Source of the DNA: an uncultured bacterium | GTDB lineage: Bacteria; Bacteroidota; Bacteroidia; Bacteroidales; Bacteroidaceae | DNA length: 64,000 nt | Direction of reading: 5' to 3' | Assembly (NCBI GenBank): GCA_945829115.1 | Contig: CALZTP010000003.1 | Coordinates: 1-64,000 of the forward strand | Shown here: one piece after another, positions 1 to 64,000 of the stretch | Numbering within the stretch: the stretch's first letter is position 1 | Layout: every line of letters starts with the position of its first letter | Notes under the pieces: generated by a model | Seen by the model: only the letters and a program-made list of their open reading frames with translations | What the model was told of the DNA's origin: nothing | The model's database searches: none | Translations under genes and position numbers: made by a program

Positions 1-51
1 CTACATCACCAATCAATACAATCATTATAAAAATAATTTTGCACACCTACT
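1..51 (-). mobile_element. End of a MITE, truncated by the window start
   Basis: The first 51 bases are the reverse complement of the left end of the complete MITE at 36146-36307, matching at 49 of 51 positions by eye. The terminal inverted repeat ends at 51 and is followed by TA at 52-53, as expected for a TA target duplication. The rest of the copy lies outside the window. It carries no coding sequence that can be seen. The outward-reading strand contains TAATTTTGC, which fits the Bacteroidota -7 promoter element, but no good -33 element is present. From 52 to about 250 nothing else is recognisable. Confidence 0.75.
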
Positions 52-253
52 TATACTTTAGAAAACAGTATATTCATCGAACTCATGTTAAATACAATGC
101 ATGTGGTATCTTTACCGTCAAACATTTATATGAACATTTGGCGGAGAAGGTTTATCATATCGCTACATAAGAGAATCTACGACTATGAAATCTTCGGTGA
201 AGAGCTTATGAGTATGTCCCGCTTCAGATTCCATTGACATCTTAAGTGAAGGT

Positions 254-284
254 TATAGGTGGGAATTAATAGAACCCACCTATA
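254..284 (-). terminator. Hairpin overlapping the argF' stop codon
   Basis: TATAGGTGGG (254-263) pairs perfectly with CCCACCTATA (275-284) across an 11-nt loop. The stem covers the argF' stop codon at 280-282. No clear T-run follows on the minus strand, so it is either a weak terminator or an mRNA 3'-end stabiliser at the end of the arginine/proline operon. Confidence 0.45.
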
Positions 285-1329
285 GTGATTCGAGTATTCT
301 TTTCAGAACCACCGAACAAGATATTTCTCGGTTTGCCGCCTCAGGTATAACAAGAGAGTTTTCTGATTCTATTACGTCGTCGGTAACAATGAGTCCACGC
401 CTTACTGGGAGACAATGCAGGAATTTTCCGTTGTTTGTCCATGACATATGTTCAGAATCAATTGTCCAAGACATATCTTTTGATAGAATCTGTCCGTAGA
501 GTTCCGGATTTGTGACACCTGGGCAAGACCAGTTTTTTGCATATACAAAGTCAGCACCTTCCAGAGCCTTTTTCTGGTTGTATTCCACAACAGCGTTTTT
601 CACCTCTCCAGAGACAGGGTCGGTATATTGCAGGAAAGCGGGGTCGAGCTCATAGCCCTCAGGATGAGTGACAACCAATTCCACATCAGGAGCAGCCAAC
701 ATCCACTGTGCGAAAGAGTTTGGAACTGCCTGAGGCAAAGCACGACAGTGAGGAGCCCAAGTGAGCACCACCTTCATCTTTTTGTGGTTGAAATCGAAAT
801 TCTGATAGTTTCCGTTAAGGAAAGGGAGGTTATTCTCTTTTGCCCAAGACTCCTCCATCGTGATAAGGTCGGCAAACGACTGAAGAGGATGAACCGTAGC
901 CGTTTCCATTGCGAACACCGGCTTTCCGCTGTACTTAAGGAACTGGTTGAGAACAGTCTCTGCATAGTCATAGTCCCGATCGGTGAGTCCAGCGAAGGAG
1001 CGCACACCAATTACATCACAATAAGACGCCATGACAGGTATAGCTTCCAGAAGATGTTCTGCCTTGTCTCCATCCATAATCACTCCCCGTTCAGTCTCCA
1101 ACTTCCAAGCCCCTGCATTTACGTCAAGAACGATAACGTTCATTCCGAGGTTCATGGCTGCCTTTTGTGTAGAGAGACGAGTGCGCAGCGAGTTGTTGAA
1201 GAAAATCATCATTAGAGTTTTGTTCTTTCCCAGATGCTGATACTTATATCTGTCGTGTTTTATTTCGAGTGCCTCCTGCATAGCCTTCTTTAGGCAACCG
1301 AGGTCTTGAGGGTAAACGAATGATTTCAT
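280..1329 (-). CDS. argF': N-succinylornithine (or N-acetylornithine) carbamoyltransferase
   Basis: This cytoplasmic enzyme transfers a carbamoyl group to an N-acylated ornithine and replaces ordinary ornithine carbamoyltransferase in Bacteroidota. The carbamoyl-phosphate site appears as SLRTR at 47-51 rather than the STRTR of ornithine enzymes; HPLQ is at 147-150 and HCLPVRR at 305-311. The sequence is very close to the Bacteroides fragilis enzyme as I remember it, but at 349 aa it is about 30 residues longer, with extra segments near 161-183 and 236-246. Residue 90, which decides acetyl versus succinyl substrate in this family (Glu in the acetyl enzyme, Pro in B. fragilis), is Ala here and favours succinylornithine. 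It is the last gene of the arginine/proline operon, 55 nt after proA. Confidence 0.93.
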   Translation of the reverse strand: MKSFVYPQDLGCLKKAMQEALEIKHDRYKYQHLGKNKTLMMIFFNNSLRTRLSTQKAAMNLGMNVIVLDVNAGAWKLETERGVIMDGDKAEHLLEAIPVMASYCDVIGVRSFAGLTDRDYDYAETVLNQFLKYSGKPVFAMETATVHPLQSFADLITMEESWAKENNLPFLNGNYQNFDFNHKKMKVVLTWAPHCRALPQAVPNSFAQWMLAAPDVELVVTHPEGYELDPAFLQYTDPVSGEVKNAVVEYNQKKALEGADFVYAKNWSCPGVTNPELYGQILSKDMSWTIDSEHMSWTNNGKFLHCLPVRRGLIVTDDVIESENSLVIPEAANREISCSVVLKRILESL

Positions 1330-1384
1330 AATGCAATATAAAAAAGTGGTTATTTTTTTAATAATAAAAGAGAAGGGATGAACA

Positions 1385-2614
1385 TTATGCTCTTATCTGA
1401 CCATTTCCGTTTATAAGCCATTTGTATGTTGTCATCTCCTCAAGAGCCATAGGACCGCGAGGACCAAGCTTCTGAGTAGAGATTCCTATCTCCGCACCCA
1501 GTCCGAACTGTGCACCATCGGTGAAGGAAGTAGGAGCATTTACATAGACACAAGCAGCATCAACGTTCTTTTGGAAAATCTCAGCAGTTTCAGGATTCTC
1601 AGTGATGATGCCCTCAGAGTGTCCAGAGCTATATCTACGAATATGTGCGAGAGCCTCTTCGAGAGAATCAACTGTCTTTATTCCGATTTTGTAGTCCATC
1701 CACTCCATTCCAAAAACCGACTCATCTTCATCATCGCAAAGAGTGGCGACATTCAGGTAGGCAGCAGCCCGCGAGTCAGCATAAGGTTCTACGATTCCCA
1801 TCATAGGAGAGGCCAGTTCCTTCAAATCGTTCAATCGACTGCTATGAATGATGAGACAGTCGAGAGCATTACATACAGAGACCCTACGAGTTTTTGCATT
1901 ATTGATGATAGCCCGTCCCTTTTCAAGGTCACCATCTTTATCGAAATAAATGTGAACAACGCCAGCTCCCGTTTCAATGACAGGGATACGTGCATTGTCT
2001 CTTACGAACTGTATAAGCCTCTTTCCACCACGCGGAATGCACAAATCGATATATCCAACAGCATTCAACATCTCTGCCGTAGCTTCGTGAGTGGCAGGAA
2101 GAAGGTTTACGACATCTGTGTTCACGCCATTCTCAGTAAGCACAGTCTTTATCAAAGAGACAATCGCTGAATTGGAATTCTCAGCATCGTGTCCACCCTT
2201 TAGCACACAAGCATTTCCCGACTTGAAACAGAGCGAGAAAACGTCAAAAGAAACGTTTGGACGAGCCTCATAGATAACACCGATAACCCCGAAAGGCACA
2301 GAGATTCTTCGAATATAGAGCCCATTTTCGAGAGTTCTCTCGTTTGTAACCTTGTTAAGAGGAGAAGGTAGCAACGCCACATGTCTCATATCAGCCGCTA
2401 TATCCTCCAGTCTTTTCTCTGTAAGCAGGAGTCGGTCGTAGAGAGGGTTCTCTCGCTCCATGCGCTCAAGGTCTTTTGCATTTGCCTGTAGTAGTGAATC
2501 CTTTTCCTCGATTATTCTGTCGGCAAGGATGTTTAGGATTTCATTTTTCCTTTCGTCAGGAAGCAAAGCGAGAGAATAGCTTGCCTCTTTTGTATCTATA
2601 AAAATTTTGTTCAT
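1385..2614 (-). CDS. proA: Gamma-glutamyl phosphate reductase (ProA)
   Basis: Second step of proline synthesis: NADPH-dependent reduction of gamma-glutamyl phosphate to glutamate semialdehyde, in the cytoplasm. The 409-aa length is normal for the family. YEARP is at 115-119, and the catalytic cysteine is C248 in the stretch RVSVCNALD, matching the aldehyde dehydrogenase-fold active site. It lies 26 nt after proB, so the two enzymes that channel the unstable acyl phosphate are made together. The whole run from argR to argF' has the same strand and short gaps, which implies a shared transcript. Confidence 0.96.
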
Positions 2615-2640
2615 TTTCTTCCTTCTTTACCGTAAAAAAA

Positions 2641-3411
2641 CTAATTCTTTGCCAGAAATTCTGTATGCAGGACATTCTCTGGGTTTAGGATTACCTCTGG
2701 GAGGATGTTATTCCTCTTTCCGTTTGCAATAATAACCCTAACGCCACTTTCCGCAACCATTCTTGCAGTGTTATACTTTGATATCATTCCCCCTCTTCCT
2801 GCCGAACTCTTTGACTTCTGGATATACTTCTCAAGAGATTCTCCTGGCTCAACAGTTCTAATCACCTTACTTTCTGGCAATGCTGGGTTGCCGTCATAGA
2901 TACCATCGATATTTGAAAGGAGCACAAGCGTCTTTGCTCTCATCATCTTCGCAATCAGTCCTGAGAGTTCATCGTTGTCTGTGAACATCAGCTCTGTGAC
3001 ACAAACCGTATCGTTCTCGTTAACAACAGGTACGACACCATTGTCGAGCATCACCTCCATACAAGCGCGCTGGTTTTCGTACTGCTCCCCCGGTTCGAAA
3101 TTCTCCTTCATGGTGAGCACCTGTCCGATATGGATGCCATATTCTCGAAACAATTCATAGTAAAGGTTCACGAGCTTCACCTGTCCGATAGAAGAATATA
3201 GCTGCCTTTGCTCCACGGAGTCAAGTTCGAACTCCACCTTCAGTTCACTCTTTCCGCAAGCAACCGCCCCAGAGGTGACAAGTATGACCTCAAAGCGATG
3301 TTCCTTCAGCCATGCTATCTGGTCGACGAGAGCAGATAGTCGAGTGATGTCCAGTTTTCCTTTATCGGTGGTAAGCACATTTGACCCCACCTTAACAACT
3401 ATTCTTTCCAC
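2641..3411 (-). CDS. proB: Glutamate 5-kinase (ProB), kinase domain only
   Basis: First step of proline synthesis: ATP-dependent phosphorylation of the glutamate side chain. The amino acid kinase fold is clear: VVKVGSNVLT near residue 5, LVTSGAVACG in the first third, VNENDTV in the middle and a GRGGM segment near 205. At 256 aa the protein ends after the kinase domain and lacks the C-terminal PUA domain of the 367-aa E. coli enzyme. Both ends look natural, since the reading frame starts 36 nt after proC and stops 26 nt before proA, so this is a short ProB form rather than a truncation. Confidence 0.94.
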   Translation of the reverse strand: MERIVVKVGSNVLTTDKGKLDITRLSALVDQIAWLKEHRFEVILVTSGAVACGKSELKVEFELDSVEQRQLYSSIGQVKLVNLYYELFREYGIHIGQVLTMKENFEPGEQYENQRACMEVMLDNGVVPVVNENDTVCVTELMFTDNDELSGLIAKMMRAKTLVLLSNIDGIYDGNPALPESKVIRTVEPGESLEKYIQKSKSSAGRGGMISKYNTARMVAESGVRVIIANGKRNNILPEVILNPENVLHTEFLAKN

Positions 3412-3447
3412 AATATTTTTTTATAGAGTAGTTTCTTATATGCACAC

Positions 3448-4245
3448 TTACTTCTTTAATCCTGCCTTCAGACAACGAATGACAGCAGAAGAGAAAGCAG
3501 CATGGTCAAGTTCATTAAGTCCCTTTATGGTGACACCGCCAGGAGTTGTAACCTTATCGATGGCAGCCTCTGGATGAAGTCCTGTTTCATTAAGAAGTGT
3601 AACAGCACCGAGCATTGTCTGAAGAGCAATCTCCTTCGCATCCTTTGGGTAGAATCCCATTTCAACACCACCCTCCATCATTGCACGAATGAACCGCATG
3701 ACATAAGCAATTCCGCATCCCGCCATCATCATTCCAGAAGAGATGAGACGCTCTTCGCACACCATGGTCTTGCCCACGAGCGAGAAGAGAGCGTCTACGA
3801 GTTCAGTATCCTCTACCTTTCCTCTTGGAGAAGGAGCTATGAATGTCATGCTCTCACCGTATTCTGCAGCAATGTTCGGCATGCAATAGAACGAGCGTAT
3901 ATTATCACTTGCAAATGCCTTTTCAATGTCTTCGTTGAAGATATTTGCAGCAACGGAAACAACGAGCTGGTTTTCGAAATCAATACATCCAGAGATTTCT
4001 TTTGCCACTTGGGGGAATATCCATGGTTTCACCGCCATAACAATTACGTCAGCACCAAGAACAGCCTTTCGGTTATCTGTTGTTCCTGTAACCCCTTTAC
4101 ACTCAGCAGTAATGCTATCAATTGTTTTCTGCGAATGAGCAGTGATGGTGATGGAGTTTTCACCCTCCATATTCTCGAAGGCTTTCGCCCATCCCTTGAT
4201 GAGCGCGCCTCCCATATTTCCTGAACCAATAACAGTTATCCTCAT
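3448..4245 (-). CDS. proC: Pyrroline-5-carboxylate reductase (ProC)
   Basis: Last step of proline synthesis: reduction of pyrroline-5-carboxylate to proline with NAD(P)H. The N-terminus is a Rossmann nucleotide-binding motif (VIGSGNMGGAL, residues 5-15). The C-terminal half has the family signature TTPGGVTIKGL followed by the helix containing LDHAAFSSAV. Length (265 aa) is typical. It sits between argD and proB, so the three proline genes proC-proB-proA form an uninterrupted block inside an arginine operon, sharing glutamate as precursor. Confidence 0.96.
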   Translation of the reverse strand: MRITVIGSGNMGGALIKGWAKAFENMEGENSITITAHSQKTIDSITAECKGVTGTTDNRKAVLGADVIVMAVKPWIFPQVAKEISGCIDFENQLVVSVAANIFNEDIEKAFASDNIRSFYCMPNIAAEYGESMTFIAPSPRGKVEDTELVDALFSLVGKTMVCEERLISSGMMMAGCGIAYVMRFIRAMMEGGVEMGFYPKDAKEIALQTMLGAVTLLNETGLHPEAAIDKVTTPGGVTIKGLNELDHAAFSSAVIRCLKAGLKK

Positions 4246-4340
4246 AATGATTCAAATTATCTTGAACAACAATTCTTTCTATCGGTATGCGACAGGCTTA
4301 TCTGTTTTTTCCAAAAACAATATTCTGTGTTTCCCTTTTC

Positions 4341-5510
4341 TTACAAAACTGCTTTCAGTCGCTCAAGGAAGTCATCAGCCTCCACTTTCGAAAGACACAA
4401 CGGAGGCAAGAGACGGAGCACGTTTGTTCCCGAGCAACCAGTGAAGCAATGCAGTTCTTTTACGAGACGTGTGCGAGGCTCCTTATAAGGAATGTCGAGC
4501 TCGATGCCAATCATCAAGCCACGTCCTCTAACATCAACAATATGACAATTTTCGTCCTTCAACTCATTCAGCTTAGAAAGGAGATAATCACCAATCTCAC
4601 GAGCATTTTCTACAAGCTTCTCGTTCTCTATGATGTTCAGAACAGCCAATGCTCCAGCACAAGCGAGATGGTTTCCTCCGAATGTTGTTCCGAGTTGTCC
4701 GTAAACCGGCTTGAACTTTGGAGAAATCAATACGCCACCCATTGGGAAGCCGTTACATATTCCCTTTGCCACGGTAACAACATCTGGAGCCTGAGAGTTA
4801 TTGTCAAGAAGCCACTGGTGAGCAAAGAATTTTCCTGAACGTCCATAGCCGCACTGAATCTCATCGCAAACGAGAACAGTATCATATTTCGTACATAGCT
4901 CACGCAATGCAAGATAGAATTCCTTAGAGACCATTCGTATGCCTCCTACACCCTGTATACACTCTATAAGCACAGCACAGACATCACCTTTCTTCAATTC
5001 CTCTTCCCATGCAGAGATATCGTTTATTGGGAGGTATGTGACATGACCATTTGCATTTATCGGAGCAATGATCTTTGGATTTTGTGTTGCCTCTACAGCA
5101 AGAGATGTTCTTCCGTGGAAAGCCTTTTCAAGCGAGAGGATTCGAGTGCGCCCATTGTAGAAGCTGGCTAACTTCATGGCATTCTCGTTTGCTTCAGCGC
5201 CAGAGTTTATAAGGAAGAGCTGATAGTCGTCATATCCACACACCTTACCAAGTTTCTCAGCGAGAGCGACCTGAAGAGGGTTCTGCACAGAGTTGGAATA
5301 GAATCCTAATTTGTTCAATTGCTGTGTCATTGCCTCCACGTACTTTGGGTGGCAATGACCTACGGAGATCACTGCATGTCCTCCGTAAAGGTCAAGGTAT
5401 TCCTGCCCTTTGTCGTCCCAGACTTTGCATCCGAGACCTTTATCTATTGTTATGTCGAATAACGGATATACGTCAAAAAGTTTCATGTTTTTTTCAATTT
5501 GTTTTTTCAA
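4341..5510 (-). CDS. argD: Acetyl/succinylornithine aminotransferase (ArgD)
   Basis: PLP-dependent class III aminotransferase that converts N-acyl-glutamate semialdehyde to N-acylornithine using glutamate. The 389-aa sequence has NSGAEANENA near 102, the cofactor aspartate in CDEIQCGYGRSG (D216) and the Schiff-base lysine K249 in TVAKGICNGFP. It precedes proC by 95 nt and follows argC after a 158-nt gap, the longest internal gap in the operon. Given the argF' residue-90 evidence, its natural substrate may be the succinyl form; ArgD enzymes often accept both, so this cannot be read from the sequence alone. Confidence 0.95.
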   Translation of the reverse strand: MKKQIEKNMKLFDVYPLFDITIDKGLGCKVWDDKGQEYLDLYGGHAVISVGHCHPKYVEAMTQQLNKLGFYSNSVQNPLQVALAEKLGKVCGYDDYQLFLINSGAEANENAMKLASFYNGRTRILSLEKAFHGRTSLAVEATQNPKIIAPINANGHVTYLPINDISAWEEELKKGDVCAVLIECIQGVGGIRMVSKEFYLALRELCTKYDTVLVCDEIQCGYGRSGKFFAHQWLLDNNSQAPDVVTVAKGICNGFPMGGVLISPKFKPVYGQLGTTFGGNHLACAGALAVLNIIENEKLVENAREIGDYLLSKLNELKDENCHIVDVRGRGLMIGIELDIPYKEPRTRLVKELHCFTGCSGTNVLRLLPPLCLSKVEADDFLERLKAVL

Positions 5511-5668
5511 AATGTTAGGACCTTGTCAAGCGACAGGGGTGTTATGCGAGTGGACGTGAGCATATCATTTTTATGCTTGCCCCTACGAAGGAGCACTTTA
5601 AGGCACCACCAATAAGTCACAATTACAGCCCCAAAAGAATGCAAGCGAAAAGAGTAACTTTAGTAGAA
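5511..5668 (-). other. Long intra-operon spacer between argC and argD
   Basis: This 158-nt gap is non-coding. It contains a small hairpin (AGCATA/TATGCT near 5557-5576) and some resemblance to the dispersed intergenic repeat found at 28139-28215 and 34279-34370: a CATATCAT block, then GAAGGAGCA and TTAAGGCAC. No promoter with both Bacteroidota elements was found. It may be a decayed copy of that repeat or an mRNA processing region. Confidence 0.3.
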
Positions 5669-6691
5669 TTAGAAAGCGCTCGCTTTCAGTGCCAAGCCAG
5701 CCTTTTCGTCTATGCCGAACATGATATTCATATTCTGAACAGCCTGCCCAACAGCGCCCTTCAAAAGATTGTCAATCATAGAAGTGACAACAATCTTTCT
5801 TCCGAACACCTCCACATGCACAAGAGCCTTGTTTGTGTTCACCACCTGCTTCAAGTCTAAAGCCTTATCGGAATAATGTGTGAAAGCAGCAGAAGAGAAG
5901 AAGTCCTTGTAGAGACTTACAACCTTCTCAGCATCAACAGGTTCGTTCATTGTAACCACCTCTGTACAGAATATTCCTCGAGAGAAATCGCCACGGTAAG
6001 GGATGAAGTCCACGGAGATTGCGTTTTCTGGAATATCAAAACCCATGTTCAACGTATCAGCCACAAGAGGAGCCCCCTCTGGCTTCAGTTCATTCAGTGT
6101 CTGACATATTTCGTGCAGATGCTGATGAGTAAAGAGTTTATATACAGAGAAGTTATTGTTTCTCCAAGAGAAGTGTGTTGTAGCACCTGGTTTCTGCCCT
6201 GCTCCCGTAGAGCCGGTGACAGCATTTACGCTAATGTCGTGTATAAGCATTCCCGCTTTGGCAAGAGGGAGCAATCCCTCCTGAATACAGGTTGCGAAAC
6301 ATCCCGGATTTGCGAGGTGCATGCACTTTTCAATTTTCTCACGGTTTATCTCTGGAAGTCCGTAGACATAATCGTGGTCGCCTTTTATTCTAAAGTCCTG
6401 TGCGAGGTCAATAATCTTCACATTGGAAGGGATGGTATGCTCCTTGAGGAATGCCTCACTCTTTCCGTGTCCGAAGCAGAAGAACACCACATCAACTTTG
6501 TCGAAAGGCATCTCTGCCGAGAATGTCATCTCCGTGTCTCCAATGAGTCCCTCATGGACATCGTAAACCTTATTCCCAGCATTAGACTCACTGTTTGCAA
6601 AGACGATCTCCACCTCTGGATGGTTGAGGAGGAGACGGATTAGTTCTCCTCCTGTATATCCTGCCGCACCTAATATTCCTACTTTTATCAT
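5669..6691 (-). CDS. argC: N-acyl-gamma-glutamyl-phosphate reductase (ArgC)
   Basis: Reduces N-acylglutamyl phosphate to the semialdehyde with NADPH. The N-terminal Rossmann motif is VGILGAAGYTGGEL (4-17). The catalytic cysteine is C131 in ANPGCFAT, and the downstream segment VTGSTGAGQ is the usual substrate-binding loop. Length is 340 aa, normal for the short-type ArgC. It lies 47 nt after argG. The kinase that supplies its substrate (argB) is not in this window. Confidence 0.96.
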   Translation of the reverse strand: MIKVGILGAAGYTGGELIRLLLNHPEVEIVFANSESNAGNKVYDVHEGLIGDTEMTFSAEMPFDKVDVVFFCFGHGKSEAFLKEHTIPSNVKIIDLAQDFRIKGDHDYVYGLPEINREKIEKCMHLANPGCFATCIQEGLLPLAKAGMLIHDISVNAVTGSTGAGQKPGATTHFSWRNNNFSVYKLFTHQHLHEICQTLNELKPEGAPLVADTLNMGFDIPENAISVDFIPYRGDFSRGIFCTEVVTMNEPVDAEKVVSLYKDFFSSAAFTHYSDKALDLKQVVNTNKALVHVEVFGRKIVVTSMIDNLLKGAVGQAVQNMNIMFGIDEKAGLALKASAF

Positions 6692-6738
6692 TCTGAAAAA
6701 CTGTTATTCTTTATAGCCGTTACAAACAAGAAAACACA

Positions 6739-7944
6739 TTATCTCTCCTCGTCTGGATGTGCGAGGTAATATGCTCTGAGAGCTGTTGAAGAGACTTTTA
6801 TGAAGCCCTTAGCATCTTCAGAAGACCAAGCCTTTGCTGTTTCTCCATACTCGCCCAACTTATTCTTTACAAGGTCGTTAGGAGAGTCAACACCAACAGT
6901 CTGGAAACCAAGAGGTCGCAGTTCAAGAGTAACCGTTCCTGTTACGTTACGCTGAGAAGAGGTGAGCATAGCTTCGATATCAGGCATTACAGGCTCCAGA
7001 TACTGTGACTCGTGCAGGAACATTCCGTACCAGTTTGCCACCTGATCTTTCCAATACTGCTGCCACTTTGAGAGCGTATACTTCTCAAGGAATCTGTGGG
7101 CACCAATAATGAGCATAGGAGCAGCAGCCTCGAAGCCTACCCTACCCTTTATGCCGATGATCGTGTCACCAACATGGCAGTCACGACCAATTCCGTAGGC
7201 AGCACCAATCTCCTCAACCGCCTGAATAGCCTTTATCTTATCGTCGTAAGCGACACCGTTTACGGAGCATAGTTCCCCCTTCTCAAATCCGAGGGTAAGA
7301 ATTTCTGGTCCTTCTTTGGTGACATGCTTCAGATAAGCAGACTCTGGAAGTCCCTGAGTAGAGTCGAGAATCTCTCCACCACAGATTGAAGTACCCCAGA
7401 TACCTACATTATATGAATACTTCAACTTAGTGAAGTCAGCGAAATAGCCGTTTGCGTTCAGATAGTCCACTTCCTCCTGACGAGAGAGGTTTCTATCTCG
7501 TGTGAGAGTGATGATCTCAATGCCAGGAGCCATTACGAGGAAGGTCATGTCAAAGCGAATCTGGTCGTTGCCAGCACCTGTAGAGCCATGAGCAATAGCG
7601 TCAGCACCAATTTCCTTTGCATAGCGAGCAATGGCAAGTGCCTGGAAGATGCGTTCAGAAGATACAGAGATTGGATAGCAGTTGTTTCTCAATACATTTC
7701 CGTATACCATGTATTTCAATGACTTCTCGTAGTATTCCTTCGTTACATCGAGAGTGACATACTTCACTGCGCCCAATTTATACGCATTCTCTTCATTTTG
7801 CTTCAACTGCTCAGCAGAGAATCCACCAGTATTTGCACATGCGGCATAAACCTCATATCCCATCTCTTTTGTGAGATACATCACATTGTATGAGGTATCA
7901 AGACCTCCACTGAATGCTACTACAACCTTCTTTTTCTTTTCCAT
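6739..7944 (-). CDS. argG: Argininosuccinate synthase (ArgG)
   Basis: Joins citrulline and aspartate in an ATP-dependent step to give argininosuccinate. The ATP pyrophosphatase loop FSGGLDTS is at residues 11-18. Internal signatures include GSTGAGNDQIRF and IWGTSICGGEI. The length of 401 aa is typical. It follows the GNAT gene by 74 nt. Because argF' works on acylornithine, an acylcitrulline deacylase must act before this enzyme; that gene is not in the window, nor is argH. Confidence 0.97.
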   Translation of the reverse strand: MEKKKKVVVAFSGGLDTSYNVMYLTKEMGYEVYAACANTGGFSAEQLKQNEENAYKLGAVKYVTLDVTKEYYEKSLKYMVYGNVLRNNCYPISVSSERIFQALAIARYAKEIGADAIAHGSTGAGNDQIRFDMTFLVMAPGIEIITLTRDRNLSRQEEVDYLNANGYFADFTKLKYSYNVGIWGTSICGGEILDSTQGLPESAYLKHVTKEGPEILTLGFEKGELCSVNGVAYDDKIKAIQAVEEIGAAYGIGRDCHVGDTIIGIKGRVGFEAAAPMLIIGAHRFLEKYTLSKWQQYWKDQVANWYGMFLHESQYLEPVMPDIEAMLTSSQRNVTGTVTLELRPLGFQTVGVDSPNDLVKNKLGEYGETAKAWSSEDAKGFIKVSSTALRAYYLAHPDEER

Positions 7945-8018
7945 TGTTATATGTTTTATCTGTTTTTTCTTTGTTAAACTAAGTGATTGGTATCTGTGTA
8001 AGAATTTTTACACATTAT

Positions 8019-8630
8019 TTAAAATGGTATGCCTCTGAGAGTTAGAGTGCGTACAATATCCTGGAAGACACTAATAGGAGTAGGCTCTCCGACATATTTT
8101 TCTGGATCGTAGAGCATTCCTGTGCAGATGCAGAATTTTCGATTCTTTGCCACGAGGATATCATGATTGCAACATCCCTCACATCCTCTCCAGAAGGCAT
8201 CGTCGTCGGTGAGCTGATTGAACGAAACGGGTACATATCCGAGTTGAGTATTCATTTTCATCACAGCATCACCAGATGTGAGAGAGAAAATCTTTGCATT
8301 TGGCCATCTAACTCTTGCAAGAGTGAACGTATAGTCTTTTATTCTTTTTGCCACTCCAAGACCGAGGTAATCGGGATGGACAATGAGTCCTGAGGTTGTG
8401 ACGTAATGTTTATTTCCCCAAGTTTCAATATAGCTGAATCCCGCAAAGCGTTCTCCGCAAAGTGCGAGTACAGCCTTTCCCTCCTTCATCTTTGTAGCCA
8501 CATATTCATGTGTTCTTTCAGCAATACCCGTACCTCTTTTTCGGGCAGCTTCTCGAATGGTATCAAGTATGGTGTCAACGTATTTCTCATCGTCTGCGTC
8601 AGCAACCTTTATAATTATTTCTTCTTGCAT
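8019..8630 (-). CDS. GNAT acyltransferase, probable N-acyl(succinyl)glutamate synthase
   Basis: A 203-aa protein with a GNAT fold: an acyl-CoA-binding pocket is suggested by HPDYLGLGVAKRIKDYT, preceded by the beta strands HYVTTSGLIV. The C-terminal part has a cysteine pair (GCEGCCNHD). It starts 7 nt after argR and precedes argG, which places it where a first-step enzyme would be expected; no argA or argJ is visible. I recall that the homologous gene in Bacteroides thetaiotaomicron was shown to fill the missing first step as an N-succinylglutamate synthase. Fold and operon position are seen; the exact acyl donor is inference. Confidence 0.78.
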   Translation of the reverse strand: MQEEIIIKVADADDEKYVDTILDTIREAARKRGTGIAERTHEYVATKMKEGKAVLALCGERFAGFSYIETWGNKHYVTTSGLIVHPDYLGLGVAKRIKDYTFTLARVRWPNAKIFSLTSGDAVMKMNTQLGYVPVSFNQLTDDDAFWRGCEGCCNHDILVAKNRKFCICTGMLYDPEKYVGEPTPISVFQDIVRTLTLRGIPF

Positions 8631-8637
8631 TTTTTTG

Positions 8638-9138
8638 TTAATAATCGATTGAGTCCGTTATTTCCGGTATTATGTACCCTAATGCTGTAATTATTTCTTT
8701 TCGCTCGGCACCTTCTGCAATCATGAAGAAGATGGTGTCGTCTCCTGCTATTGTGCCAAGAATCTGTTGAATTTTTGAATTGTCTATATTATATGCAATT
8801 CGTGAAGCATATCCTGGTCGGGTGTGTATCACGCCCATATTCCCAGAGAACTTCAGAGAGACGAATCCAGAGGTGAGCAGCATTTCCCTTGCCGTCATTG
8901 GCTTCTGCACTCGTTTGTATGCAGTCTCGTTAGGCAGCACATATATGTATCGTCCGTCAGCCATGACAGCCTTTGATACCTTAAGGAGCCTCATATCGCG
9001 TGAGAGTGTTGACTGAGTGATATTGTATCCCTCTTTTGTAAGTGCCTTCAAGACATCGTCTTGCGAGCAGAGTTCTTGAGAGGAAAACAGCATTCTCAGT
9101 GTCTCGAGTCTGTCGTTCTTTGGTTTTACTGATTGCAT
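8638..9138 (-). CDS. argR: Arginine repressor ArgR/AhrC family
   Basis: Arginine-responsive DNA-binding hexamer expected to control the operon it heads. The N-terminal winged helix is seen in LRMLFSSQELCSQDDVLKAL and the recognition helix in NITQSTLSRDMRLL. The C-terminal arginine-binding half contains GTIAGDDTIFFM. I chose ATG at 9138 (166 aa); a frame-open GTG at 9168 would sit almost on the predicted transcription start and adds an unlikely extension. The DNA between 9140 and 9165 is AT-rich with an imperfect TGAATT/AATTAT-type element that could be an ARG box for autoregulation, but it is not a clear palindrome. Confidence 0.92.
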   Translation of the reverse strand: MQSVKPKNDRLETLRMLFSSQELCSQDDVLKALTKEGYNITQSTLSRDMRLLKVSKAVMADGRYIYVLPNETAYKRVQKPMTAREMLLTSGFVSLKFSGNMGVIHTRPGYASRIAYNIDNSKIQQILGTIAGDDTIFFMIAEGAERKEIITALGYIIPEITDSIDY

Positions 9139-9178
9139 ATTTATACAATAATTTAATTCATATTTCACAAATTGCTTG

Positions 9179-9210
9179 CAAAATTATAGAAAATAACGGA
9201 AATATGCAAA
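9179..9210 (-). promoter_or_regulatory. Promoter of the arginine/proline operon
   Basis: On the minus strand TTTG (complement of 9207-9210) is followed after exactly 20 nt by TAATTTTG (complement of 9179-9186). This is a full match to the Bacteroidota primary sigma promoter. Transcription would start near 9172, giving a leader of about 35 nt to the argR ATG at 9138. Confidence 0.8.
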
Positions 9211-9400
9211 TATTTCTGATATTATTTTTACCACTCTGACAAAATTTTTATTCTTCAAGACAGGAAATCTTGCATAAATATACAGAATATATATAAAAAA
9301 GCATGAGAAACCAACGTTTAGGCACGTAAAAAAAAGCGAGAAGAAAGCAACCTTTTTTTACAGATTACTTTCCTCTCGTCTTATTGTTTCTTTTCAATAT

Positions 9401-9436
9401 AGGGTGTAGAATATATTTTTAAAAACCTACACCCCT
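9401..9436 (-). terminator. Hairpin after the TonB-domain gene
   Basis: GGGTGTAG (9402-9409) pairs with CTACACCC (9427-9434), six bases beyond the stop of the minus-strand gene ending at 9442. The loop is AT-rich. There is no long T-run after the stem on the minus strand, so termination strength is uncertain. Between here and 9210 there is also an A-tract/T-tract inverted repeat near 9327-9360, but no gene. Confidence 0.45.
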
Positions 9437-9441
9437 ACTTG

Positions 9442-9957
9442 TCAGTTTAGTTTAAAGAACACAGGTATTCTGCATTCATGTTCTATCGCACTGCCGTTCT
9501 TCTTTGCTGGTTCGAAGCGTGGCATTGACTTCACTAACCTCAGAGCCTCCTCGTTGAAGCAAGCGTCAGAAGACTGGATAACAGAGAACTCAGATAACCT
9601 TCCCTGCTTGTCGACCATTGCTCTGACGATCACCCTTCCCTCAAGTTTGAGTTCCTTAGCCGCAGAAGGATATTGAATGTTTCTTCTTTCAAATTCCTTC
9701 AAAGCATCAAGTCCTCCAGGGAAAGAAGGTGCAGTGATGTCTTTTTCCTCCGCCATATCGTTGAGGCTTTTCCGTACACTATTTTCCTCTAAGGAATTGC
9801 TTTGAGGAAGAGAGTCACCTTTTATGTCCTTGAATTCTTTTATCATCGGATGCCTTTGCTCCGGTTTCTGCCTTTTCTCCGTATTACATGCAGCAAGAAT
9901 AAAAAGGCAGGCAGTTGCGAAGAGAGACAGTTTCTTATAATGCATTTTTTTAGTCAA
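9442..9957 (-). CDS. Lipoprotein with a TonB C-terminal domain
   Basis: A 171-aa protein with a lipoprotein signal peptide ending in LAAC (lipidated C24), a polar linker, and a C-terminal TonB-type domain from about residue 85: FPGGLDALKEF, then YPSAAKELKLEGRVIV and FNEEALRLVKSMPRFEPA. This domain in true TonB contacts TonB-dependent transporters, but here it is anchored by a lipid rather than an N-terminal membrane helix and lacks ExbBD partners, so it is not a conventional TonB. It may be a periplasmic accessory to the SusC protein encoded upstream, or one of the many unrelated proteins that reuse this fold. It follows the M6 protease gene after 11 nt. Confidence 0.8.
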   Translation of the reverse strand: MTKKMHYKKLSLFATACLFILAACNTEKRQKPEQRHPMIKEFKDIKGDSLPQSNSLEENSVRKSLNDMAEEKDITAPSFPGGLDALKEFERRNIQYPSAAKELKLEGRVIVRAMVDKQGRLSEFSVIQSSDACFNEEALRLVKSMPRFEPAKKNGSAIEHECRIPVFFKLN

Positions 9958-9968
9958 TTGACGATGAA

Positions 9969-11714
9969 TTATAATGCTACTTTCTTACCGTTTATGATGT
10001 ACACTCCACGACCCAAAGACTTCACGTCACCATACACCCTTCTACCGTCAAGAGTATAAATAGCGTTAGCCGTTGTATTGACATCGATGATTGTATTTTC
10101 AATTCCAGAGATAATGTTTGAGTCACTTCCACCCATGAAATTGAAGTCTATTGTACCGTCAGGGTTCTGCACGATGTCTGTTATTGGCTTGCCCATGGTA
10201 GCCTTTCCGTTATAGAGCTTTGCGAACGGCTTTGACGTATCTGTGAGCTGGTTGTTTCCATTGCAAGGATAGAGAGAATAATCGCCACCGTCATCGTAGT
10301 TCCAGTTCTGCTCAGAATCGGCATTAAAGAAGGTGAATCGCTCGTGGTCGTTGTCCCAGTCTTTGTAAGCATCTCCATACATACCGCTATAGTTCAGGAT
10401 GGAGTTTACGGTGTTTCTGTTCCAGAGCGACTGCTTATAGTCACAGTGCATGATCATGAGACCGCTGGTAGGGATATGAGCATCAAAAATATCTGTACCC
10501 TTCTGACGGTTTTCCAGGATGTAATATTCATTTGAAAAGTCGTCATTGTAGATCACGAAAGCCATACCATATTGTTGCCCCGTAGCAGGAAAGTTCTTTA
10601 CCGTAGTTGGCTCGTTGAGAACGATAGGTTCCAGCCATCCAGCCACCCATTTCTCGTAAGCAGTATAGTTAGCAGGAGAGAAAGCGTTGTTGTTGTAGTT
10701 TCCAGAAGACATAATGTCGTAGTGTCCCATTCCATACTGCTTTGTATACTGAGTATCGTAAAGGTCTACGAGTCCGAGGCAATGAGAGAACTCGTGACAA
10801 ATAGAACCTATTCCGTCAACATTCTTTCTTGCACCATTTGCAGTCTTGTTGTATGTATACTCACTTGAACAAGCATATGTGTTCACCTTCACCCCATTAT
10901 CTTTTGTCTGGTAAGAACTGTTATAGTCAGAGGTGGTGAGCTGTCCCTTGTGAGGCCAGATGAGGTTATCGTCGTTAGAGACATGCTGTCCGAGGTCAGC
11001 ATATATTACATACACCTGGTCGGCATAACCGTCACCATCCCAGTCGTAGTTTGTGAAGTCCACCTCCTCATCAGCCATTTGACATGCGAGAGCAATCATC
11101 TCTCCACATTTCTTGTCTTGACGTCCATTGGCATCTCCTCCGTAATAAGCATATCCGTTAGGCATATCATAAGGTCCTACGACGTCAAAGGTAAGGTCGA
11201 AGAGACCGTTGCTTTGTATATAGTAATAATCATGTACACTGCCTACATGTCCGCTTGTGCTGGTGTAGTTCTCATTGTTTGCGACCTTGTTATAGTAGCT
11301 TTTTCCATGGAATTTATTGAACTTCTTGTCAGAGAAATTCACGAGGATGATAAGTCCTTTCTTCTTTCCAACAAAAGCACCTGCTGCACCTCGAGTCTTT
11401 GCTGCTCGTGTTTTCTGCATAATGGCTACATTTGCCTGAGTCTCAGCAATTCTTCTTGGCTCAGCATCTTTCAGTAGCTTTTGAACATCAATGCTCTCAT
11501 ATGTAGTGTCTCCAGCAACACGTTTGTAGCACTTGCCGTCTTCGGCTTGCCACCAGCTGCAGAATTCGTCTCCTCTAAGTTCAGCGACCACTTTTTTCCC
11601 GTCTGCGAGAGTAAGTGTAGTCTTAATGCCTCTCATGGCAGGCACTGCATTGGCAGAAACAGCGAAAGAGCTGCAAGCCAAAGCGATGAGTAAAGATTTC
11701 TTAAGTATGTTCAT
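9969..11714 (-). CDS. Secreted M6 family metalloprotease
   Basis: A 581-aa exported zinc protease. Residues 1-23 are a signal peptide. The zinc site is HEFSHCLGLVD (307-317), the HExxHxxGxxD motif of M6 (immune inhibitor A-like) enzymes. A calcium-type acidic stretch DWDGDGYAD precedes it. The protein ends in a roughly 35-residue module with IYTLDGRRV, GRGVYIINGKKV, resembling the C-terminal end of many exported Prevotella proteins and shared with the pectinesterase at 37934-41230. An N-terminal prodomain (about 24-115) with basic pairs is likely removed on activation. It is separated from the upstream lipoprotein gene by a terminator, so it may be transcribed on its own with the TonB-domain gene. 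Confidence 0.88.
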   Translation of the reverse strand: MNILKKSLLIALACSSFAVSANAVPAMRGIKTTLTLADGKKVVAELRGDEFCSWWQAEDGKCYKRVAGDTTYESIDVQKLLKDAEPRRIAETQANVAIMQKTRAAKTRGAAGAFVGKKKGLIILVNFSDKKFNKFHGKSYYNKVANNENYTSTSGHVGSVHDYYYIQSNGLFDLTFDVVGPYDMPNGYAYYGGDANGRQDKKCGEMIALACQMADEEVDFTNYDWDGDGYADQVYVIYADLGQHVSNDDNLIWPHKGQLTTSDYNSSYQTKDNGVKVNTYACSSEYTYNKTANGARKNVDGIGSICHEFSHCLGLVDLYDTQYTKQYGMGHYDIMSSGNYNNNAFSPANYTAYEKWVAGWLEPIVLNEPTTVKNFPATGQQYGMAFVIYNDDFSNEYYILENRQKGTDIFDAHIPTSGLMIMHCDYKQSLWNRNTVNSILNYSGMYGDAYKDWDNDHERFTFFNADSEQNWNYDDGGDYSLYPCNGNNQLTDTSKPFAKLYNGKATMGKPITDIVQNPDGTIDFNFMGGSDSNIISGIENTIIDVNTTANAIYTLDGRRVYGDVKSLGRGVYIINGKKVAL

Positions 11715-11849
11715 CTGTCGATATGATTTATATAAGTGAATAAATTATGCGTAAATTGACAGTAAGTGACGTATGTTTATCACGGAAAGATTATTTCTAA
11801 CTAATGTTTCCCCTATAAGAAAAAGAGAAGTCTAATTAAAGCGAAGAAT

Positions 11850-11890
11850 GCGTGAAACGCCGGAATTGATTAAAACCCGGAGTTTCACGC
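11850..11890 (-). terminator. Terminator of the susCD-lipoprotein unit
   Basis: A 14-bp stem with one mismatch (11850-11863 with 11877-11890), reading GCGTGAAACTCCGG and its partner on the minus strand, 25 nt after the lipoprotein stop codon. A T-rich stretch follows on the minus strand. Confidence 0.75.
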
Positions 11891-11914
11891 TTGAAATTAT
11901 AGTATTCTAAGAGA

Positions 11915-13765
11915 TTACTTTCTCAGAGAAGTTGCAGTGAAAGGAACAGGAGCCCACTTATTCCATGTTCTCTCCTGCTTTCTCAGAGCAGCCGCCTTGC
12001 GTGCTTTTGCAATAGCGTTAGCGAGCTTAGCAGCTTCTGCACGCTCTTGTACTGCGAAGAGGTCACGCTCGCAAGCGTAGCAAGCACCGTCAGGTGTTGC
12101 ATAGAAGTTATGGAATACGTAGTAGTCCTTTGACTCAAGATAATATGAGTGGAAGTTGTTCTTCAATACCGCTTGCGCAAGATCTGGCATATCGATGATA
12201 TCCTTACAGAATGTGTATGTATCGTACACTCGGATTGCTTCACCATCGCCATTTACGAAACCACTCTCAATACCATTAGTGATAATCTGTCCGTTATCAA
12301 GCATAGAGAAGTATAGCGGAGTACCCTCGAAAAGGAACGGATCAAGATAGAACTTTGTTGGGTCGCTATCGTTCTGATAGAGAGTAGCCTCACCCTCAAC
12401 CATCTCTTCTGTCAATACGCCGAGAGCATCTGAGAAGAAGAGTTCGCTGATGTCCTTATTACCGATTTGGAATATTCCAAGTGCAACAGGAGTCCAAGTA
12501 TCTGCTCCATCCTTGCTTGAGCGCAGGTCAACGGAAACAGCAGTATATGTCTGTCCTATGCCCGTTTCGTCGCAAGCAACGAGAATGAAGAAATGCTTTC
12601 CAGATTTCTCATAAGTAACAGAAACCTCACCACTTTCAGAAACAGAAGGAACCTCAAGAGTTCCGTTTATCATTCCCTCAAGAACTGCAGACGGATTATC
12701 ACCAGAAGCAACGAGAGCATATTTTGCGGTAACGACATCAGCACCGAGAGTGACATTGAATAGAGCATGGTCTACATCTTTAGTGTCTGTGTATCGTCCG
12801 GTGTATTCAGCAGCGAGAGCGTAGTCAGCAATCTTTGAACCTGGGAGAGCAACTGCAGTCATACCGTTATTACCAGCATACTGAGGATTACCTGGGTTAT
12901 AGTCAGCCATTTCTATAGTCATAGACTTCTCTGGCATTGTTATCACACCATTCTTCAGAGTACCGAAGATGTCTGGTCTATTCTGCTTAACTACATCCAA
13001 TGTATATCCGTTGTCAAGGAAGAACTGAACAAGACTTCCGACTGTAATCTGACCATATCCATAGTTAGCCTCTGAAGCATAAGAATGGAAGTATACAAAG
13101 TCAGGGTCAGTAGCATCAATTACCCACCAGTAATCCTTTGAAGTGTCATAATCTTCATCCCCATTTAAAGGATAAGCCTTTCCATAGACATTCTTCATAC
13201 GATACATACCAGGGTTCACAATGCTCTTCTCCATATATACGCTATATTTCACGTTAGGAACATTGAAGAACGTTGTAATACAGTCTTCGCGATAGTAGCC
13301 GTAAGAATTATTCTCATTGAAAGGAACCCACTCTGTAGCACCTGCTTTGAATGTGAATGCGCTTACACCGTAAGTAGTGTCAATGCCCTCACCTCCAACA
13401 GTGATTGTACCACCAGTGTACTCACCGTATACGAGTTTCTCTGGGTCGTAAGAGATTGTGATAGTAGCAACGTTCTTTCCATCAGCGAATGTTGCAGATG
13501 CAGGAACGGTATAGATGTTTCCCTCTCCAGGAGTAAATGTGAGAGGCACAGTGAGTTCACCATTGGTGTCAACACGATATATGTTGACGTCGAAACTGCT
13601 TGATTTCTTATCAACAGTAATTGTTGTCGCTTGGTCTTTGTTGAAGTACACCTGAGAAGAAGGAACAGTAGCCTGCTCATACTCGTACTTATCGGTACAA
13701 GAGCTGATTCCAAAAGCAACGAGGCTAATCAATACCAGCGAGAAAAGTTTTGTTATCTTTTTCAT
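11915..13765 (-). CDS. Large surface lipoprotein downstream of SusD
   Basis: A protein of about 616 aa with a lipoprotein signal peptide ending in GISSC, so it is expected on the outer membrane. I prefer the MKK start (13765) over the frame-open MTTM at 13774. The N-terminal 130 residues (PSSQVYFNKDQATTITVD..., VPLTF, TVPASATFADGKNVATITI) look like a Calx-beta or DUF1735-type immunoglobulin-like domain. The middle is a repetitive beta-rich region (YSVYMEKS, GYGQITVGSLVQFFLDNGY). The tail is alanine- and lysine-rich (AKLANAIAKARKAAALRKQ). Position right after susD suggests a SusE/SusF-like ligand-binding role, but I do not recognise a specific family. Confidence 0.7.
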   Translation of the reverse strand: MKKITKLFSLVLISLVAFGISSCTDKYEYEQATVPSSQVYFNKDQATTITVDKKSSSFDVNIYRVDTNGELTVPLTFTPGEGNIYTVPASATFADGKNVATITISYDPEKLVYGEYTGGTITVGGEGIDTTYGVSAFTFKAGATEWVPFNENNSYGYYREDCITTFFNVPNVKYSVYMEKSIVNPGMYRMKNVYGKAYPLNGDEDYDTSKDYWWVIDATDPDFVYFHSYASEANYGYGQITVGSLVQFFLDNGYTLDVVKQNRPDIFGTLKNGVITMPEKSMTIEMADYNPGNPQYAGNNGMTAVALPGSKIADYALAAEYTGRYTDTKDVDHALFNVTLGADVVTAKYALVASGDNPSAVLEGMINGTLEVPSVSESGEVSVTYEKSGKHFFILVACDETGIGQTYTAVSVDLRSSKDGADTWTPVALGIFQIGNKDISELFFSDALGVLTEEMVEGEATLYQNDSDPTKFYLDPFLFEGTPLYFSMLDNGQIITNGIESGFVNGDGEAIRVYDTYTFCKDIIDMPDLAQAVLKNNFHSYYLESKDYYVFHNFYATPDGACYACERDLFAVQERAEAAKLANAIAKARKAAALRKQERTWNKWAPVPFTATSLRK

Positions 13766-13888
13766 TGTTGTCAATTTTTTAAGGGGCAGGTTCTGAAAAT
13801 CCGTTTCTTTTTCAAAAAGGCTATGATTGTTCGTTGAAGAATCTCAGCTATTCGGAGAGCGAGATTTTCAGCACCTGCCATGACTTGT

Positions 13889-15523
13889 TTATTCTGACCA
13901 AGGAGTATATGCGCCAGTAGGATCAGGATTGTTCATACCCACGAGAGCCTGGTTGTTTTGAGACTCAGTACGTACAATCACGTAGTTCATCCAAGCCGGA
14001 CGTCCGTTAGTATTAAATCTTGCGAGATCATCGTCCCAGTTAGTACCAGAGTATCCACGTGTCACGCTGTAGTTCAGACGTTTGATATCAAAGAATGTCT
14101 GTCCCTCGCCCCAGAATTCTACACGCTTCTGGAAAACGATCTCCTCAATGATATCGTCCTTAGAAGAAACACGAGTAGCATAATAAGGGTCGCGATACTG
14201 AGCCATGAAGCTCTTGAGGAGTTCAAGACCAGCAGCTTCGTTCTGATGAGCTGCAGCCTCAGCCTCAATGAAGTACATTTCCTCAACACGCATAATTGGA
14301 TAGCATGAAGCAGCACCAACGGTGTTAGTAGCCACATTTCCCTCATTAGGACGGAACTTGAGAGCTGTGTAAGGAGGCATCATCTCGAGGAGAGCATCCT
14401 TCACTTCAGGAATCATGCGAGTCTTCTCACGGAGATTAGATCCCTCTGGAGCGAGGAACTGCACCTTTCTGAAGTCAGTCTCGCTGATTCGCTCATACAT
14501 ACTCTTATCCATCTGTGAGAACATTCCTGTAGCAACACCTGTATAACCAAATGTTGTCTGGTTAGAACGCCATGAAGTCCAGTTAATGATACCCGTCTTC
14601 ACAGTGCCATCCTCACTTGTCTGCTTAGCTCCCCACATCCACTTGCTGATATCGTTGAAACCAGTAGTGATGTTGTTGCAGTCTTCTTCTGTCATAGGAG
14701 CCACGCGAGCCTGATCAATTGCCTTGCGAGCATACTCCTGCGCCTTTGCGTAATCTTCTACCCACATGTATAGACGTGCCTTAAGTCCGTATACGCAAGC
14801 GAGGTCAGGAAGGGTGTTGTCGCTGAAGCTTTTGAGGTTTTTAATATATTCCTCAGCATCATTGAGGTCTTTTTCTATGAATTCCTTCATCTGCTGACGT
14901 GTAGCACGAGGATTGTTCTTAGCAGCAGTCTGATCCATATCAGCTGTTACGATAGGTACAGTAAGGTTGAGCACATCATTACCATCAACATTGATATTAG
15001 AAGTCTTGTCGTTTGGCAAGAACTCGTAGCAACGAGCCATGTCAAGATAGATAAGCGCACGGTAAGCAAGACCAGCACCGAGGTATCCAAGCTGAGTAGG
15101 TGATGCTGTCTCTGGATTTACAGAGCCCACCATAGTATTACAAGCAAGAACGAAAGCGTTGTAATAATTATAGATGTACTGTGTAATGAGGTATCCTTCA
15201 CCCTGAGCGAGGTTCTCACGCCAAGGAGTGAAGTGGTCGTAACCAAGGTTTGAGTGCATATAGTCACCTGTCTGTACGTCACGGATAGTCATCATTGCAC
15301 CGTATCCGAATGCGAAGTGTCCGAATCCGTCAGGATCTGCAACATTGAAGTTTGATGGCAGAGCCATGAGTGCCGCCTCTGCAGAAGAGGTAGACTGCTG
15401 AATCTGAGATTCAGTTGCCACGGTAGTAGGGAAAGTCTCTTCAATACATGAAGTCATGGAAGAGAGTGACACCGCAGCAATCGTCATGCCCATTGTATAT
15501 TTTAATATTTTCTTTGTTTCCAT
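13889..15523 (-). CDS. SusD/RagB family nutrient-binding lipoprotein
   Basis: A 544-aa outer-membrane lipoprotein that caps its SusC partner and binds the substrate. The signal peptide ends in SMTSC (C26). Family features include the TPR-like helical N-terminus with YNYYNAFVLACNTMVG and RALIYLDMARCYEFLP, and the C-terminal RVEEMYFIEAEAAAHQNE, EIVFQKRVEFWGEGQTFFDIKRLN. It starts 19 nt after susC ends, so the pair is one unit. No glycoside hydrolase lies next to it, which argues against a classical polysaccharide locus; the nearest enzyme is a protease. Confidence 0.93.
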   Translation of the reverse strand: METKKILKYTMGMTIAAVSLSSMTSCIEETFPTTVATESQIQQSTSSAEAALMALPSNFNVADPDGFGHFAFGYGAMMTIRDVQTGDYMHSNLGYDHFTPWRENLAQGEGYLITQYIYNYYNAFVLACNTMVGSVNPETASPTQLGYLGAGLAYRALIYLDMARCYEFLPNDKTSNINVDGNDVLNLTVPIVTADMDQTAAKNNPRATRQQMKEFIEKDLNDAEEYIKNLKSFSDNTLPDLACVYGLKARLYMWVEDYAKAQEYARKAIDQARVAPMTEEDCNNITTGFNDISKWMWGAKQTSEDGTVKTGIINWTSWRSNQTTFGYTGVATGMFSQMDKSMYERISETDFRKVQFLAPEGSNLREKTRMIPEVKDALLEMMPPYTALKFRPNEGNVATNTVGAASCYPIMRVEEMYFIEAEAAAHQNEAAGLELLKSFMAQYRDPYYATRVSSKDDIIEEIVFQKRVEFWGEGQTFFDIKRLNYSVTRGYSGTNWDDDLARFNTNGRPAWMNYVIVRTESQNNQALVGMNNPDPTGAYTPWSE

Positions 15524-15542
15524 ATTATATTCTCTTATTCGA

Positions 15543-18500
15543 TTAGAATGTTACAGTTATACCACCAGAAACAGTACGTACTGGACGATAGTAAGCATTT
15601 CCGCTACCACCTGCGATGCTCTGACGAGGGTCGAGACCCTGACGCTTAGACCATGTCCAAACGTTGTCAGCGACAGCATAGAGACGAATCTTCTGTAGTC
15701 CGAGGCTCTTTATCCAGCTCTGGTCGAATGTATATCCAAGAGTGATATTTGCGAGAGAGAGGTAAGATGCAGATATAAGGAATCGGTCGCAAGCAGAGTT
15801 CATATACTGGTCGTTAAACTGCATACGTGGTATATTGCTGTTTGGATTCTCTGCAGAGTATGCGTTGAGGATATCTGCATGGATTGCCTGACCACGGCTG
15901 AGTCCCATAAGGCTTGCATAAGAGCTATCGTATGTCTGACCACCGAGCTGATACTGGAAGTCAACAGAGAAGTCAAAGCCCTTGAAAGAAACAGAGGTAC
16001 CGAAACCGCCGTATACGTCAGGCATCATGTCGCCCATGAGGTAATCGTCAGCCTCTGAGCTCTTCTCTACGAGCATCTGACCAACAATCTTACGCTTCTT
16101 CACGCCAGCGTAGTTATCGTCAACCTTATTTCCATCAAGGTCATAGTACTGGTCGTGAGGTTTGCCTTCTGCGTCCTTATACTTTTCGTATACGTTCTTG
16201 TAGTAGAGAGCAACACCAACCTTAGAAGGGTCGAATTTAATTTCCGCTTTCTCATCTGTTGGATCGTAAGTCAATTTATAGTTATCCTCTGTATAAACGC
16301 CAGCATACTTCTTTGTCATGTAAGTGTAACGGCTCTCGCCCTCCATGAAGAAGTAGTTGCCAGAAGAGTAACCGAGACCGATACCATCGCGATACTGTTT
16401 CTTGCGCTCTTCAGAAAGCTTAGTAATCTCGTTGTGGTTTGTTGTAAGGTTCGCATATACGTTCCAAGTGAGGTCACGTGTAGAGATTACGTCAGCGTGG
16501 ATGTCGATTTCAACACCTCTGTTGATCATGTTACCAACGTTATCGTAGTATCCTGTCCAACCGAAAGAAGGAGGCAGTGGTACCCAAGAGAGCATGTCGG
16601 TAGTACGGTTGTTATAGTACTCGATACCACCCCAGATGCGGTGCTTGAGGAAAGAGAAGTCGAAACCGATGTTGAACTTCGCATTCTTCTCCCAAGAGAT
16701 GTCAGGGTTACCAAGAGAGCTTGGGTTCAGCGCAACCTGATCGTTAGAGTTGTCGATAGAGAAGTACTTTGTATATTGATAAGAACCAATCTGGTCGTTA
16801 CCATTCTCACCGTAAGAAGCCTTGAACTTCAGCTCGTCAACCCAGTCAACATCGAAGAACTTCTCCTTGTTGATGAGCCAGCCGCCACCGAATGACCAGA
16901 ATGTTCCCCACCAGCTATCCTTATGGAAGCGAGAAGAAGCCTGGCGCATCACAGAAACAGAAGCGAAGTAGCGCTCGTCGAAGTTATACATAGCACGGCT
17001 GAGCCATGACTCTGTATTATACTCAGACATAGAAGAGTTACCAGATTTCATTACAACGGCACCTGCGAGCTCCTTGTTGTCAACCGAGAACTGGTTGCTC
17101 TTGGTTGCCCAGAGGTCATAGCCGTAAGAACGGTAGTACTCATGACCGAGCATAACCTCGATGTCGTGCTTTCCGAAGATCTGTCTCCAGTTGATACGCT
17201 GCTGGTAGTTGTAAGACCATGTTCTTGCATGCTCCTTAGACACCATACCCTTGCTGGCAACATATTGTCCGAAGAATGGGTTTGTTGTAGAAGTGAAACG
17301 GCTCTCGTTGAGATAAACGTTATTGATAGAAGTTACGGTGAATCCGTAAGGGAGAGTGAGCTGTGCAGTACCTGTTCCATTGAATGTATTACCCTCTGTG
17401 TTGCTTGTGTTGAGCTGGTTGTTAGAGAGAGGGTTTGCATTTGTAAGGAACGGACGTGGGTTTGTGACATATCCCTCACCGTAGTCGTAACGCACGAGAC
17501 GAGAAGTTGGGTCGTAGATAATGTTTCCATCAGCGTCACGGATATAGAGCGGATAGATAGGAGCAACATTCATGAATGCGAAAACGTTTACAGAAGAGTT
17601 GCCATCACCTTCCTCGCCGAGGTCATTATAGTTGTAGTGACCGTAAGACATGTTACCAGAGAGCTTGAGCCAAGACTTCACCTGATAGTCAGCTTTGAGA
17701 CGACCAGTGAAACGCTTGTAGTCAGAAGCTGCTGTGATACCGTCGTTGCTGAGGTAGTTAGCAGAAGCATAGAATGTTCCACGCTCTGTAGAGCCAGTAG
17801 CTGTTACGGTATATTCCTGACGGAGGCTGTTGTTGTATAGCTCGTCCTCCCAATCGTCTGGAAGAAGGAGGAATGTTCCGTTCTTTGTTGTGCTGAGACG
17901 ACCGAGAGTAGCATTAGGGTTTAGCTTGCCGTTCTTACCGATGAGAGTCTGTCCCTCTGGAAGGGTATAAACATTATATCCAAGACCATAAGAACTTGTG
18001 CTGCAGAGGTTGTTGTTTGCCCATGCCCACGCCTGCTCGTCAGACATCTTTCCTACGTTCATAGCGTAGTTTTTAATGCCCTGGAACCAAGTCTCATAGT
18101 AGCCAGCAGGATCCTTAATGGTCTTATACTCAGGCACAGCTTTTGAGTTTGAACCCCACTTTGCGTCAAAGCTGATGGTAGCATCCTGACCACGCTTTCC
18201 TGCCTTTGTTGTGATAAGGATGACACCGTTACCACCACGTGCACCATAGAGAGCAGTGGAAGCAGCATCCTTGAGAACCGTCATGCTCTCAACGTCAGCA
18301 GGGTTTATATCATTGAGTGAGCCACCGTAAGGAGAACCGTCGACAACGATGAGCGGATTGTTTCCAGAGTTGATGGAGTTGATACCACGAATACGGATTG
18401 TTGGTGTAGAGCCTGGCTGTCCAGAAGCGCTATTGATCTGCACACCAGAAGCCTTACCTTTCAAGGCGTCAACAGCATTGGTTACCTGCACTTTGCCAAT

Positions 18501-18875
18501 TTCCTTTGAGTCGACAACGGCAGCAGAACCAGTGAAGGCACTCTTTTTCTGAGTACCGTATGCAATTACCATGACCTCGTCAAGAACCTTATCGTCTGAC
18601 GCGAGTCTGATAACCATGTTGTTCTTGGCGCGAGCCTCAGTCGTTTCCATACCTACGTATGAGAATACGAGTGTTGTGCCTTCTTTTACGTTTACGGTAA
18701 ACTTACCATGTACATCTGTAACGGCACCTTGGTTTTCACCTTTCACTTTTACTGTTGCTCCGATGACAGGCTCGTTGTCGGCCTCCGAAACCACAGTACC
18801 AGTGATAGCTGACTGTGCCCAAGCGGTGATTGTCGCTAATGTGCACAGAAGCATCAATGTGAGTTTTCTTTTCAT
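15543..18875 (-). CDS. SusC/RagA family TonB-dependent transporter
   Basis: A 1110-aa outer-membrane transporter. After a signal peptide (1-20) comes a carboxypeptidase-regulatory-like domain (ITGTVVSEADNEPVIGATVKV), then the plug with the family signatures YGTQKKSAFTGSA, VDALKGKASGVQI and GINSINSGNNPLIVVDG, then the beta-barrel ending in a terminal aromatic strand (SGGITVTF). It lacks the extra N-terminal signalling domain that would link it to an anti-sigma factor. With the SusD gene it would import a large oligomer using TonB energy; the M6 protease nearby suggests peptides, but the substrate cannot be read from sequence. Confidence 0.95.
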   Translation of the reverse strand: MKRKLTLMLLCTLATITAWAQSAITGTVVSEADNEPVIGATVKVKGENQGAVTDVHGKFTVNVKEGTTLVFSYVGMETTEARAKNNMVIRLASDDKVLDEVMVIAYGTQKKSAFTGSAAVVDSKEIGKVQVTNAVDALKGKASGVQINSASGQPGSTPTIRIRGINSINSGNNPLIVVDGSPYGGSLNDINPADVESMTVLKDAASTALYGARGGNGVILITTKAGKRGQDATISFDAKWGSNSKAVPEYKTIKDPAGYYETWFQGIKNYAMNVGKMSDEQAWAWANNNLCSTSSYGLGYNVYTLPEGQTLIGKNGKLNPNATLGRLSTTKNGTFLLLPDDWEDELYNNSLRQEYTVTATGSTERGTFYASANYLSNDGITAASDYKRFTGRLKADYQVKSWLKLSGNMSYGHYNYNDLGEEGDGNSSVNVFAFMNVAPIYPLYIRDADGNIIYDPTSRLVRYDYGEGYVTNPRPFLTNANPLSNNQLNTSNTEGNTFNGTGTAQLTLPYGFTVTSINNVYLNESRFTSTTNPFFGQYVASKGMVSKEHARTWSYNYQQRINWRQIFGKHDIEVMLGHEYYRSYGYDLWATKSNQFSVDNKELAGAVVMKSGNSSMSEYNTESWLSRAMYNFDERYFASVSVMRQASSRFHKDSWWGTFWSFGGGWLINKEKFFDVDWVDELKFKASYGENGNDQIGSYQYTKYFSIDNSNDQVALNPSSLGNPDISWEKNAKFNIGFDFSFLKHRIWGGIEYYNNRTTDMLSWVPLPPSFGWTGYYDNVGNMINRGVEIDIHADVISTRDLTWNVYANLTTNHNEITKLSEERKKQYRDGIGLGYSSGNYFFMEGESRYTYMTKKYAGVYTEDNYKLTYDPTDEKAEIKFDPSKVGVALYYKNVYEKYKDAEGKPHDQYYDLDGNKVDDNYAGVKKRKIVGQMLVEKSSEADDYLMGDMMPDVYGGFGTSVSFKGFDFSVDFQYQLGGQTYDSSYASLMGLSRGQAIHADILNAYSAENPNSNIPRMQFNDQYMNSACDRFLISASYLSLANITLGYTFDQSWIKSLGLQKIRLYAVADNVWTWSKRQGLDPRQSIAGGSGNAYYRPVRTVSGGITVTF

Positions 18876-19275
18876 AAACTAATTACTATTTGTTAAACAT
18901 ATTTTTACACCTTATTATATATATAGGCATTTAGCCTTATGAGTCTCGTTCGCCAGAACTATGCATGTTGATTATTTCCACAACAATATTCTTCTCTCAA
19001 AATGCGAGGAGGACGCAATTCTTGCATGAAAACTACATAATTTTGTGCAAAGTTAGTAAAAATTTATGTTAATAACTACTTTTTCACGCAAAAAATTCAT
19101 TATTTATTGAATTTTTCTTCATTTTGGTTGTTTTTTAGCAAGTAAGGTTATATTTTTCTCAATAAAAAAGAACTTTCTGCTAAAGATTTTAAATTGAAGG
19201 TTACAAGTAGTTTTTTCAGAAACGAACAAGCACTTATAGCAAAATACCGATGAAGGAATTCCGCAGATTGCGGAG
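18876..19275 (-). promoter_or_regulatory. susC upstream region
   Basis: 400 bp without a gene. On the minus strand TAACTTTG (complement of 19047-19054) fits the -7 element about 170 nt upstream of susC, but no TTG is well placed at -33, so the promoter may need an activator. The leader close to the start codon contains ATATATATAATAAG (near 18911-18925). Nothing else recognisable is present apart from the kinase terminator at 19251-19286. Confidence 0.45.
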
Positions 19276-19286
19276 CTATTCCTTCA
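19251..19286 (-). terminator. Terminator overlapping the kinase stop codon
   Basis: TGAAGGAAT (19251-19259) pairs with ATTCCTTCA (19278-19286), and inside it TCCGC (19260-19264) pairs with GCGGA (19270-19274), giving a nested hairpin. It spans the stop codon of the kinase gene (19276-19278). A moderately T-rich stretch follows on the minus strand. Confidence 0.6.
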
Positions 19287-22200
19287 CCGGTTCAAGATAT
19301 GGTATTTCAAATACGAATCGTGCTCCATGATCTACATTTGGAGTATCGTCAGGATAGCGTATGTCAAGATAACAGCGCCCGTTCATCTTCTCAGCAATAA
19401 TGCGACAGATGCTCAGTCCAAGTCCTGTTCCCTGCACAAATTTCTCGAGTTTCACGAATCTCATGAACACTCTGTCTCTTTGCTCTGGTGGCACACCAGT
19501 ACCAGTATCTGCCACTGCAAACCTTATTGTTGGCACCCCATTTATAGACGTTCTCTTCACACTGATTGTTATGGAGCCTTCCACGATATGCTTTATGGCA
19601 TTCGTGAGATAGTTTATCAATACCTGCACGACACGCCTTCCATCGGTGTATATCTCAAAGTCGTCTGGGAGTGAAGACTTATATATCATCTTCACCCCTG
19701 CGGGGACACGATATTCAACAGTAGCCATTGCTCCAGCAACGATATCCTTCAGCAACTGGTTTCTGCATTCGATGCTATAGGTACCGCGTTCAACGTTTCC
19801 GATGTTCACAATATCCTCAATAAGCATGTTCAAGAGAGAAGAGTTATGCTCCACATGTTGTGCGAATTTCTCTCGTTCCTCGTTTGTGAACGTATCTTCA
19901 GGGAGTGCGAGTAGCTGTGCGAAGCCCGCAATAGCATTTAGCGGAGTACGTATTTCGTGCGACATGTTCTGAATGAACAAGTCCTTTCTCTCTGTAGCCG
20001 CAATTGCCTCTGCTCGTGCCTCAGAGATTTCTCTGTTTTTCTTCGCCAGTTCCTTATAGAGTTTTTTGTTTCTCACCCTCCATGCATAGAGCATCGCCAT
20101 GAACACAACAATTCCTACGATGGTGATCACCGCCACAGAGATGTAGAGCACCATTCTCTTTTTCTCTGCCTGCACATTATCGGCAACCGCCTTTGCCGCC
20201 ATGGTGTTTATTGCGATCTTCTGGCTTTCTATCTCCGCTCTCTGCAACTGGAGTTCACGCTGATGGGCATAGTCAGCCATCTGTGCATTGCGTAGTTTCA
20301 CCATCTGCTGCTCCTGCGCCAAGAGCATCTCCTGCTCTTGAATAGCAATTTGGTTTTGCTGTTCTTCAAGCATGAGCGCCTCGAGTTTCTCTTGAGAGAG
20401 TTGCCTTGCGAGTGAGTCTGTTCCATACATCTTTCTCATCGCCTCAAGGTCGGAAGCCATTATTCGGCTCGTTTCTTTTGCTCTTGCAGCAATGAGCGAG
20501 TCACGAATGTCGAGTGCAATCTTATAGAGGTGGTAACGTTTTGCCAAAGAAAGTTGGAAACGGTATCTCACCTTTGGGTCAGCCTCCTTCCCCATCTCCT
20601 GTAGAGCACGAGGGATATCGTTTTTGAAGACATACTTGTAAGAGCGTGCAATATGCTCACGAGGGAAAACAATTGGGAACGACTTCTGCAGCGAGTCACA
20701 CTTTTCGATATACCGGAAATACTCCTCCCTATTTAAGTTTGTACCAGCTCTGAAAGCTTTTTCGAGATAAGCGACACACTTTGCCCCCATATTATTAGCT
20801 GTTTTCACAGCAAGGTTTAGCAGAGAGTCACCGTAATGTGAGTACACCGCACCCTTTGTATGTCTGAAGAGTTCGATATAAATCTGACTGACATCCTGAT
20901 AAATATTCAGTTCCTTATTTATTTCCAACGCCTTATTAGCATTTTCCAGCACTCCTAACGGCTCGTCACGCTCACGACTGACAATCATTCTTGCATACGC
21001 ATCATAGAAAGCCGCCGTTTTATCTTCGTTGTTTTGTTTCTCTGTGTCAAGAATGTCGAGAATCCTCAAAGCGTTGAACATATCCTGCTCTTTCAGTCTC
21101 CGTTCTATCTCCTCCTTGTAGGTATAGTAATAGAACCTCATGATGCCATATTGCTTAGCAACTTTTCTCAGTTCTTCACCCGCCTTTAGGAATTCACTCC
21201 ATGTTCCATGCATATTTTGTGAGCGCATACGCATACAAAGCAATAGGCAATGCCCTTTCATGTCAAGACTTTGTTCTGCCTTTTTGATAGATTTGTCAAG
21301 AAGTGGAAGAATAAGTTTTGGCTCATAATTGCATTTGTATGCAGAATCCATTACCTGTATGACATACGGCTTCAGTTCTTCTGTTGCGACCTTTATGATA
21401 TAATCTTGAGGGAGAGCACCATTCACCATCTTTGGCATCACCGTCTCTGGCATCACCACCTCTGCGGTATCTCTTTCGAGCGCATAAGACTGAGAATCAG
21501 AGAAATACTCAGAGAGAGCATTCCTGTTTGCATATCCCACAGAAGAGAGCACAAGGAAGAGACAGACAACTGCCAGGGAAGCCTGATATTCCCGTCTTGC
21601 CTTTTCAATACGCTCATATTCACTTTCCGTAGACTCATGCGTGACATAGTCGTCTGGATTGAGAATAGAATTGATATTGTCTATGAGCATGGTGCTCTTC
21701 TCCTGCACGAGCATTCCATACTCAAAGCGTTCATCGTCTGTTAGTTTTCCGTTAGGGTCAGCGAGAATCTTTGCATATTCCGAAACCTGCTGTAACGGAA
21801 TCTGCATTTCCTTCGACATATTCTTTATGAAAGAGTCACGCCCCTTCGAAGCATCCTCCGCCTCTTGACGAAGCTTGTCTTGCTTTGCTGTCAGCGCACT
21901 CATGTTCTTCGTCATTCTTGAGCCAGATCGCACCCAAACCCACATGAAGATAGCAGCCAATGCCAACACAACGGTGAGAATGGTTATCAGCACAAAGCCT
22001 AATGTCACGTGCAGCTTCTCCTCCTCGGCAGCCTTCACCTCATTCTCTATCTTTCTGTGAGACATCTCCACATTCTGCTGCCTAAGCTTTGCACTGTCAA
22101 GACGCATGGTATACATTCTCGCCCTTTGTCTCTGAAGGAGCTTCTTCGACTCATTTTCAGCACGTTCCGATTCAAGGAGTATTTGGTTTTGCAGAAGCAT

Positions 22201-23070
22201 ACGACGTTTGATATCAGCTTTTGCCATTGCAATCTCGTAGTTCTCGGTGAATCGCGCATAGTCGATATTCGACTTCTCTACGAGAGCCTCTATCATCGTT
22301 GCATTTCTTGTCTTGTCGTCGTAACGCTCTGAACGGCGGTAATAATCGGTAGAGTCGGCATAGAGAATTGCCTTGCTCCAGTTTCCGAGAAGACGGTGAA
22401 TGTTCAAGATGCAAGCCACCTTATCTTTTGCATTCTGAATCTTATTGAGGTGTATGATGGCAGAATCAGGCTGATTTGAGAAGATATATCTATATGCCTC
22501 AGCACGCATATAGAAGAAATAATGCTTTTGGATATTCTCCTTCGTGGCATATTTCAAATATTGACTTCTTGCAAGTTCGTAGGTCTTTTCAAGATTCTTC
22601 CTTCCAGCATAGTCAGCCATACACACGTTTGCCTCAAATATATCCTCCTCTGTTTTTGCCCTGTCGAGTGCTTCATCGAGATAATAATATCCTGATGCCA
22701 CAGAAGGGTTATAGTCATACAATGCTTTGTATAACAGAGCGTAAAGGTGTGAGATGCTCTTTCTCACAGGCAGTTGCTTGTCTATCTCAAACGCTTTGAA
22801 GGCATATTCCTTCGCCCCTTCATAATCACCATATCCCACACATTGCTCACAAAGAAGACTATAGCATGAGAAAAGTTCCCTCTGGTTTTTTGCCTTCAAT
22901 GCAGAGTTGTAGGCGTCGAGAATACCCTTTAGTGTAGAGTTTGAAAGAGTGTCTCTATAAGTCATTTTTGTACTTTGGGCTACGATAACACCCTCCCTAT
23001 CCACACCCTGTGAGCTGAGCCACGGAGCGAGAATCGCAAGTATAGCCATTAAGTACAATTTTTTTTTCAT
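19276..23070 (-). CDS. Tandem-duplicated sensor histidine kinase, first phosphoacceptor domain decayed
   Basis: A 1264-aa protein made of two similar halves. Half one: signal sequence or membrane anchor (1-20), TPR-like helices (about 45-290), coiled coil, membrane segment (354-380), and a HisKA-like helix FIKNMSKEMQIPLQQ in which Lys420 replaces the phosphoacceptor histidine; no ATPase domain follows. Half two: membrane segment (498-512), TPR-like helices (about 580-860), glutamine-rich coiled coil (880-970), membrane segment (973-997), intact HisKA FIQNMSHEIRTPLN with His1038, then HATPase_c with N-box NYLTNAIKH (1153-1161), DTGTG (1188-1192) and GTGLGLS (1214-1220). It should autophosphorylate at His1038 only. 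No response regulator is adjacent. It lies upstream of the susC locus on the same strand, separated by a terminator. Confidence 0.88.
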   Translation of the reverse strand: MKKKLYLMAILAILAPWLSSQGVDREGVIVAQSTKMTYRDTLSNSTLKGILDAYNSALKAKNQRELFSCYSLLCEQCVGYGDYEGAKEYAFKAFEIDKQLPVRKSISHLYALLYKALYDYNPSVASGYYYLDEALDRAKTEEDIFEANVCMADYAGRKNLEKTYELARSQYLKYATKENIQKHYFFYMRAEAYRYIFSNQPDSAIIHLNKIQNAKDKVACILNIHRLLGNWSKAILYADSTDYYRRSERYDDKTRNATMIEALVEKSNIDYARFTENYEIAMAKADIKRRMLLQNQILLESERAENESKKLLQRQRARMYTMRLDSAKLRQQNVEMSHRKIENEVKAAEEEKLHVTLGFVLITILTVVLALAAIFMWVWVRSGSRMTKNMSALTAKQDKLRQEAEDASKGRDSFIKNMSKEMQIPLQQVSEYAKILADPNGKLTDDERFEYGMLVQEKSTMLIDNINSILNPDDYVTHESTESEYERIEKARREYQASLAVVCLFLVLSSVGYANRNALSEYFSDSQSYALERDTAEVVMPETVMPKMVNGALPQDYIIKVATEELKPYVIQVMDSAYKCNYEPKLILPLLDKSIKKAEQSLDMKGHCLLLCMRMRSQNMHGTWSEFLKAGEELRKVAKQYGIMRFYYYTYKEEIERRLKEQDMFNALRILDILDTEKQNNEDKTAAFYDAYARMIVSRERDEPLGVLENANKALEINKELNIYQDVSQIYIELFRHTKGAVYSHYGDSLLNLAVKTANNMGAKCVAYLEKAFRAGTNLNREEYFRYIEKCDSLQKSFPIVFPREHIARSYKYVFKNDIPRALQEMGKEADPKVRYRFQLSLAKRYHLYKIALDIRDSLIAARAKETSRIMASDLEAMRKMYGTDSLARQLSQEKLEALMLEEQQNQIAIQEQEMLLAQEQQMVKLRNAQMADYAHQRELQLQRAEIESQKIAINTMAAKAVADNVQAEKKRMVLYISVAVITIVGIVVFMAMLYAWRVRNKKLYKELAKKNREISEARAEAIAATERKDLFIQNMSHEIRTPLNAIAGFAQLLALPEDTFTNEEREKFAQHVEHNSSLLNMLIEDIVNIGNVERGTYSIECRNQLLKDIVAGAMATVEYRVPAGVKMIYKSSLPDDFEIYTDGRRVVQVLINYLTNAIKHIVEGSITISVKRTSINGVPTIRFAVADTGTGVPPEQRDRVFMRFVKLEKFVQGTGLGLSICRIIAEKMNGRCYLDIRYPDDTPNVDHGARFVFEIPYLEPVKE

Positions 23071-23148
23071 AGAACAGTTTTAGTGTATATACTTATAATC
23101 TTTGTTTTATACACATTATTATATATATACCTTAATCTATTATATACC

Positions 23149-23889
23149 TTATTTGAAATACATCTTTCTCATCAAACCGTCATAGCCAGGGATATCAAGA
23201 GAGATGGTATCTCCAGAAGAGATTTGAGAGGCAGGGATAGAGAAATATGTCCTTACGGTGTAATACTCCGGTACTCCATTTCTGCTATGCAGCAAGCGGT
23301 AGTGGAAATTCTTTCCTGTGGGAGACACGCAGACAGTATCTTCAAGCAATGCTACAGAGTGACTGTTCTCCGAACCCTCTTTTGTTCCCGTTTTAATATC
23401 TATTGTAAGATTTAGGAACGTGCCGTTTTTCGCCATCCATCCACTGACAAAGGTCACAGGGTCTTTGGCATCGAGCACCTTTTTCAGTTCCTCTTTCGTT
23501 CTCGGCAGAAGAACGAGCACCTGCTTTGCAGAGAGTGGCAATGCCTTCCCCCCTTCCATTCTGTAATAGAGCATAGCCCTATAAGAAGAGTCAGCCTTCT
23601 CTGCCCATTTCACCTTCACTGGAGAAGAGAAGGGAAGTTGCTCGTCAGCGTCTGTAACTGCCGACTTCACCTTCGCCATAAGGTCGGTCTCTAAGAGGCA
23701 CATCTCTGCTTTCACTCCCGACAAATCAGTCTCCTCATCGTTCGAACAGGAAGAGAGAACTGCTGCAAGGGTAAAGAATGCAAGGCATAACGGCATGCCT
23801 GCAATCACTGTGAAAGTACCTGCCTTTCTGGTGAGCAGGAAAAGATGCTTTAAAATGTGTATAGGGGTTCTTTTTCCAGACAGTCTCAT
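23149..23889 (-). CDS. NigD-like lipoprotein
   Basis: A 246-aa predicted lipoprotein: hydrophobic segment ending in AAVLSSC (C48). The N-terminus before it is long and basic; the internal Met32 (23796) would give a more ordinary signal peptide and may be the real start. The rest is beta-rich with VKVKWAEKADSSYRAMLYYRM and a C-terminal YTVRTYFSIPA, consistent with the NigD-like fold seen also at 31556-32275. The frame-open start overlaps the end of the upstream acyltransferase gene by 4 bp, so coupling is possible. Function of the family is unknown. Confidence 0.65.
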   Translation of the reverse strand: MRLSGKRTPIHILKHLFLLTRKAGTFTVIAGMPLCLAFFTLAAVLSSCSNDEETDLSGVKAEMCLLETDLMAKVKSAVTDADEQLPFSSPVKVKWAEKADSSYRAMLYYRMEGGKALPLSAKQVLVLLPRTKEELKKVLDAKDPVTFVSGWMAKNGTFLNLTIDIKTGTKEGSENSHSVALLEDTVCVSPTGKNFHYRLLHSRNGVPEYYTVRTYFSIPASQISSGDTISLDIPGYDGLMRKMYFK

Positions 23890-25022
23890 AATGCCAGTTT
23901 GTTCTTTGCTGGATTTGCGTACATGTTCAGTATGCAGTTTCTGAGGAAAGCCTCATCTTTATTCGGAATGTCTATCTTTTCGAGCTGTCTGGAAAGATAT
24001 TTGTTGAATCGCTCCACATCGTCTGCAGTATAGTGGTCGGCATATTCTTTCTTTCCACTGAGCATATCCATTGCAATGAAGTTTCCTGGGAAGAGCTTAT
24101 AGCCGGCATGAATATCACGATCCATTCTCTTTGCCACCTCAGCAAAATAGTCTGCCTTTGGCATTCCTTCCAGTTCTCCAAGCCATTCGTTTATGCAAGG
24201 AGCACACTCGTAATGAATGCGCCCTTTATAGCCCATTATTCCCACCTTCATATTCTCAAGGTCGTCTTGCTTTGATTTCTTATAAGCCGAATTGTCTCTC
24301 TTCAGCTGGAACTCCTTTGCCTTGAGATAGTCGCAAGGGTCGTATTCATAGGAGATGCAAAGCGGAACGATGTTCAGCTCCTGCAGCTTTCCACCAAGAG
24401 AAAGCATCTTCAGCACAGACTCCTGAGTGCGGTCGTCGCTATCCTTTGCCCTACCCTCTCGCTGTGCAATCCAGATATTCTCACCCTTCTCAGTAACAGC
24501 ATAGTGGATATATTTCGACATAAGGATGGAGCTTTCCATAAGCTGCCGTGGTGAGAGTCCTCGTTTCACGGTGAACGCTTTATTGAGTTTCACGAGAGTT
24601 CTTATCCAAGGATAGATAAGGAGGTTGTCGCCAATGGCAATCTCCACCGTGGTGTCGTAGCCTTTCTCAAAGAGTTTCAGAGAGAGGATGGCAGAGTCGA
24701 GCACGATATCTCTGTGGTTGCTGACATAGGTATGATGCTGTGACTTCACTGGGAGCGGATGTCCAGAGTATGTGCATCCATCAGAGCATTTTTTCAATAC
24801 GTACCTCACCACCCTTGCCATGAACCGCTTTTGGAATGCCAACGGTGTGTTAACACCAATGAACATCGTCCTCACAAGAAAGCGTATCACGCCCTTTGGA
24901 AGAGGCAGGAATCCTCTGAGCATTGCCATGAACTGTCGGTCGTGAAGCAGAGCCTCTACCGCCTGCTTTACTTCACCAGGACCATACGGTCGTATCTCGT
25001 CAAAATTCTCGTTCATAATCAA
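23886..25022 (-). CDS. Glycerol-3-phosphate acyltransferase-like protein
   Basis: A 378-aa member of the PlsB/PlsC-type acyltransferase superfamily. The acceptor motif is SNHRDIVLD (101-109), where the spacing from His103 to Asp109 is one residue longer than the canonical NHxxxxD (Asp105 could also serve). A second block AQREGRAKDSDDRTQ resembles the EGTRS phosphate-binding motif. The N-terminal 50 residues (GEVKQAVEALL, LPLPKGVIRFLV) are typical of the Bacteroidota family. It probably acts at the inner membrane in phospholipid or lipoprotein lipid synthesis; the exact acceptor is unknown. It follows ddl by 42 nt. Confidence 0.78.
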   Translation of the reverse strand: MIMNENFDEIRPYGPGEVKQAVEALLHDRQFMAMLRGFLPLPKGVIRFLVRTMFIGVNTPLAFQKRFMARVVRYVLKKCSDGCTYSGHPLPVKSQHHTYVSNHRDIVLDSAILSLKLFEKGYDTTVEIAIGDNLLIYPWIRTLVKLNKAFTVKRGLSPRQLMESSILMSKYIHYAVTEKGENIWIAQREGRAKDSDDRTQESVLKMLSLGGKLQELNIVPLCISYEYDPCDYLKAKEFQLKRDNSAYKKSKQDDLENMKVGIMGYKGRIHYECAPCINEWLGELEGMPKADYFAEVAKRMDRDIHAGYKLFPGNFIAMDMLSGKKEYADHYTADDVERFNKYLSRQLEKIDIPNKDEAFLRNCILNMYANPAKNKLAL

Positions 25023-25064
25023 TATTTTTTAGGTCTGATTGGGGTTAGAAAGCTGCTGATGCGT

Positions 25065-26063
25065 TTAGAACTGGTTTTCCACAATTTCCGTAAGCACTTC
25101 CGTGATATTCATTCCAGCCGCTTTTACCTGCTGTGGAATGAACGATGTCTCTGTCATGCCTGGAGTAGTGTTTATCTCCAGCATATTGATCTTTTCAGAG
25201 CCATCGGCATTCTTTGAGATGATATAGTCGATGCGAATAATTCCGTTGCAATGGAGAATATCGTAGATGGCGCTGGTGATCTTCGCCACACGCTCAGCAG
25301 TCTCTGGAGCGAGTCGAGCAGGAGTGATCTCCTCAACCTGTCCGTTGTACTTTGCATTATAGTCAAAGAACTCATTCTCTGAAACCACCTCTGTAGCAGG
25401 GAGAACGACAGAGCGAGAGCGTGTCTTATAGCATCCCTGACTAATCTCAACGCCTTCGAGGAATCCCTCAATCATCACTGTCTCCGACTCAAGGAATGCC
25501 TTTCTCAAAGCAGGGGCGAGATGGTCGATGTTCTTCACCTTGCTAACGCCGAAGCTGGAACCATCAGCCGCTGGCTTTACGAAGAGTGGGAGTCCGAGTT
25601 TCTCTACAATCTCCTGCTCATTGATAAGGTTCTCCTGTCCATGGCGCACGAGAATACTGTCTGCAACTGCAATTCCGAAGCCGCGGAGATAGTTGTTCAG
25701 CACAAACTTATCGAAGGTGAGGGCCTCAACTAGCACATTGCTGGTAGAGTATGGCATATGTATAAGGTCGAAATATCCCTGAAGGATTCCATTCTCTCCT
25801 GGTGTGCCGTGGATAGTGATGTAGGCATAGTCGAAATGTTTCGTCTTTCCGTCCAAGGAGAAGGAGAAATCGTCCTTGCAAATTCTTGCTGTACTTCCGT
25901 CTGGAAGGTTTACATGCCAGTCAACTCCCTTCATCTCAACGATATAGACCTCATAGCGCTCCTTATCGAAGAACGAATAGAGTCCCTGTGCTGAGCGCAG
26001 TGAGACTCCGTGTTCGCTGGAGTCTCCTCCACAAACAATTGCTATAGTGCGATTCGTGATCAT
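25065..26063 (-). CDS. ddl: D-alanine--D-alanine ligase
   Basis: ATP-grasp enzyme that makes the D-Ala-D-Ala dipeptide for peptidoglycan. Motifs: GGDSSEHGVSLRSA at 12-25, the ATP-grasp loop LFVKPAADGSSFGVSKV, EGFLEGVEIS, and the metal-binding end MLEINTTPGMTETSFIP. The 332-aa length is normal. It lies between an rluD-type gene (125 nt upstream) and the acyltransferase gene. Same-strand PASTA, ddl and related genes suggest an envelope-biogenesis operon. Confidence 0.96.
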   Translation of the reverse strand: MITNRTIAIVCGGDSSEHGVSLRSAQGLYSFFDKERYEVYIVEMKGVDWHVNLPDGSTARICKDDFSFSLDGKTKHFDYAYITIHGTPGENGILQGYFDLIHMPYSTSNVLVEALTFDKFVLNNYLRGFGIAVADSILVRHGQENLINEQEIVEKLGLPLFVKPAADGSSFGVSKVKNIDHLAPALRKAFLESETVMIEGFLEGVEISQGCYKTRSRSVVLPATEVVSENEFFDYNAKYNGQVEEITPARLAPETAERVAKITSAIYDILHCNGIIRIDYIISKNADGSEKINMLEINTTPGMTETSFIPQQVKAAGMNITEVLTEIVENQF

Positions 26064-26188
26064 CTTTTTGTTTCCTTTCTCTGATTTTTTTGTTCTGTGG
26101 CAGTTGAAAGAGTCTTGAAGTTTTTTCTCCTGCCTCGAATGATTGTTTATTAAAAAATTTTTATTTTCCTAAAATTATTTCCAGATAA

Positions 26189-27283
26189 TTATATTGTCTT
26201 GAAAGTATCTCTTGTTGTGCCGTTTATATACTCCCGCCATTTCTGGATTACCGCCCCAAGATCTTCAGGAAGTTCTGAGGTAAAGTCCATCTGCTCGTTT
26301 GTAACGGGATGCACGAAACCAAGGGTCTTAGCATGAAGCGCTTGGCGTGGACAGAGCTTGAAGCAGTTGTTTATAAAAGCGCGATAAGATGAGGAACGCT
26401 CTCCGCGAAGAATTTCCATGCCGCCATAGCGTTCATCGGCAAAGAGAGGATGCCCAATTGCTTTCATGTGAGCACGAATTTGGTGTGTGCGTCCTGTTTC
26501 GAGTATGCACTCCACGAGAGTTGTGTAGCCATATCTTTCCAGCACTCGCCAATGTGTTACGGCAGGTTTTCCGATTCCCGACTCTGGCGAGGTTACGGTC
26601 ATGCGAAGTCGGTCTTTCGGGTCGCGGGAGATATTTCCCTCTATGCGCCCTTCATCTTCCTTCATATGTCCCCAAACGAGAGCGTGATAAGAGCGGTGTG
26701 TGGTTTTATCGAAGAACTGCTTTCCAAGTTTCTTCTTTGCCTCTGGGGTTTTCGCAATGAGCAGGAGACCAGAGGTGTCTTTATCTATACGGTGTACGAG
26801 TCCTACTTCTGGAGAGTTTGGGTCGTACTCTGGAACATCTTTCATATGCCACGCCATAGCGTTCACAAGTGTTCCTGTGAAGTTTCCTGCCCCAGGGTGT
26901 ACAACCATTCCCGCCTCTTTGTTCACAACCATTAGCTGGTCGTCTTCGTAGACGATGTTCAGAGGGATGTCTTCTGGGAGTATGCTCGTATCGTGTGGCG
27001 GTCTTGTGAGCATGAGTGTTATCACGTCTCCCGGTCTCACCTTGTAGTTTGACTTCACCGGCTTTCCATTGGCATGAATATATCCAGCCTCGGCAGCCTG
27101 CTGAATTCTGTTTCTCGACGAATGCTGCATTTTCTCTGCGAGGAACTTGTCTATTCTCAGCACCTCCTGCCCAGCATCAGCCACAATTCTGAAATGCTCA
27201 TAGAGCTCACCGTCTCCAGTGTTTTCAGGACTGTCGTCGTCAAGCATCTCGTCGTCGAACAATTCTTCTTCTGAATTTATCAT
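26189..27283 (-). CDS. RluD-family 23S rRNA pseudouridine synthase
   Basis: Converts specific uridines of large-subunit rRNA to pseudouridine. After an acidic N-terminal extension (1-30) there is an S4 RNA-binding domain (about 41-100, RIDKFLAEKM, SRNRIQQAAEAGYIHANGK) and the catalytic domain with HRIDKDTSGLLL (164-175), where Asp167 is the nucleophile, and ETGRTHQIRAHM. The length of 364 aa fits RluD rather than the shorter RluA. It is the second gene after the PASTA protein gene (55-nt gap). Confidence 0.93.
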   Translation of the reverse strand: MINSEEELFDDEMLDDDSPENTGDGELYEHFRIVADAGQEVLRIDKFLAEKMQHSSRNRIQQAAEAGYIHANGKPVKSNYKVRPGDVITLMLTRPPHDTSILPEDIPLNIVYEDDQLMVVNKEAGMVVHPGAGNFTGTLVNAMAWHMKDVPEYDPNSPEVGLVHRIDKDTSGLLLIAKTPEAKKKLGKQFFDKTTHRSYHALVWGHMKEDEGRIEGNISRDPKDRLRMTVTSPESGIGKPAVTHWRVLERYGYTTLVECILETGRTHQIRAHMKAIGHPLFADERYGGMEILRGERSSSYRAFINNCFKLCPRQALHAKTLGFVHPVTNEQMDFTSELPEDLGAVIQKWREYINGTTRDTFKTI

Positions 27284-27338
27284 TGTAATATTTGTCGTTT
27301 TCTTGTTATTTTTTTATTCCTCAACGTCTTGAAATAAA

Positions 27339-28031
27339 CTATTCCTCAACGATTTGGAAAGGGTCTTCCACATGAACTGGGGCAGCTTGAGTATGCGTAG
27401 AGTCTGAAGAGAGCACAATGCCGTCATCGGCTGCCTCTATGTCTGGATCAAGGAATCCAAAGTCGTCACCTCCGTCATATGCTCCGTTTCCCACCTGCAG
27501 AACAACCATAGCATCGAGGGGGACACGGTCGCCAACGGCGAGTGACTTTCCTCGGCAAAGGATTCCATACACCCAGTCTTTCTCTCCAGCAATCATTCTT
27601 GGCTCTCCGACTTTAAAGCCAAGGATTTTCAGTCGTGCCGTGGCTTCACGAAGCGAACTGTTGTCGATGATGTCCGGCACCACGAGTGTTGGTTTCTTTG
27701 AGGAATTAATGGAAACGTAGATTATTCTTCCGTTCTTTACCTTCTGTCCGGCGGCTGGAGTCTGATGGAGTATGCACCCTGGAGGAAGCAGACGATTGTA
27801 GCCCGTATCTGAGACAGCAATCTGCAGTCCTGCTGTTTCCATTATCTTCTCTGCGTCTTCAAATCTTTTGTTCAAGACTTCGGGCACACTGATTTCCTTG
27901 CCGTGTTGTGTGTATATGGCACTTCCGAACGAGAGCGCCACAGCCACAAGCACCACAACAATCAGCATAGCCAGCAGATTAAAAATTAGGTATTTGCTGA
28001 ACAGTTTATGTATGAATGTTTTTGTCTCCAT
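27339..28031 (-). CDS. Membrane-anchored PASTA domain protein
   Basis: A 230-aa protein (start taken at the second Met, METKTF) with a single membrane helix (about 18-40) followed by two PASTA domains (about 45-110 and 115-182), each with the VPEV/VPDI opening and a proline-rich GxxVxxGxxI ending. PASTA domains bind peptidoglycan fragments or beta-lactams in kinases and PBPs; here there is no kinase or transpeptidase domain. The tail (185-231) is acidic and probably disordered. It heads the rluD-ddl unit, close to a strong promoter at 28056-28086. Confidence 0.88.
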   Translation of the reverse strand: METKTFIHKLFSKYLIFNLLAMLIVVVLVAVALSFGSAIYTQHGKEISVPEVLNKRFEDAEKIMETAGLQIAVSDTGYNRLLPPGCILHQTPAAGQKVKNGRIIYVSINSSKKPTLVVPDIIDNSSLREATARLKILGFKVGEPRMIAGEKDWVYGILCRGKSLAVGDRVPLDAMVVLQVGNGAYDGGDDFGFLDPDIEAADDGIVLSSDSTHTQAAPVHVEDPFQIVEE

Positions 28032-28055
28032 CAAATGTTAACGATAAAATTTCCA

Positions 28056-28086
28056 CAAAGGTACAAAAAAATTCATATTTTACAAA
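28056..28086 (-). promoter_or_regulatory. Promoter of the PASTA-rluD-ddl operon
   Basis: On the minus strand TTTG (complement of 28083-28086), then 19 nt, then TACCTTTG (complement of 28056-28063). Transcription would begin near 28050, about 20 nt upstream of the start codon. Confidence 0.8.
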
Positions 28087-28138
28087 GTAAATGCAAAAAA
28101 AAAATTCCCTCGTTGCTTTTTTTTCTTGATTTTGTGTC

Positions 28139-28215
28139 AAACACAAGGCAGAAAAGGGCGATATCATTTAGAATAGGGCAGCTATGTTGCTCCTTCAGGG
28201 CTATGATATGAACAT
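28139..28215 (-). repeat. Dispersed intergenic repeat, copy 1
   Basis: On the minus strand this segment shares a perfect 17-mer, TTCATATCATAGCCCTG (28196-28212), and further blocks TATTCTAA (28168-28175) and TCGCCCTTT (28153-28161) with 34304-34360, in the same order and with nearly the same spacing. The sequence is non-coding. It directly abuts the 11-bp tandem array that starts at 28210. Confidence 0.7.
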
Positions 28216-28330
28216 ATCTGACTCATATCTAACTCATATCTAACTCATATCTAACTCATATCTAATATATGACTTACATATGACTTACATATGACTTACA
28301 TATGACCAGCATATACCTGACATATACTGG
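28210..28330. repeat. Array of eleven 11-bp units in two mirrored halves
   Basis: From 28210 to 28330 the sequence falls into exactly eleven 11-bp units. Four identical units ACTCATATCTA occupy 28221-28264. Three or four units of the ACATATGACTT type follow at 28265-28308. The outer units are degenerate (GAACATATCTG; GCATATACCTG; ACATATACTGG). In another phase, the first type reads AACTCATATCT and the reverse complement of the second reads AAGTCATATGT, differing at 2 of 11 positions, so the two halves are diverged inverted copies of one unit. There is no reading frame worth calling. It lies upstream of the PASTA operon promoter and after the rpmH terminator. Confidence 0.9.
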
Positions 28331-28373
28331 CGAAATACCATTTCTATATGACATCGTCACTTGGCATAAAAGC

Positions 28374-28414
28374 AAAAAAGCAGCGTAAAGACTGAGTCTT
28401 CAGCTGCTTTTTTT
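28374..28414 (-). terminator. rpmH terminator
   Basis: AAAAAAGCAGC (28374-28384) pairs with GCTGCTTTTTT (28403-28413), about 30 nt after the rpmH stop codon. On the minus strand the stem is followed by a T-run; because both arms end in A/T tracts it could work in either direction. Confidence 0.88.
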
Positions 28415-28442
28415 AACGACGCATCATAGCGTTCAGCAAGGA

Positions 28443-28598
28443 TTACTTGCCGTGATTCTCGTCAGAAACAGTGAGCTTCTTACGGCCATGAGCACGACGA
28501 GAAGCAAGTACGCGACGACCATTCTTGGTCTTCATACGCTCGCGGAAACCATGCTTGTTAACGCGACGACGGTTGTGTGGCTGGAATGTTCTTTTCAT
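28443..28598 (-). CDS. rpmH: 50S ribosomal protein L34
   Basis: A 51-aa basic ribosomal protein. The start is the Met of [12 protein letters not shown] (28598); the open frame extends 18 codons further upstream, but those residues do not belong to L34. The core [27 protein letters not shown] is the family signature region. The short tail TVSDENHGK is usual for Bacteroidota. No rnpA lies next to it, unlike the arrangement in many other bacteria. Confidence 0.97.
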
Positions 28599-28641
28599 TG
28601 TTTTATTCTTGTTTTTATTGATTTTTCCACAATTCGGGATG

Positions 28642-28672
28642 CAAAAGTACATAATTTATTTTAAATAAGCAA
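28642..28672 (-). promoter_or_regulatory. rpmH promoter
   Basis: Minus strand: CTTG (complement of 28670-28672 and its neighbour), 20 nt, TACTTTTG (complement of 28642-28649). It lies about 45 nt upstream of the rpmH start. Confidence 0.75.
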
Positions 28673-28723
28673 GAAAATTATCAGATTTCCTGAAAAAATA
28701 AGTGTTTTTTAATAAAAATATAG

Positions 28724-28731
28724 TAACTTTG
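28724..28731 (+). promoter_or_regulatory. Probable efp -7 promoter element
   Basis: TAACTTTG followed by CACCC is a perfect -7 match. Twenty nt upstream there is only a T-rich stretch (near 28702-28710) in place of TTTG. The transcript would carry an A-rich leader of about 105 nt before efp, including ATTATTATATATAT. Confidence 0.6.
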
Positions 28732-28842
28732 CACCCGAAAAAGCCGATAAACATATTATTATATATATTTTTAAGGACAATTAGCGAATAGAATCAAATC
28801 ATAAAAAAAACAATATCATAAACAATAAAACAGAAAATAAAG

Positions 28843-29409
28843 ATGATTAAATCACAAGACATCAAGAACGGAACAGTAATCCGTCTCGACGGAAAACTGC
28901 TCGTAGTAGTAGAGTTCCTTCACGTAAAGCCAGGAAAGGGCAACACATTCATGCGCACAAAGCTAAAGGACGTGGTTTCTGGATATGTTATCGAGAAGCG
29001 CTTCAACATCGGTGAGGCTCTTGAGGACGTTCGCGTGGAGCACCGCCCATACCAGTTCCTCTATATGGATGGTGCAGATGCTGTATTCATGAATCAGGAG
29101 ACTTTCGACCAGGTGAATATCGACCGCGAGATGGTTATCGGTAGCGCATACATGAAGGAGGGTGACATCGTTGAGGTTGTTTCTGACTCTTCTACAGATA
29201 CTATCCTTACCGCAGAGATGCCAGTAAAGACAACTCTCGAGATCACTTACATGGAGCCAGGTGCAAAGGGAAACACAGCAACAAACACTCTCACCAAGGC
29301 AACTGTAGAGACTGGTGGTACCGTGATGGTTCCTCTCTTCTGCAAGGAGGGCGACAAGATTATCGTTGACACACGTGACGGTAGCTACGTACAGCGTGTA
29401 AAGGAATAA
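28843..29409 (+). CDS. efp: Elongation factor P
   Basis: Promotes peptide-bond formation at polyproline stalls on the ribosome. The 188-aa sequence has the three-domain layout: N-terminal KOW-like domain with the loop PGKGNTF carrying the tip lysine K32 (equivalent to the modified lysine of E. coli), the central domain, and the C-terminal OB fold ending in the family signature ITYMEPGAKGNTATN ... VPLFCKEGDKIIVDTRDGSYVQRVK. None of the known modification enzymes (epmA, epmB, ymfI) is visible nearby. Confidence 0.97.
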   Translation: MIKSQDIKNGTVIRLDGKLLVVVEFLHVKPGKGNTFMRTKLKDVVSGYVIEKRFNIGEALEDVRVEHRPYQFLYMDGADAVFMNQETFDQVNIDREMVIGSAYMKEGDIVEVVSDSSTDTILTAEMPVKTTLEITYMEPGAKGNTATNTLTKATVETGGTVMVPLFCKEGDKIIVDTRDGSYVQRVKE

Positions 29410-29438
29410 GGCACCACCAAGAAACAATAACCTACACT

Positions 29439-29466
29439 CTCTCCTACAGAAATTCCTGTGGGAGAG
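29439..29466 (+). terminator. efp terminator
   Basis: CTCTCCTACAG (29439-29449) pairs with CTGTGGGAGAG (29456-29466) with one G-T pair and a 6-nt loop, followed by a T-rich stretch ending in GTTTTT. It begins 30 nt after the efp stop. Confidence 0.82.
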
Positions 29467-29519
29467 ATTTCCGTTTTTACACCTAACTTTTTTATATCAT
29501 TTTCAAAAACACCTGCTCC

Positions 29520-30575
29520 ATGGAAAGAAAATACAGTATCATTGTTCCCGTTTTCAACCGCCCTGACGAGGTTCAGGAACTTTTAGAAAGTCTCACGAAA
29601 CAGACCGAGACAGGATTCGAGGTAATAATCGTGGAAGACGGCTCGACAGTTCCTTGCGAGGAGGTGTGCAAGAAATATAGGGCGAGTCTCAACATACGGT
29701 ATTTCAAGAAAGAGAACTCTGGTCCGGGAGAAAGCCGTAACTACGGTGCGGAGCGTGCTTCGGGAGAGTATCTCATTATTCTTGACTCAGACGTGATTCT
29801 CCCTGAGACATACATCGCTTCTGTAAGTCGTGAGCTTAAAGAAAACCCTTGCGATGCCTTTGGTGGTGCTGATGCTTCACACCCTTCGTTCACCCCTGTT
29901 CAGAAGGCAATCTCTTACTCCATGACTTCGTTCTTCACCACTGGAGGAATACGTGGCGGAAAGAAGAAGCTCGACAAATTCTACCCACGCTCATACAATA
30001 TGGGTATTCGCCGTGAGGTTTACAAGGAGTTGGGCGGTTTCTCACGCATGCGCTTCGGTGAGGACATTGATTTCTCTTACCGCATTGTGGAGGCAGGCTA
30101 CACGACCATGCTCTTCCCTTCTGCATGGGTATGGCATAAGCGGAGAACGGATTTCAAGAAGTTCTGGCGACAGGTATATAACAGTGGTATTGCAAGAATA
30201 AACCTTGAGAAGCGACATCCTGGTACGATGAAGCTCGTGCACCTTCTCCCTACGGTGTTCACGATAGGCGTTGGTGTTCTCTTCGCTATTTCGTTCACAG
30301 GGAGAATGCTCATGGTATATGGTCCGGGACCTGCCCCTATACACCGCTGGTATTGGCTTTGCGCTGCTCCTTGGCTGCCTATTCTTCTTTACTGTCTGCT
30401 GATTTTCATCGACTCTTCCATTCAAAACCGCTCTTTAGGAATAGGAATAAGGAGCATTGCGGCTGCCTTCACACAGCTGATGGGCTATGGTTGTGGATTC
30501 CTCTATGCATGGTGGCAGAGATGCGTGTTACGAAAAGACGAGTTCCATGCCTTCGACAAGACTTTCTATAAGTAA
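29520..30575 (+). CDS. Family 2 glycosyltransferase with C-terminal membrane segments
   Basis: A 351-aa GT-A fold enzyme. The N-terminus YSIIVPVFNRPDEVQELLESL and the nucleotide-sugar metal site LDSDVI (near 93) are diagnostic, and FGEDIDFSYRIVEAGY corresponds to the acceptor ED-motif. Two or three hydrophobic segments follow after residue 240 (TVFTIGVGVLFAISF, WYWLCAAPWLPILLYCLLIFI, a third near 320), so the enzyme is membrane-bound with the catalytic domain in the cytoplasm. It could add sugars to lipid carriers or surface polymers; the donor is not readable. It is a lone gene with its own terminator. Confidence 0.88.
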   Translation: MERKYSIIVPVFNRPDEVQELLESLTKQTETGFEVIIVEDGSTVPCEEVCKKYRASLNIRYFKKENSGPGESRNYGAERASGEYLIILDSDVILPETYIASVSRELKENPCDAFGGADASHPSFTPVQKAISYSMTSFFTTGGIRGGKKKLDKFYPRSYNMGIRREVYKELGGFSRMRFGEDIDFSYRIVEAGYTTMLFPSAWVWHKRRTDFKKFWRQVYNSGIARINLEKRHPGTMKLVHLLPTVFTIGVGVLFAISFTGRMLMVYGPGPAPIHRWYWLCAAPWLPILLYCLLIFIDSSIQNRSLGIGIRSIAAAFTQLMGYGCGFLYAWWQRCVLRKDEFHAFDKTFYK

Positions 30576-30587
30576 GCCGCTCTTGGG

Positions 30588-30630
30588 AAGGTGGTGCATC
30601 ATTAGTGGGTGTACATAGCCACCTTTTTAT
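30588..30630 (+). terminator. Terminator after the GT2 gene
   Basis: AAGGTGG (30588-30594) pairs with CCACCTT (30619-30625), followed by TTTATATTTTT. A second related hairpin (AAGGTG near 30637 with CACCTTT near 30658) follows directly. Confidence 0.6.
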
Positions 30631-30706
30631 ATTTTTAAGGTGGGTTATACCAATTCTCACCTTTTATTATTATCTGTCTTATAAAAAAAACGAAAAAAAA
30701 TCCGAT

Positions 30707-31444
30707 ATGGAGGAGAATAATGATGAATGGGTAGTACGTGAGGTTTTCGATGCTCCCAAGAAAATGAACATAAACGAATGGAATCCAGACGACCGTCCAA
30801 GGGAGAAAATGATGGAGAAAGGGGCACAGGCACTTGCCAACGCAGAACTCCTCGCTATTCTCATTGGCTCGGGAACGCCAAAGGAGAGTGCCGTTGACCT
30901 TATGAGAAGGATTATGGCTGACTGCAGCAATTCTCTGAAGAACCTCGGGCAGAAGAGCATCGAGGAACTAATGTCGTATCATGGCATTGGGGAGGCAAAG
31001 GCAATCACCATTCTTGCGGCATGTGAATTAGGAAGGAGGCGACAGGAGGAGGAAGCACTCATAAGACTCGACCTCTCTTCTGCTGAGTCTATTTATGAAT
31101 ACATGCGACCGAAGATGCAGGACCTCACCACCGAGGAGGCATGGATTCTTCTTCTAAACAACAATTTCAAGCTTGTTTGTGAGCCAGTGAGAATCTCCCA
31201 GGGTGGCTTGACAGAAACGGCAGTCGACGTGCGCGTCATCGTACGCCACGCCATTCTCAGCAAGGCGACCGTAGTGGTGCTCCTCCACAATCATCCATCA
31301 GGGAATTGCCGTCCTTCTGGTCACGACGACAAGATCACAAAATCCGTCCGTGAGGGTCTCTCCTTCATGCGCCTTCACTTTGCCGACCATATCATCGTCA
31401 CCGACGGAAAATATTACAGTTACATGGAGGAGGGGAAATTGTAG
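30707..31444 (+). CDS. radC: RadC family protein (JAB/MPN metalloprotease fold)
   Basis: I place the start at ATG 30707 (MEENNDEWVV, 245 aa); the open frame runs further upstream, but the extra residues are hydrophobic and overlap the terminator hairpins. The N-terminal half has a helix-hairpin-helix (ELMSYHGIGEAKAITILAA), and the C-terminal JAB domain has the metal motif LLHNHPSGNCRPSGHDD. Despite the name, a role in DNA repair is not established; the family is a putative metal-dependent protease or nuclease often linked to recombination. It stands alone between the GT2 gene and a NigD-like gene. Confidence 0.92.
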   Translation: MEENNDEWVVREVFDAPKKMNINEWNPDDRPREKMMEKGAQALANAELLAILIGSGTPKESAVDLMRRIMADCSNSLKNLGQKSIEELMSYHGIGEAKAITILAACELGRRRQEEEALIRLDLSSAESIYEYMRPKMQDLTTEEAWILLLNNNFKLVCEPVRISQGGLTETAVDVRVIVRHAILSKATVVVLLHNHPSGNCRPSGHDDKITKSVREGLSFMRLHFADHIIVTDGKYYSYMEEGKL

Positions 31445-31555
31445 GCGCATCCCTTTTTAACATCATTTATGGATTTTGGATGCAAGATTCTTGCGCGGAA
31501 GGTATTTATTTGAGTGAAAACAGAATTTGAAACAAATAAATACACCTATCTTAAA

Positions 31556-32275
31556 ATGAAAAGAATCAAGACACTTATGCTGCTCATGGCAGCAACCGTT
31601 TCTACAGTATTGTTCAATTCGTGCGATACAGACGACGAGAACTACAACACCCGCTATGCCGTGGCTATCGTAACACTGAAGAATGCAGAAACAGAAGGCG
31701 GAAAATGGTTCATGCAACTCTCTGACTCTTCGGTTATCTATCCTCAGAACATGCCAGAGAACAAATATGGCGACAAGGAGAGAAGGGCATACATACGCTT
31801 CAACGACTACCGCCCGCTTCAGACTAACGGTATTATAAGGGAATACTCGGCAGAGATTCTTACCATAGACACAATCCTTACTAAATCGCTCTCACCAATG
31901 ATTCCTGACAGTCAGGGAAACATTAACGAGGGTAACAAGAAGGAATACGGTGCTGACCCTGTGGAGATTGTGAACAGCTGGGAGACATGTGCGGAAGACG
32001 GTTACCTTACTCTCCGCATCAGAACACGCTTCAGTCATGACGGTCTCCATCGCCTCTCCCTCGTTCATCGCACAGATGCCAACGAGCCATATCTTTTAGA
32101 GTTCTATCATAATGCCAATGGCGATGTGAACGGTGTTGTGGGCGATGCACTCGTTGCCTTCCGTCTTGACGATGTCTTCAACGAGCCAGAGAAGCCATAC
32201 GAGATTACTCTGAAATGGAATTCGTTCTCAGGTGAGAAGACCACAAAATTCAAATATACCCCAAGAAAAAAATAA
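31556..32275 (+). CDS. NigD-like lipoprotein
   Basis: A 239-aa predicted lipoprotein (start MKRIKTL at 31556; signal peptide ends in LFNSC, C23). It begins after lipidation with the typical acidic DTDDENYNTRYAVAIVTLKN. A central KERRAYIRFNDYRP and a C-terminal domain ending in YEITLKWNSF are as in NigD-like proteins. The protein should sit in the outer membrane. Biochemical function of the family is unknown. It precedes the ECF sigma gene by 106 nt with a hairpin between, so co-transcription is doubtful. Confidence 0.85.
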   Translation: MKRIKTLMLLMAATVSTVLFNSCDTDDENYNTRYAVAIVTLKNAETEGGKWFMQLSDSSVIYPQNMPENKYGDKERRAYIRFNDYRPLQTNGIIREYSAEILTIDTILTKSLSPMIPDSQGNINEGNKKEYGADPVEIVNSWETCAEDGYLTLRIRTRFSHDGLHRLSLVHRTDANEPYLLEFYHNANGDVNGVVGDALVAFRLDDVFNEPEKPYEITLKWNSFSGEKTTKFKYTPRKK

Positions 32276-32300
32276 TCCATACCATATATCCACACCGTCA

Positions 32301-32333
32301 TGGCAATAGCTGGTCTTTGACTGGCTATTGCCA
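32301..32333 (+). terminator. Hairpin after the NigD-like gene
   Basis: TGGCAATAGC (32301-32310) pairs perfectly with GCTATTGCCA (32324-32333). Only a weak TAAAA tail follows, so it may be an attenuator or mRNA end rather than a strong terminator. Confidence 0.5.
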
Positions 32334-32381
32334 TAAAAGCGAAAAGGGAGAAAAAAAACAGAAGAAAGAAGGAAAGCAGAA

Positions 32382-32942
32382 ATGACAATCAATGAGAAAG
32401 CCATAGCAGAGGGTATTCGCAAAGGCGAAAACCGTGCCGTGAAGGAGTTCTACAACTCCTTCGGAGGGCTTCTTACGTCTGTCTGTTCTCGTTACATCAC
32501 CAACGACGATGATGTAAAAGATATTCTGCAAGAGTCAATGATAAGCATAATAACCAACATTCAATCTTTTGAATATAAGGGTGTTGGCTCACTAAAGGCA
32601 TGGTCGGCAAGAATTGTTGTGAACCATGCCCTTGGCTTTTTACGCCAGAAGAAGAGAAGCAACGAACTGTTCATAGACTCTGGAAAGGATATTCCCGACC
32701 AAGACGCTGAAACACCGCCAGACATCGATGACATTCCTGCCGATGATGTCTTAGAAATGATTCGTGAACTCCCTGATGGCTACAGAATGGTGTTCAACCT
32801 CTATATCATTGAAGGGAGGAGTCATAAGGAAATCTCACAACTCTTAGGAATAAAAGCCGACTCCTCTGCATCTCAGTTGCATCGAGCAAAGGCTATACTT
32901 GCAAAAAAGATTACAGAATACAGAAAACGACAAGCATTATGA
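32382..32942 (+). CDS. ECF-type RNA polymerase sigma factor
   Basis: A 186-aa sigma-70 family protein with only regions 2 and 4. Region 2: RAVKEFYNSFGGLL, then DVKDILQESMISIITNIQSF and the melting helix SLKAWSARIVVNHALGFLRQ. Region 4: LPDGYRMVFNLYIIEGRSHK and the DNA-recognition part ISQLLGIKADSSASQLHRAK. The linker between them is acidic. Its stop overlaps the start of the next gene by 4 bp (ATGA), so the two are translationally coupled, which is typical for a sigma factor and its regulator. Confidence 0.93.
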   Translation: MTINEKAIAEGIRKGENRAVKEFYNSFGGLLTSVCSRYITNDDDVKDILQESMISIITNIQSFEYKGVGSLKAWSARIVVNHALGFLRQKKRSNELFIDSGKDIPDQDAETPPDIDDIPADDVLEMIRELPDGYRMVFNLYIIEGRSHKEISQLLGIKADSSASQLHRAKAILAKKITEYRKRQAL

Positions 32943-34258
32943 ACAACAATTGGTCTGAACAATTTCAAAGAAAACTGGACGGTCACAAACTGACTGCCCC
33001 AGAACTGTCATGGCCAGAGGTTGAAAAGGCACTTGACAAAAATAAAACACAGTCAAGAGGATTCTTGAACTGGACAGTCAACAAACCATGGAATAGACTC
33101 TCACACATTGCTGCTGCTTTTGCCGCTATTGTCGTTGTTGGAGGAACTGCTTTCTTTTTTCTTGACAATCCTAAAAACCAAGATGTTATAACAAAGGCAC
33201 AGAAGGAGAAGCGCATGATTGTTTCTAAGGAAATGGAGACAATAGAAACAGCTGAGACAGAGACACAACAAACGACTCTCCAAAGTGGTTTCGGAAATGA
33301 GAAAAAGCTCTTTACCTCAAATTCCAGAGATAATAGCGTGAAGGGGGAACATAGTCAAGAAATCATTAATAATCAAGAGGATATAAATAATCAAGAGGAT
33401 ATAAATAATCAAGAGGATATAAATAATCAACCAGTGAAAGAGAATCCAGAGAAGAAAGAGAATCCAGAAAGGAAAGAGAATCTGGAGAAGAAAGAGAATC
33501 TGGAAAAATATACCTCTCCACGCAGGAAATACCCTTACCATTCTGACTTTCCAGAGAAAGTTGGCAAGAAAAGGAATACAGAGAAACTTATTGCTGCCGT
33601 TTACCTAAACAATTCTGCAGCAGGCGAGAAAGGTGGGTCGTTTAGCAACATACAGAGCAGTCCTGTGTATGCTGGACCTTACGGTTCTGCACCAGAAGAG
33701 TTTCAGTATGGAGCACTTAACTTCCTTGCTAACAGCCGACCAAAAGAGGTAAACTATAGCCACAGTCACCCATGGAAGTTCGGCATCCACATGAGCTATG
33801 CCCTCAACGATTCATGGACACTCTCCTCTGGAGTGACATATAGCTATCTTCATTCTTCCTTTGACTATTCCGAAGGAAAGGCATCGGGAACAGGAAAGCA
33901 GAACCTCCACTACCTTGGCATTCCTCTCTCTGCAAGCTATTGTTTCCTAAAAGCAGGGAATCTGCGCCTCTATGCTACTGCCGGTGGTGAGATGGAGAAG
34001 CTGATAGGTGGAAAAAGAACTCTTAGTGGTTCAAACATCCCAGAAGATTTGGAAAGTGAGACGGTGAAGGAATCGTCTCTGCAATGGTCGGTGAATGGCG
34101 GTATAGGAGCAGAATATCGCCTCTCCCCTACCCTCGGCTTCTATCTTGAGCCTGGCATCTCACATTATTTCAACAATGGTAGTGACATAGAAAACTACTA
34201 TAAGGAGCACTCCACCGCATTCTCCTTAAACATCGGAATGAGGATTGTGTTCAAGTAA
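32939..34258 (+). CDS. Membrane/beta-barrel protein coupled to the sigma factor (candidate anti-sigma factor)
   Basis: A 439-aa protein of unusual layout. Residues 1-52 are polar and probably cytoplasmic (WSEQFQRKLDGHKL, SWPEVEKALDK), followed by one membrane helix (about 56-76). Residues 80-210 form a low-complexity charged linker with hexapeptide repeats, QEDINN x3 and KENPEK-type x4. Residues 270-439 look like an outer-membrane beta-barrel: alternating strands such as WKFGIHMSYALNDSWTLSSG and a terminal FSLNIGMRIVFK. The N-terminal part could hold the sigma factor at the inner membrane while the barrel end lies in the outer membrane. No zinc-finger anti-sigma motif is seen. The anti-sigma role is inferred from gene coupling alone. 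Confidence 0.7.
   Translation: MNNNWSEQFQRKLDGHKLTAPELSWPEVEKALDKNKTQSRGFLNWTVNKPWNRLSHIAAAFAAIVVVGGTAFFFLDNPKNQDVITKAQKEKRMIVSKEMETIETAETETQQTTLQSGFGNEKKLFTSNSRDNSVKGEHSQEIINNQEDINNQEDINNQEDINNQPVKENPEKKENPERKENLEKKENLEKYTSPRRKYPYHSDFPEKVGKKRNTEKLIAAVYLNNSAAGEKGGSFSNIQSSPVYAGPYGSAPEEFQYGALNFLANSRPKEVNYSHSHPWKFGIHMSYALNDSWTLSSGVTYSYLHSSFDYSEGKASGTGKQNLHYLGIPLSASYCFLKAGNLRLYATAGGEMEKLIGGKRTLSGSNIPEDLESETVKESSLQWSVNGGIGAEYRLSPTLGFYLEPGISHYFNNGSDIENYYKEHSTAFSLNIGMRIVFK
33368..33508 (+). repeat. Two in-frame 18-bp tandem arrays
   Basis: AATAATCAAGAGGATATA is repeated three times at 33368-33421 with a half unit after it. A different 18-bp unit beginning AAAGAGAAT occurs four times at 33437-33508 with small changes. 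Both encode hexapeptides in the periplasmic linker of the sigma-linked protein, so gain or loss of units keeps the frame. Confidence 0.92.
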
Positions 34259-34278
34259 GATCTTCGCATGCGGTTATG

Positions 34279-34370
34279 TTTCATAATGTAAGGGCGGCAC
34301 ATTTTCATATCATAGCCCTGTAGGGCTTAAGGCACAATATTCTAATCTATGTCGCCCTTTCTTAAGGTGC
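34279..34370 (+). repeat. Dispersed intergenic repeat, copy 2
   Basis: Shares TTCATATCATAGCCCTG (34304-34320), TATTCTAA (34338-34345) and TCGCCCTTT (34352-34360) with the inverted copy near 28139-28215. It also contains the palindrome AGCCCTGTAGGGCT (34314-34327 region), and AAGGGCG near the left end can pair with CGCCCTT at the right end, so the RNA would fold into a branched hairpin. It lies just after the sigma-linked gene and could act as its 3' end. Confidence 0.7.
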
Positions 34371-34446
34371 CCTATCCTAAGTATCCACCTCTTGTTTCAC
34401 CCCGATATACATATTCCTACTTCCAAACCAATGCTACAAGATTTCA

Positions 34447-34533
34447 TATTGGCTAAATTTACCTAAAATATTAGCCAATAACTATAAAAAAAATACAATT
34501 ATTGGCTATTTTCATCAGAATTTATAGCCAATA
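34447..34533. promoter_or_regulatory. Two identical-length palindromic operator candidates
   Basis: TATTGGCTA (34447-34455) faces TAGCCAATA (34472-34480), and TATTGGCTA (34500-34508) faces TAGCCAATA (34525-34533). Each pair is a 34-bp inverted repeat with a 16-nt centre and the two pairs are 53 bp apart. The second ends 14 bp before a -7 promoter element, which is a suitable place for a repressor or activator of the downstream ATPase gene. Confidence 0.7.
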
Positions 34534-34547
34534 GCAATATTTTTTAT

Positions 34548-34555
34548 TAGTTTTG
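34548..34555 (+). promoter_or_regulatory. -7 promoter element of the DUF234-type ATPase gene
   Basis: TAGTTTTG matches TAnnTTTG, 29 nt upstream of the start codon. No TTG is well placed upstream; the palindrome at 34500-34533 covers that region. Confidence 0.6.
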
Positions 34556-34583
34556 TACCGTCAAAACAATAAAGCACACCTAT

Positions 34584-36008
34584 ATGAAAGAGAATATATT
34601 AGGAAGAGAGGCTGAGAAAGACTTGCTCTCAAGAATTTATGATTCCGGCAGTTCGGAGTTTATAGCCGTATGCGGGAGACGGAGGGTCGGGAAGACATTC
34701 CTCATCAGAGAGTTCTTCGAGGAGGAGATGGTGTTTCAATGTTCTGGTGTGGCAAATGCAGGCACACAGGAGCAGCTGAAGAGCTTTTACTACACGCTTC
34801 GCAGATACGACAAGAATGTATCAATCATTCCCTCCGACTGGATAGAAGCCTTTGAAATGCTCATCTCATATCTTGATTCACTGAGACAAAAGCGTAAGGT
34901 GGTATTCATAGACGAACTTCCGTGGATGGACACATCTGGGGCGCATTTTGTTTCAGCACTTGAACACTTCTGGAACAGCTGGGCATCAGCGCGACGAGAC
35001 ATCGTATTGATTGTTTGCGGTTCTGCCACATCGTGGATGATGGACAAACTGATAAACAACCACGGAGGTCTGTACGGCAGACTTACACATCGTATTTTCC
35101 TATCGCCGTTCACACTCGGCGAAGCAGAGAAACTGCTGATTTCGCAAGGTGTTTCCATGTCAAGATATGAAATTGCTGAGGCATATATGATAATGGGAGG
35201 CATTCCCTATTACCTCAACATGATAGACCCTCGTCTGAGTCTCGCACAAAACATCGACCGCCTGATGTTCAATCCCAACGGCGGTTTATATAATGAGTTC
35301 GAGATACTCTATCGCTCTTTGTTCAACAACTCTGAGTCATACATAAAAGTGGTGGAATGTCTTAACGCAAAGGGCTATGGCATGACGCGAAGCGAGATAG
35401 GCGAGACTTCAGGAATAAAGTCGGGCAAGACGCTCACTACCATCCTTGACAACCTTGAATCTTGCGGTTTTATTCGCCGTTACAACAACTACGGATGCAG
35501 CGAACGCAAGTCGCTGTTCCAACTAATAGACTTCTTCACACTGTTCCACTTCCGGTTTATGCGCAACAGTTCGTTCCGCAACCTCCAATATTGGACCTCC
35601 CTGCAGCGCACTCCTCGCTTTTATGCCTGGGCGGGCATTTCTTTCGAGATTCTCTCAGCCTGCCACATCAACGAAATAAAGCGGAAGCTGGGCATCTCCG
35701 GTGTGGCGACCAATGTCTATTCGTGGCGTAGCAAGGGAGAAACCTCTGACAGGGCAGTGCAGATAGACCTCGTGATAGAACGTGCCGACAACACCATAAA
35801 CATATGCGAAATGAAATTCACCGAAAAGGAATTCGCCATCACCAAGGACTACGATCACAATCTGTGCCACAAACTTTCCACCTTCATTGAAGAGACCAAG
35901 ACCCGCAAGTCCGTCCAACTTGTCTTCGTGACATCCTGCGGCTTGCTACGCAATATGTATTCTGGCAGAGTGCAGGCAGAAGTCACCCTCGACGACTTGT
36001 TCGTGTAA
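34584..36008 (+). CDS. AAA-type ATPase with C-terminal DUF234 nuclease-like domain
   Basis: A 474-aa protein of the archaeal-type ATPase/DUF234 class. Walker A is CGRRRVGKT (about 30-38), Walker B VVFIDELPWMD (about 107-117), and a sensor-like VLIVCGSATSWM follows. A winged-helix segment (MTRSEIGETSGIKSGKTLTTILDNL) lies near 275-300. The C-terminal part has QIDLVIERADNTINICEMKF, matching the D...ExK core of PD-(D/E)xK nucleases. Such genes are widespread, often lone, and their role (mobile element, defence or toxin-like) is unsettled. Here it is flanked by a repeat and palindromes on the left and a MITE on the right, consistent with an acquired gene. Confidence 0.85.
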   Translation: MKENILGREAEKDLLSRIYDSGSSEFIAVCGRRRVGKTFLIREFFEEEMVFQCSGVANAGTQEQLKSFYYTLRRYDKNVSIIPSDWIEAFEMLISYLDSLRQKRKVVFIDELPWMDTSGAHFVSALEHFWNSWASARRDIVLIVCGSATSWMMDKLINNHGGLYGRLTHRIFLSPFTLGEAEKLLISQGVSMSRYEIAEAYMIMGGIPYYLNMIDPRLSLAQNIDRLMFNPNGGLYNEFEILYRSLFNNSESYIKVVECLNAKGYGMTRSEIGETSGIKSGKTLTTILDNLESCGFIRRYNNYGCSERKSLFQLIDFFTLFHFRFMRNSSFRNLQYWTSLQRTPRFYAWAGISFEILSACHINEIKRKLGISGVATNVYSWRSKGETSDRAVQIDLVIERADNTINICEMKFTEKEFAITKDYDHNLCHKLSTFIEETKTRKSVQLVFVTSCGLLRNMYSGRVQAEVTLDDLFV

Positions 36009-36145
36009 ATAAGACATTCATTCCCAAATATGCAGTAAGTGCTTTCATTATCCCACCACCAACAACCTTGTGGATGTTGCGTGATAGGAGGAAATAGTAG
36101 AAGACCATATAATATAAGGTAGAATTATTATATTTCTACTTTATA

Positions 36146-36307
36146 AGTAGGTGTGCAAAATTATTTTTATAATGATTGTATTGATTAGTGATGCAGAATC
36201 AGTATGTGACATAAAGGAGTGTAGTGACTCCTACTCGACTGTTGTCACTTGCTGATAATGCGCAGTAGGCGGTACAAGGATTATATAAATAATTTTGCAC
36301 ACCTACT
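36146..36307. mobile_element. Complete MITE with inverted ends and TA target duplication
   Basis: 162 bp bounded by near-perfect inverted repeats: AGTAGGTGTGCAAAATTATT at the left and its complement at the right, extending to about 28 bp with one mismatch. TA flanks both ends (36144-36145, 36308-36309). The interior is non-coding and self-complementary in part (AGGAGT/ACTCCT; GTGACA/TGTCAC). A second copy is cut by the window start (1-51). TA duplication would fit movement by an IS630/mariner-type transposase; none is in the window. The remaining sequence of the 36009-36487 gap shows nothing recognisable. Confidence 0.85.
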
Positions 36308-36487
36308 TATTGTTAAACATTTATAAATAAAACGTTTGAACAACCTCCTTTTCAAAACAAAGGTTCAGAGGTACTTTGGTTCGTTGGTTGCGAATCAGTG
36401 ATACCTGTCCCTGTGATTCTCGATAAGCTTCCGAAACTTAAATTCCTAATTTTTTCTAAGAAGGTGCGAATAAAAATTCACCCTTGC

Positions 36488-37324
36488 TTAGAACTTTGTT
36501 TCACCCTCCTCATATTCTGAGAGAAGGAGATGCTCACCGTCAAAGACGGCATAGGTGAACTGAGAAATCCAGTCGCCAAGAATCATCATTCGCTTGTTTC
36601 CTGAGAGCATAAGGTCGAGCTCTATATGACGGTGACCATAGATGAAGTAGTCAATGTCAGGATGAGATGCCATATACTCTTTTGTGTAAAGAACAAGATG
36701 CTCACGATCTTCACCAAGGAACTCTGGCTCTCCCGAGCTGTTGTATGTCGGAGTGACATTTCCATTGAACAGCGTACCCGCAGCATCTCCTATTTTGCTC
36801 TCCGCAACAGGTTTCCGCTTCATGCGTGAATGCTTTGCCCATGACAGTCCGAACCATAGCGAGATGTCTGGGTGTAGAAGTGAGAACAGTTTCTGGCACA
36901 CCTTATTGTGGAAAACGGCACGGAGGAAACGGAACTGCAGGTCAGGGTCTCCTAGTCCGTCTCCATGGGCAAGGTAGAAGACTTTATTGAAAATCTCCAC
37001 GGTTTCTGGCTTCCTATGTATGGTTACTCCACATTCCTTTTCCAAATAGCCATACATCCAGATATCGTGGTTTCCTGTGAAGATATGAACCTCAATATCC
37101 ATGTCTGTCAGCTCACTAAGCTTGCCAAGGAAGCGCGTATATCCCTTTGGCACTGCATGTTTCCACTCGTACCAGAAGTCGAACATATCTCCAAGGAGGT
37201 AAATAGCCTTTGCACTATTTTTTATCTCGTCAAGGAATCTTACCAGTCTCCTCTCTTGCGTTCTGCTATGTTCTATGCCCCACGAGCCAAGGTGGGCGTC
37301 ACTGATGAAATAAACTTTCTTCAT
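36488..37324 (-). CDS. lpxH: UDP-2,3-diacylglucosamine hydrolase-like phosphoesterase (LpxH family)
   Basis: Calcineurin-like metallophosphoesterase expected to release lipid X in lipid A synthesis at the inner membrane. Using the start MKKVYFIS (37324, 278 aa), the metal motifs are SDAHLG (8-13), GDMFDFW, GNHD, a single HGD and YGHRH near the C-terminus. The order matches LpxH. It is longer than the 240-aa E. coli enzyme, with an extra segment around residues 150-190. The open frame extends 10 codons upstream, but those residues are not family-like. A general UDP-sugar or nucleotide phosphatase role cannot be excluded. Confidence 0.82.
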   Translation of the reverse strand: MKKVYFISDAHLGSWGIEHSRTQERRLVRFLDEIKNSAKAIYLLGDMFDFWYEWKHAVPKGYTRFLGKLSELTDMDIEVHIFTGNHDIWMYGYLEKECGVTIHRKPETVEIFNKVFYLAHGDGLGDPDLQFRFLRAVFHNKVCQKLFSLLHPDISLWFGLSWAKHSRMKRKPVAESKIGDAAGTLFNGNVTPTYNSSGEPEFLGEDREHLVLYTKEYMASHPDIDYFIYGHRHIELDLMLSGNKRMMILGDWISQFTYAVFDGEHLLLSEYEEGETKF

Positions 37325-37413
37325 ACCGTTTGGGTAGGTTCTTTTATCACCCACAGAAAATGTAGGTGAACAGAATTAATATGGTGTGCAGAATTAACTA
37401 TCCTTTTTTTTCG

Positions 37414-37734
37414 TTAATCAAATCCCAACTCTAACCGTGCCTCGTCGGTCATCATGCTTTTGTCCCATTCTGGTTCAAAAACCATATTGACGTTTGCAGA
37501 GGTTACACCCACAACGGCTTCCACCTTCGTGCGCACATCCTCAAGAATGAAGTCGGCTGCGGGGCATGTTGGTGCAGTGAAGGTCATGTCTATTTCCACG
37601 GCTCCTGTTTCCTGGACGTCGATATTGTAGATGAGTCCAAGGTCGTAGATATTCACTGGAATCTCTGGGTCGTAGACCGTCTTCAATACTTCTACAATTC
37701 TTTCTTCTATGGCTGTCTTTTCTTCTGGCGTCAT
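37414..37734 (-). CDS. DUF59/MIP18 family Fe-S assembly protein
   Basis: A 106-aa single-domain protein of the SufT/PaaD-like family. The N-terminal VLKTVYDPEIPVNIYDLGLIYNI and the central FTAPTCPAADFILEDV with the conserved cysteine are diagnostic. These proteins help mature iron-sulfur clusters in the cytoplasm. No suf gene is next to it; it lies between lpxH and a pectinesterase gene with its own spacing of about 60-90 nt to lpxH. Confidence 0.9.
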   Translation of the reverse strand: MTPEEKTAIEERIVEVLKTVYDPEIPVNIYDLGLIYNIDVQETGAVEIDMTFTAPTCPAADFILEDVRTKVEAVVGVTSANVNMVFEPEWDKSMMTDEARLELGFD

Positions 37735-37807
37735 AATTCGTTTCTATATTTTAATTCGTTTTTTTGTTATATTTCGTTTTTTTCGTTTTTGAGATACAAA
37801 AATACGC

Positions 37808-37843
37808 AAAATCGGTGGAATAACCAAATATTCCACCGATTTT
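37808..37843 (-). terminator. Terminator of the pectinesterase gene
   Basis: A perfect 15-bp stem, AAAATCGGTGGAATA (37808-37822) with TATTCCACCGATTTT (37829-37843), and a 6-nt loop. On the minus strand it is followed by GCGTATTTTTG. It lies 90 nt after the stop codon. Confidence 0.88.
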
Positions 37844-37933
37844 CTAATTATTTTTATGATACATTTGTTTTCTCAACACATTTTTGGAGGCAATAGCGCA
37901 TCCGATTATAAAGGTGTTTTTGCAGAAAACACA

Positions 37934-40900
37934 TTATTTCTTCAACATCTTCACACCATTCTGGATTACAAAGCCCTTGTAGTCCTCTGTAACCTCCATA
38001 CCAGCGAGGTTATAGAGCTTGCCAGCCTTGCCAGTCTCTGCATCGATAGCTTCAACAGAAGCAGCTTCGCCAACGAGAGCAGCAGGTCCAAAGCCGCCAC
38101 GACCGTTTGCTACACGCACCTTTGCAGAAGTGATGTCGCCATCAATGGTTAGAGAAGTAGCCTGTGTGATTACTGGTGCCTCACCGTTAATGCTTACGAG
38201 ATATGCCTTTGCCTCTGGCACCTCTGTCCAAGAAATAGAGTGCTTGTCGGCAGCAATGTTTGCTGATGTAGAGAACTGCTTACATGTTGCATCTGGAGCC
38301 CAAGAGCCGTAGATGTTTGCCACAGTAAACTCAGAAGCCTCTTTCTCTGTGAGGATGGTCTCATACTCCTTATTGCCTGTGCTATGTGTGAATATCATTA
38401 CGTTAGAAGCAGGAGAGATCACATTTCCTTCAGCGTCCATAGTGTTATACTCCTTGAAAGAAGAAGCAGCTACGTTCATGCCACCGACAGTGAATCGTGA
38501 TGGAGCGATTGCAGAAGGGTCGAGAACCTTTGTGTTGATGTATGTCGCCTTTGACTCCCCACCCCAAGAACGTGCGAAGTTAAAGGTCTTAGAGAGTGTC
38601 TCAACTGTACAATCGAGGAAGACATATCCCCAGTTGTAGCGGTCGGCAGTTGTTGCAGTGTTGTAAGGAGCACAGATGGTGCATTCGCCATCCTTCTCGT
38701 CCTTTTTACGACTTTCGTTCACGAGCTTCACACGGTTGTAGACAACATTACCGTCACCGCAGAGGTAGTCAACAGTTCCGTGGATCTCTGAATCCTCCCA
38801 GTAGAAGTTCGAAGCACGGTTAGAATAATAGGTGTCCTGATAAGAGAGCATCTTCACATTCTTGCAGATAGTGTTCTGACCCTTATCCTGCAGACAGACA
38901 GCACGACCAGCAGAGCCTGTTCCATAGTAGTCGAGGGCGTTCTGGATGGTGAGGTCTTGAATATAGAGACTGTTTGAAGTGTTCAGAAGGGTTGCGGTTG
39001 TTCCAATTCCCTCGGTTGACTTGTCTGGAGCGTTACGTATGATTGTTCCGTCCATAGACTCACCAATGAGTGAGAGGTTGTTTGCAGAAATAGAAGTGAG
39101 GGCAACCTCTCCGAAGTCGTATGTTCCGTTCGGGAGGAAGATCTTATCGCCTTCCTTAGCAGACTTCAGCACGAGCATGAGGCTTGACGCATCGCCTGAA
39201 GATATGATATAATAGCCTGTTGCCTCGTCTTTCTGCACGAAGTTCTCAACGTTGTAAATCTCCACGCCGTGAACATAAGCAGAAGAAGGGTATGTCACAG
39301 TGAGCTTTGTTGGCTCACCCTCATATTGGAATGAAGCAACAGCGCCATCGCTCTCTGCCTTTCCTTGGAATTCAGTAACTTTATTTCCGTTGGCATCTGT
39401 AACCGTTGCTGTCTGCTCTGGTGAATAGAGGCAGTTCTTAACGTTCACATAGCAACGTCCTGTAACATCGATTGTGAAGCTCTTCAGCTTCCATCCGTGG
39501 TTGTTGTAGTAGCTACCATCGATGCTGATCAGCTCATGGTCTTCAACATACCAGTAGTTCTTTGTAAGGTCGTAGTCGTAGTGGGTGCCTGTTGCAGCAA
39601 CCTCTATAGGAGTAGCATGTGCATAGAGCTTAAGGTCTTCTGTAAGTTCTTTGCCCTCAAAAACTTTCTGAGATGTGTTTGCCTTTCCTGCGAACCATCC
39701 ACGGAATGCCTGTCCCTCAGGCACGGTCACGTCGGCTGATGAATATTTATATTTCAGTTCAGAAGAGCCGTCAACAACCTCTTCTCCAATCTTCTGTCCT
39801 GTTGTGTCGAAATAGGTTACAGTAACTGAAGGAATGTAGTCGCAAGCCTCAGCAACGAAGAACGGACAGTAGCTTCCAAGATTGAAGACGAGTGTTGCTG
39901 GCTTCTCTACATTATATGTATATGGCACACCGTGTGCATACTCTCCGAATTTATTGTCGCAGCCAGCACCGTTGGTAGGAATCTCTATTGTCGCTCCACC
40001 GTCGATAGAGACAGTAGCCTTGTTAGAGTATTGGCAAGCACCGATATTAAATTTCACCGGACCGTCAACAGGAACTGTTATCGTCACGTCGCTATAACCA
40101 TGCTGTGCATCGTGGAAACTACCAGAAGAGATAGTTACACCCTCTGGCAATCCTGTCTCTGGAGCCACCACGGTGTAAGGGTCAGTGCGGAAGTCGATGT
40201 TGAAATCTTTAAATGTTCTTGGAGCCAACTCTACGTTTCCAAGAATCTCAAGCTCCGTCATGTATGCGTTCTGACTTGCGTTGAGGTTATAGAACCACAA
40301 CTGCACGTTCGTTCTATTCACGTCAACAGAAACAGGTGTTCCACTTGCTGGATTTGCAACAGCGTCAGAGACGGTCACCCAGTCGGCATCGCCATCACCC
40401 TTCACCTTCAGTCCCCAGCCACGGTTGCTTCCTGTGGCTGCATGCACAAAGTTCACCTTTGTAACGCTCTTCAGCACAGAGGTCTTGATGTACGGAGTGG
40501 CTGTCTTTGCTGCCATGAGATAACCTGGAGTGATGCACTCTGCTGTGAACTTGGTATGTGTTCCGTCTGGCTTCACCTCTGTCTCCATGAGTGAGAACAC
40601 GAGTTCTTGGTTGTCTGTAGTTGCTTTTGTAACCTGAGTCTCTGTAGTGCTTGACGCTAATGCCTCCCAGTTCTGGAAGTTTGTCTTGAAGATAGATCTC
40701 TCAGCAACAGTTGCTGCTTCTACCTTCTCTACAGAAACCACTGCGCAGTAAGACATTCCTGATATGGTGAGCGTAGTGGCACCACCCTTATAGTTCAGCT
40801 CTGTAAACTTTGTGTGGTCGTTCTTCCAGCAGGTTGCCTCTGGAGTTGCAGATGCCACAACCTTTCCGTTGGAATCTGTTACGGTGATATCACCTGTGCT

Positions 40901-41230
40901 GTATGTACATGTGGCAACAGAGATTTTCACCTTTCCTTCTACAGGCACCACAACCTTAAGGTTTGCAGAGCCATGTTCGCTGTGTGACTTTCCACTAATG
41001 GTAGCCACAGAATTTGCAGCTCCCTCTTCTACTCGTGTCACAGTGCCATTATCAGCAACTGCGATACCAAACGAAAATTCAGTCCACTGAGTTGCCTTTT
41101 CTGTTGCGGTCAGCAGACTCTTCTCGCTATTATCAACGAGAACACTAAAGTTCTTAAACTCTGCCCAAGAGAGCTGTGTTGTCAGCAGCAAGAGACAGGT
41201 CAAGAAGAAAAATTTTGTAAAATGCTTCAT
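37934..41230 (-). CDS. Large modular secreted pectinesterase (CE8)
   Basis: A 1098-aa exported protein. After a signal peptide (1-23, ending TQLSWA) come several beta-sandwich repeats, each with a VPVDGPVKFNIGACQYS-like strand, and a Listeria-type repeat segment (TVTYFDTTGQKIGEEVVDG, AFRGWFAGK) around 465-520. The catalytic CE8 beta-helix spans about 680-960: SYQDTYYSN near 796, GTVDYLCGDGNVVYNRV near 822 and RSWGG near 888 replace the usual GxVDFIFG and RPWG. It ends in a short module LYNLAGMEVTEDYKGFVIQ, similar to the M6 protease end. It would de-esterify pectin before lyase attack. Confidence 0.87.
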   Translation of the reverse strand: MKHFTKFFFLTCLLLLTTQLSWAEFKNFSVLVDNSEKSLLTATEKATQWTEFSFGIAVADNGTVTRVEEGAANSVATISGKSHSEHGSANLKVVVPVEGKVKISVATCTYSTGDITVTDSNGKVVASATPEATCWKNDHTKFTELNYKGGATTLTISGMSYCAVVSVEKVEAATVAERSIFKTNFQNWEALASSTTETQVTKATTDNQELVFSLMETEVKPDGTHTKFTAECITPGYLMAAKTATPYIKTSVLKSVTKVNFVHAATGSNRGWGLKVKGDGDADWVTVSDAVANPASGTPVSVDVNRTNVQLWFYNLNASQNAYMTELEILGNVELAPRTFKDFNIDFRTDPYTVVAPETGLPEGVTISSGSFHDAQHGYSDVTITVPVDGPVKFNIGACQYSNKATVSIDGGATIEIPTNGAGCDNKFGEYAHGVPYTYNVEKPATLVFNLGSYCPFFVAEACDYIPSVTVTYFDTTGQKIGEEVVDGSSELKYKYSSADVTVPEGQAFRGWFAGKANTSQKVFEGKELTEDLKLYAHATPIEVAATGTHYDYDLTKNYWYVEDHELISIDGSYYNNHGWKLKSFTIDVTGRCYVNVKNCLYSPEQTATVTDANGNKVTEFQGKAESDGAVASFQYEGEPTKLTVTYPSSAYVHGVEIYNVENFVQKDEATGYYIISSGDASSLMLVLKSAKEGDKIFLPNGTYDFGEVALTSISANNLSLIGESMDGTIIRNAPDKSTEGIGTTATLLNTSNSLYIQDLTIQNALDYYGTGSAGRAVCLQDKGQNTICKNVKMLSYQDTYYSNRASNFYWEDSEIHGTVDYLCGDGNVVYNRVKLVNESRKKDEKDGECTICAPYNTATTADRYNWGYVFLDCTVETLSKTFNFARSWGGESKATYINTKVLDPSAIAPSRFTVGGMNVAASSFKEYNTMDAEGNVISPASNVMIFTHSTGNKEYETILTEKEASEFTVANIYGSWAPDATCKQFSTSANIAADKHSISWTEVPEAKAYLVSINGEAPVITQATSLTIDGDITSAKVRVANGRGGFGPAALVGEAASVEAIDAETGKAGKLYNLAGMEVTEDYKGFVIQNGVKMLKK

Positions 41231-41339
41231 AATGAAGTTAGTTAGTTTTAAGGATAATTATTATTTAGTTGAATTAAAAGTTTTCTGTTGAAACAATCGT
41301 TTTCGGTCCTTGCCGTATGAACAACGATATTTCCGCTTA

Positions 41340-41347
41340 CAAAATTA
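41340..41347 (-). promoter_or_regulatory. -7 element upstream of the pectinesterase gene
   Basis: Minus-strand TAATTTTG lies 110 nt upstream of the start codon. No -33 element fits, so it is a weak or activator-dependent promoter, or chance. Confidence 0.35.
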
Positions 41348-41501
41348 TATAAAATTCTGAAAGGGGAAAAATTTTATACTGTTTTTTTTACAATAAAATG
41401 TCTTTTTTTATGAAATTACGCAAAAAAAAGTGATATTTTGCACCCTTCTCACACATTTTTCTCTTATTTTAAAACATCCTGTCTCGAAATTCCTGTCAGA
41501 A

Positions 41502-41534
41502 AATTGGTGATACGATTTTTATGTTGTAACTTTG
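41502..41534 (+). promoter_or_regulatory. Promoter in front of the broken AAA-ATPase-like gene
   Basis: TTG (41504-41506), 20 nt, TAACTTTG (41527-41534), then CAGAATCC: a full Bacteroidota promoter, 47 nt upstream of the ATG. It would still be active although the gene is truncated. Confidence 0.7.
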
Positions 41535-41580
41535 CAGAATCCTTATACATTGAGTCACGCAAGAGAAAGAACAACGGACA

Positions 41581-41796
41581 ATGAAGTACCCCATAGGAAT
41601 ACAGGATTTTGAACAGATTATCCAGGACGGATATATCTATGTCGACAAAACAGACCTGATTTACAAGCTTGTAAAAGAAGGAAAAATATATTTTCTGAGT
41701 CGTCCAATACGATTCGGAAAGAGTATTCACCTTGGTATATTGAAAGGTTTCTACAGTGTCTTCAACATACATAGACATCGAAAGCAGCATACTTAG
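41581..41796 (+). pseudogene. Truncated AAA-ATPase-like/PD-(D/E)xK gene
   Basis: The 71-aa reading frame begins exactly like the common Bacteroidota AAA-ATPase-like family: YPIGIQDFEQIIQDGYIYVDKTDLIYKL, then FLSRPIRFGKS (Walker A-like). Full members have about 500 residues. Homology ends near residue 62; the last residues (NIHRHRKQHT) are unrelated, and no continuation was found in other frames through 42239. The second arginine of the usual RPRRFGKS is Ile here. It is therefore a remnant; the break lies just before the strong hairpin at 41800-41842. Confidence 0.85.
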
Positions 41797-41799
41797 ACA

Positions 41800-41842
41800 T
41801 TGCAAGTATCATATTTTGTGAGCATAAATATGATACTTGCAA
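41800..41842. repeat. Perfect 17-bp inverted repeat
   Basis: TTGCAAGTATCATATTT (41800-41816) and AAATATGATACTTGCAA (41826-41842) flank a 9-nt loop. It lies a few bases after the point where the ATPase remnant loses homology. No T-run follows, so it does not look like an ordinary terminator. The remaining sequence up to 42239 shows no supported gene. Confidence 0.85.
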
Positions 41843-42239
41843 CTCTGTTCCTTCCACAGCATCATTCTCCAAAGCGGATTTTTTATGTTTTTTGTATAGA
41901 AAATCTCCAAAACTCTCCAAAAATCGTACAATGCGTATGGAAACGTTCAGAAGGCTATGTTGGTAAAAATCTTTGTATGACTTTGCACCCAGATTGGAAA
42001 GCAAAAGCCACTCACAGCCTACAATCTTCACCCAGACCCACAATCTTAACCCAATGCCTAACTTCAGGTTGACGAGAAATCATCCACCATCACAAACTCT
42101 TACAACTATGAGCAAGTATTCAACTAAACAGAACAACAGACAAGAAGTGCATGAGTCAATCAAGAGAAGATCATCACTCTATTTCGAAAAGAAATGCATT
42201 CAATTGAAGAAAGAGCAACAAACTTCTCCACGTTGACAT

Positions 42240-42674
42240 TCACTTCTTCTTTCTCAAAAGATACAGGGTTCCGATGATGAAAGGAAGTGTGCAGCCAATC
42301 GTATTAGCAAGGAAATCAAGCCATTCTCCAGAACGGCGACCTCCAGTACACGTTGCCTGAAGAATCTCAATGAGACCGCTCATCAGAACGGGAGCAAGAA
42401 AAAGGCAAACGAAGACTTTGGCAAGGGCAGGGGCAGGGGTGTTATGAGCAGAGTCAGGTGTGTTGGTGGCAGGATTTTTCTTTCTGCTTTTCAGAAATTC
42501 AATCCACATCACGCTGCATGTTCCGGCATACATGGCGATATGAGTCCATTTGTCGATAAGGGAGATATTGCTCAGTGGCGTTTCGGGTACGTCCATGAGA
42601 CAGAGAATCCAAATAACTGCGATGAGAATGGCGGAAAGGGGATAATTCTTAAAAATTTTCATCATTTTTGTCAT
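42240..42674 (-). CDS. VanZ-like membrane protein
   Basis: About 144 aa from the ATG at 42674 (MTKMMKIF); the open frame extends far upstream, but those codons overlap the divergent promoters. Four hydrophobic segments are visible. The family signature is the pair LIDKWTHIAMYAG and LIEILQATCTGGRRSGEWLD FLANTIG. A polar insert (about 65-80, SRKKNPATNTPDSAHNTP) lies between helices. VanZ-like proteins are integral membrane proteins of poorly known function, named after a teicoplanin-resistance gene; similarity alone does not imply drug resistance. Confidence 0.8.
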   Translation of the reverse strand: MTKMMKIFKNYPLSAILIAVIWILCLMDVPETPLSNISLIDKWTHIAMYAGTCSVMWIEFLKSRKKNPATNTPDSAHNTPAPALAKVFVCLFLAPVLMSGLIEILQATCTGGRRSGEWLDFLANTIGCTLPFIIGTLYLLRKKK

Positions 42675-42683
42675 ATTTCTTTC

Positions 42684-42729
42684 TTTTTTGATGCAAAAGT
42701 AGATATTTTTTTGTACATTTGCAAGCAAA
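42684..42729. promoter_or_regulatory. Overlapping divergent promoters for the VanZ-like and NSS genes
   Basis: Plus strand: TTTG (42687-42690), 23 nt, TACATTTG (42714-42721). Minus strand: TTTG (complement of 42726-42729), 24 nt, TACTTTTG (complement of 42694-42701). The two promoters share the same 46 bp, so polymerase binding on one should exclude the other. Confidence 0.6.
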
Positions 42730-42762
42730 AACAGTACAAACACATAAAAAAACAAGAAGAAA

Positions 42763-44115
42763 ATGTCTGAAAGAGCAAATTTCAAGAATACACTCGGTGT
42801 AATTCTCGCAACAGCCGGGTCTGCCGTGGGATTGGGAAACGTATGGCGATTCCCATATATGGCAGGTGAGAACGGTGGTGCATCGTTCATCATCGTTTAC
42901 GTTCTCTGCATACTGGTGCTTGGTTTACCTTGCATGATAACAGAGTTTATCATTGGTAGGCATTCGGCATCGAACACGGCGAGAGCATACAACAAGATGG
43001 GCAACAAGATGTGGGGACTGGTTGGAGTGACCAGTGTGGCAACAGGATTTCTGATTACCTGCTATTACGTGATTGTCTCTGGCTGGTGCTTAGAGTATCT
43101 CTTCGCAACAATTACTGGAGAGCTCTCGGGAGATGCTAGGTACTACGTGGACTATTTCACTATGTTCTCCCAGAATCCGTGGAAGCCCGTGGTGTGGGCA
43201 GTGGTATTTATGGCGATAACCCACTATGTCATCACTCGTGGTGTGCGTGGAGGAATAGAGAAGGCTTCGAAGGTGCTGATGCCTGCACTTTTTGTGCTAC
43301 TCTTAGTGATTGTGGCAGCGGCATGCTCACTGCCGGGAGCAGAGAAGGGAGTGGCATTCTTGTTCCGACCAGACTTCTCGAAGATAACACCCGGCACTCT
43401 CCTTGATGCCATGGGACAGTCGTTCTACTCTCTTTCGATAGGCATGGGCTGCATCTGTACGTACGCAAGCTACTTCTCCCGACAGACGAACCTGTCGAAG
43501 TCGGCTATACAGATTTCGGTGATAGACTGTATCGTAGCCATTCTTGCTGGTCTGATGATATTCCCCGCAGCATTCTCAATAGGAGTGCAACCCGACAGTG
43601 GTCCGTCGCTGATATTCATAACGCTGCCGAACGTGTTCCAGCAAGCGTTTGTCTCTGTCCCAGCGATAGGAGTAGTGGTGTCTTTGGCTTTTTACGCACT
43701 GATGTCGCTTGCAGCACTGACATCGCTTATCTCTCTTCACGAGGTGAGTACGGCATTCATCCAGGAAGAAATGAAGGTATCGAGAAGAAAGAGTGCCACC
43801 ATTGTCTCTGTGTCGACATTGTTGATAGGAGTGTTCTGCTCTCTGTCGCTAACGGGTGTTGAGTGGCTTACGTTTGGTGGACGAAGTCTCTTCGACCTCT
43901 TCGACTTTGTAACAGGACAGATATTCCTTCCCGCAGTAGGATTCTTCGCCTGCTTGTTCATAGGATGGTATGTGCCAGTGAAAACGGTTAGAGAGGAGTT
44001 CACAAACTGGAATACGTTGAAGACGCCTTTCTTCTCACTGTTTCTTTTCTGCATAAGGATAGTATGCCCTATCTCCATTCTCCTTATATTCCTTAACCAG
44101 CTTGGAGTTATTTAA
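42763..44115 (+). CDS. Sodium-dependent transporter, NSS (SNF) family
   Basis: A 450-aa inner-membrane symporter of the LeuT fold. The N-terminal signature ATAGSAVGLGNVWRFPYMAGENGGASF (helix 1, residues about 15-40) holds the sodium and substrate site and is very well conserved. About 11-12 membrane helices are visible. The family imports amino acids such as tryptophan, tyrosine or leucine with sodium; substrate cannot be read. Bacterial members commonly have 11 helices, as appears here. Confidence 0.93.
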   Translation: MSERANFKNTLGVILATAGSAVGLGNVWRFPYMAGENGGASFIIVYVLCILVLGLPCMITEFIIGRHSASNTARAYNKMGNKMWGLVGVTSVATGFLITCYYVIVSGWCLEYLFATITGELSGDARYYVDYFTMFSQNPWKPVVWAVVFMAITHYVITRGVRGGIEKASKVLMPALFVLLLVIVAAACSLPGAEKGVAFLFRPDFSKITPGTLLDAMGQSFYSLSIGMGCICTYASYFSRQTNLSKSAIQISVIDCIVAILAGLMIFPAAFSIGVQPDSGPSLIFITLPNVFQQAFVSVPAIGVVVSLAFYALMSLAALTSLISLHEVSTAFIQEEMKVSRRKSATIVSVSTLLIGVFCSLSLTGVEWLTFGGRSLFDLFDFVTGQIFLPAVGFFACLFIGWYVPVKTVREEFTNWNTLKTPFFSLFLFCIRIVCPISILLIFLNQLGVI

Positions 44116-44206
44116 TGGGAAGTACGTTATTCTTGTCATTACCACGACTATAACTGAAAATTTACAGAGAGCACTCTTATAAGAAAGTAACAAAATAAAA
44201 CAGAAC

Positions 44207-45256
44207 ATGACAATAAAAGACCTTGTGCATCTTATGCGCAACGACAGAATGATTGTTCTCGGAACTGTGACAATCATTGTAGCACTCGTCGCAATGATAC
44301 TTCTTGGCGATGAGAAGGATGCTGACGGCTCTGCTGTAAGGAAGGAAAATACTGAGAGAAAATGGGGGTATGATGGAAAGAGTGGATATAATGGGAAGAA
44401 GAAAGTGGAGAAATACTACGCTGTGGAAAGCAGTAGGAAGGTTCACCTTGTTCCGTTCGACCCAAACACAGCCGACTCCACCGTACTTCTTCAGTTAGGG
44501 TTGGCGCCATGGCAGGTGAGAAGTATTTACCGATATAGAGCAGAGGGAGGTGTATACACATGCCCAGAGGACTTTGCCCGCCTCTATGGTCTTACGGTGA
44601 AGAAATTTCGAGAGTTACGCCCATATATCCGTATCTCTCCCGACTATCGCCCTGCTGGAGAAGTTTATGGAAGTAGGCGTGGGAACAATGTCTATAAGCA
44701 GTATAACGATGCTCATAGCGTTGGAAAGGGACAGATGACAAATAGCGATGCGAAAGGAGTGTCAGGAATAGTTTCTGGCGGTCGTTATCGTGCTCTCACA
44801 GACAGCGATTCTATTGCAGCACGCGTTCTTTCGCAGCAGCAGGTAAAGAAATTGAAGGATGGAGAGACGATTGCTTTGAACACTGCTGATACGCTCACTC
44901 TGCGGCGAGTACCAGGAATAGGGCCATTCTTTGCCCGCAAGATATTCCGTTACCGTGAGAAGTTAGGCGGTTTCGTGAGTGTAGAGCAGCTGAAGGAGAT
45001 AGAAGACTTCCCTCTCTCTGCCCTACCCTATTTCACTATCTCTTCAGTAGGAGGAAAGGGAATCAGGAAGATAAATATCAACAAGGCGTCGTTTGAGGAA
45101 CTACGCAACCATCCATACATATCTTATCTGATGGCACGCCAGATTCGCGACTACAGAAAACTACGTGGAAGAATCACCGACCTCTCCGACTTCCGACTGC
45201 TCTCCACGTTTCCAGAGAAGACAATAGAGAAGCTACGACCGTATGTGGAATATTAG
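44207..45256 (+). CDS. Membrane-anchored protein with three helix-hairpin-helix units (ComEA-like)
   Basis: A 349-aa protein with one membrane helix (about 17-34), a charged linker and three ComEA-type HhH units: FDPNTADSTVLLQLGLAPWQ (about 86-150), LNTADTLTLRRVPGIGPFFA (about 223-282) and ININKASFEELRNHPYISYL (about 288-349). Each has the NxAxxxxLxxxPGIG-like core, best preserved in the second unit. Such proteins bind double-stranded DNA without sequence preference; in competent species ComEA takes up DNA in the periplasm. No comEC is nearby, so the role is only suggested. Confidence 0.82.
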   Translation: MTIKDLVHLMRNDRMIVLGTVTIIVALVAMILLGDEKDADGSAVRKENTERKWGYDGKSGYNGKKKVEKYYAVESSRKVHLVPFDPNTADSTVLLQLGLAPWQVRSIYRYRAEGGVYTCPEDFARLYGLTVKKFRELRPYIRISPDYRPAGEVYGSRRGNNVYKQYNDAHSVGKGQMTNSDAKGVSGIVSGGRYRALTDSDSIAARVLSQQQVKKLKDGETIALNTADTLTLRRVPGIGPFFARKIFRYREKLGGFVSVEQLKEIEDFPLSALPYFTISSVGGKGIRKININKASFEELRNHPYISYLMARQIRDYRKLRGRITDLSDFRLLSTFPEKTIEKLRPYVEY

Positions 45257-45286
45257 AAAAAAAAGGATGATGGAGAATTGTACATA

Positions 45287-45324
45287 CAAAAAAACCTGCC
45301 CATCTCCGAGGAGAAAAGGCAGGT
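45287..45324 (-). terminator. tRNA-Phe terminator
   Basis: ACCTGCC (45294-45300) pairs with GGCAGGT (45318-45324). On the minus strand the stem is followed by TTTTTTTG, 18 nt after the tRNA end. Confidence 0.82.
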
Positions 45325-45341
45325 CAGGTGAAAGGAGGAGG

Positions 45342-45414
<73 letters not shown>

Positions 45415-45476
45415 GTTTTTTCTTTATCAAGAAGTGAGAAATTCGTGTGAATAACGTTGTTTCTTGATTGCGGGTG

Positions 45477-45508
45477 CAAAGGTACGACTATTTTCTGACT
45501 CCTGCAAA
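45477..45508 (-). promoter_or_regulatory. tRNA-Phe promoter
   Basis: Minus strand: TTTG (complement of 45505-45508), exactly 20 nt, TACCTTTG (complement of 45477-45484). The leader before the tRNA is about 57 nt. The rest of the 45509-45771 gap is AT-rich with no gene; it also holds a small inverted repeat AGCTGTGAGCTTTC-type hairpin near 45697-45735 downstream of the PII-like gene. Confidence 0.82.
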
Positions 45509-45771
45509 TTTTTCTGTAACTTTTTTCAAAAAAAGCGCTCTTTTTGTTGTTTCAGAAACTTTTCTGAGGTTTTTTACTGCTTTTTCAGTATTTTTCAGGT
45601 AAAAACACGAAAGAAAGAGGAAAAAGCGTTACTTAGCAAAAAAACATTACTGAATGAAAGAGAAAAACACCTTCAATGACATTTTCATAGATACTAAAAG
45701 CCCACAACCAGATTTCTCCAGCTGTGAGCTTTCTTGTCTATAAGATATGTGTGTAAATGAAACAAACGAAG

Positions 45772-46065
45772 TTAAATAGTCTGTTCGACTGTCCAAACGA
45801 AGGCACGAAGCCCAAGGAGTGGATTGTCTACATCAAGCTTATGTAAACGGTCGAGGAGAGGCTGCACACGCTCATCGTCGCAAATAGCGATGATTGCCTC
45901 GTTCATGGCAGGCCATGCGTGAGAGCCAAGATGCGGTTCACCAGTGTTTGTTCCGCATCCTCCCACCTCTGTGAGAAGGGTGTATCCACGACAGAGAGAA
46001 GACTTGAGGGCATCGGTGACATTGTCGTGATGAGCTTGGTCGAATGTTATAAAGACTGATTTCAT
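45772..46065 (-). CDS. Small PII-like protein at the end of the efflux operon
   Basis: A 97-aa protein starting at MKSVFITFDQAHHDNV (46065); the open frame continues upstream into the end of the RND gene, but that part is not protein-like. The pattern of a beta strand (KSVFITFD), a helix (DNVTDALKSS), a strand (YTLLTEVGG) and the glycine- and cysteine-containing loop GCGTNTGEPHLG followed by AIIAICDDERVQPLLDRL resembles a PII-type ferredoxin-like fold. Small PII-like proteins are found next to RND pumps in other bacteria. A regulatory or metal-sensing role is possible; I do not recognise a named family with certainty. Confidence 0.55.
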   Translation of the reverse strand: MKSVFITFDQAHHDNVTDALKSSLCRGYTLLTEVGGCGTNTGEPHLGSHAWPAMNEAIIAICDDERVQPLLDRLHKLDVDNPLLGLRAFVWTVEQTI

Positions 46066-46133
46066 ATTATTGTTTATTTTCTCTACTCCCGTCAAGAAGG
46101 ATTTGGCGGGAGTAGAAGATAGAAATAGAGAAT

Positions 46134-49100
46134 TTACTTTATTGTACGTTTTGTAAGACGCTCTGACTTTGTGCGCTCCCAATATTCGTCGAGCTCACGG
46201 TCGTCGCGAAGCTTTCTGCGCTGGCGCTTTACACCAACACCGCCGAAGATACAGAACATAGAAGGTACGTAAATCAGCGTAAGCAATGTAGAAACGCAGA
46301 GACCACCGATGACAGAAACACCTAATGGACGCCACATCTCTGCACCTACACCCTGGCTGACTGCCATTGGGAGCATACCGAGGATAGTGGTCATGGTTGT
46401 CATGAGGATTGGACGTAGACGCGAGCGTGCTGCGAGCACAGCGGAGCGTGTCAGTGAGTTTCCTCTTTCCCTTAGGAGGTTTGTATAGTCGATAAGCACA
46501 ATACCGTTCTTTACCACAATACCGATAAGCATGATACCTCCGAGCATTGACATGATGTTCAGGTTAGTGCCTGTAATCACGAGAGCAAGGATGATTCCTG
46601 AGAATGCAAACGGTACGGAGAGCATAATAATGAACGGATATGTTAGAGACTCGAACTGCGCAGCCATCACGATGAAGACGAGGATGATGATAAGGATTCC
46701 AAGCGTTCCGAGGTCACGGTTAGAATCTTGCTGATCCTCATAAGAGCCAGCCACCTGAACAGTTACACCGTTTGGCAGCTCCATATTCTCGTAGATAGAC
46801 TCACCGAGTTCAACACCCTCTGAGAGCGCATGTCCATCGGCAAGTACGGCATTCACCGTTACGTAGCGCTGACGGTCCTTACGTTCGATAGTTGGAGGGA
46901 TTGCACTCTCTGAGATTGTAGCAATGTCTCGAACACGGATATTCTGACCATAGCCATTCGGAATAATCATATCCTCAATATCCTGAATGGAGACACGGGC
47001 AGTAGGTTCGTAGCGCACCTTGATGTTATACTCTTCACCGTCTTCACGGAAGTAAGACATCTGAGAACCAGAGATAAGGTTGCGCACATAGCCTGCCGCT
47101 GTACTCATTCCGAGGTTCTGCATAGCGAGCTTGTCACGGTCGAAGTTCACAACCACCTCAGGTTGATAGTCGGAACGAGAGATATATACCTGTGTCACAA
47201 AGTCTGACTCACGCAACTTCTCTGCCATCTGGTTTGCCACCAGACCCGTGTTATCCATATCGTAACCATAGATCTCAAATGTTGCCGTTGACTGTCCACC
47301 CATTGCAGCACCCTGGTTACCACCAAGGTTCACCTGATACTTTGCCAACTCAGGAATCTGCTTAAGGTCGGCGCGCATCTCATCACAGATAAGAGCAAGA
47401 CCCTTCTCACGCTGGTCTGACGGCACCATCATGATATTGAACGAGATGATGTGAGAGCCGTTATCGGAGAGAGATGCGAACGTGTTGTTGTCGCCAGCCT
47501 GACCTACTGTGAAGTTACATGTCTGCATATCTTCACCGTATCGCTCCTGCCATTTCTTTGTGAGACTCTTTGCCAAGTCTTCAGCAATCTCCACACGAGT
47601 ACCGATAGGCAACTGGAGATTGATTCCCACACGACCGGAGTCGTTTGTTGGGAAGAACTCAGACTTTATTCCAAAGATGCCAGCCACAGCGATAGAGCCG
47701 AAGAACAGTGCTGCACATGCAGTGATGACAGTAGCGCGATGTCGCACAGCCCAGTTTATTCGTCTCTCATACCATGTATCGAGATTATCGAGGCTTTTGC
47801 TTATTGGTGTATATAACTTCGTGAACAGACCGCTCTGTTTTTTCTTCAGTTTGAGGAGGAGAGAACAGAGCATAGGTGTGAAGGTGAGTGCTGATATTGT
47901 AGAGATGGTCATGATGATACACATCATCCAACCGAGCTGTTCGAAGAGAACACCTGCCATACCAGTCACCATGGTGAGAGGGAAGAACACAGCAATCATG
48001 GTGAGCGTTGAAGCAACTACAGAGATTGCTACCTCCTGTGTGCCATGTACCGCTGCCTGTTTTGGCGATGAGCCTCGTTCAATATGCGTGGTGACGTTCT
48101 CAAGCACCACAATAGCATCATCCACCACGTTACCGATAGCTATGGATAGACATGAAAGGGAGATCATGTTCAGTGAGCCTCCCGTGGCATATAGGTATAT
48201 GAACGATGCGATGAGAGACATCGGAATAGTGATAACGATAATCACCGTAGCACGCCATCTTCCGAGGAATATGAACACCACAAGAGCCACGAAGAGCATA
48301 GCGTAAGCGATGGTCTCTTCAAGAGAGCCGATGGTGTCAAGGATATTGTCGGAGGTGTTTACGATAACGCCCAACTTGATGTCTGACGGCAACTGTTTCT
48401 GAAGCTTCGGAAGTTCTTTCATCACCTTGTCGGCAATAGCAACTGAGTTGGCACCCGACTGCTTCTGGATGATGATCATCGCACCCTGCTTACCGTTTGT
48501 GAATGTACGCTGAGCGCGCTCCTCAAGGTTATCTTCTACTCTCGCTACATCGCGGAGATAGACGTTCACACCATTTTTTGAACCAACAATCACGTTGTTC
48601 ATCTGAGAAGGGTCTGTAAACTCACCCTCCACACGCACGGTGAATGTCTGTGTACCGATATCCACCGTACCGTTTGTTACGTTACGGTTCTCAGCACTGA
48701 TGGCGTTGCTCACCTGTAATGGTGACAGTCCGTACGCCTCCATTTTCTGTGGGTCGAGATATACGTTTATCTCACGCTCTGGAGCACCAGCGATACTCAC
48801 CGTACCAACGCCGTCGATACGTGCGAGAGGATTTGCCACTCCATCGTCAAGAATTTTATACAACGCCTTCTGCGACTCTTCTGCCTGTACCGAAAGCATG
48901 AGGATAGGAATCATGTCGGTAGAGAACTTGAAGATGATAGGTGTCTGAGACTCCTCTGGGAGGTTGTTAGACACCATGTCGAGTTTATCTCGGACATCGT
49001 TAGTGAGTGCGTTGATGTCGTATCCGTATTCGAACTGGAGAGTGATAACACTGACGTTCTCTCGTGACTGAGATGTGATATGCTTCAAGTGCTCAACAGA

Positions 49101-49316
49101 GTTGAGGGTGTTCTCCAACGGTCGAGTAACGTTGTTCTCAATATCATTCGCCGACGCACCGTTATAGTACGTCATGACCATGATGGTGTTGGTATCAATA
49201 TCCGGGTAAAGGTCAATAGGCAACTTTACCAGCGAGAAGATACCGAAAATAATGACAGCCGCAAAGCAGAGGCTCGTCATAATCGGTCGTTTGACCGCTC
49301 CTTCGTATAGTGTCAT
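46134..49316 (-). CDS. RND efflux pump inner-membrane transporter (AcrB family)
   Basis: A 1060-aa proton-driven exporter with the usual duplicated layout of six membrane helices plus a large periplasmic loop, twice. The proton relay aspartates appear in AIGNVVDDAIVVLENV (helix 4). Other family signatures include YDINALTNDVRDKLDMV, TIPMSLIASF and GIVVKNGIVLIDYTN. Length and motifs fit the hydrophobe/amphiphile (HAE1) group rather than the heavy-metal group, which typically carries other helix 4 residues. Start at 49316 is 25 nt after the adaptor gene. With it and the TolC gene it forms a complete tripartite exporter. Confidence 0.95.
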   Translation of the reverse strand: MTLYEGAVKRPIMTSLCFAAVIIFGIFSLVKLPIDLYPDIDTNTIMVMTYYNGASANDIENNVTRPLENTLNSVEHLKHITSQSRENVSVITLQFEYGYDINALTNDVRDKLDMVSNNLPEESQTPIIFKFSTDMIPILMLSVQAEESQKALYKILDDGVANPLARIDGVGTVSIAGAPEREINVYLDPQKMEAYGLSPLQVSNAISAENRNVTNGTVDIGTQTFTVRVEGEFTDPSQMNNVIVGSKNGVNVYLRDVARVEDNLEERAQRTFTNGKQGAMIIIQKQSGANSVAIADKVMKELPKLQKQLPSDIKLGVIVNTSDNILDTIGSLEETIAYAMLFVALVVFIFLGRWRATVIIVITIPMSLIASFIYLYATGGSLNMISLSCLSIAIGNVVDDAIVVLENVTTHIERGSSPKQAAVHGTQEVAISVVASTLTMIAVFFPLTMVTGMAGVLFEQLGWMMCIIMTISTISALTFTPMLCSLLLKLKKKQSGLFTKLYTPISKSLDNLDTWYERRINWAVRHRATVITACAALFFGSIAVAGIFGIKSEFFPTNDSGRVGINLQLPIGTRVEIAEDLAKSLTKKWQERYGEDMQTCNFTVGQAGDNNTFASLSDNGSHIISFNIMMVPSDQREKGLALICDEMRADLKQIPELAKYQVNLGGNQGAAMGGQSTATFEIYGYDMDNTGLVANQMAEKLRESDFVTQVYISRSDYQPEVVVNFDRDKLAMQNLGMSTAAGYVRNLISGSQMSYFREDGEEYNIKVRYEPTARVSIQDIEDMIIPNGYGQNIRVRDIATISESAIPPTIERKDRQRYVTVNAVLADGHALSEGVELGESIYENMELPNGVTVQVAGSYEDQQDSNRDLGTLGILIIILVFIVMAAQFESLTYPFIIMLSVPFAFSGIILALVITGTNLNIMSMLGGIMLIGIVVKNGIVLIDYTNLLRERGNSLTRSAVLAARSRLRPILMTTMTTILGMLPMAVSQGVGAEMWRPLGVSVIGGLCVSTLLTLIYVPSMFCIFGGVGVKRQRRKLRDDRELDEYWERTKSERLTKRTIK

Positions 49317-49341
49317 GTTTTATTATTCTTCTTGTTACGAA

Positions 49342-50355
49342 TTACTTCACTACCTGTACCTTACGTCCATTAGTGAGACGGCTCTGTCCTGCAACGACAA
49401 CATAGTTTCCGTCCTCTACACCAGAGAAGATCTCATAGGTCTTTCCGATGTGCTTTCCGAGCTCCACCTTGTTATAAGAAACAGTCTGTGTGTTCTGGTT
49501 GTATACATATACATATCTATCGCCAGCACCGATCTGCTTTACGAGAGCCTCATCAGGAACGAGCACATGCTTCTCGCTACCGAAGTTAACAGTTGCTCTT
49601 GCAAACATTCCAGGACGCACTTTCTGTGCAGGGTTATTGATTGTAACCTCTACTGGGAAGGTGTGTGTAGACTTGTCGACATTAGGATATACGATTGTCA
49701 CCTTTCCGTTGAAATGCTCTCCGGTGTAAGCGTCGAGTTCAATATCGATGTCCATGCCCTTCTTTATATCCTTGTATCTCACCTCTGAAACATTTATGAG
49801 AAGTTTCACAGGGTTTGTCTGTTCGATGGTAAGGATAGGAGTTCCGTTATACATATCTCCGTTGTCGTAGTTGCGAGCAGTAACCACACCGCTGATAGGA
49901 GCATAGAGCTGAGTATTCTCAGCCATCTGCTTCAGTTGCGTCTCCATGACGTCGAGCTGCATCTTCGCATTATCGTATTCTGCCTTGCTGGCTCCACCAA
50001 TCTCATAGAGCTGGCGAGTGCGATTAAACTCCACCTTCTGGTTTTCAATCTGCAGTTTCAGCTGGCGGAGACTGGAAGCGTCGAGTTGTACGACTGGCTG
50101 CCCCTTTCTTACTTGGTCGCCAACCTCCACAAGGATTTTCTCTATACGATATGCTATGTTTGGAGAGATATTGTTCTTAACATCACTTTCCACGATAGCC
50201 GTATACACTTCTGTCTGAGGAAGCATGTCGCTCTTTACCTGTGCGATTTTTACCTGAGGGAGCTCGTCGGCAACAGCAGTTTCTGCCTCCTTGTTTTTAT
50301 TGCCGCAGCTGGTCATCACCAATGCAGCAGCTGCGAGGAATAGGTATTTCTTCAT
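49342..50355 (-). CDS. RND efflux periplasmic adaptor (membrane fusion protein)
   Basis: A 337-aa adaptor with a lipoprotein signal peptide (ALVMTSC, C17). The lipoyl half-motifs VGDQVRKGQPVVQLD and LYAPISGVVTARNYDNGD flank a coiled-coil hairpin (residues about 85-140), followed by the beta-barrel segment VRPGMFARATV and the membrane-proximal domain. It links the RND transporter to TolC. It starts 50 nt after the tolC-like gene. Confidence 0.94.
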   Translation of the reverse strand: MKKYLFLAAAALVMTSCGNKNKEAETAVADELPQVKIAQVKSDMLPQTEVYTAIVESDVKNNISPNIAYRIEKILVEVGDQVRKGQPVVQLDASSLRQLKLQIENQKVEFNRTRQLYEIGGASKAEYDNAKMQLDVMETQLKQMAENTQLYAPISGVVTARNYDNGDMYNGTPILTIEQTNPVKLLINVSEVRYKDIKKGMDIDIELDAYTGEHFNGKVTIVYPNVDKSTHTFPVEVTINNPAQKVRPGMFARATVNFGSEKHVLVPDEALVKQIGAGDRYVYVYNQNTQTVSYNKVELGKHIGKTYEIFSGVEDGNYVVVAGQSRLTNGRKVQVVK

Positions 50356-50405
50356 ATTTCTTGTAGTATTCTTTTTCTTTTCTAAAAAAAATTGTTTGCG
50401 GTTTA

Positions 50406-51725
50406 TTATTCTCTTCCGAGAGTATAGTCAAGGTCTGCCTTGTTCTGGAGGAAGTCGTAGATACTCTGGCTGTAGGTGAGCTCTGTTTGCACGAGAGCCG
50501 TTTCGCTCTGATTCAGTTCAAGGATTGTTCCCCTTCCCACCTCATAACGCTTTGAAGAGATGCTCACAGCCTTGTTAGCCTGCTTTACCGCCTCACGGTC
50601 TGACTCTAACTTTGAGATGGTCTTTATCATGTTCTGGCGATAACTTTCAGCAGCCATGGTGAGCTGGCGTTCTGTATTCTCTCTTGTGTCTGTGAGCTGC
50701 GACAGCTGTATTTTGTTGCTCTTCAGCTTTGTCCAGTTGCTGGCTTGGAATACTGGTATGCTAATACCTACCTGCAGTGTAGAGCTTGGGGAGTATTTGT
50801 ATTTAAAGAGATTCCAGTTATCGTTGGAATAAGAGGTGTACTTGTAAGCAAGTTGCAACCCTATTGTCGGCATGAAGTTCGTGCGTAGAATCTTGCGGGT
50901 TCTCTCGAGGAGAGTACGATTCTGGTCGAGCTGTCGTAGAGTGGAGTTGTTTGACAGTTCCGCAGCAGTTACCTCAGTATTGCTGAGCGTGAGCGAATTT
51001 TCGTATGCCTTTAGGGAGTCGTTGATGTTTATCCCGATATTCGTATCGATGCCCATAAGCACCTTCAGCTGTAGAGTGGCGAGTGTGAGTCCAGTTTCTG
51101 CACTCACCACAGATGATTTCATGTTTCTCATCTGCACCTCGGCAGTAATCTTGTCGTATTCACTGACACTGCCCGCATTGTATTTGTTGTTTACAACATT
51201 GAAGTTTTCCTCAGAAACCTTGTAGCTCTTCTCAATAACCAGCTTGCTGTCTTTGGAGAGGAGAACGCTATAGTAAGCTTTCTTTATCTGGTTGATAAGG
51301 TCAAGACGAGAGCCACGAGCCTTTTCCTGTGCAAGGAGAATATCCTCTTTTGTAAGCTTCATGTTCTGATAAACGGCAGGAGCAAAAACAGGAAGCGAGA
51401 GACTCAGTCCACCCTGGGCTGTTGTAGAGCCATCCATACCCATTTTGAATTCACCCATAGCCGTCTTTATGGCAGCAACCTTAATGCTGTGATCAAGGCC
51501 GAGGTCAGCAGAAAGGGTTGGCAAGAGCGTTTGCCATGCCTCTGTATCTGCAACTTTCTTCAATTCAATTTCTTTGTCTGCGACACGGATTGTCGGATTC
51601 TCTGCCAATGCAATCTCAATGGCTTTCTCCAAGGTGAGATCGATGGTTGGCTCTTGTGCGACAGAGACCATCGGTATGGCAGCCAATGCGCAGAGAATGA
51701 TTCTTTGAATACCTTTTCTAATCAT
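50406..51725 (-). CDS. TolC family outer-membrane efflux protein
   Basis: A 439-aa outer-membrane channel subunit with a signal peptide (1-23) and two repeats of the outer-membrane efflux domain. Long amphipathic helices (for instance AEVQMRNMKSSVVSAETGLT and TERQLTMAAESYRQNMIKTI) build the periplasmic tunnel. The first repeat opens with LTLEKAIEIALAENPTI, a hallmark of the family. It is the first gene of the efflux operon; a -7 element lies 54 nt upstream (51779-51786, TATCTTTG on the minus strand). Confidence 0.94.
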   Translation of the reverse strand: MIRKGIQRIILCALAAIPMVSVAQEPTIDLTLEKAIEIALAENPTIRVADKEIELKKVADTEAWQTLLPTLSADLGLDHSIKVAAIKTAMGEFKMGMDGSTTAQGGLSLSLPVFAPAVYQNMKLTKEDILLAQEKARGSRLDLINQIKKAYYSVLLSKDSKLVIEKSYKVSEENFNVVNNKYNAGSVSEYDKITAEVQMRNMKSSVVSAETGLTLATLQLKVLMGIDTNIGININDSLKAYENSLTLSNTEVTAAELSNNSTLRQLDQNRTLLERTRKILRTNFMPTIGLQLAYKYTSYSNDNWNLFKYKYSPSSTLQVGISIPVFQASNWTKLKSNKIQLSQLTDTRENTERQLTMAAESYRQNMIKTISKLESDREAVKQANKAVSISSKRYEVGRGTILELNQSETALVQTELTYSQSIYDFLQNKADLDYTLGRE

Positions 51726-51778
51726 CTTTTGTATTACTTAGTTGTCTATAACATAATAATTTATCAGGAAAACTTTTG

Positions 51779-51786
51779 CAAAGATA
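51779..51786 (-). promoter_or_regulatory. -7 element of the efflux operon
   Basis: TATCTTTG on the minus strand is a perfect -7 element. No TTG lies at the proper distance upstream. No TetR-type palindrome was recognised near it, and no regulator gene is adjacent. Confidence 0.5.
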
Positions 51787-51899
51787 CGAGTTTTCTTTCC
51801 AATAAATTAAATTAGGTACTTAATATTAATAACAATTAACTCACATTAAGGATACATAGTATTTTCCACTTGACATTTGTTAAGAGAGCACAAATAAAG

Positions 51900-51964
51900 A
51901 ATCGGTCAAAAGCGTTTTCTGACTTCCATCTTACAATTCATCAAAAAAACGCTTTTGACCGATT
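51900..51964. repeat. Perfect 19-bp inverted repeat after the PL11 gene
   Basis: AATCGGTCAAAAGCGTTTT (51900-51918) and AAAACGCTTTTGACCGATT (51946-51964) flank 27 nt. It lies 66 nt after the PL11 stop, so it may end that transcript; on the minus strand TCTTTATTTG follows. The long spacer is unusual for a terminator. Confidence 0.8.
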
Positions 51965-52029
51965 GCAATAATCATTTGCTATGCCCTCCTGTCAAAAAGA
52001 CCGACATACACTCCAAACGCTGTTATCCA

Positions 52030-54015
52030 CTACTCCTTTGGAGCATGGTGTGTGGTGTTTGTCTTATATGTAGCACCATCGATGCCAAGCCTTTGGGCAA
52101 GGCTATATCCGAGATGTGGCGGTTGGTTGTATGTGGAGTTTTGCCATGCTATTCCCATGCGGTATATATGGTCCTGCATAAGGCATGTAACCTTATAAGG
52201 TGAGGGTTCCGGAGTGGAATAGAGAAGCAGTTTGCATGTTGGCGCCTCCCAATCATCTTCATGTTCGAACATGATCAATTCCTCACGCCAGTCGCCAAGT
52301 ATGTCTGCCTGCAAGCACGGTGTTGACTTTGTGTAATTGCACGACAAGGGATTCCCATAAGGAGAGAACTCCATGAACGTTACAATCTTATTCCCTGAAG
52401 AGTCGAAACAACGTATTCTCGGCGAACTCTTTCTTGTGGAAGGACTGAAACGCCCATCAAAAGTTTGGTCGTAAGGGTCACCAGTCCAATAGATTCTGAA
52501 ATTCACGTCAGACATTCCTTGAAACACCACCGTTCCGTCAGAACAAGAATGAGTGTTTCCGTCTGCCAACGACCAGAACTCACTTCCCTTATGCCATGGA
52601 ATAAAGTCACACGCCAAGCCTCTGCCGTTATCTTCCCCACTGGTGGCACTGGTAAGGATTTCTCCAGTAGTAGCGTCATGAACATCATATCCATACGGTG
52701 CAGACTCGTGAGGCATCATGATTTCCAGTCCCTTACGTTCCGGACAGAGGTCAGTGAGGTGAATGGCATCACCATGTCCCATTCCTGTGGAACACAAAAG
52801 TCCACCATCATGCCCTATCGTAGCACCTCCCGTGACTATTTCATCATAACCGTCACCATTCACATCGCCAACAGAAATACCGTGCACGCCCTGTCCGAAA
52901 CTTGACATGCCACTTCCAGAGAGAATCTTTTTTCCATCTTTTGCAAACACCTCCCAAAAATCTTTTGAGCCTTTATGCAACCAGCGTGTGGTGAGGGTTG
53001 CGCCGTTCCAGTCTACTGCCCACAGGAAGCAATAGCTATAGTATCCTCGCTGCATGATTGCCGTAGGAAGACAGTTCTCACCATCAAGGTATGCCACACA
53101 TGCATTGTATCTCTCTCCGCGGTTAAAAGAAGTGTCGCCCCATTTAGGAGAGTAGACACCGCCTGCAGAAGGGAAGTTCTCGAGAGCACGATTTGGGCAA
53201 TACCATATTGTGTGCATAGCAGCACCCGTCTCACCATTGAAGACAGTCAAAAACTCCTCACCTGCCGTGACATGCCCATTATCATTTACGTGAGTGGCAG
53301 TATTGTCAACATCTTTTATGGCAGCCTCTGTAGCCGCTTCACTGACATATCTGCCCATTCCATCTTTTGTTCCCGGAGCAGTCTTGAAGATCACCTCCGC
53401 CTTTCCGTCTCCATCGAAGTCGTAAACAAGGAACTGGGTGTAATGATTTCCCGAGCGTATTCCGTAGCCGATATCAATTGTCCAGCGGTGTGTGCCATCC
53501 ATTTCATAGCAAGAGAGATATGCTGGAGAAGAATAGCCAGGCTTTCCTGTATCACGTGCGTTATTAGGCATCCATTTCATCACGAGTTCGTAGTCTCCAT
53601 CGCCATCCACATCCCCCACAGAGATATCATCTGGACGGTAAGAACCTGTTGTAACGCCAGCAGCGTCCTTTCTTGGTTTAGGCCTTTTCACCTCTATAGA
53701 CGTGTAGATATTGTCCCATGCCTTTACAGAAGAAGACTCTCCCGAAGAAGTCGTAACAACATAAGTATCTCCAGCCTTTCCGTTTTCATCGAGAACATTT
53801 GTTCTATCGCTGATTCCAGAGGCAATGGTTTTTCCGTTTCTCGTTACGCTGAAAGAGCAGTTTGGCGCATCGGTGTCGAGCGCTCTCCACGACACGAGTA
53901 TTCCCTGAGATGTTTTAACAGCCACTGGAGCGCGATTTAGTTTCTCTCTGACTTGCTGTGCATTGGCAGGAATATTCATAGAAAGGAGCATGGCTCCAAG
54001 AATGAGTTTTTTCAT
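52030..54015 (-). CDS. Rhamnogalacturonan lyase, polysaccharide lyase family 11
   Basis: About 661 aa from MKKLILGAML (54015), with a signal peptide ending near NANAQ-type residues (IPANAQ). It cleaves the rhamnogalacturonan I backbone of pectin by elimination. The PL11 beta-propeller shows several calcium-binding acidic loops, such as VGDVDGDGDYELVMKW, YDFDGDGKAEVIFK and VGDVNGDGYDEIVTGG, and the conserved GMGHGDAIHLTDLCPERKGLE. An N-terminal fibronectin-like domain (about 22-105) precedes it. With the pectinesterase at 37934-41230 it indicates pectin use, but no SusCD pair or glycoside hydrolase surrounds it. Confidence 0.93.
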   Translation of the reverse strand: MKKLILGAMLLSMNIPANAQQVREKLNRAPVAVKTSQGILVSWRALDTDAPNCSFSVTRNGKTIASGISDRTNVLDENGKAGDTYVVTTSSGESSSVKAWDNIYTSIEVKRPKPRKDAAGVTTGSYRPDDISVGDVDGDGDYELVMKWMPNNARDTGKPGYSSPAYLSCYEMDGTHRWTIDIGYGIRSGNHYTQFLVYDFDGDGKAEVIFKTAPGTKDGMGRYVSEAATEAAIKDVDNTATHVNDNGHVTAGEEFLTVFNGETGAAMHTIWYCPNRALENFPSAGGVYSPKWGDTSFNRGERYNACVAYLDGENCLPTAIMQRGYYSYCFLWAVDWNGATLTTRWLHKGSKDFWEVFAKDGKKILSGSGMSSFGQGVHGISVGDVNGDGYDEIVTGGATIGHDGGLLCSTGMGHGDAIHLTDLCPERKGLEIMMPHESAPYGYDVHDATTGEILTSATSGEDNGRGLACDFIPWHKGSEFWSLADGNTHSCSDGTVVFQGMSDVNFRIYWTGDPYDQTFDGRFSPSTRKSSPRIRCFDSSGNKIVTFMEFSPYGNPLSCNYTKSTPCLQADILGDWREELIMFEHEDDWEAPTCKLLLYSTPEPSPYKVTCLMQDHIYRMGIAWQNSTYNQPPHLGYSLAQRLGIDGATYKTNTTHHAPKE

Positions 54016-54051
54016 AGCTACCATTGGTAAAGATTCTTGGTTTTAAGAAAT

Positions 54052-54083
54052 AAGGTGGGTTTTATACATCCCCACCTTTTTTG
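54052..54083. terminator. Hairpin upstream of the PL11 gene
   Basis: AAGGTGGG (54052-54059) pairs with CCCACCTT (54071-54078), followed by TTTT on the plus strand and a T-rich stretch on the minus strand. It may end the S9 peptidase transcript, which runs on the minus strand. Confidence 0.5.
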
Positions 54084-54087
54084 TATG

Positions 54088-54129
54088 CTTTTTCTTATAT
54101 ACTTTTTCTTATATACTTTTTCTTATATT
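54088..54129. repeat. Three 14-bp tandem repeats
   Basis: CTTTTTCTTATATA is repeated at 54088-54101 and 54102-54115, with a third copy at 54116-54129 differing in its last base. It lies between the S9 peptidase and PL11 genes and is non-coding. Confidence 0.88.
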
Positions 54130-54168
54130 CTTCTATTACATGCTTTTTCTCCAAAGCCAATATTTTTT

Positions 54169-56598
54169 TTACAACGTCTTCGGAGTGTAGATAGCATTCC
54201 ACCATGAATCATCGCCCTTCAACCAGCGATCAAACCATGCAACCATGGAGTTAATCCATTGCACACGCTTCACAGGGTCCATGATATGGTGATTCTCACC
54301 CTCCACAAGAATGAGTCCGGTTGGTACTCCGAGAAGTTTCAATGCCGTGTACATCTGTATAGACTCTCCCGGTGGCACATTCGTGTCGGCAGTGCCATGA
54401 GTAAAGAGCAGAGGTTTCTTTATCTTGTCGGCATTATAGAGCGGAGAACGATCCACGAAAAGATCTTTCCTCGTCCAAGGGTAACTATTCGCAGCACTCA
54501 CCTGACTATAGGAATATCCCCAGTAGCCTTCACCCCAATAACTTGTATGGTCGGAGATTCCCGCATGTGATATTCCGCATGCAAACGGATTGTCCTTTGT
54601 AAGCATATACTGAGTCATGAAGCCACCATAAGAAGCAGAGACACAGCCAATTTTCTCTGCGTCCACCTGCGGAACATCCTTTGCAAACTGGCGTGTTGCA
54701 TCGATGATATCCTGTGCTGGTCCCTCACCCATGGTGTTCACATGCCGTGATGCCCATTCTTGTCCGAAGCCAGAAGCGCCCGACGGATTCACCACGAGCA
54801 CGATATATCCCATTGCATTCCAATAGTGAGCAGGATAATGACTGCCACCACCGAATCGCCGTGATGTTGGCGAGCATCCACCATAGTAATGAACAATGAC
54901 AGGATATTTCTTGTTGACATCGAAATCAGCAGGGAGGAAATAGAATCCCGTGACATCATATCCTCTTGAACAACGGAACTGCCAAGCCTTTGCCTGCCCT
55001 AATTTCACGCCTTCAAAGAACTCCTTATTAGGGTCACAGAGAAGTTCCATCTTACTCTTTCTCAAAGGTTGGGAGATAGAGTAAGTGCGGTACGGAACAC
55101 AAGCAGAAGAGCCATATACAAGGATGTTGCCAGTTGCAGAAGCCACAGAGAATCCGCTGAGCACCTCCATAGGTTGTGTAATGCGTTTTGAGGCGTACGT
55201 CTTCATGTCGAGACGGTAGAGACTCACAGAATCTCCATTCTGTGCTGAGTAATAAACGCCTCCGTCTGCAGGAGAGTAAGAGATGCTCTCGATGCTTGTT
55301 TTGTCGGCTGCCGTAACAGGAATGATCTTCTTGCTTGGAAGTTCCATGACATAGAGATGATAGTCGAAGCCGTTAGGAGTTCTTCCCTCTGGGAGAATCT
55401 TTCCAATACCGTTGAAGGCATTTGTAGAAGCAGAGAACACGACTTTGTCTTTCCCTGCAAAGAGTCCCTGTCCAACAAAGCCATCGTTCTCCACGAGCGT
55501 GTCCACCTCAAGGGTGTTGAGGTTCATGGTGTAATAAGAAGTAAGATTTGTAGGCTGCACTTGCAGGGTGTCGCTCATCACAGAGAACAGAACCGTCTTA
55601 CCGTCAGGAGTTATATCGCTGATGGAAACAGGGCGATAGGTATAGGTAAGTGGCTGAAGGAGTCCTGAGCGGAAATCATAGCGAGCCATAGAATACCTTT
55701 TGCGCCATCCTGGCTGGCGGTCGTCAGGGTGAATAATCTCATAGACTCCCGTTTCTTTCTTCGGACTCTGCTCCTCAATAAGCATCACGGCGAAGTCTTC
55801 TGTCGGAGAGATGCCAAGAACTTCAGAAGGGAGATTGGAAGCGATGATCTCCGTCTTTCCCGTTTGAGGGTCAGTAACTTCCAGCACTGTTTTCCCAGAA
55901 ACCTTCACAGTCTTGTAGTATCTGTCTGTTGTTGGCATCCAGTTCATGCCATAAGAAATCTCCCGCTCCTCCTTTGTCTTGAGATTCAAGAGGAAGCTTC
56001 GCGACTGGTATTTATACTCTGCGTCATACCACACGTAAGACATCAGAGCCCAAATTCCTGAGGGGGAGAGCTTGCTGCTGGTAATAACCCTTGTTCCGAG
56101 GTTTTCCGTCATAGAGAAGAGTTTCTCTCCAGAGCTCTGAATAGTGATTCCTTCAGTAGGCACAGTGATGGAGACATTCGCTGAATCTGCCACGAACTTA
56201 ATGTCTATGGCATGGCTTCCAGGCACGAAAGCAGTAGAGCCATTGAACTCCTTGCCGTCAGCATATATCTTTATTTTCTTTGCTCCAAGAACATTCACAG
56301 AGAAGTCTTTTACATATTTCTCTGCCTTCACCGTAAAGCCCACCATGTTCAGTGTTCCTTTTTTGAAGGTTGCAGAAGAGAGGTCGCAGTTTTCTTGCTC
56401 TGTTGCCTTGGTAAGTAGCAGAGGGGTGTCGATGAGCTTCTCAGGAGAGTATTTCTCCTGATTACTGTTTATACTGTCAAAAACAACTGGTGCCTTTACT
56501 TCAAAAGATCCAGAACACCTTACCTTGCTGATTGTCAGCGTGTCTGCCGAAACCGCCGTGCAACAAAGCAGGAATAATGAGATTAATATTTTTTTCAT
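54169..56598 (-). CDS. S9 family prolyl peptidase (dipeptidyl peptidase IV-like)
   Basis: An 809-aa secreted or periplasmic serine peptidase with a signal peptide (1-18). A long N-terminal beta-propeller is followed by an alpha/beta-hydrolase domain. The catalytic triad can be read as Ser656 in SASYGGFM, Asp748 in HGTADTNVP and His770 or His771 in GENHHIMDP. The loop YYGGCSPTSRRFGGGSHYP is typical. Such enzymes trim peptides from the N-terminus, often after proline, so it may act on peptides from outside the cell. It has no obvious partner; murF lies 80 nt upstream. Confidence 0.9.
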   Translation of the reverse strand: MKKILISLFLLCCTAVSADTLTISKVRCSGSFEVKAPVVFDSINSNQEKYSPEKLIDTPLLLTKATEQENCDLSSATFKKGTLNMVGFTVKAEKYVKDFSVNVLGAKKIKIYADGKEFNGSTAFVPGSHAIDIKFVADSANVSITVPTEGITIQSSGEKLFSMTENLGTRVITSSKLSPSGIWALMSYVWYDAEYKYQSRSFLLNLKTKEEREISYGMNWMPTTDRYYKTVKVSGKTVLEVTDPQTGKTEIIASNLPSEVLGISPTEDFAVMLIEEQSPKKETGVYEIIHPDDRQPGWRKRYSMARYDFRSGLLQPLTYTYRPVSISDITPDGKTVLFSVMSDTLQVQPTNLTSYYTMNLNTLEVDTLVENDGFVGQGLFAGKDKVVFSASTNAFNGIGKILPEGRTPNGFDYHLYVMELPSKKIIPVTAADKTSIESISYSPADGGVYYSAQNGDSVSLYRLDMKTYASKRITQPMEVLSGFSVASATGNILVYGSSACVPYRTYSISQPLRKSKMELLCDPNKEFFEGVKLGQAKAWQFRCSRGYDVTGFYFLPADFDVNKKYPVIVHYYGGCSPTSRRFGGGSHYPAHYWNAMGYIVLVVNPSGASGFGQEWASRHVNTMGEGPAQDIIDATRQFAKDVPQVDAEKIGCVSASYGGFMTQYMLTKDNPFACGISHAGISDHTSYWGEGYWGYSYSQVSAANSYPWTRKDLFVDRSPLYNADKIKKPLLFTHGTADTNVPPGESIQMYTALKLLGVPTGLILVEGENHHIMDPVKRVQWINSMVAWFDRWLKGDDSWWNAIYTPKTL

Positions 56599-56678
56599 TC
56601 GAAGTGATTTTTATTAAGACTTTCTTAAAGAGCAAGAGGTCTCATGAACGTTTCTTTTACGGTGGGTTATATTCCACC

Positions 56679-57977
56679 TTATAATATTTCAGGGAGAGTG
56701 AACAGTTTCTGTGAGTTAGACCCTTTTATAAGGATGAACATACCGTTAGGACGATTCCTGAGAATAGCTTCCCGAACCTCTTCAACATTTGCAAACTGAC
56801 GGTAAGGGTGAGAAAGTGCAGCAAAGCCATCGCCCACAAGCCATACCTCCTCAACATCCATTGTGGAGAGAATGTCAAGAATCTTCTGGTGCTCCTCGGC
56901 AGAGACATCGCCCAACTCTCCCATGGTTCCAAGAATCATCATCTTCCTTTCTGCACGAATGGCAGAGAAATTCTTTAGGGCAGCTGACATAGAAGTAGGA
57001 TTTGCGTTGTAGGCATCCACAACAAGGCGGTTATGCTCTGTCACGGTGAGCTGGGAACGGTTGTTTGAAGGCTGATAGTCTTCCAAAGCCCTGCAGATAT
57101 CTTCCTCCGACACTCCGAAGGACAGTCCGATTGCTGTTGCCGCCAGCATATTGTAGACATTATAATCGCCAATGAGGTGTGTGGCAACAACATGTTCCTC
57201 TCCCCCACTCTTCTGCCAAGAGAACGTAAGGAAAGGAGCACATTCCACAACCTCTCCACCAACGAAATTCTCTTTAACACCCTTGGCGCCATACCTCACA
57301 AGGTTCAAGCCATCAGCAATTCCCAGCAGGTGCTCGTTCTCGCCATGAATAAACACAGTGGCATGCTTCGTGCGGAGGAAGTCGTAGAGTTCACCTTTTG
57401 TCTTTACAACTCCTTCAAAGCTTCCAAATCCTCCAAGGTGTGCCCTTCCAACATTTGTGATGATTCCGCAGTCTGGCTCCACGATGTCTACAAGAGTCTT
57501 TATCTCCCCAGGATGGTTTGCACCCATCTCTATGACTGCAATCTCATGCTCTGGCTTCAGGCGAAGGAGGGTCTTTGGAACACCGATATGGTTGTTGAAG
57601 TTTCCTTGGGTGTACAGCACGTTGTATTTCCTTGACAAGACAGCGGCAATCAACTCCTTGGTGGTTGTCTTTCCATTTGTTCCCGTCACTCCAATAATCT
57701 TTGTGCCAAGAGCCCTGCGGTGAAAGTTCGCTAACTTCTGTAGCGTAAGAAGAACATTGTCGGTGAGAATCACTCTGTTGTCGTTCTTCGTATCGTCACA
57801 CAACTCGTCAACGACAGCATAGCAGCACCCTTTCTCAAGTGCCTGATGAGCAAACATGTTTCCGTTAAACGTCTCACCCTTTAGGGCAAAGAAGATGCTT
57901 CCCTCCGGACAGTTCCTTGTGTCTGTCGTGATCTCCGGATGCTCAAGGAATATTTTGTACAGTTCTGAAATCTCCAT
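56679..57977 (-). CDS. murF: UDP-MurNAc-tripeptide--D-alanyl-D-alanine ligase
   Basis: Adds the D-Ala-D-Ala dipeptide (made by Ddl at 25065-26063) to the peptidoglycan precursor in the cytoplasm. The ATP loop GVTGTNGKTTTKEL is at residues 96-109. Other Mur signatures are VIEMGANHPGEI, ITNVGRAHL and DAYNANPTSM. The length of 432 aa is normal. It is not in a mur/dcw cluster here. The end of the gene is close to a short hairpin (CGGTGG near 56660 with CCACCTT near 56671). Confidence 0.96.
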   Translation of the reverse strand: MEISELYKIFLEHPEITTDTRNCPEGSIFFALKGETFNGNMFAHQALEKGCCYAVVDELCDDTKNDNRVILTDNVLLTLQKLANFHRRALGTKIIGVTGTNGKTTTKELIAAVLSRKYNVLYTQGNFNNHIGVPKTLLRLKPEHEIAVIEMGANHPGEIKTLVDIVEPDCGIITNVGRAHLGGFGSFEGVVKTKGELYDFLRTKHATVFIHGENEHLLGIADGLNLVRYGAKGVKENFVGGEVVECAPFLTFSWQKSGGEEHVVATHLIGDYNVYNMLAATAIGLSFGVSEEDICRALEDYQPSNNRSQLTVTEHNRLVVDAYNANPTSMSAALKNFSAIRAERKMMILGTMGELGDVSAEEHQKILDILSTMDVEEVWLVGDGFAALSHPYRQFANVEEVREAILRNRPNGMFILIKGSNSQKLFTLPEIL

Positions 57978-58029
57978 TGTTTTTCTTGTAAAAAAAGCGT
58001 AATAAATACAGTGTATTCAATTTTCCTTG

Positions 58030-58090
58030 CAAAATTAAGAAATATTTTCTAATAATATCACGCTATTGTCATAAAAAAATGCTAATTTTG
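58030..58090. promoter_or_regulatory. Divergent -7 elements for murF and folP
   Basis: TAATTTTG on the minus strand (58030-58037) faces murF, 53 nt from its start, and TAATTTTG on the plus strand (58083-58090) faces folP, 23 nt from its start. Neither has a clear -33 at the ideal distance. Confidence 0.55.
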
Positions 58091-58112
58091 CACAAAAGTT
58101 TATTTTTGACCA

Positions 58113-58946
58113 ATGAAATACGAGATAAACATAAGAAAAAGCCCTTGGAAAATCACACAGCCGCAGGTAATGGGAATACTCAACTGCACTCCAGACTCCT
58201 TCTTCTCTGACTCAAGGAAACAGACAGAGAAAGAGATTGCTGAGCAGGCATGCAGGATTGTCTCCGAAGGTGGAACGATTATAGATGTTGGTGGCATGTC
58301 AACACGTCCTGGAGGAGACTTCGTCGACGAGGCAGAGGAGATGCGCCGTCTTCGGAATGCATTGACAATCGTTCGCCGCGAGTGCCCAGAAACAGTTGTT
58401 TCTGTAGACACCTTCCGACCTTCTGTTGCTCGCATGTCGGTAGAGGAATTTGGTGCAGACATCATTAACGATGTTAGTGAAGGAGGGGTAACAACTCTTG
58501 AAGGCGTGGAATATACCGAGCAGGGGAACATCTTCCAGGAGGTTGCTCGTCTTGGTGTTCCTTACATCCTTATGTCTGTGAAGCCAACACTTGCTGCAAC
58601 ACTTCAAACCTTCCGTGAGAAGACAGAAATTCTCAGGGCATACGGAGTGAAGGATATCATCCTCGACCCAGGATATGGCTTCGGGAAGAGCATAGAGCAG
58701 AACTACTCCATTCTTTCCTCACAGCAAGCCATCGTAGAGCTCTTTCCAGACATGCCTCTCCTTGCTGGTGTTTCCCGAAAGCGCATGATCTGGCAGTTCT
58801 TAGGAACCACTTCGGGAGAAGCCCTTAACGGCACCACAGCCGTGAATCTTCTTGCCCTTCTCAACGGTGCATCCATTCTCCGTGTCCACGATGTTCGTGA
58901 GGCGGTGGAAACAGTGAAAATCTTCATGCAAGTAAGGAATATGTAA
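58113..58946 (+). CDS. folP: Dihydropteroate synthase
   Basis: Joins para-aminobenzoate to the pterin pyrophosphate in folate synthesis. A TIM-barrel of 277 aa with MGILNCTPDSFFSDS near 18, VDVGGMSTRPGG-type pterin loop (IIDVGGMSTRPGGDFVDE), VSVDTFRP, and the C-terminal LAGVSRKRMI and GTTAVNLLAL. This is the sulfonamide target. It precedes cdaA by 88 nt, an order common in Bacteroidota. Confidence 0.97.
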   Translation: MKYEINIRKSPWKITQPQVMGILNCTPDSFFSDSRKQTEKEIAEQACRIVSEGGTIIDVGGMSTRPGGDFVDEAEEMRRLRNALTIVRRECPETVVSVDTFRPSVARMSVEEFGADIINDVSEGGVTTLEGVEYTEQGNIFQEVARLGVPYILMSVKPTLAATLQTFREKTEILRAYGVKDIILDPGYGFGKSIEQNYSILSSQQAIVELFPDMPLLAGVSRKRMIWQFLGTTSGEALNGTTAVNLLALLNGASILRVHDVREAVETVKIFMQVRNM

Positions 58947-59034
58947 ACATCCTATCATTAACAGAAAGTCTGCACACCCACATAGACAACACCCCATTAC
59001 AAATAAACATTCTGCACACCTATTATAGAAAATC

Positions 59035-59826
59035 ATGTTCATATCCATCTCTATAAAAGACATCATTGACATCATCCTTGTTGCCTTCCTTCTCTACTAT
59101 ATCTTCAGACTGATGAGGGAGTCAAGGTCACTGAATGTGTTTATCGGAATAATGGTGTTTATCGTTATCTGGCTGTTTGTTAGTCAGGTGTTGGAAATGC
59201 GCCTACTCGGAAGCATTCTCGACAAGCTCGTCTCTGTAGGCGTGTTGGCAATCATCGTACTCTTCCAAGAGGAAATAAGGAAATTTCTCTATTCCCTCGG
59301 AGCACATCAGCGTGTCTCCAATTTCATGCGCTTCTTTGGTTCGAAGCATAAGAACGAGCATGCCGACAAAAAGAGCATCATGCCGATTGTAATGGCATGT
59401 ATGAATATGGCGCGACAGAAAGCGGGTGCATTGATCGTGATAGAGCGCATGGCTCCCCTTGACGATATCATCTCAACAGGCGACCTTATCGACGCAAACA
59501 TCAACCAAATGCTCATCGAAAACATCTTCTTCAAGAACTCTCCACTTCACGATGGTGCGATGATCATTCGGAAACAGAGAATATGCGCAGCAGGATGCAT
59601 TCTCCCCGTTGCACACGATCAGGACATTCCGAAGGAACTGGGCTTGCGACACCGTGCCGCACTCGGAATCTCACAAGCCTCTGATGCCATTGCGATTGTG
59701 TGCTCTGAAGAGTCTGGGCGCATCTCTGTGGCAATAAAGGGCACGTTCCATTTGCGTCTCTCTGCCGAAAAGCTTGAGTCTCTGCTAACAGAAGAGTTGT
59801 CAATAAAGGAGGAGCACAAGGGATAA
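59035..59826 (+). CDS. cdaA: Diadenylate cyclase CdaA (DisA_N domain)
   Basis: Makes cyclic di-AMP from two ATP, at the inner membrane. A hydrophobic N-terminus with about three membrane helices (11-27, 35-50, 58-78) is followed by a DAC domain with the catalytic motifs DGAMII (173-178) and RHRAALG (205-211). The length of 263 aa is typical of CdaA. The usual Firmicutes partner cdaR (YbbR) is not next to it. The signal controls osmolyte transport and cell-wall balance; the next gene is a cell-wall carboxypeptidase. Confidence 0.95.
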   Translation: MFISISIKDIIDIILVAFLLYYIFRLMRESRSLNVFIGIMVFIVIWLFVSQVLEMRLLGSILDKLVSVGVLAIIVLFQEEIRKFLYSLGAHQRVSNFMRFFGSKHKNEHADKKSIMPIVMACMNMARQKAGALIVIERMAPLDDIISTGDLIDANINQMLIENIFFKNSPLHDGAMIIRKQRICAAGCILPVAHDQDIPKELGLRHRAALGISQASDAIAIVCSEESGRISVAIKGTFHLRLSAEKLESLLTEELSIKEEHKG

Positions 59827-59900
59827 AAAAATGGAGGAGTGAGGAATTGGAAGTGAGGAGTAAAAGAGGAAAAGGAGGAATAAAAAAGGGGGGAAAAAGA
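59821..59900 (+). repeat. Polypurine tract between cdaA and the PBP4-type gene
   Basis: Eighty bases with 72 purines, 8 T and no C on the plus strand. It is rich in GAGGA- and GGAGG-like words. It starts inside the last codons of cdaA. Confidence 0.9.
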
Positions 59901-59933
59901 TCAAACACAATTTTTTTGCATAAGAAAGAATAA

Positions 59934-61274
59934 ATGAAGAAATACCGTATACGATGGGATAGACTTGCCATGCTCCTTGCTGCAGTGGCAGCGGTTTGCG
60001 TGGCAATATACTATATTATAATAGGTGTAATAGCATTAGGCTCTTGGCTCCTCTCTCTCTTTGGTGACTTCAACCTCTCGTCTTATATGCCGAAAAGCAG
60101 CGAGAGGAAAGAAATGCCAAAGCACGTGACAGAACAGCAGAAAGCGGAGGCAATGAAAATGACGGCAAGAATAGATAGCTTCATGGTTCTCCCCACCCGA
60201 TTGGAGAAGGGGAAAATCGCTGTTTCCATCTACGACCTCACCACACAGCAACAAATCTACTCTTATCAGGCAGACAAACTCCTTACACCTGCCTCATGCA
60301 TGAAAATCCCTACTGCCGTGGCGGCTTTGAAGATATTAGGAACAAACCATAGAATGAGGGCTTCACTGCAGATTCGTGGTGAGATTCTTCGAGATACTCT
60401 TTTCGGAAATCTCCTCCTTCATGCCGATGCCGACCCTATGGTAAGCTCTCTCTCTTCTCTTACATCAAAGCTTCGCAAGGCTGGAGTGAAGCATATCAGG
60501 GGAAACATATATCTTTCTTTGGCACATTCCGACCGCCTTGTGCCACACCCTACTGCGAAGAGCTGGGATATTCCTTTCAACAAAACTCCTCTGCTGTTAA
60601 AGGGTGAGGGCATTGTGCGCAGACATCTCATGGCTTGCCTCTCTGCCGATGGCATTTCCTTCAAGCGCGACAACTCTCAGCGTCCGAAGGGGAAATACAG
60701 ATGCATTGCAAATGTCTCACACCCAATAACCGACCCTATGGTGCCTATGATGCGCAACAGTTCAAACATCATGGCAGAGACCATTCTCTTTCACCTCGAC
60801 CATAAGAAGGGACTCATAAAAAACAATCAGACAGACTATTCTGTGCGCCATGCTCATGAGACTTTCTGGCAGAAGGTCTTTTCTGCTGATACAACGCATC
60901 GGTTCAATCAGTTTGTGTTCAACGACGGTAGCGGACTATCTCCCGACAACCGTCTCACAGCTCGTGCCTTGACAGACATGCTGCGATATGCGTATTCTGA
61001 GGAGGATATATACAACTACCTCGTAGACTACGCCTTAGCGTCTCCTTTCAGTGAGCGCAGAGGTTCGCTCCTTACACGTCTCTCACGTCCAGAATATCGT
61101 GGGCGCATCTTCTGCAAGACAGGCACCATGACCACTCGTGGCATTTCTTCTATAGCCGGATACTTAGAGGGTGGCGACGGGCATTGGTATATCTTCGCAA
61201 TCATGAACGACGACTCTCCTGTTGCTGAAGCACGCATGTATCAAGACCGTCTGTTGAAACTGATGATGAAATAG
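59934..61274 (+). CDS. D-Ala-D-Ala carboxypeptidase/endopeptidase, PBP4 (S13) family
   Basis: A 446-aa penicillin-binding protein of the DacB type. One N-terminal membrane helix (about 12-40) keeps it at the inner membrane with the active site in the periplasm. The three active-site motifs are present: SCMK (Ser121, Lys124), SSN (275-277) and KTG (395-397). E. coli PBP4 has a larger insert between the first two motifs; here it is shorter. It trims peptidoglycan stem peptides. It lies 107 nt after cdaA, separated by a purine tract. Confidence 0.91.
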   Translation: MKKYRIRWDRLAMLLAAVAAVCVAIYYIIIGVIALGSWLLSLFGDFNLSSYMPKSSERKEMPKHVTEQQKAEAMKMTARIDSFMVLPTRLEKGKIAVSIYDLTTQQQIYSYQADKLLTPASCMKIPTAVAALKILGTNHRMRASLQIRGEILRDTLFGNLLLHADADPMVSSLSSLTSKLRKAGVKHIRGNIYLSLAHSDRLVPHPTAKSWDIPFNKTPLLLKGEGIVRRHLMACLSADGISFKRDNSQRPKGKYRCIANVSHPITDPMVPMMRNSSNIMAETILFHLDHKKGLIKNNQTDYSVRHAHETFWQKVFSADTTHRFNQFVFNDGSGLSPDNRLTARALTDMLRYAYSEEDIYNYLVDYALASPFSERRGSLLTRLSRPEYRGRIFCKTGTMTTRGISSIAGYLEGGDGHWYIFAIMNDDSPVAEARMYQDRLLKLMMK

Positions 61275-61381
61275 CCGAAAAGCGGTTTGGCTCGTTTTTA
61301 CAAGAAGGAATGCGCTCGTTGTTCTTGACAACAAGGAAGTACGTTCGTTTGTACAAGAAGGAAGTGTGAGACCATGACGTT
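61275..61381. repeat. Imperfect repeats between convergent genes
   Basis: TCGTTTTTACAAGAAGGAA (61292-61310) recurs at 61345-61363 with one change, and a looser version (TTGACAACAAGGAAG) lies between them. The stretch separates the PBP4-type gene from the convergent methyltransferase gene; no clear terminator hairpin is seen. Confidence 0.6.
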
Positions 61382-62353
61382 TCATTCTTCCTTCGCTCGC
61401 TTCCTGCGTTCCTTTTTCTGCTTACTATTCCTGAAAAGAAGACTGTTTCTCTCCCAGAAAACGCCATCTGCATAGCCTTGGATGGAGGAGTCCCCCTCTG
61501 CCATGAGAAGTCGCTTGGCAGTCCAGAGGCAATAGTCGGGGTTAAGCTCTATCGTGGTGAAATGCCGGTTTAGCTTCTTTGCCACAACGGCGGCAGTACC
61601 ACTTCCGGCAAAAGGGTCGAGAATGCGGTCGCCTGGTTTCGAAGAGGCGAGAACGAGCTTGGCATATAGCTTCTCCGCCTTTTGCGTGGGATGGTCGGTA
61701 TTCTCTGGCATCGACCAAAACGGAATGCTGATATCGTCCCAGAAATTAGAGGGGTGCGTCATGCGATATTTTCCTTCTTCTGTGTTCTCCCAGTCTTTTG
61801 GTACTCCGTTCTCCTTATAGGGTGCTAAGACTCTTCTCTTCACCATAACAGCATCGATGTCAAAGAAATAATCCTTCGGGTTCTTAACAGCAAACCAAAT
61901 ATCTTCCATGGAGTTCTTCCAGTTCTGCCTCGCCCCACGTCCTTTCTCCCTCTGCCATGTGATACGGTTAAGGACGGTGAGATGGCGAGAGAGCACTCGC
62001 TGCATGCTTCCCGAGGAGCGCCAGTCGCCACACATATATAGCGTTCCGTGGCTGTTCAGCTTTCTGCATACCGTTTCAAACCATGTTTCGAGATATTTCT
62101 CATATTCATCGTTGTCGGTACGGTAGAACTGTGTGCCATGGAAGTTCCGAGAGAGGTTGTAAGGGGGGTCTACAATAATCAGGTCGTAGTAGTTGTCGGG
62201 AATGCTTCTGAGCGTCTGGAGGGTGTCGCCACAGATAATCTTGTCGTCACAATCCTTCGCGCGAACGTCCTTAAAATCCGTGATCATCTTTCTCAGCAAC
62301 TCCTCTTCCCCTTCCTCAATTCTCAAAGTGTGGTTTCTGTTGCTTTTCGACAT
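61382..62353 (-). CDS. Solitary site-specific DNA methyltransferase, beta class
   Basis: A 323-aa S-adenosylmethionine-dependent methylase. Motif IV, DPPYNLS (62-68), comes before motif I, DPFAGSGTAAVVA (246-258), which is the beta-class order; DPPY favours N6-adenine or N4-cytosine. The segment TDHPTQKAEKLYAKLV is typical of the group. A variable region (about 90-200) would recognise the target, which cannot be predicted. No restriction endonuclease gene is adjacent, so it may be an orphan with a regulatory or protective role. A perfect 16-bp palindrome lies just upstream of the start. Confidence 0.92.
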   Translation of the reverse strand: MSKSNRNHTLRIEEGEEELLRKMITDFKDVRAKDCDDKIICGDTLQTLRSIPDNYYDLIIVDPPYNLSRNFHGTQFYRTDNDEYEKYLETWFETVCRKLNSHGTLYMCGDWRSSGSMQRVLSRHLTVLNRITWQREKGRGARQNWKNSMEDIWFAVKNPKDYFFDIDAVMVKRRVLAPYKENGVPKDWENTEEGKYRMTHPSNFWDDISIPFWSMPENTDHPTQKAEKLYAKLVLASSKPGDRILDPFAGSGTAAVVAKKLNRHFTTIELNPDYCLWTAKRLLMAEGDSSIQGYADGVFWERNSLLFRNSKQKKERRKRAKEE

Positions 62354-62365
62354 CGTCTGTTTCTG

Positions 62366-62381
62366 TTAAACAATTGTTTAA
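62366..62381. promoter_or_regulatory. 16-bp palindrome upstream of the methyltransferase gene
   Basis: TTAAACAATTGTTTAA is perfectly self-complementary, with a central CAATTG, 12 nt upstream of the methyltransferase start. It could be an operator or overlap the translation start region; no regulator is encoded beside it. Confidence 0.5.
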
Positions 62382-62388
62382 AAAGGAA

Positions 62389-62428
62389 AATGAAGAGCGA
62401 AGAAGACTCCACTCTTCATTATTTTTTT
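62389..62428 (-). terminator. ackA terminator
   Basis: AATGAAGAG (62389-62397) pairs with CTCTTCATT (62412-62420), 64 nt after the ackA stop. On the minus strand TTCCTTTTT follows; on the plus strand ATTTTTTTC follows. Confidence 0.8.
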
Positions 62429-62483
62429 CTTTCATAAAGAGGTGTGAAGATCTGCGCTCACCCTCTTATGAACAGTTTTTTTC

Positions 62484-63680
62484 TTACTTTACAAGCGCCA
62501 TGGTGTCTGATGCAATCATGAGCTCCTCATCGGTAGGAATAACAACAACCGTTACCTTTGAATCTGGAGTGGAGATGATGGCTTCCTCGCCACGGATAGT
62601 GGCATTCTTGGCAACATCAACCTTCACACCCATGAACTCAAGTCCCTTGCAGACTTCCTCACGCATCTTTGTCTGGTTCTCACCAACACCGGCAGTGAAG
62701 ACAATAACGTCAACACCTTCCATGGCTGCTGCGTAAGCACCAATGTATTTCTTCACTCTGTAGAAGTAAGAGTCCTGAGCAACAATGGCTCTTTCATTAC
62801 CTGCGTTTGCAGCGTTCTCAATGTCGCGCATGTCGCTTGAAAGACCAGAGAGTCCAGAGATTCCAGACTTCTTGTTCAAAAGGTCTGAGATACCGTCTGC
62901 ATCGAGGTTCAACTTCTTCTGGATGAACGAAACAGCACCTGCGTCGATATCGCCAGAACGGGTTCCCATCATTACGCCCTCAAGAGGAGTGAGACCCATT
63001 GTGGTGTCTATACACTTTCCGTCAACAACAGCAGCAAGAGAGCCTCCGTTGCCAATGTGTGCTGTGATGACCTTTGAACCTTCAACAGGCTTTCCAAGGA
63101 ACTCTAAGGCACGTGCTGAAACGTAACGGTGAGAGGTTCCGTGGAAACCATAGCGGCGAACACCATACTTCTCGTAAAGCTCGTAAGGAACGGCATAGAG
63201 ATATGCACGTGCTGGCATGGTCTGATGGAATGCGGTATCGAAGACACCTACCTGTGGCAGGCCTGGCATAAGCTCAGAAACGGCATCAACGCCCTTGAGG
63301 TTTGCTGGATTGTGGAGAGGGGCAAGGTCGCTACATGCCTTGAAGGCTTCAATAACCTCTGGAGTGATGAGAACAGACTCTGCAAACTTCTCTCCGCCAT
63401 GCACCATACGGTGACCAACGGCATCAATCTCGTCGAGTGACTTTATCACGCCAATCTCTGGGTCGGTGAGGAGGGAGAAGATGAACTTCACACCTTCTGT
63501 ATGCTCTGGAATATCGTGCATGATCTGCTTCTTCTCACCGTTGGCAAGCTTCACCTTCACAAAGGCTCCGTCAAGACCTACACGCTCTGCACCACCAGAA
63601 GTCATCACTGAATTGTCGTCCATATTGTACAATGCGTACTTGATAGAAGACGAACCGCAATTTAATACAAGAATTTTCAT
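62484..63680 (-). CDS. ackA: Acetate kinase
   Basis: Converts acetyl phosphate and ADP to acetate and ATP, a main energy step of anaerobic fermentation. The 398-aa sequence begins with the ASKHA phosphate loop MKILVLNCGSSSIKYAL, and contains RRYGFHGTSHRYVSARAL, ITAHIGNGGSLAAVVDGKC and FTAGVGENQTKMRE. It follows pta by 26 nt. Confidence 0.97.
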   Translation of the reverse strand: MKILVLNCGSSSIKYALYNMDDNSVMTSGGAERVGLDGAFVKVKLANGEKKQIMHDIPEHTEGVKFIFSLLTDPEIGVIKSLDEIDAVGHRMVHGGEKFAESVLITPEVIEAFKACSDLAPLHNPANLKGVDAVSELMPGLPQVGVFDTAFHQTMPARAYLYAVPYELYEKYGVRRYGFHGTSHRYVSARALEFLGKPVEGSKVITAHIGNGGSLAAVVDGKCIDTTMGLTPLEGVMMGTRSGDIDAGAVSFIQKKLNLDADGISDLLNKKSGISGLSGLSSDMRDIENAANAGNERAIVAQDSYFYRVKKYIGAYAAAMEGVDVIVFTAGVGENQTKMREEVCKGLEFMGVKVDVAKNATIRGEEAIISTPDSKVTVVVIPTDEELMIASDTMALVK

Positions 63681-63706
63681 TTATACTATATATGTTAAGA
63701 ATTTGG

Positions 63707-64000
<294 letters not shown>

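Follow-up and report, generated by a model that had tools for sequence, protein, structure and literature searches.

Between rpmH and the gene for a PASTA-domain protein, in a stretch of 64,000 nucleotides (here called the window) from an uncultured member of the Bacteroidaceae, lies a run of short units that follow one another at about one turn of the double helix. What is such an array for, and does it belong to the genes beside it? A preliminary description of the locus offered a protein-nucleating array, a bent-DNA element or a slippage-prone regulatory repeat of the PASTA operon as possible answers.

Results

Two inverted arms meet at a 9-bp junction

The array is intergenic, occupies positions 28213-28331 and contains eleven ATAT cores, one for each of the eleven units that the preliminary description had recorded. 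No open reading frame passes through it, in keeping with the absence of coding potential noted there. The intervals between successive cores are four of 11 bp, one of 9 bp and five of 11 bp, so the earlier statement that every unit is exactly 11 bp holds for all steps but one: phase is broken between the halves by the 9-bp step from 28258 to 28267, which coincides with the change of unit word. The left arm (the C-arm, plus strand, 28213-28261) has five cores at 11-bp steps, reads YATATC from outer to inner end and consists of CATATCTGACT, three units of CATATCTAACT and CATATCTAAT. The right arm (the G-arm, minus strand, 28267-28331) has six cores at 11-bp steps and drifts outward through TATATGACTTA, two units of CATATGACTTA, CATATGACCAG, CATATACCTGA and CATATACTGGC; on the minus strand it reads CATATGTAAGT. 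Counted as simple words, ACTCATATCTA is present in four copies and ACATATGACTT in three, the latter preceded by a copy that starts with T and followed by three drifting units. At the junction, ATAT-CTAAT-ATAT (28258-28270, without strand), both word and orientation switch. When CATATCTAACT is compared with the minus-strand CATATGTAAGT, the same base is found at 9 of 11 positions and the other two differ by G/C, so that the idea of the halves as diverged inverted copies stands as far as inversion goes, with these two G/C differences between the arms.

The periodicity is pronounced, the lag-11 identity of the array being 0.81 against a best value of 0.54 at any lag from 5 to 24 among 2000 dinucleotide shuffles. 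The left flank (28180-28212) holds only short, weak repeats found elsewhere, and the array is therefore not a piece of a larger repeat. A CRISPR array was considered and rejected, as the 11-bp units are contiguous and lack unique spacers. Two other repeats were noticed in the window: a 14-bp tandem array of about five copies of TATACTTTTTCTTA at 54076-54150, and 18-bp tandem repeats (AATAATCAAGAGGATATA, then GAAAGAGAATCCAGAGAA) at 33351-33500, within an open reading frame (32939-34258) in which they encode repeated short peptides.

Both flanking genes lie on the minus strand. The PASTA-domain protein gene (27342-28034) is the first of a co-oriented set that includes RNA pseudouridine synthase and D-Ala-D-Ala ligase (Ddl), and on the other side are rpmH (28443-28604), encoding ribosomal protein L34, and, among the further neighbours in the window, EF-P. 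A pattern match to the Bacteroidetes promoter consensus, TTTG-N19-TACCTTTG (28056-28086, minus strand), predicts a promoter for the PASTA gene that neighbours the array and is not part of it; its -33 element at about 28086 is some 124 bp from the array edge, with the array upstream, so the promoter placed about 120 bp away in the preliminary description is recovered as a prediction. On the far side, folding predicts an intrinsic terminator for rpmH (28374-28413, minus strand), a hairpin of about -21 kcal/mol followed by a T run, and the array lies downstream of it; this segment also has a self-match in the genome search. With a predicted terminator on one side and a predicted promoter on the other, the array would separate two predicted transcripts, a placement that favours a role as DNA at this locus.

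The array is repeated at unrelated loci of its genome

Elsewhere in its own Prevotella draft genome (2.72 Mb) the window array has matches that extend over 35-130 bp and are 74-92% identical to it. About fifteen such arrays were found, all intergenic, with from 6 to 16 or more units. A search for the architecture itself (two sets of three ATAT cores at 11-bp steps, separated by one 9-bp step) returned nine exact loci, namely the window array and eight others, a tenth with one mismatch and several near ones, and the 9-bp junction is common to ten arrays of the genome. When up to three mismatches were allowed there were 67 matches, a total that counts neighbouring registers of one array separately, against 8 for the reversed word. 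A search for the word CATATG, which assumes no period, put 45 of 47 pairs of neighbours within 60 bp at a distance of 11 bp. A related but different element occurs in two copies (G000:C1:38049-38126, in L020, and G000:C22:31073-31129, in L070), where a non-repeated centre (TTTTCTGATAAAATATATGA and TTCTCCGCTAAAATATATGA, respectively) lies between phased ATAT words.

This dispersal bears directly on the proposal that the array acts locally on the PASTA operon, as an upstream regulatory element or a variable-number switch. Such a role would be in accord with the predicted PASTA promoter lying 124 bp downstream; however, the same array is present at about fifteen unrelated loci, and none stands beside a PASTA gene in 70 other Prevotella loci. 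We consider a slippage-prone regulator of this operon highly unlikely.

Where both neighbours were called, with rpmH taken as a neighbour of the window array and plain open reading frames serving as genes outside the window, 12 of 15 arrays lie between co-directional genes, three between convergent genes and none in a divergent gap. The length-weighted expectation for divergent gaps is 19%, and the chance of none in 15 is about 0.04, so avoidance of these gaps is suggestive only. The orientation of G-arm and C-arm relative to gene direction is mixed by eye.

Comparison of the sibling arrays reveals which features are retained. The outer base before ATAT is a pyrimidine in 48 of 49 left units and 48 of 49 right units; because a pyrimidine precedes ATAT reading inward on both sides, the two arms have opposite orientations, and a simple palindrome does not describe the unit. 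In the canonical orientation one arm carries mostly the same word across arrays (CATATGTAAGT, CATATGTAGGT, CATATGCTGGT), whereas the word of the other arm differs from array to array yet is fairly homogeneous within each, and the junction amounts to one step that is 2 bp shorter, precisely at the word change. Across eight units in the right arm of array C59 the ATAT does not vary, while the spacer columns are 18-46% identical, and array C18 is similar, with drifted spacers and with the ATAT columns and the 11-bp step kept. The arrays were found partly through the ATAT pattern, so the conservation of the cores is slightly ascertained.

Inverted arms could also be read as the two strands of an RNA structure, in which case the arrays would be transcribed as long imperfect hairpins acting at mRNA 3' ends. 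A-form RNA has 11 bp per turn, the window array folds as a single hairpin (z about -6.5 and -7.8) whose 5-nt loop falls at the junction, the arrays are positioned 3' of genes, and arm pairing is slightly better within arrays than between them. However, only 43% of spacer positions form Watson-Crick pairs, and the excess fades once G-U pairs are allowed (p from 0.004 to 0.07). Pairing is 29-38% in arrays C46, C34 and C32a, and C18 retains register and junction without a central hairpin. The predicted signals on either side of the window array also count against transcription as a 3' element, and no Rfam family matched at the gathering threshold. Although the window array folds strongly, the weak spacer pairing and the example of C18 lead us to regard an RNA element as improbable.

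Phased ATAT cores might also act without a dedicated protein if flexible steps in phase bend the DNA intrinsically. Two curvature models, which are built on dinucleotide parameters, predict arrays C75 and G049 to be curved; however, the window array scores 1.15 against 1.09±0.05 for shuffles (85th percentile), and most siblings are uncurved in either model. Curvature was rejected as a common property of the arrays, and the bent-DNA interpretation retains very little probability.

Arrays in other Prevotella species

The window word has no match in 397 other Prevotella genomes, nor does the window array match plasmids, phages or viral contigs, and on the strength of these searches the word is specific to the window genome. 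The preliminary description had held that absence from close relatives would speak against the array: the sequence is indeed absent, but the genus shows the architecture repeatedly, built from other words. The analysis covered stretches of draft genomes, most of them MAGs. A periodicity scan of about 1.1 Mb from about 110 stretches, all from this genus, found 20 intergenic arrays, 16 with period 22 and four with period 11, against four at lag 21 and one each at lags 12, 20 and 23. The scan also showed 7-bp intergenic repeats to be abundant (28 intergenic; AACTGTC and GAATTGT/CAATTGT families, for example L153 828-1046 and L190 1133-1327), a second common class beside the 11- and 22-bp arrays.

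Each species has its own word, repeated at 11 bp or, more often, at 22 bp with a palindromic unit. Arrays of 11 bp with other words are found in UBA2456 (G398, at eight places), G049 and G032. The window genome has compact two-arm arrays; in G032, by contrast, two blocks of 11-bp units (L161 3191-3274 and 3798-3939), of ACTACATATTA and its inverse ATATGTAGTTA, are inverted relative to each other and separated by about 520 bp. The nearest relatives compared, which are too distant to offer an empty site (G125, G144 and G060, with PASTA protein identity of 57-58%), have 22-bp arrays of AAAGGTNACCTTT, and G140 has several tens of arrays of TATATGGGCCATATA, which have inverted ends. Genomes sampled more than once have mostly one word each; G026 has two.

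In the nearly closed genome G061, at least 159 sites form at least 97 clusters, and among the sites listed each of the 62 distances between centres within a cluster is 22, 44 or 66 bp, however the sites are oriented. In G140, palindromes of another word, AAAG-N5-CTTT, stand beside TATATGGCCCATATA units; of 18 such cases, 14 have a distance of 22 bp and 2 a distance of 44 bp. The TATATGGSCCATATA arrays of L221-L240, from the same genome, likewise carry AAAG-N5-CTTT units at their edges in the same 22-bp register; this flanking word is similar to the one in G060, G125 and G144, as though array edges preserved an older word. Palindromic arrays with a 21-bp period occur at L178 11319-11429 (G079) and at L190 1402-1488 and 18447-18521 (G127), and the two-turn spacing is therefore 21 bp in some species. 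Arrays in L148, L149 and L150 (G398) contain runs of N: assemblies seem to be broken or blurred at such repeats, and in this respect the arrays matter for assembly.

Discussion

The reading that we favour, with a probability of roughly 0.5, is that the arrays offer, at scattered loci, sites in phase on which a putative DNA-binding protein would assemble along one side of the helix. Because the register outlasts changes of word and orientation, and the cores outlast the drift of their spacers, a reader of the same helix face at every turn, or every two turns, is suggested. According to this model each unit would present a short core (here YATATS, that is ATAT with its outer pyrimidine) on one face of the helix per turn, and the protein would load cooperatively on these cores. 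In arrays of the window type two inward-facing arms would meet at a dyad, where the fixed 9-bp spacing may set a head-to-head contact; the inverted arms and fixed junction suggest that assembly either starts from the dyad or runs towards it. In most other Prevotella the palindromic site at every two turns (22 bp) would fit the binding of one protein dimer to every two turns. Sites would be copied and amplified inside each genome, giving each species its own word, while selection keeps the helical register. Nucleoid organisation, bridging or control of topology at gene ends are likelier roles than control of one operon. The preliminary description is in this way partly supported: of its suggestions the protein-nucleating array best fits the wider data, namely the exact register, the drift of spacers around retained cores and the inverted arms at a fixed junction, whereas bent DNA and a slippage-prone local regulator fit poorly.

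Several considerations count against this reading. The words are so divergent between species that one conserved protein with sequence specificity is difficult to envisage, and unit length could also be kept by tandem amplification alone. Repeats of 7 bp and 8 bp are common in Prevotella genomes too, and not all tandem repeats in them are helical.

The main rival, which we consider possible but doubtful, is a selfish or neutral palindromic minisatellite, spread between genes by transposition or template switching, locally expanded and without function, in the manner of REP/BIME elements or BrickBuilt. By genomic habit these are the nearest known systems. Like REP/BIME elements, the Prevotella arrays have many dispersed intergenic copies, palindromic units, positions mostly by gene ends and genome-specific sequence, and the use of one word per genome, with homogeneous units within arrays, would be expected of a minisatellite; so would the inverted ends of the G140 arrays, and the position of the window genome's arrays mostly away from divergent promoter gaps, if these are tolerated insertions. 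The Prevotella units differ, however, in being 11 or 22 bp long and in keeping exact helical register whatever the word or orientation, and in the window genome they are asymmetric and arranged in two inverted arms. The RAYT gene (Y1_Tnp, PF01797), the source of mobility expected for such elements, is absent from five array-bearing genomes, the window genome (G000), G144, G125, G060 and G398, which does not fit this rival; PF01797 is present in G061, G140 and G049. BrickBuilt, a MITE of Porphyromonas gingivalis, is intergenic, has about 19 copies and contains tandem short repeats of a 23-nt unit between a leader and a tail with IS5-like terminal inverted repeats (PMC4596501). It shares with the arrays the bacterial order of the window genome, the intergenic location and the short tandem repeats inside, and differs from them in that 11 arrays of the window genome have neither shared flanks (leader or tail) nor terminal inverted repeats, and have units of 11 bp. 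Moreover, without constraint, a minisatellite would not be expected to hold an exact 22-bp register across opposite orientations and different words, nor to keep its cores amid spacer drift.

By working principle, the one-turn-repeat centromeres of plasmids are the nearest analogy to the phased protein sites that we favour. In parC of R1, 11-bp repeats are bound by ParR (PMC9426499). In R388, StbA binds the stbDRs, which comprise two sets of five 9-bp repeats with 2-bp spacing (PMC3098194). The likeness lies in two sets of direct repeats at 11-bp steps, and these systems may serve as a working model for cooperative binding to one face. However, the Prevotella arrays are chromosomal, lie at 15-100 places and have inverted arms with a 9-bp junction. 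A period near 11 bp is also known from the genome-wide A/T periodicity of bacteria, which is enriched between genes in E. coli (PMC516772, PMC4132750, PMC7537859); that is a weak statistical signal, whereas the Prevotella arrays are discrete and exact and have species words. With no partition genes beside the window array, and with RAYT genes and terminal repeats missing from the window genome, the arrays fit none of these systems as members. No description of an 11-bp or 22-bp repeat class in Prevotella or Bacteroidetes was found in the open-access literature, which is not proof of absence.

Binding of the proposed kind leads to a clear prediction, that half-turn insertions abolish it and full-turn insertions do not. 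A bolder version of the model, which we put forward tentatively and think rather unlikely, is that tens to about 100 centromere-like phased arrays per Prevotella chromosome serve as nucleation sites for filaments of a nucleoid or topology protein, with the word turning over and the register kept. If true, the arrays would be a bacterial counterpart to satellite DNA, evolving fast in sequence and conserved in architectural role. If the register is the conserved feature, the arrays would point to a new DNA-binding system common in a major genus of the gut and rumen, and to fast turnover of sequence under a fixed geometric constraint.
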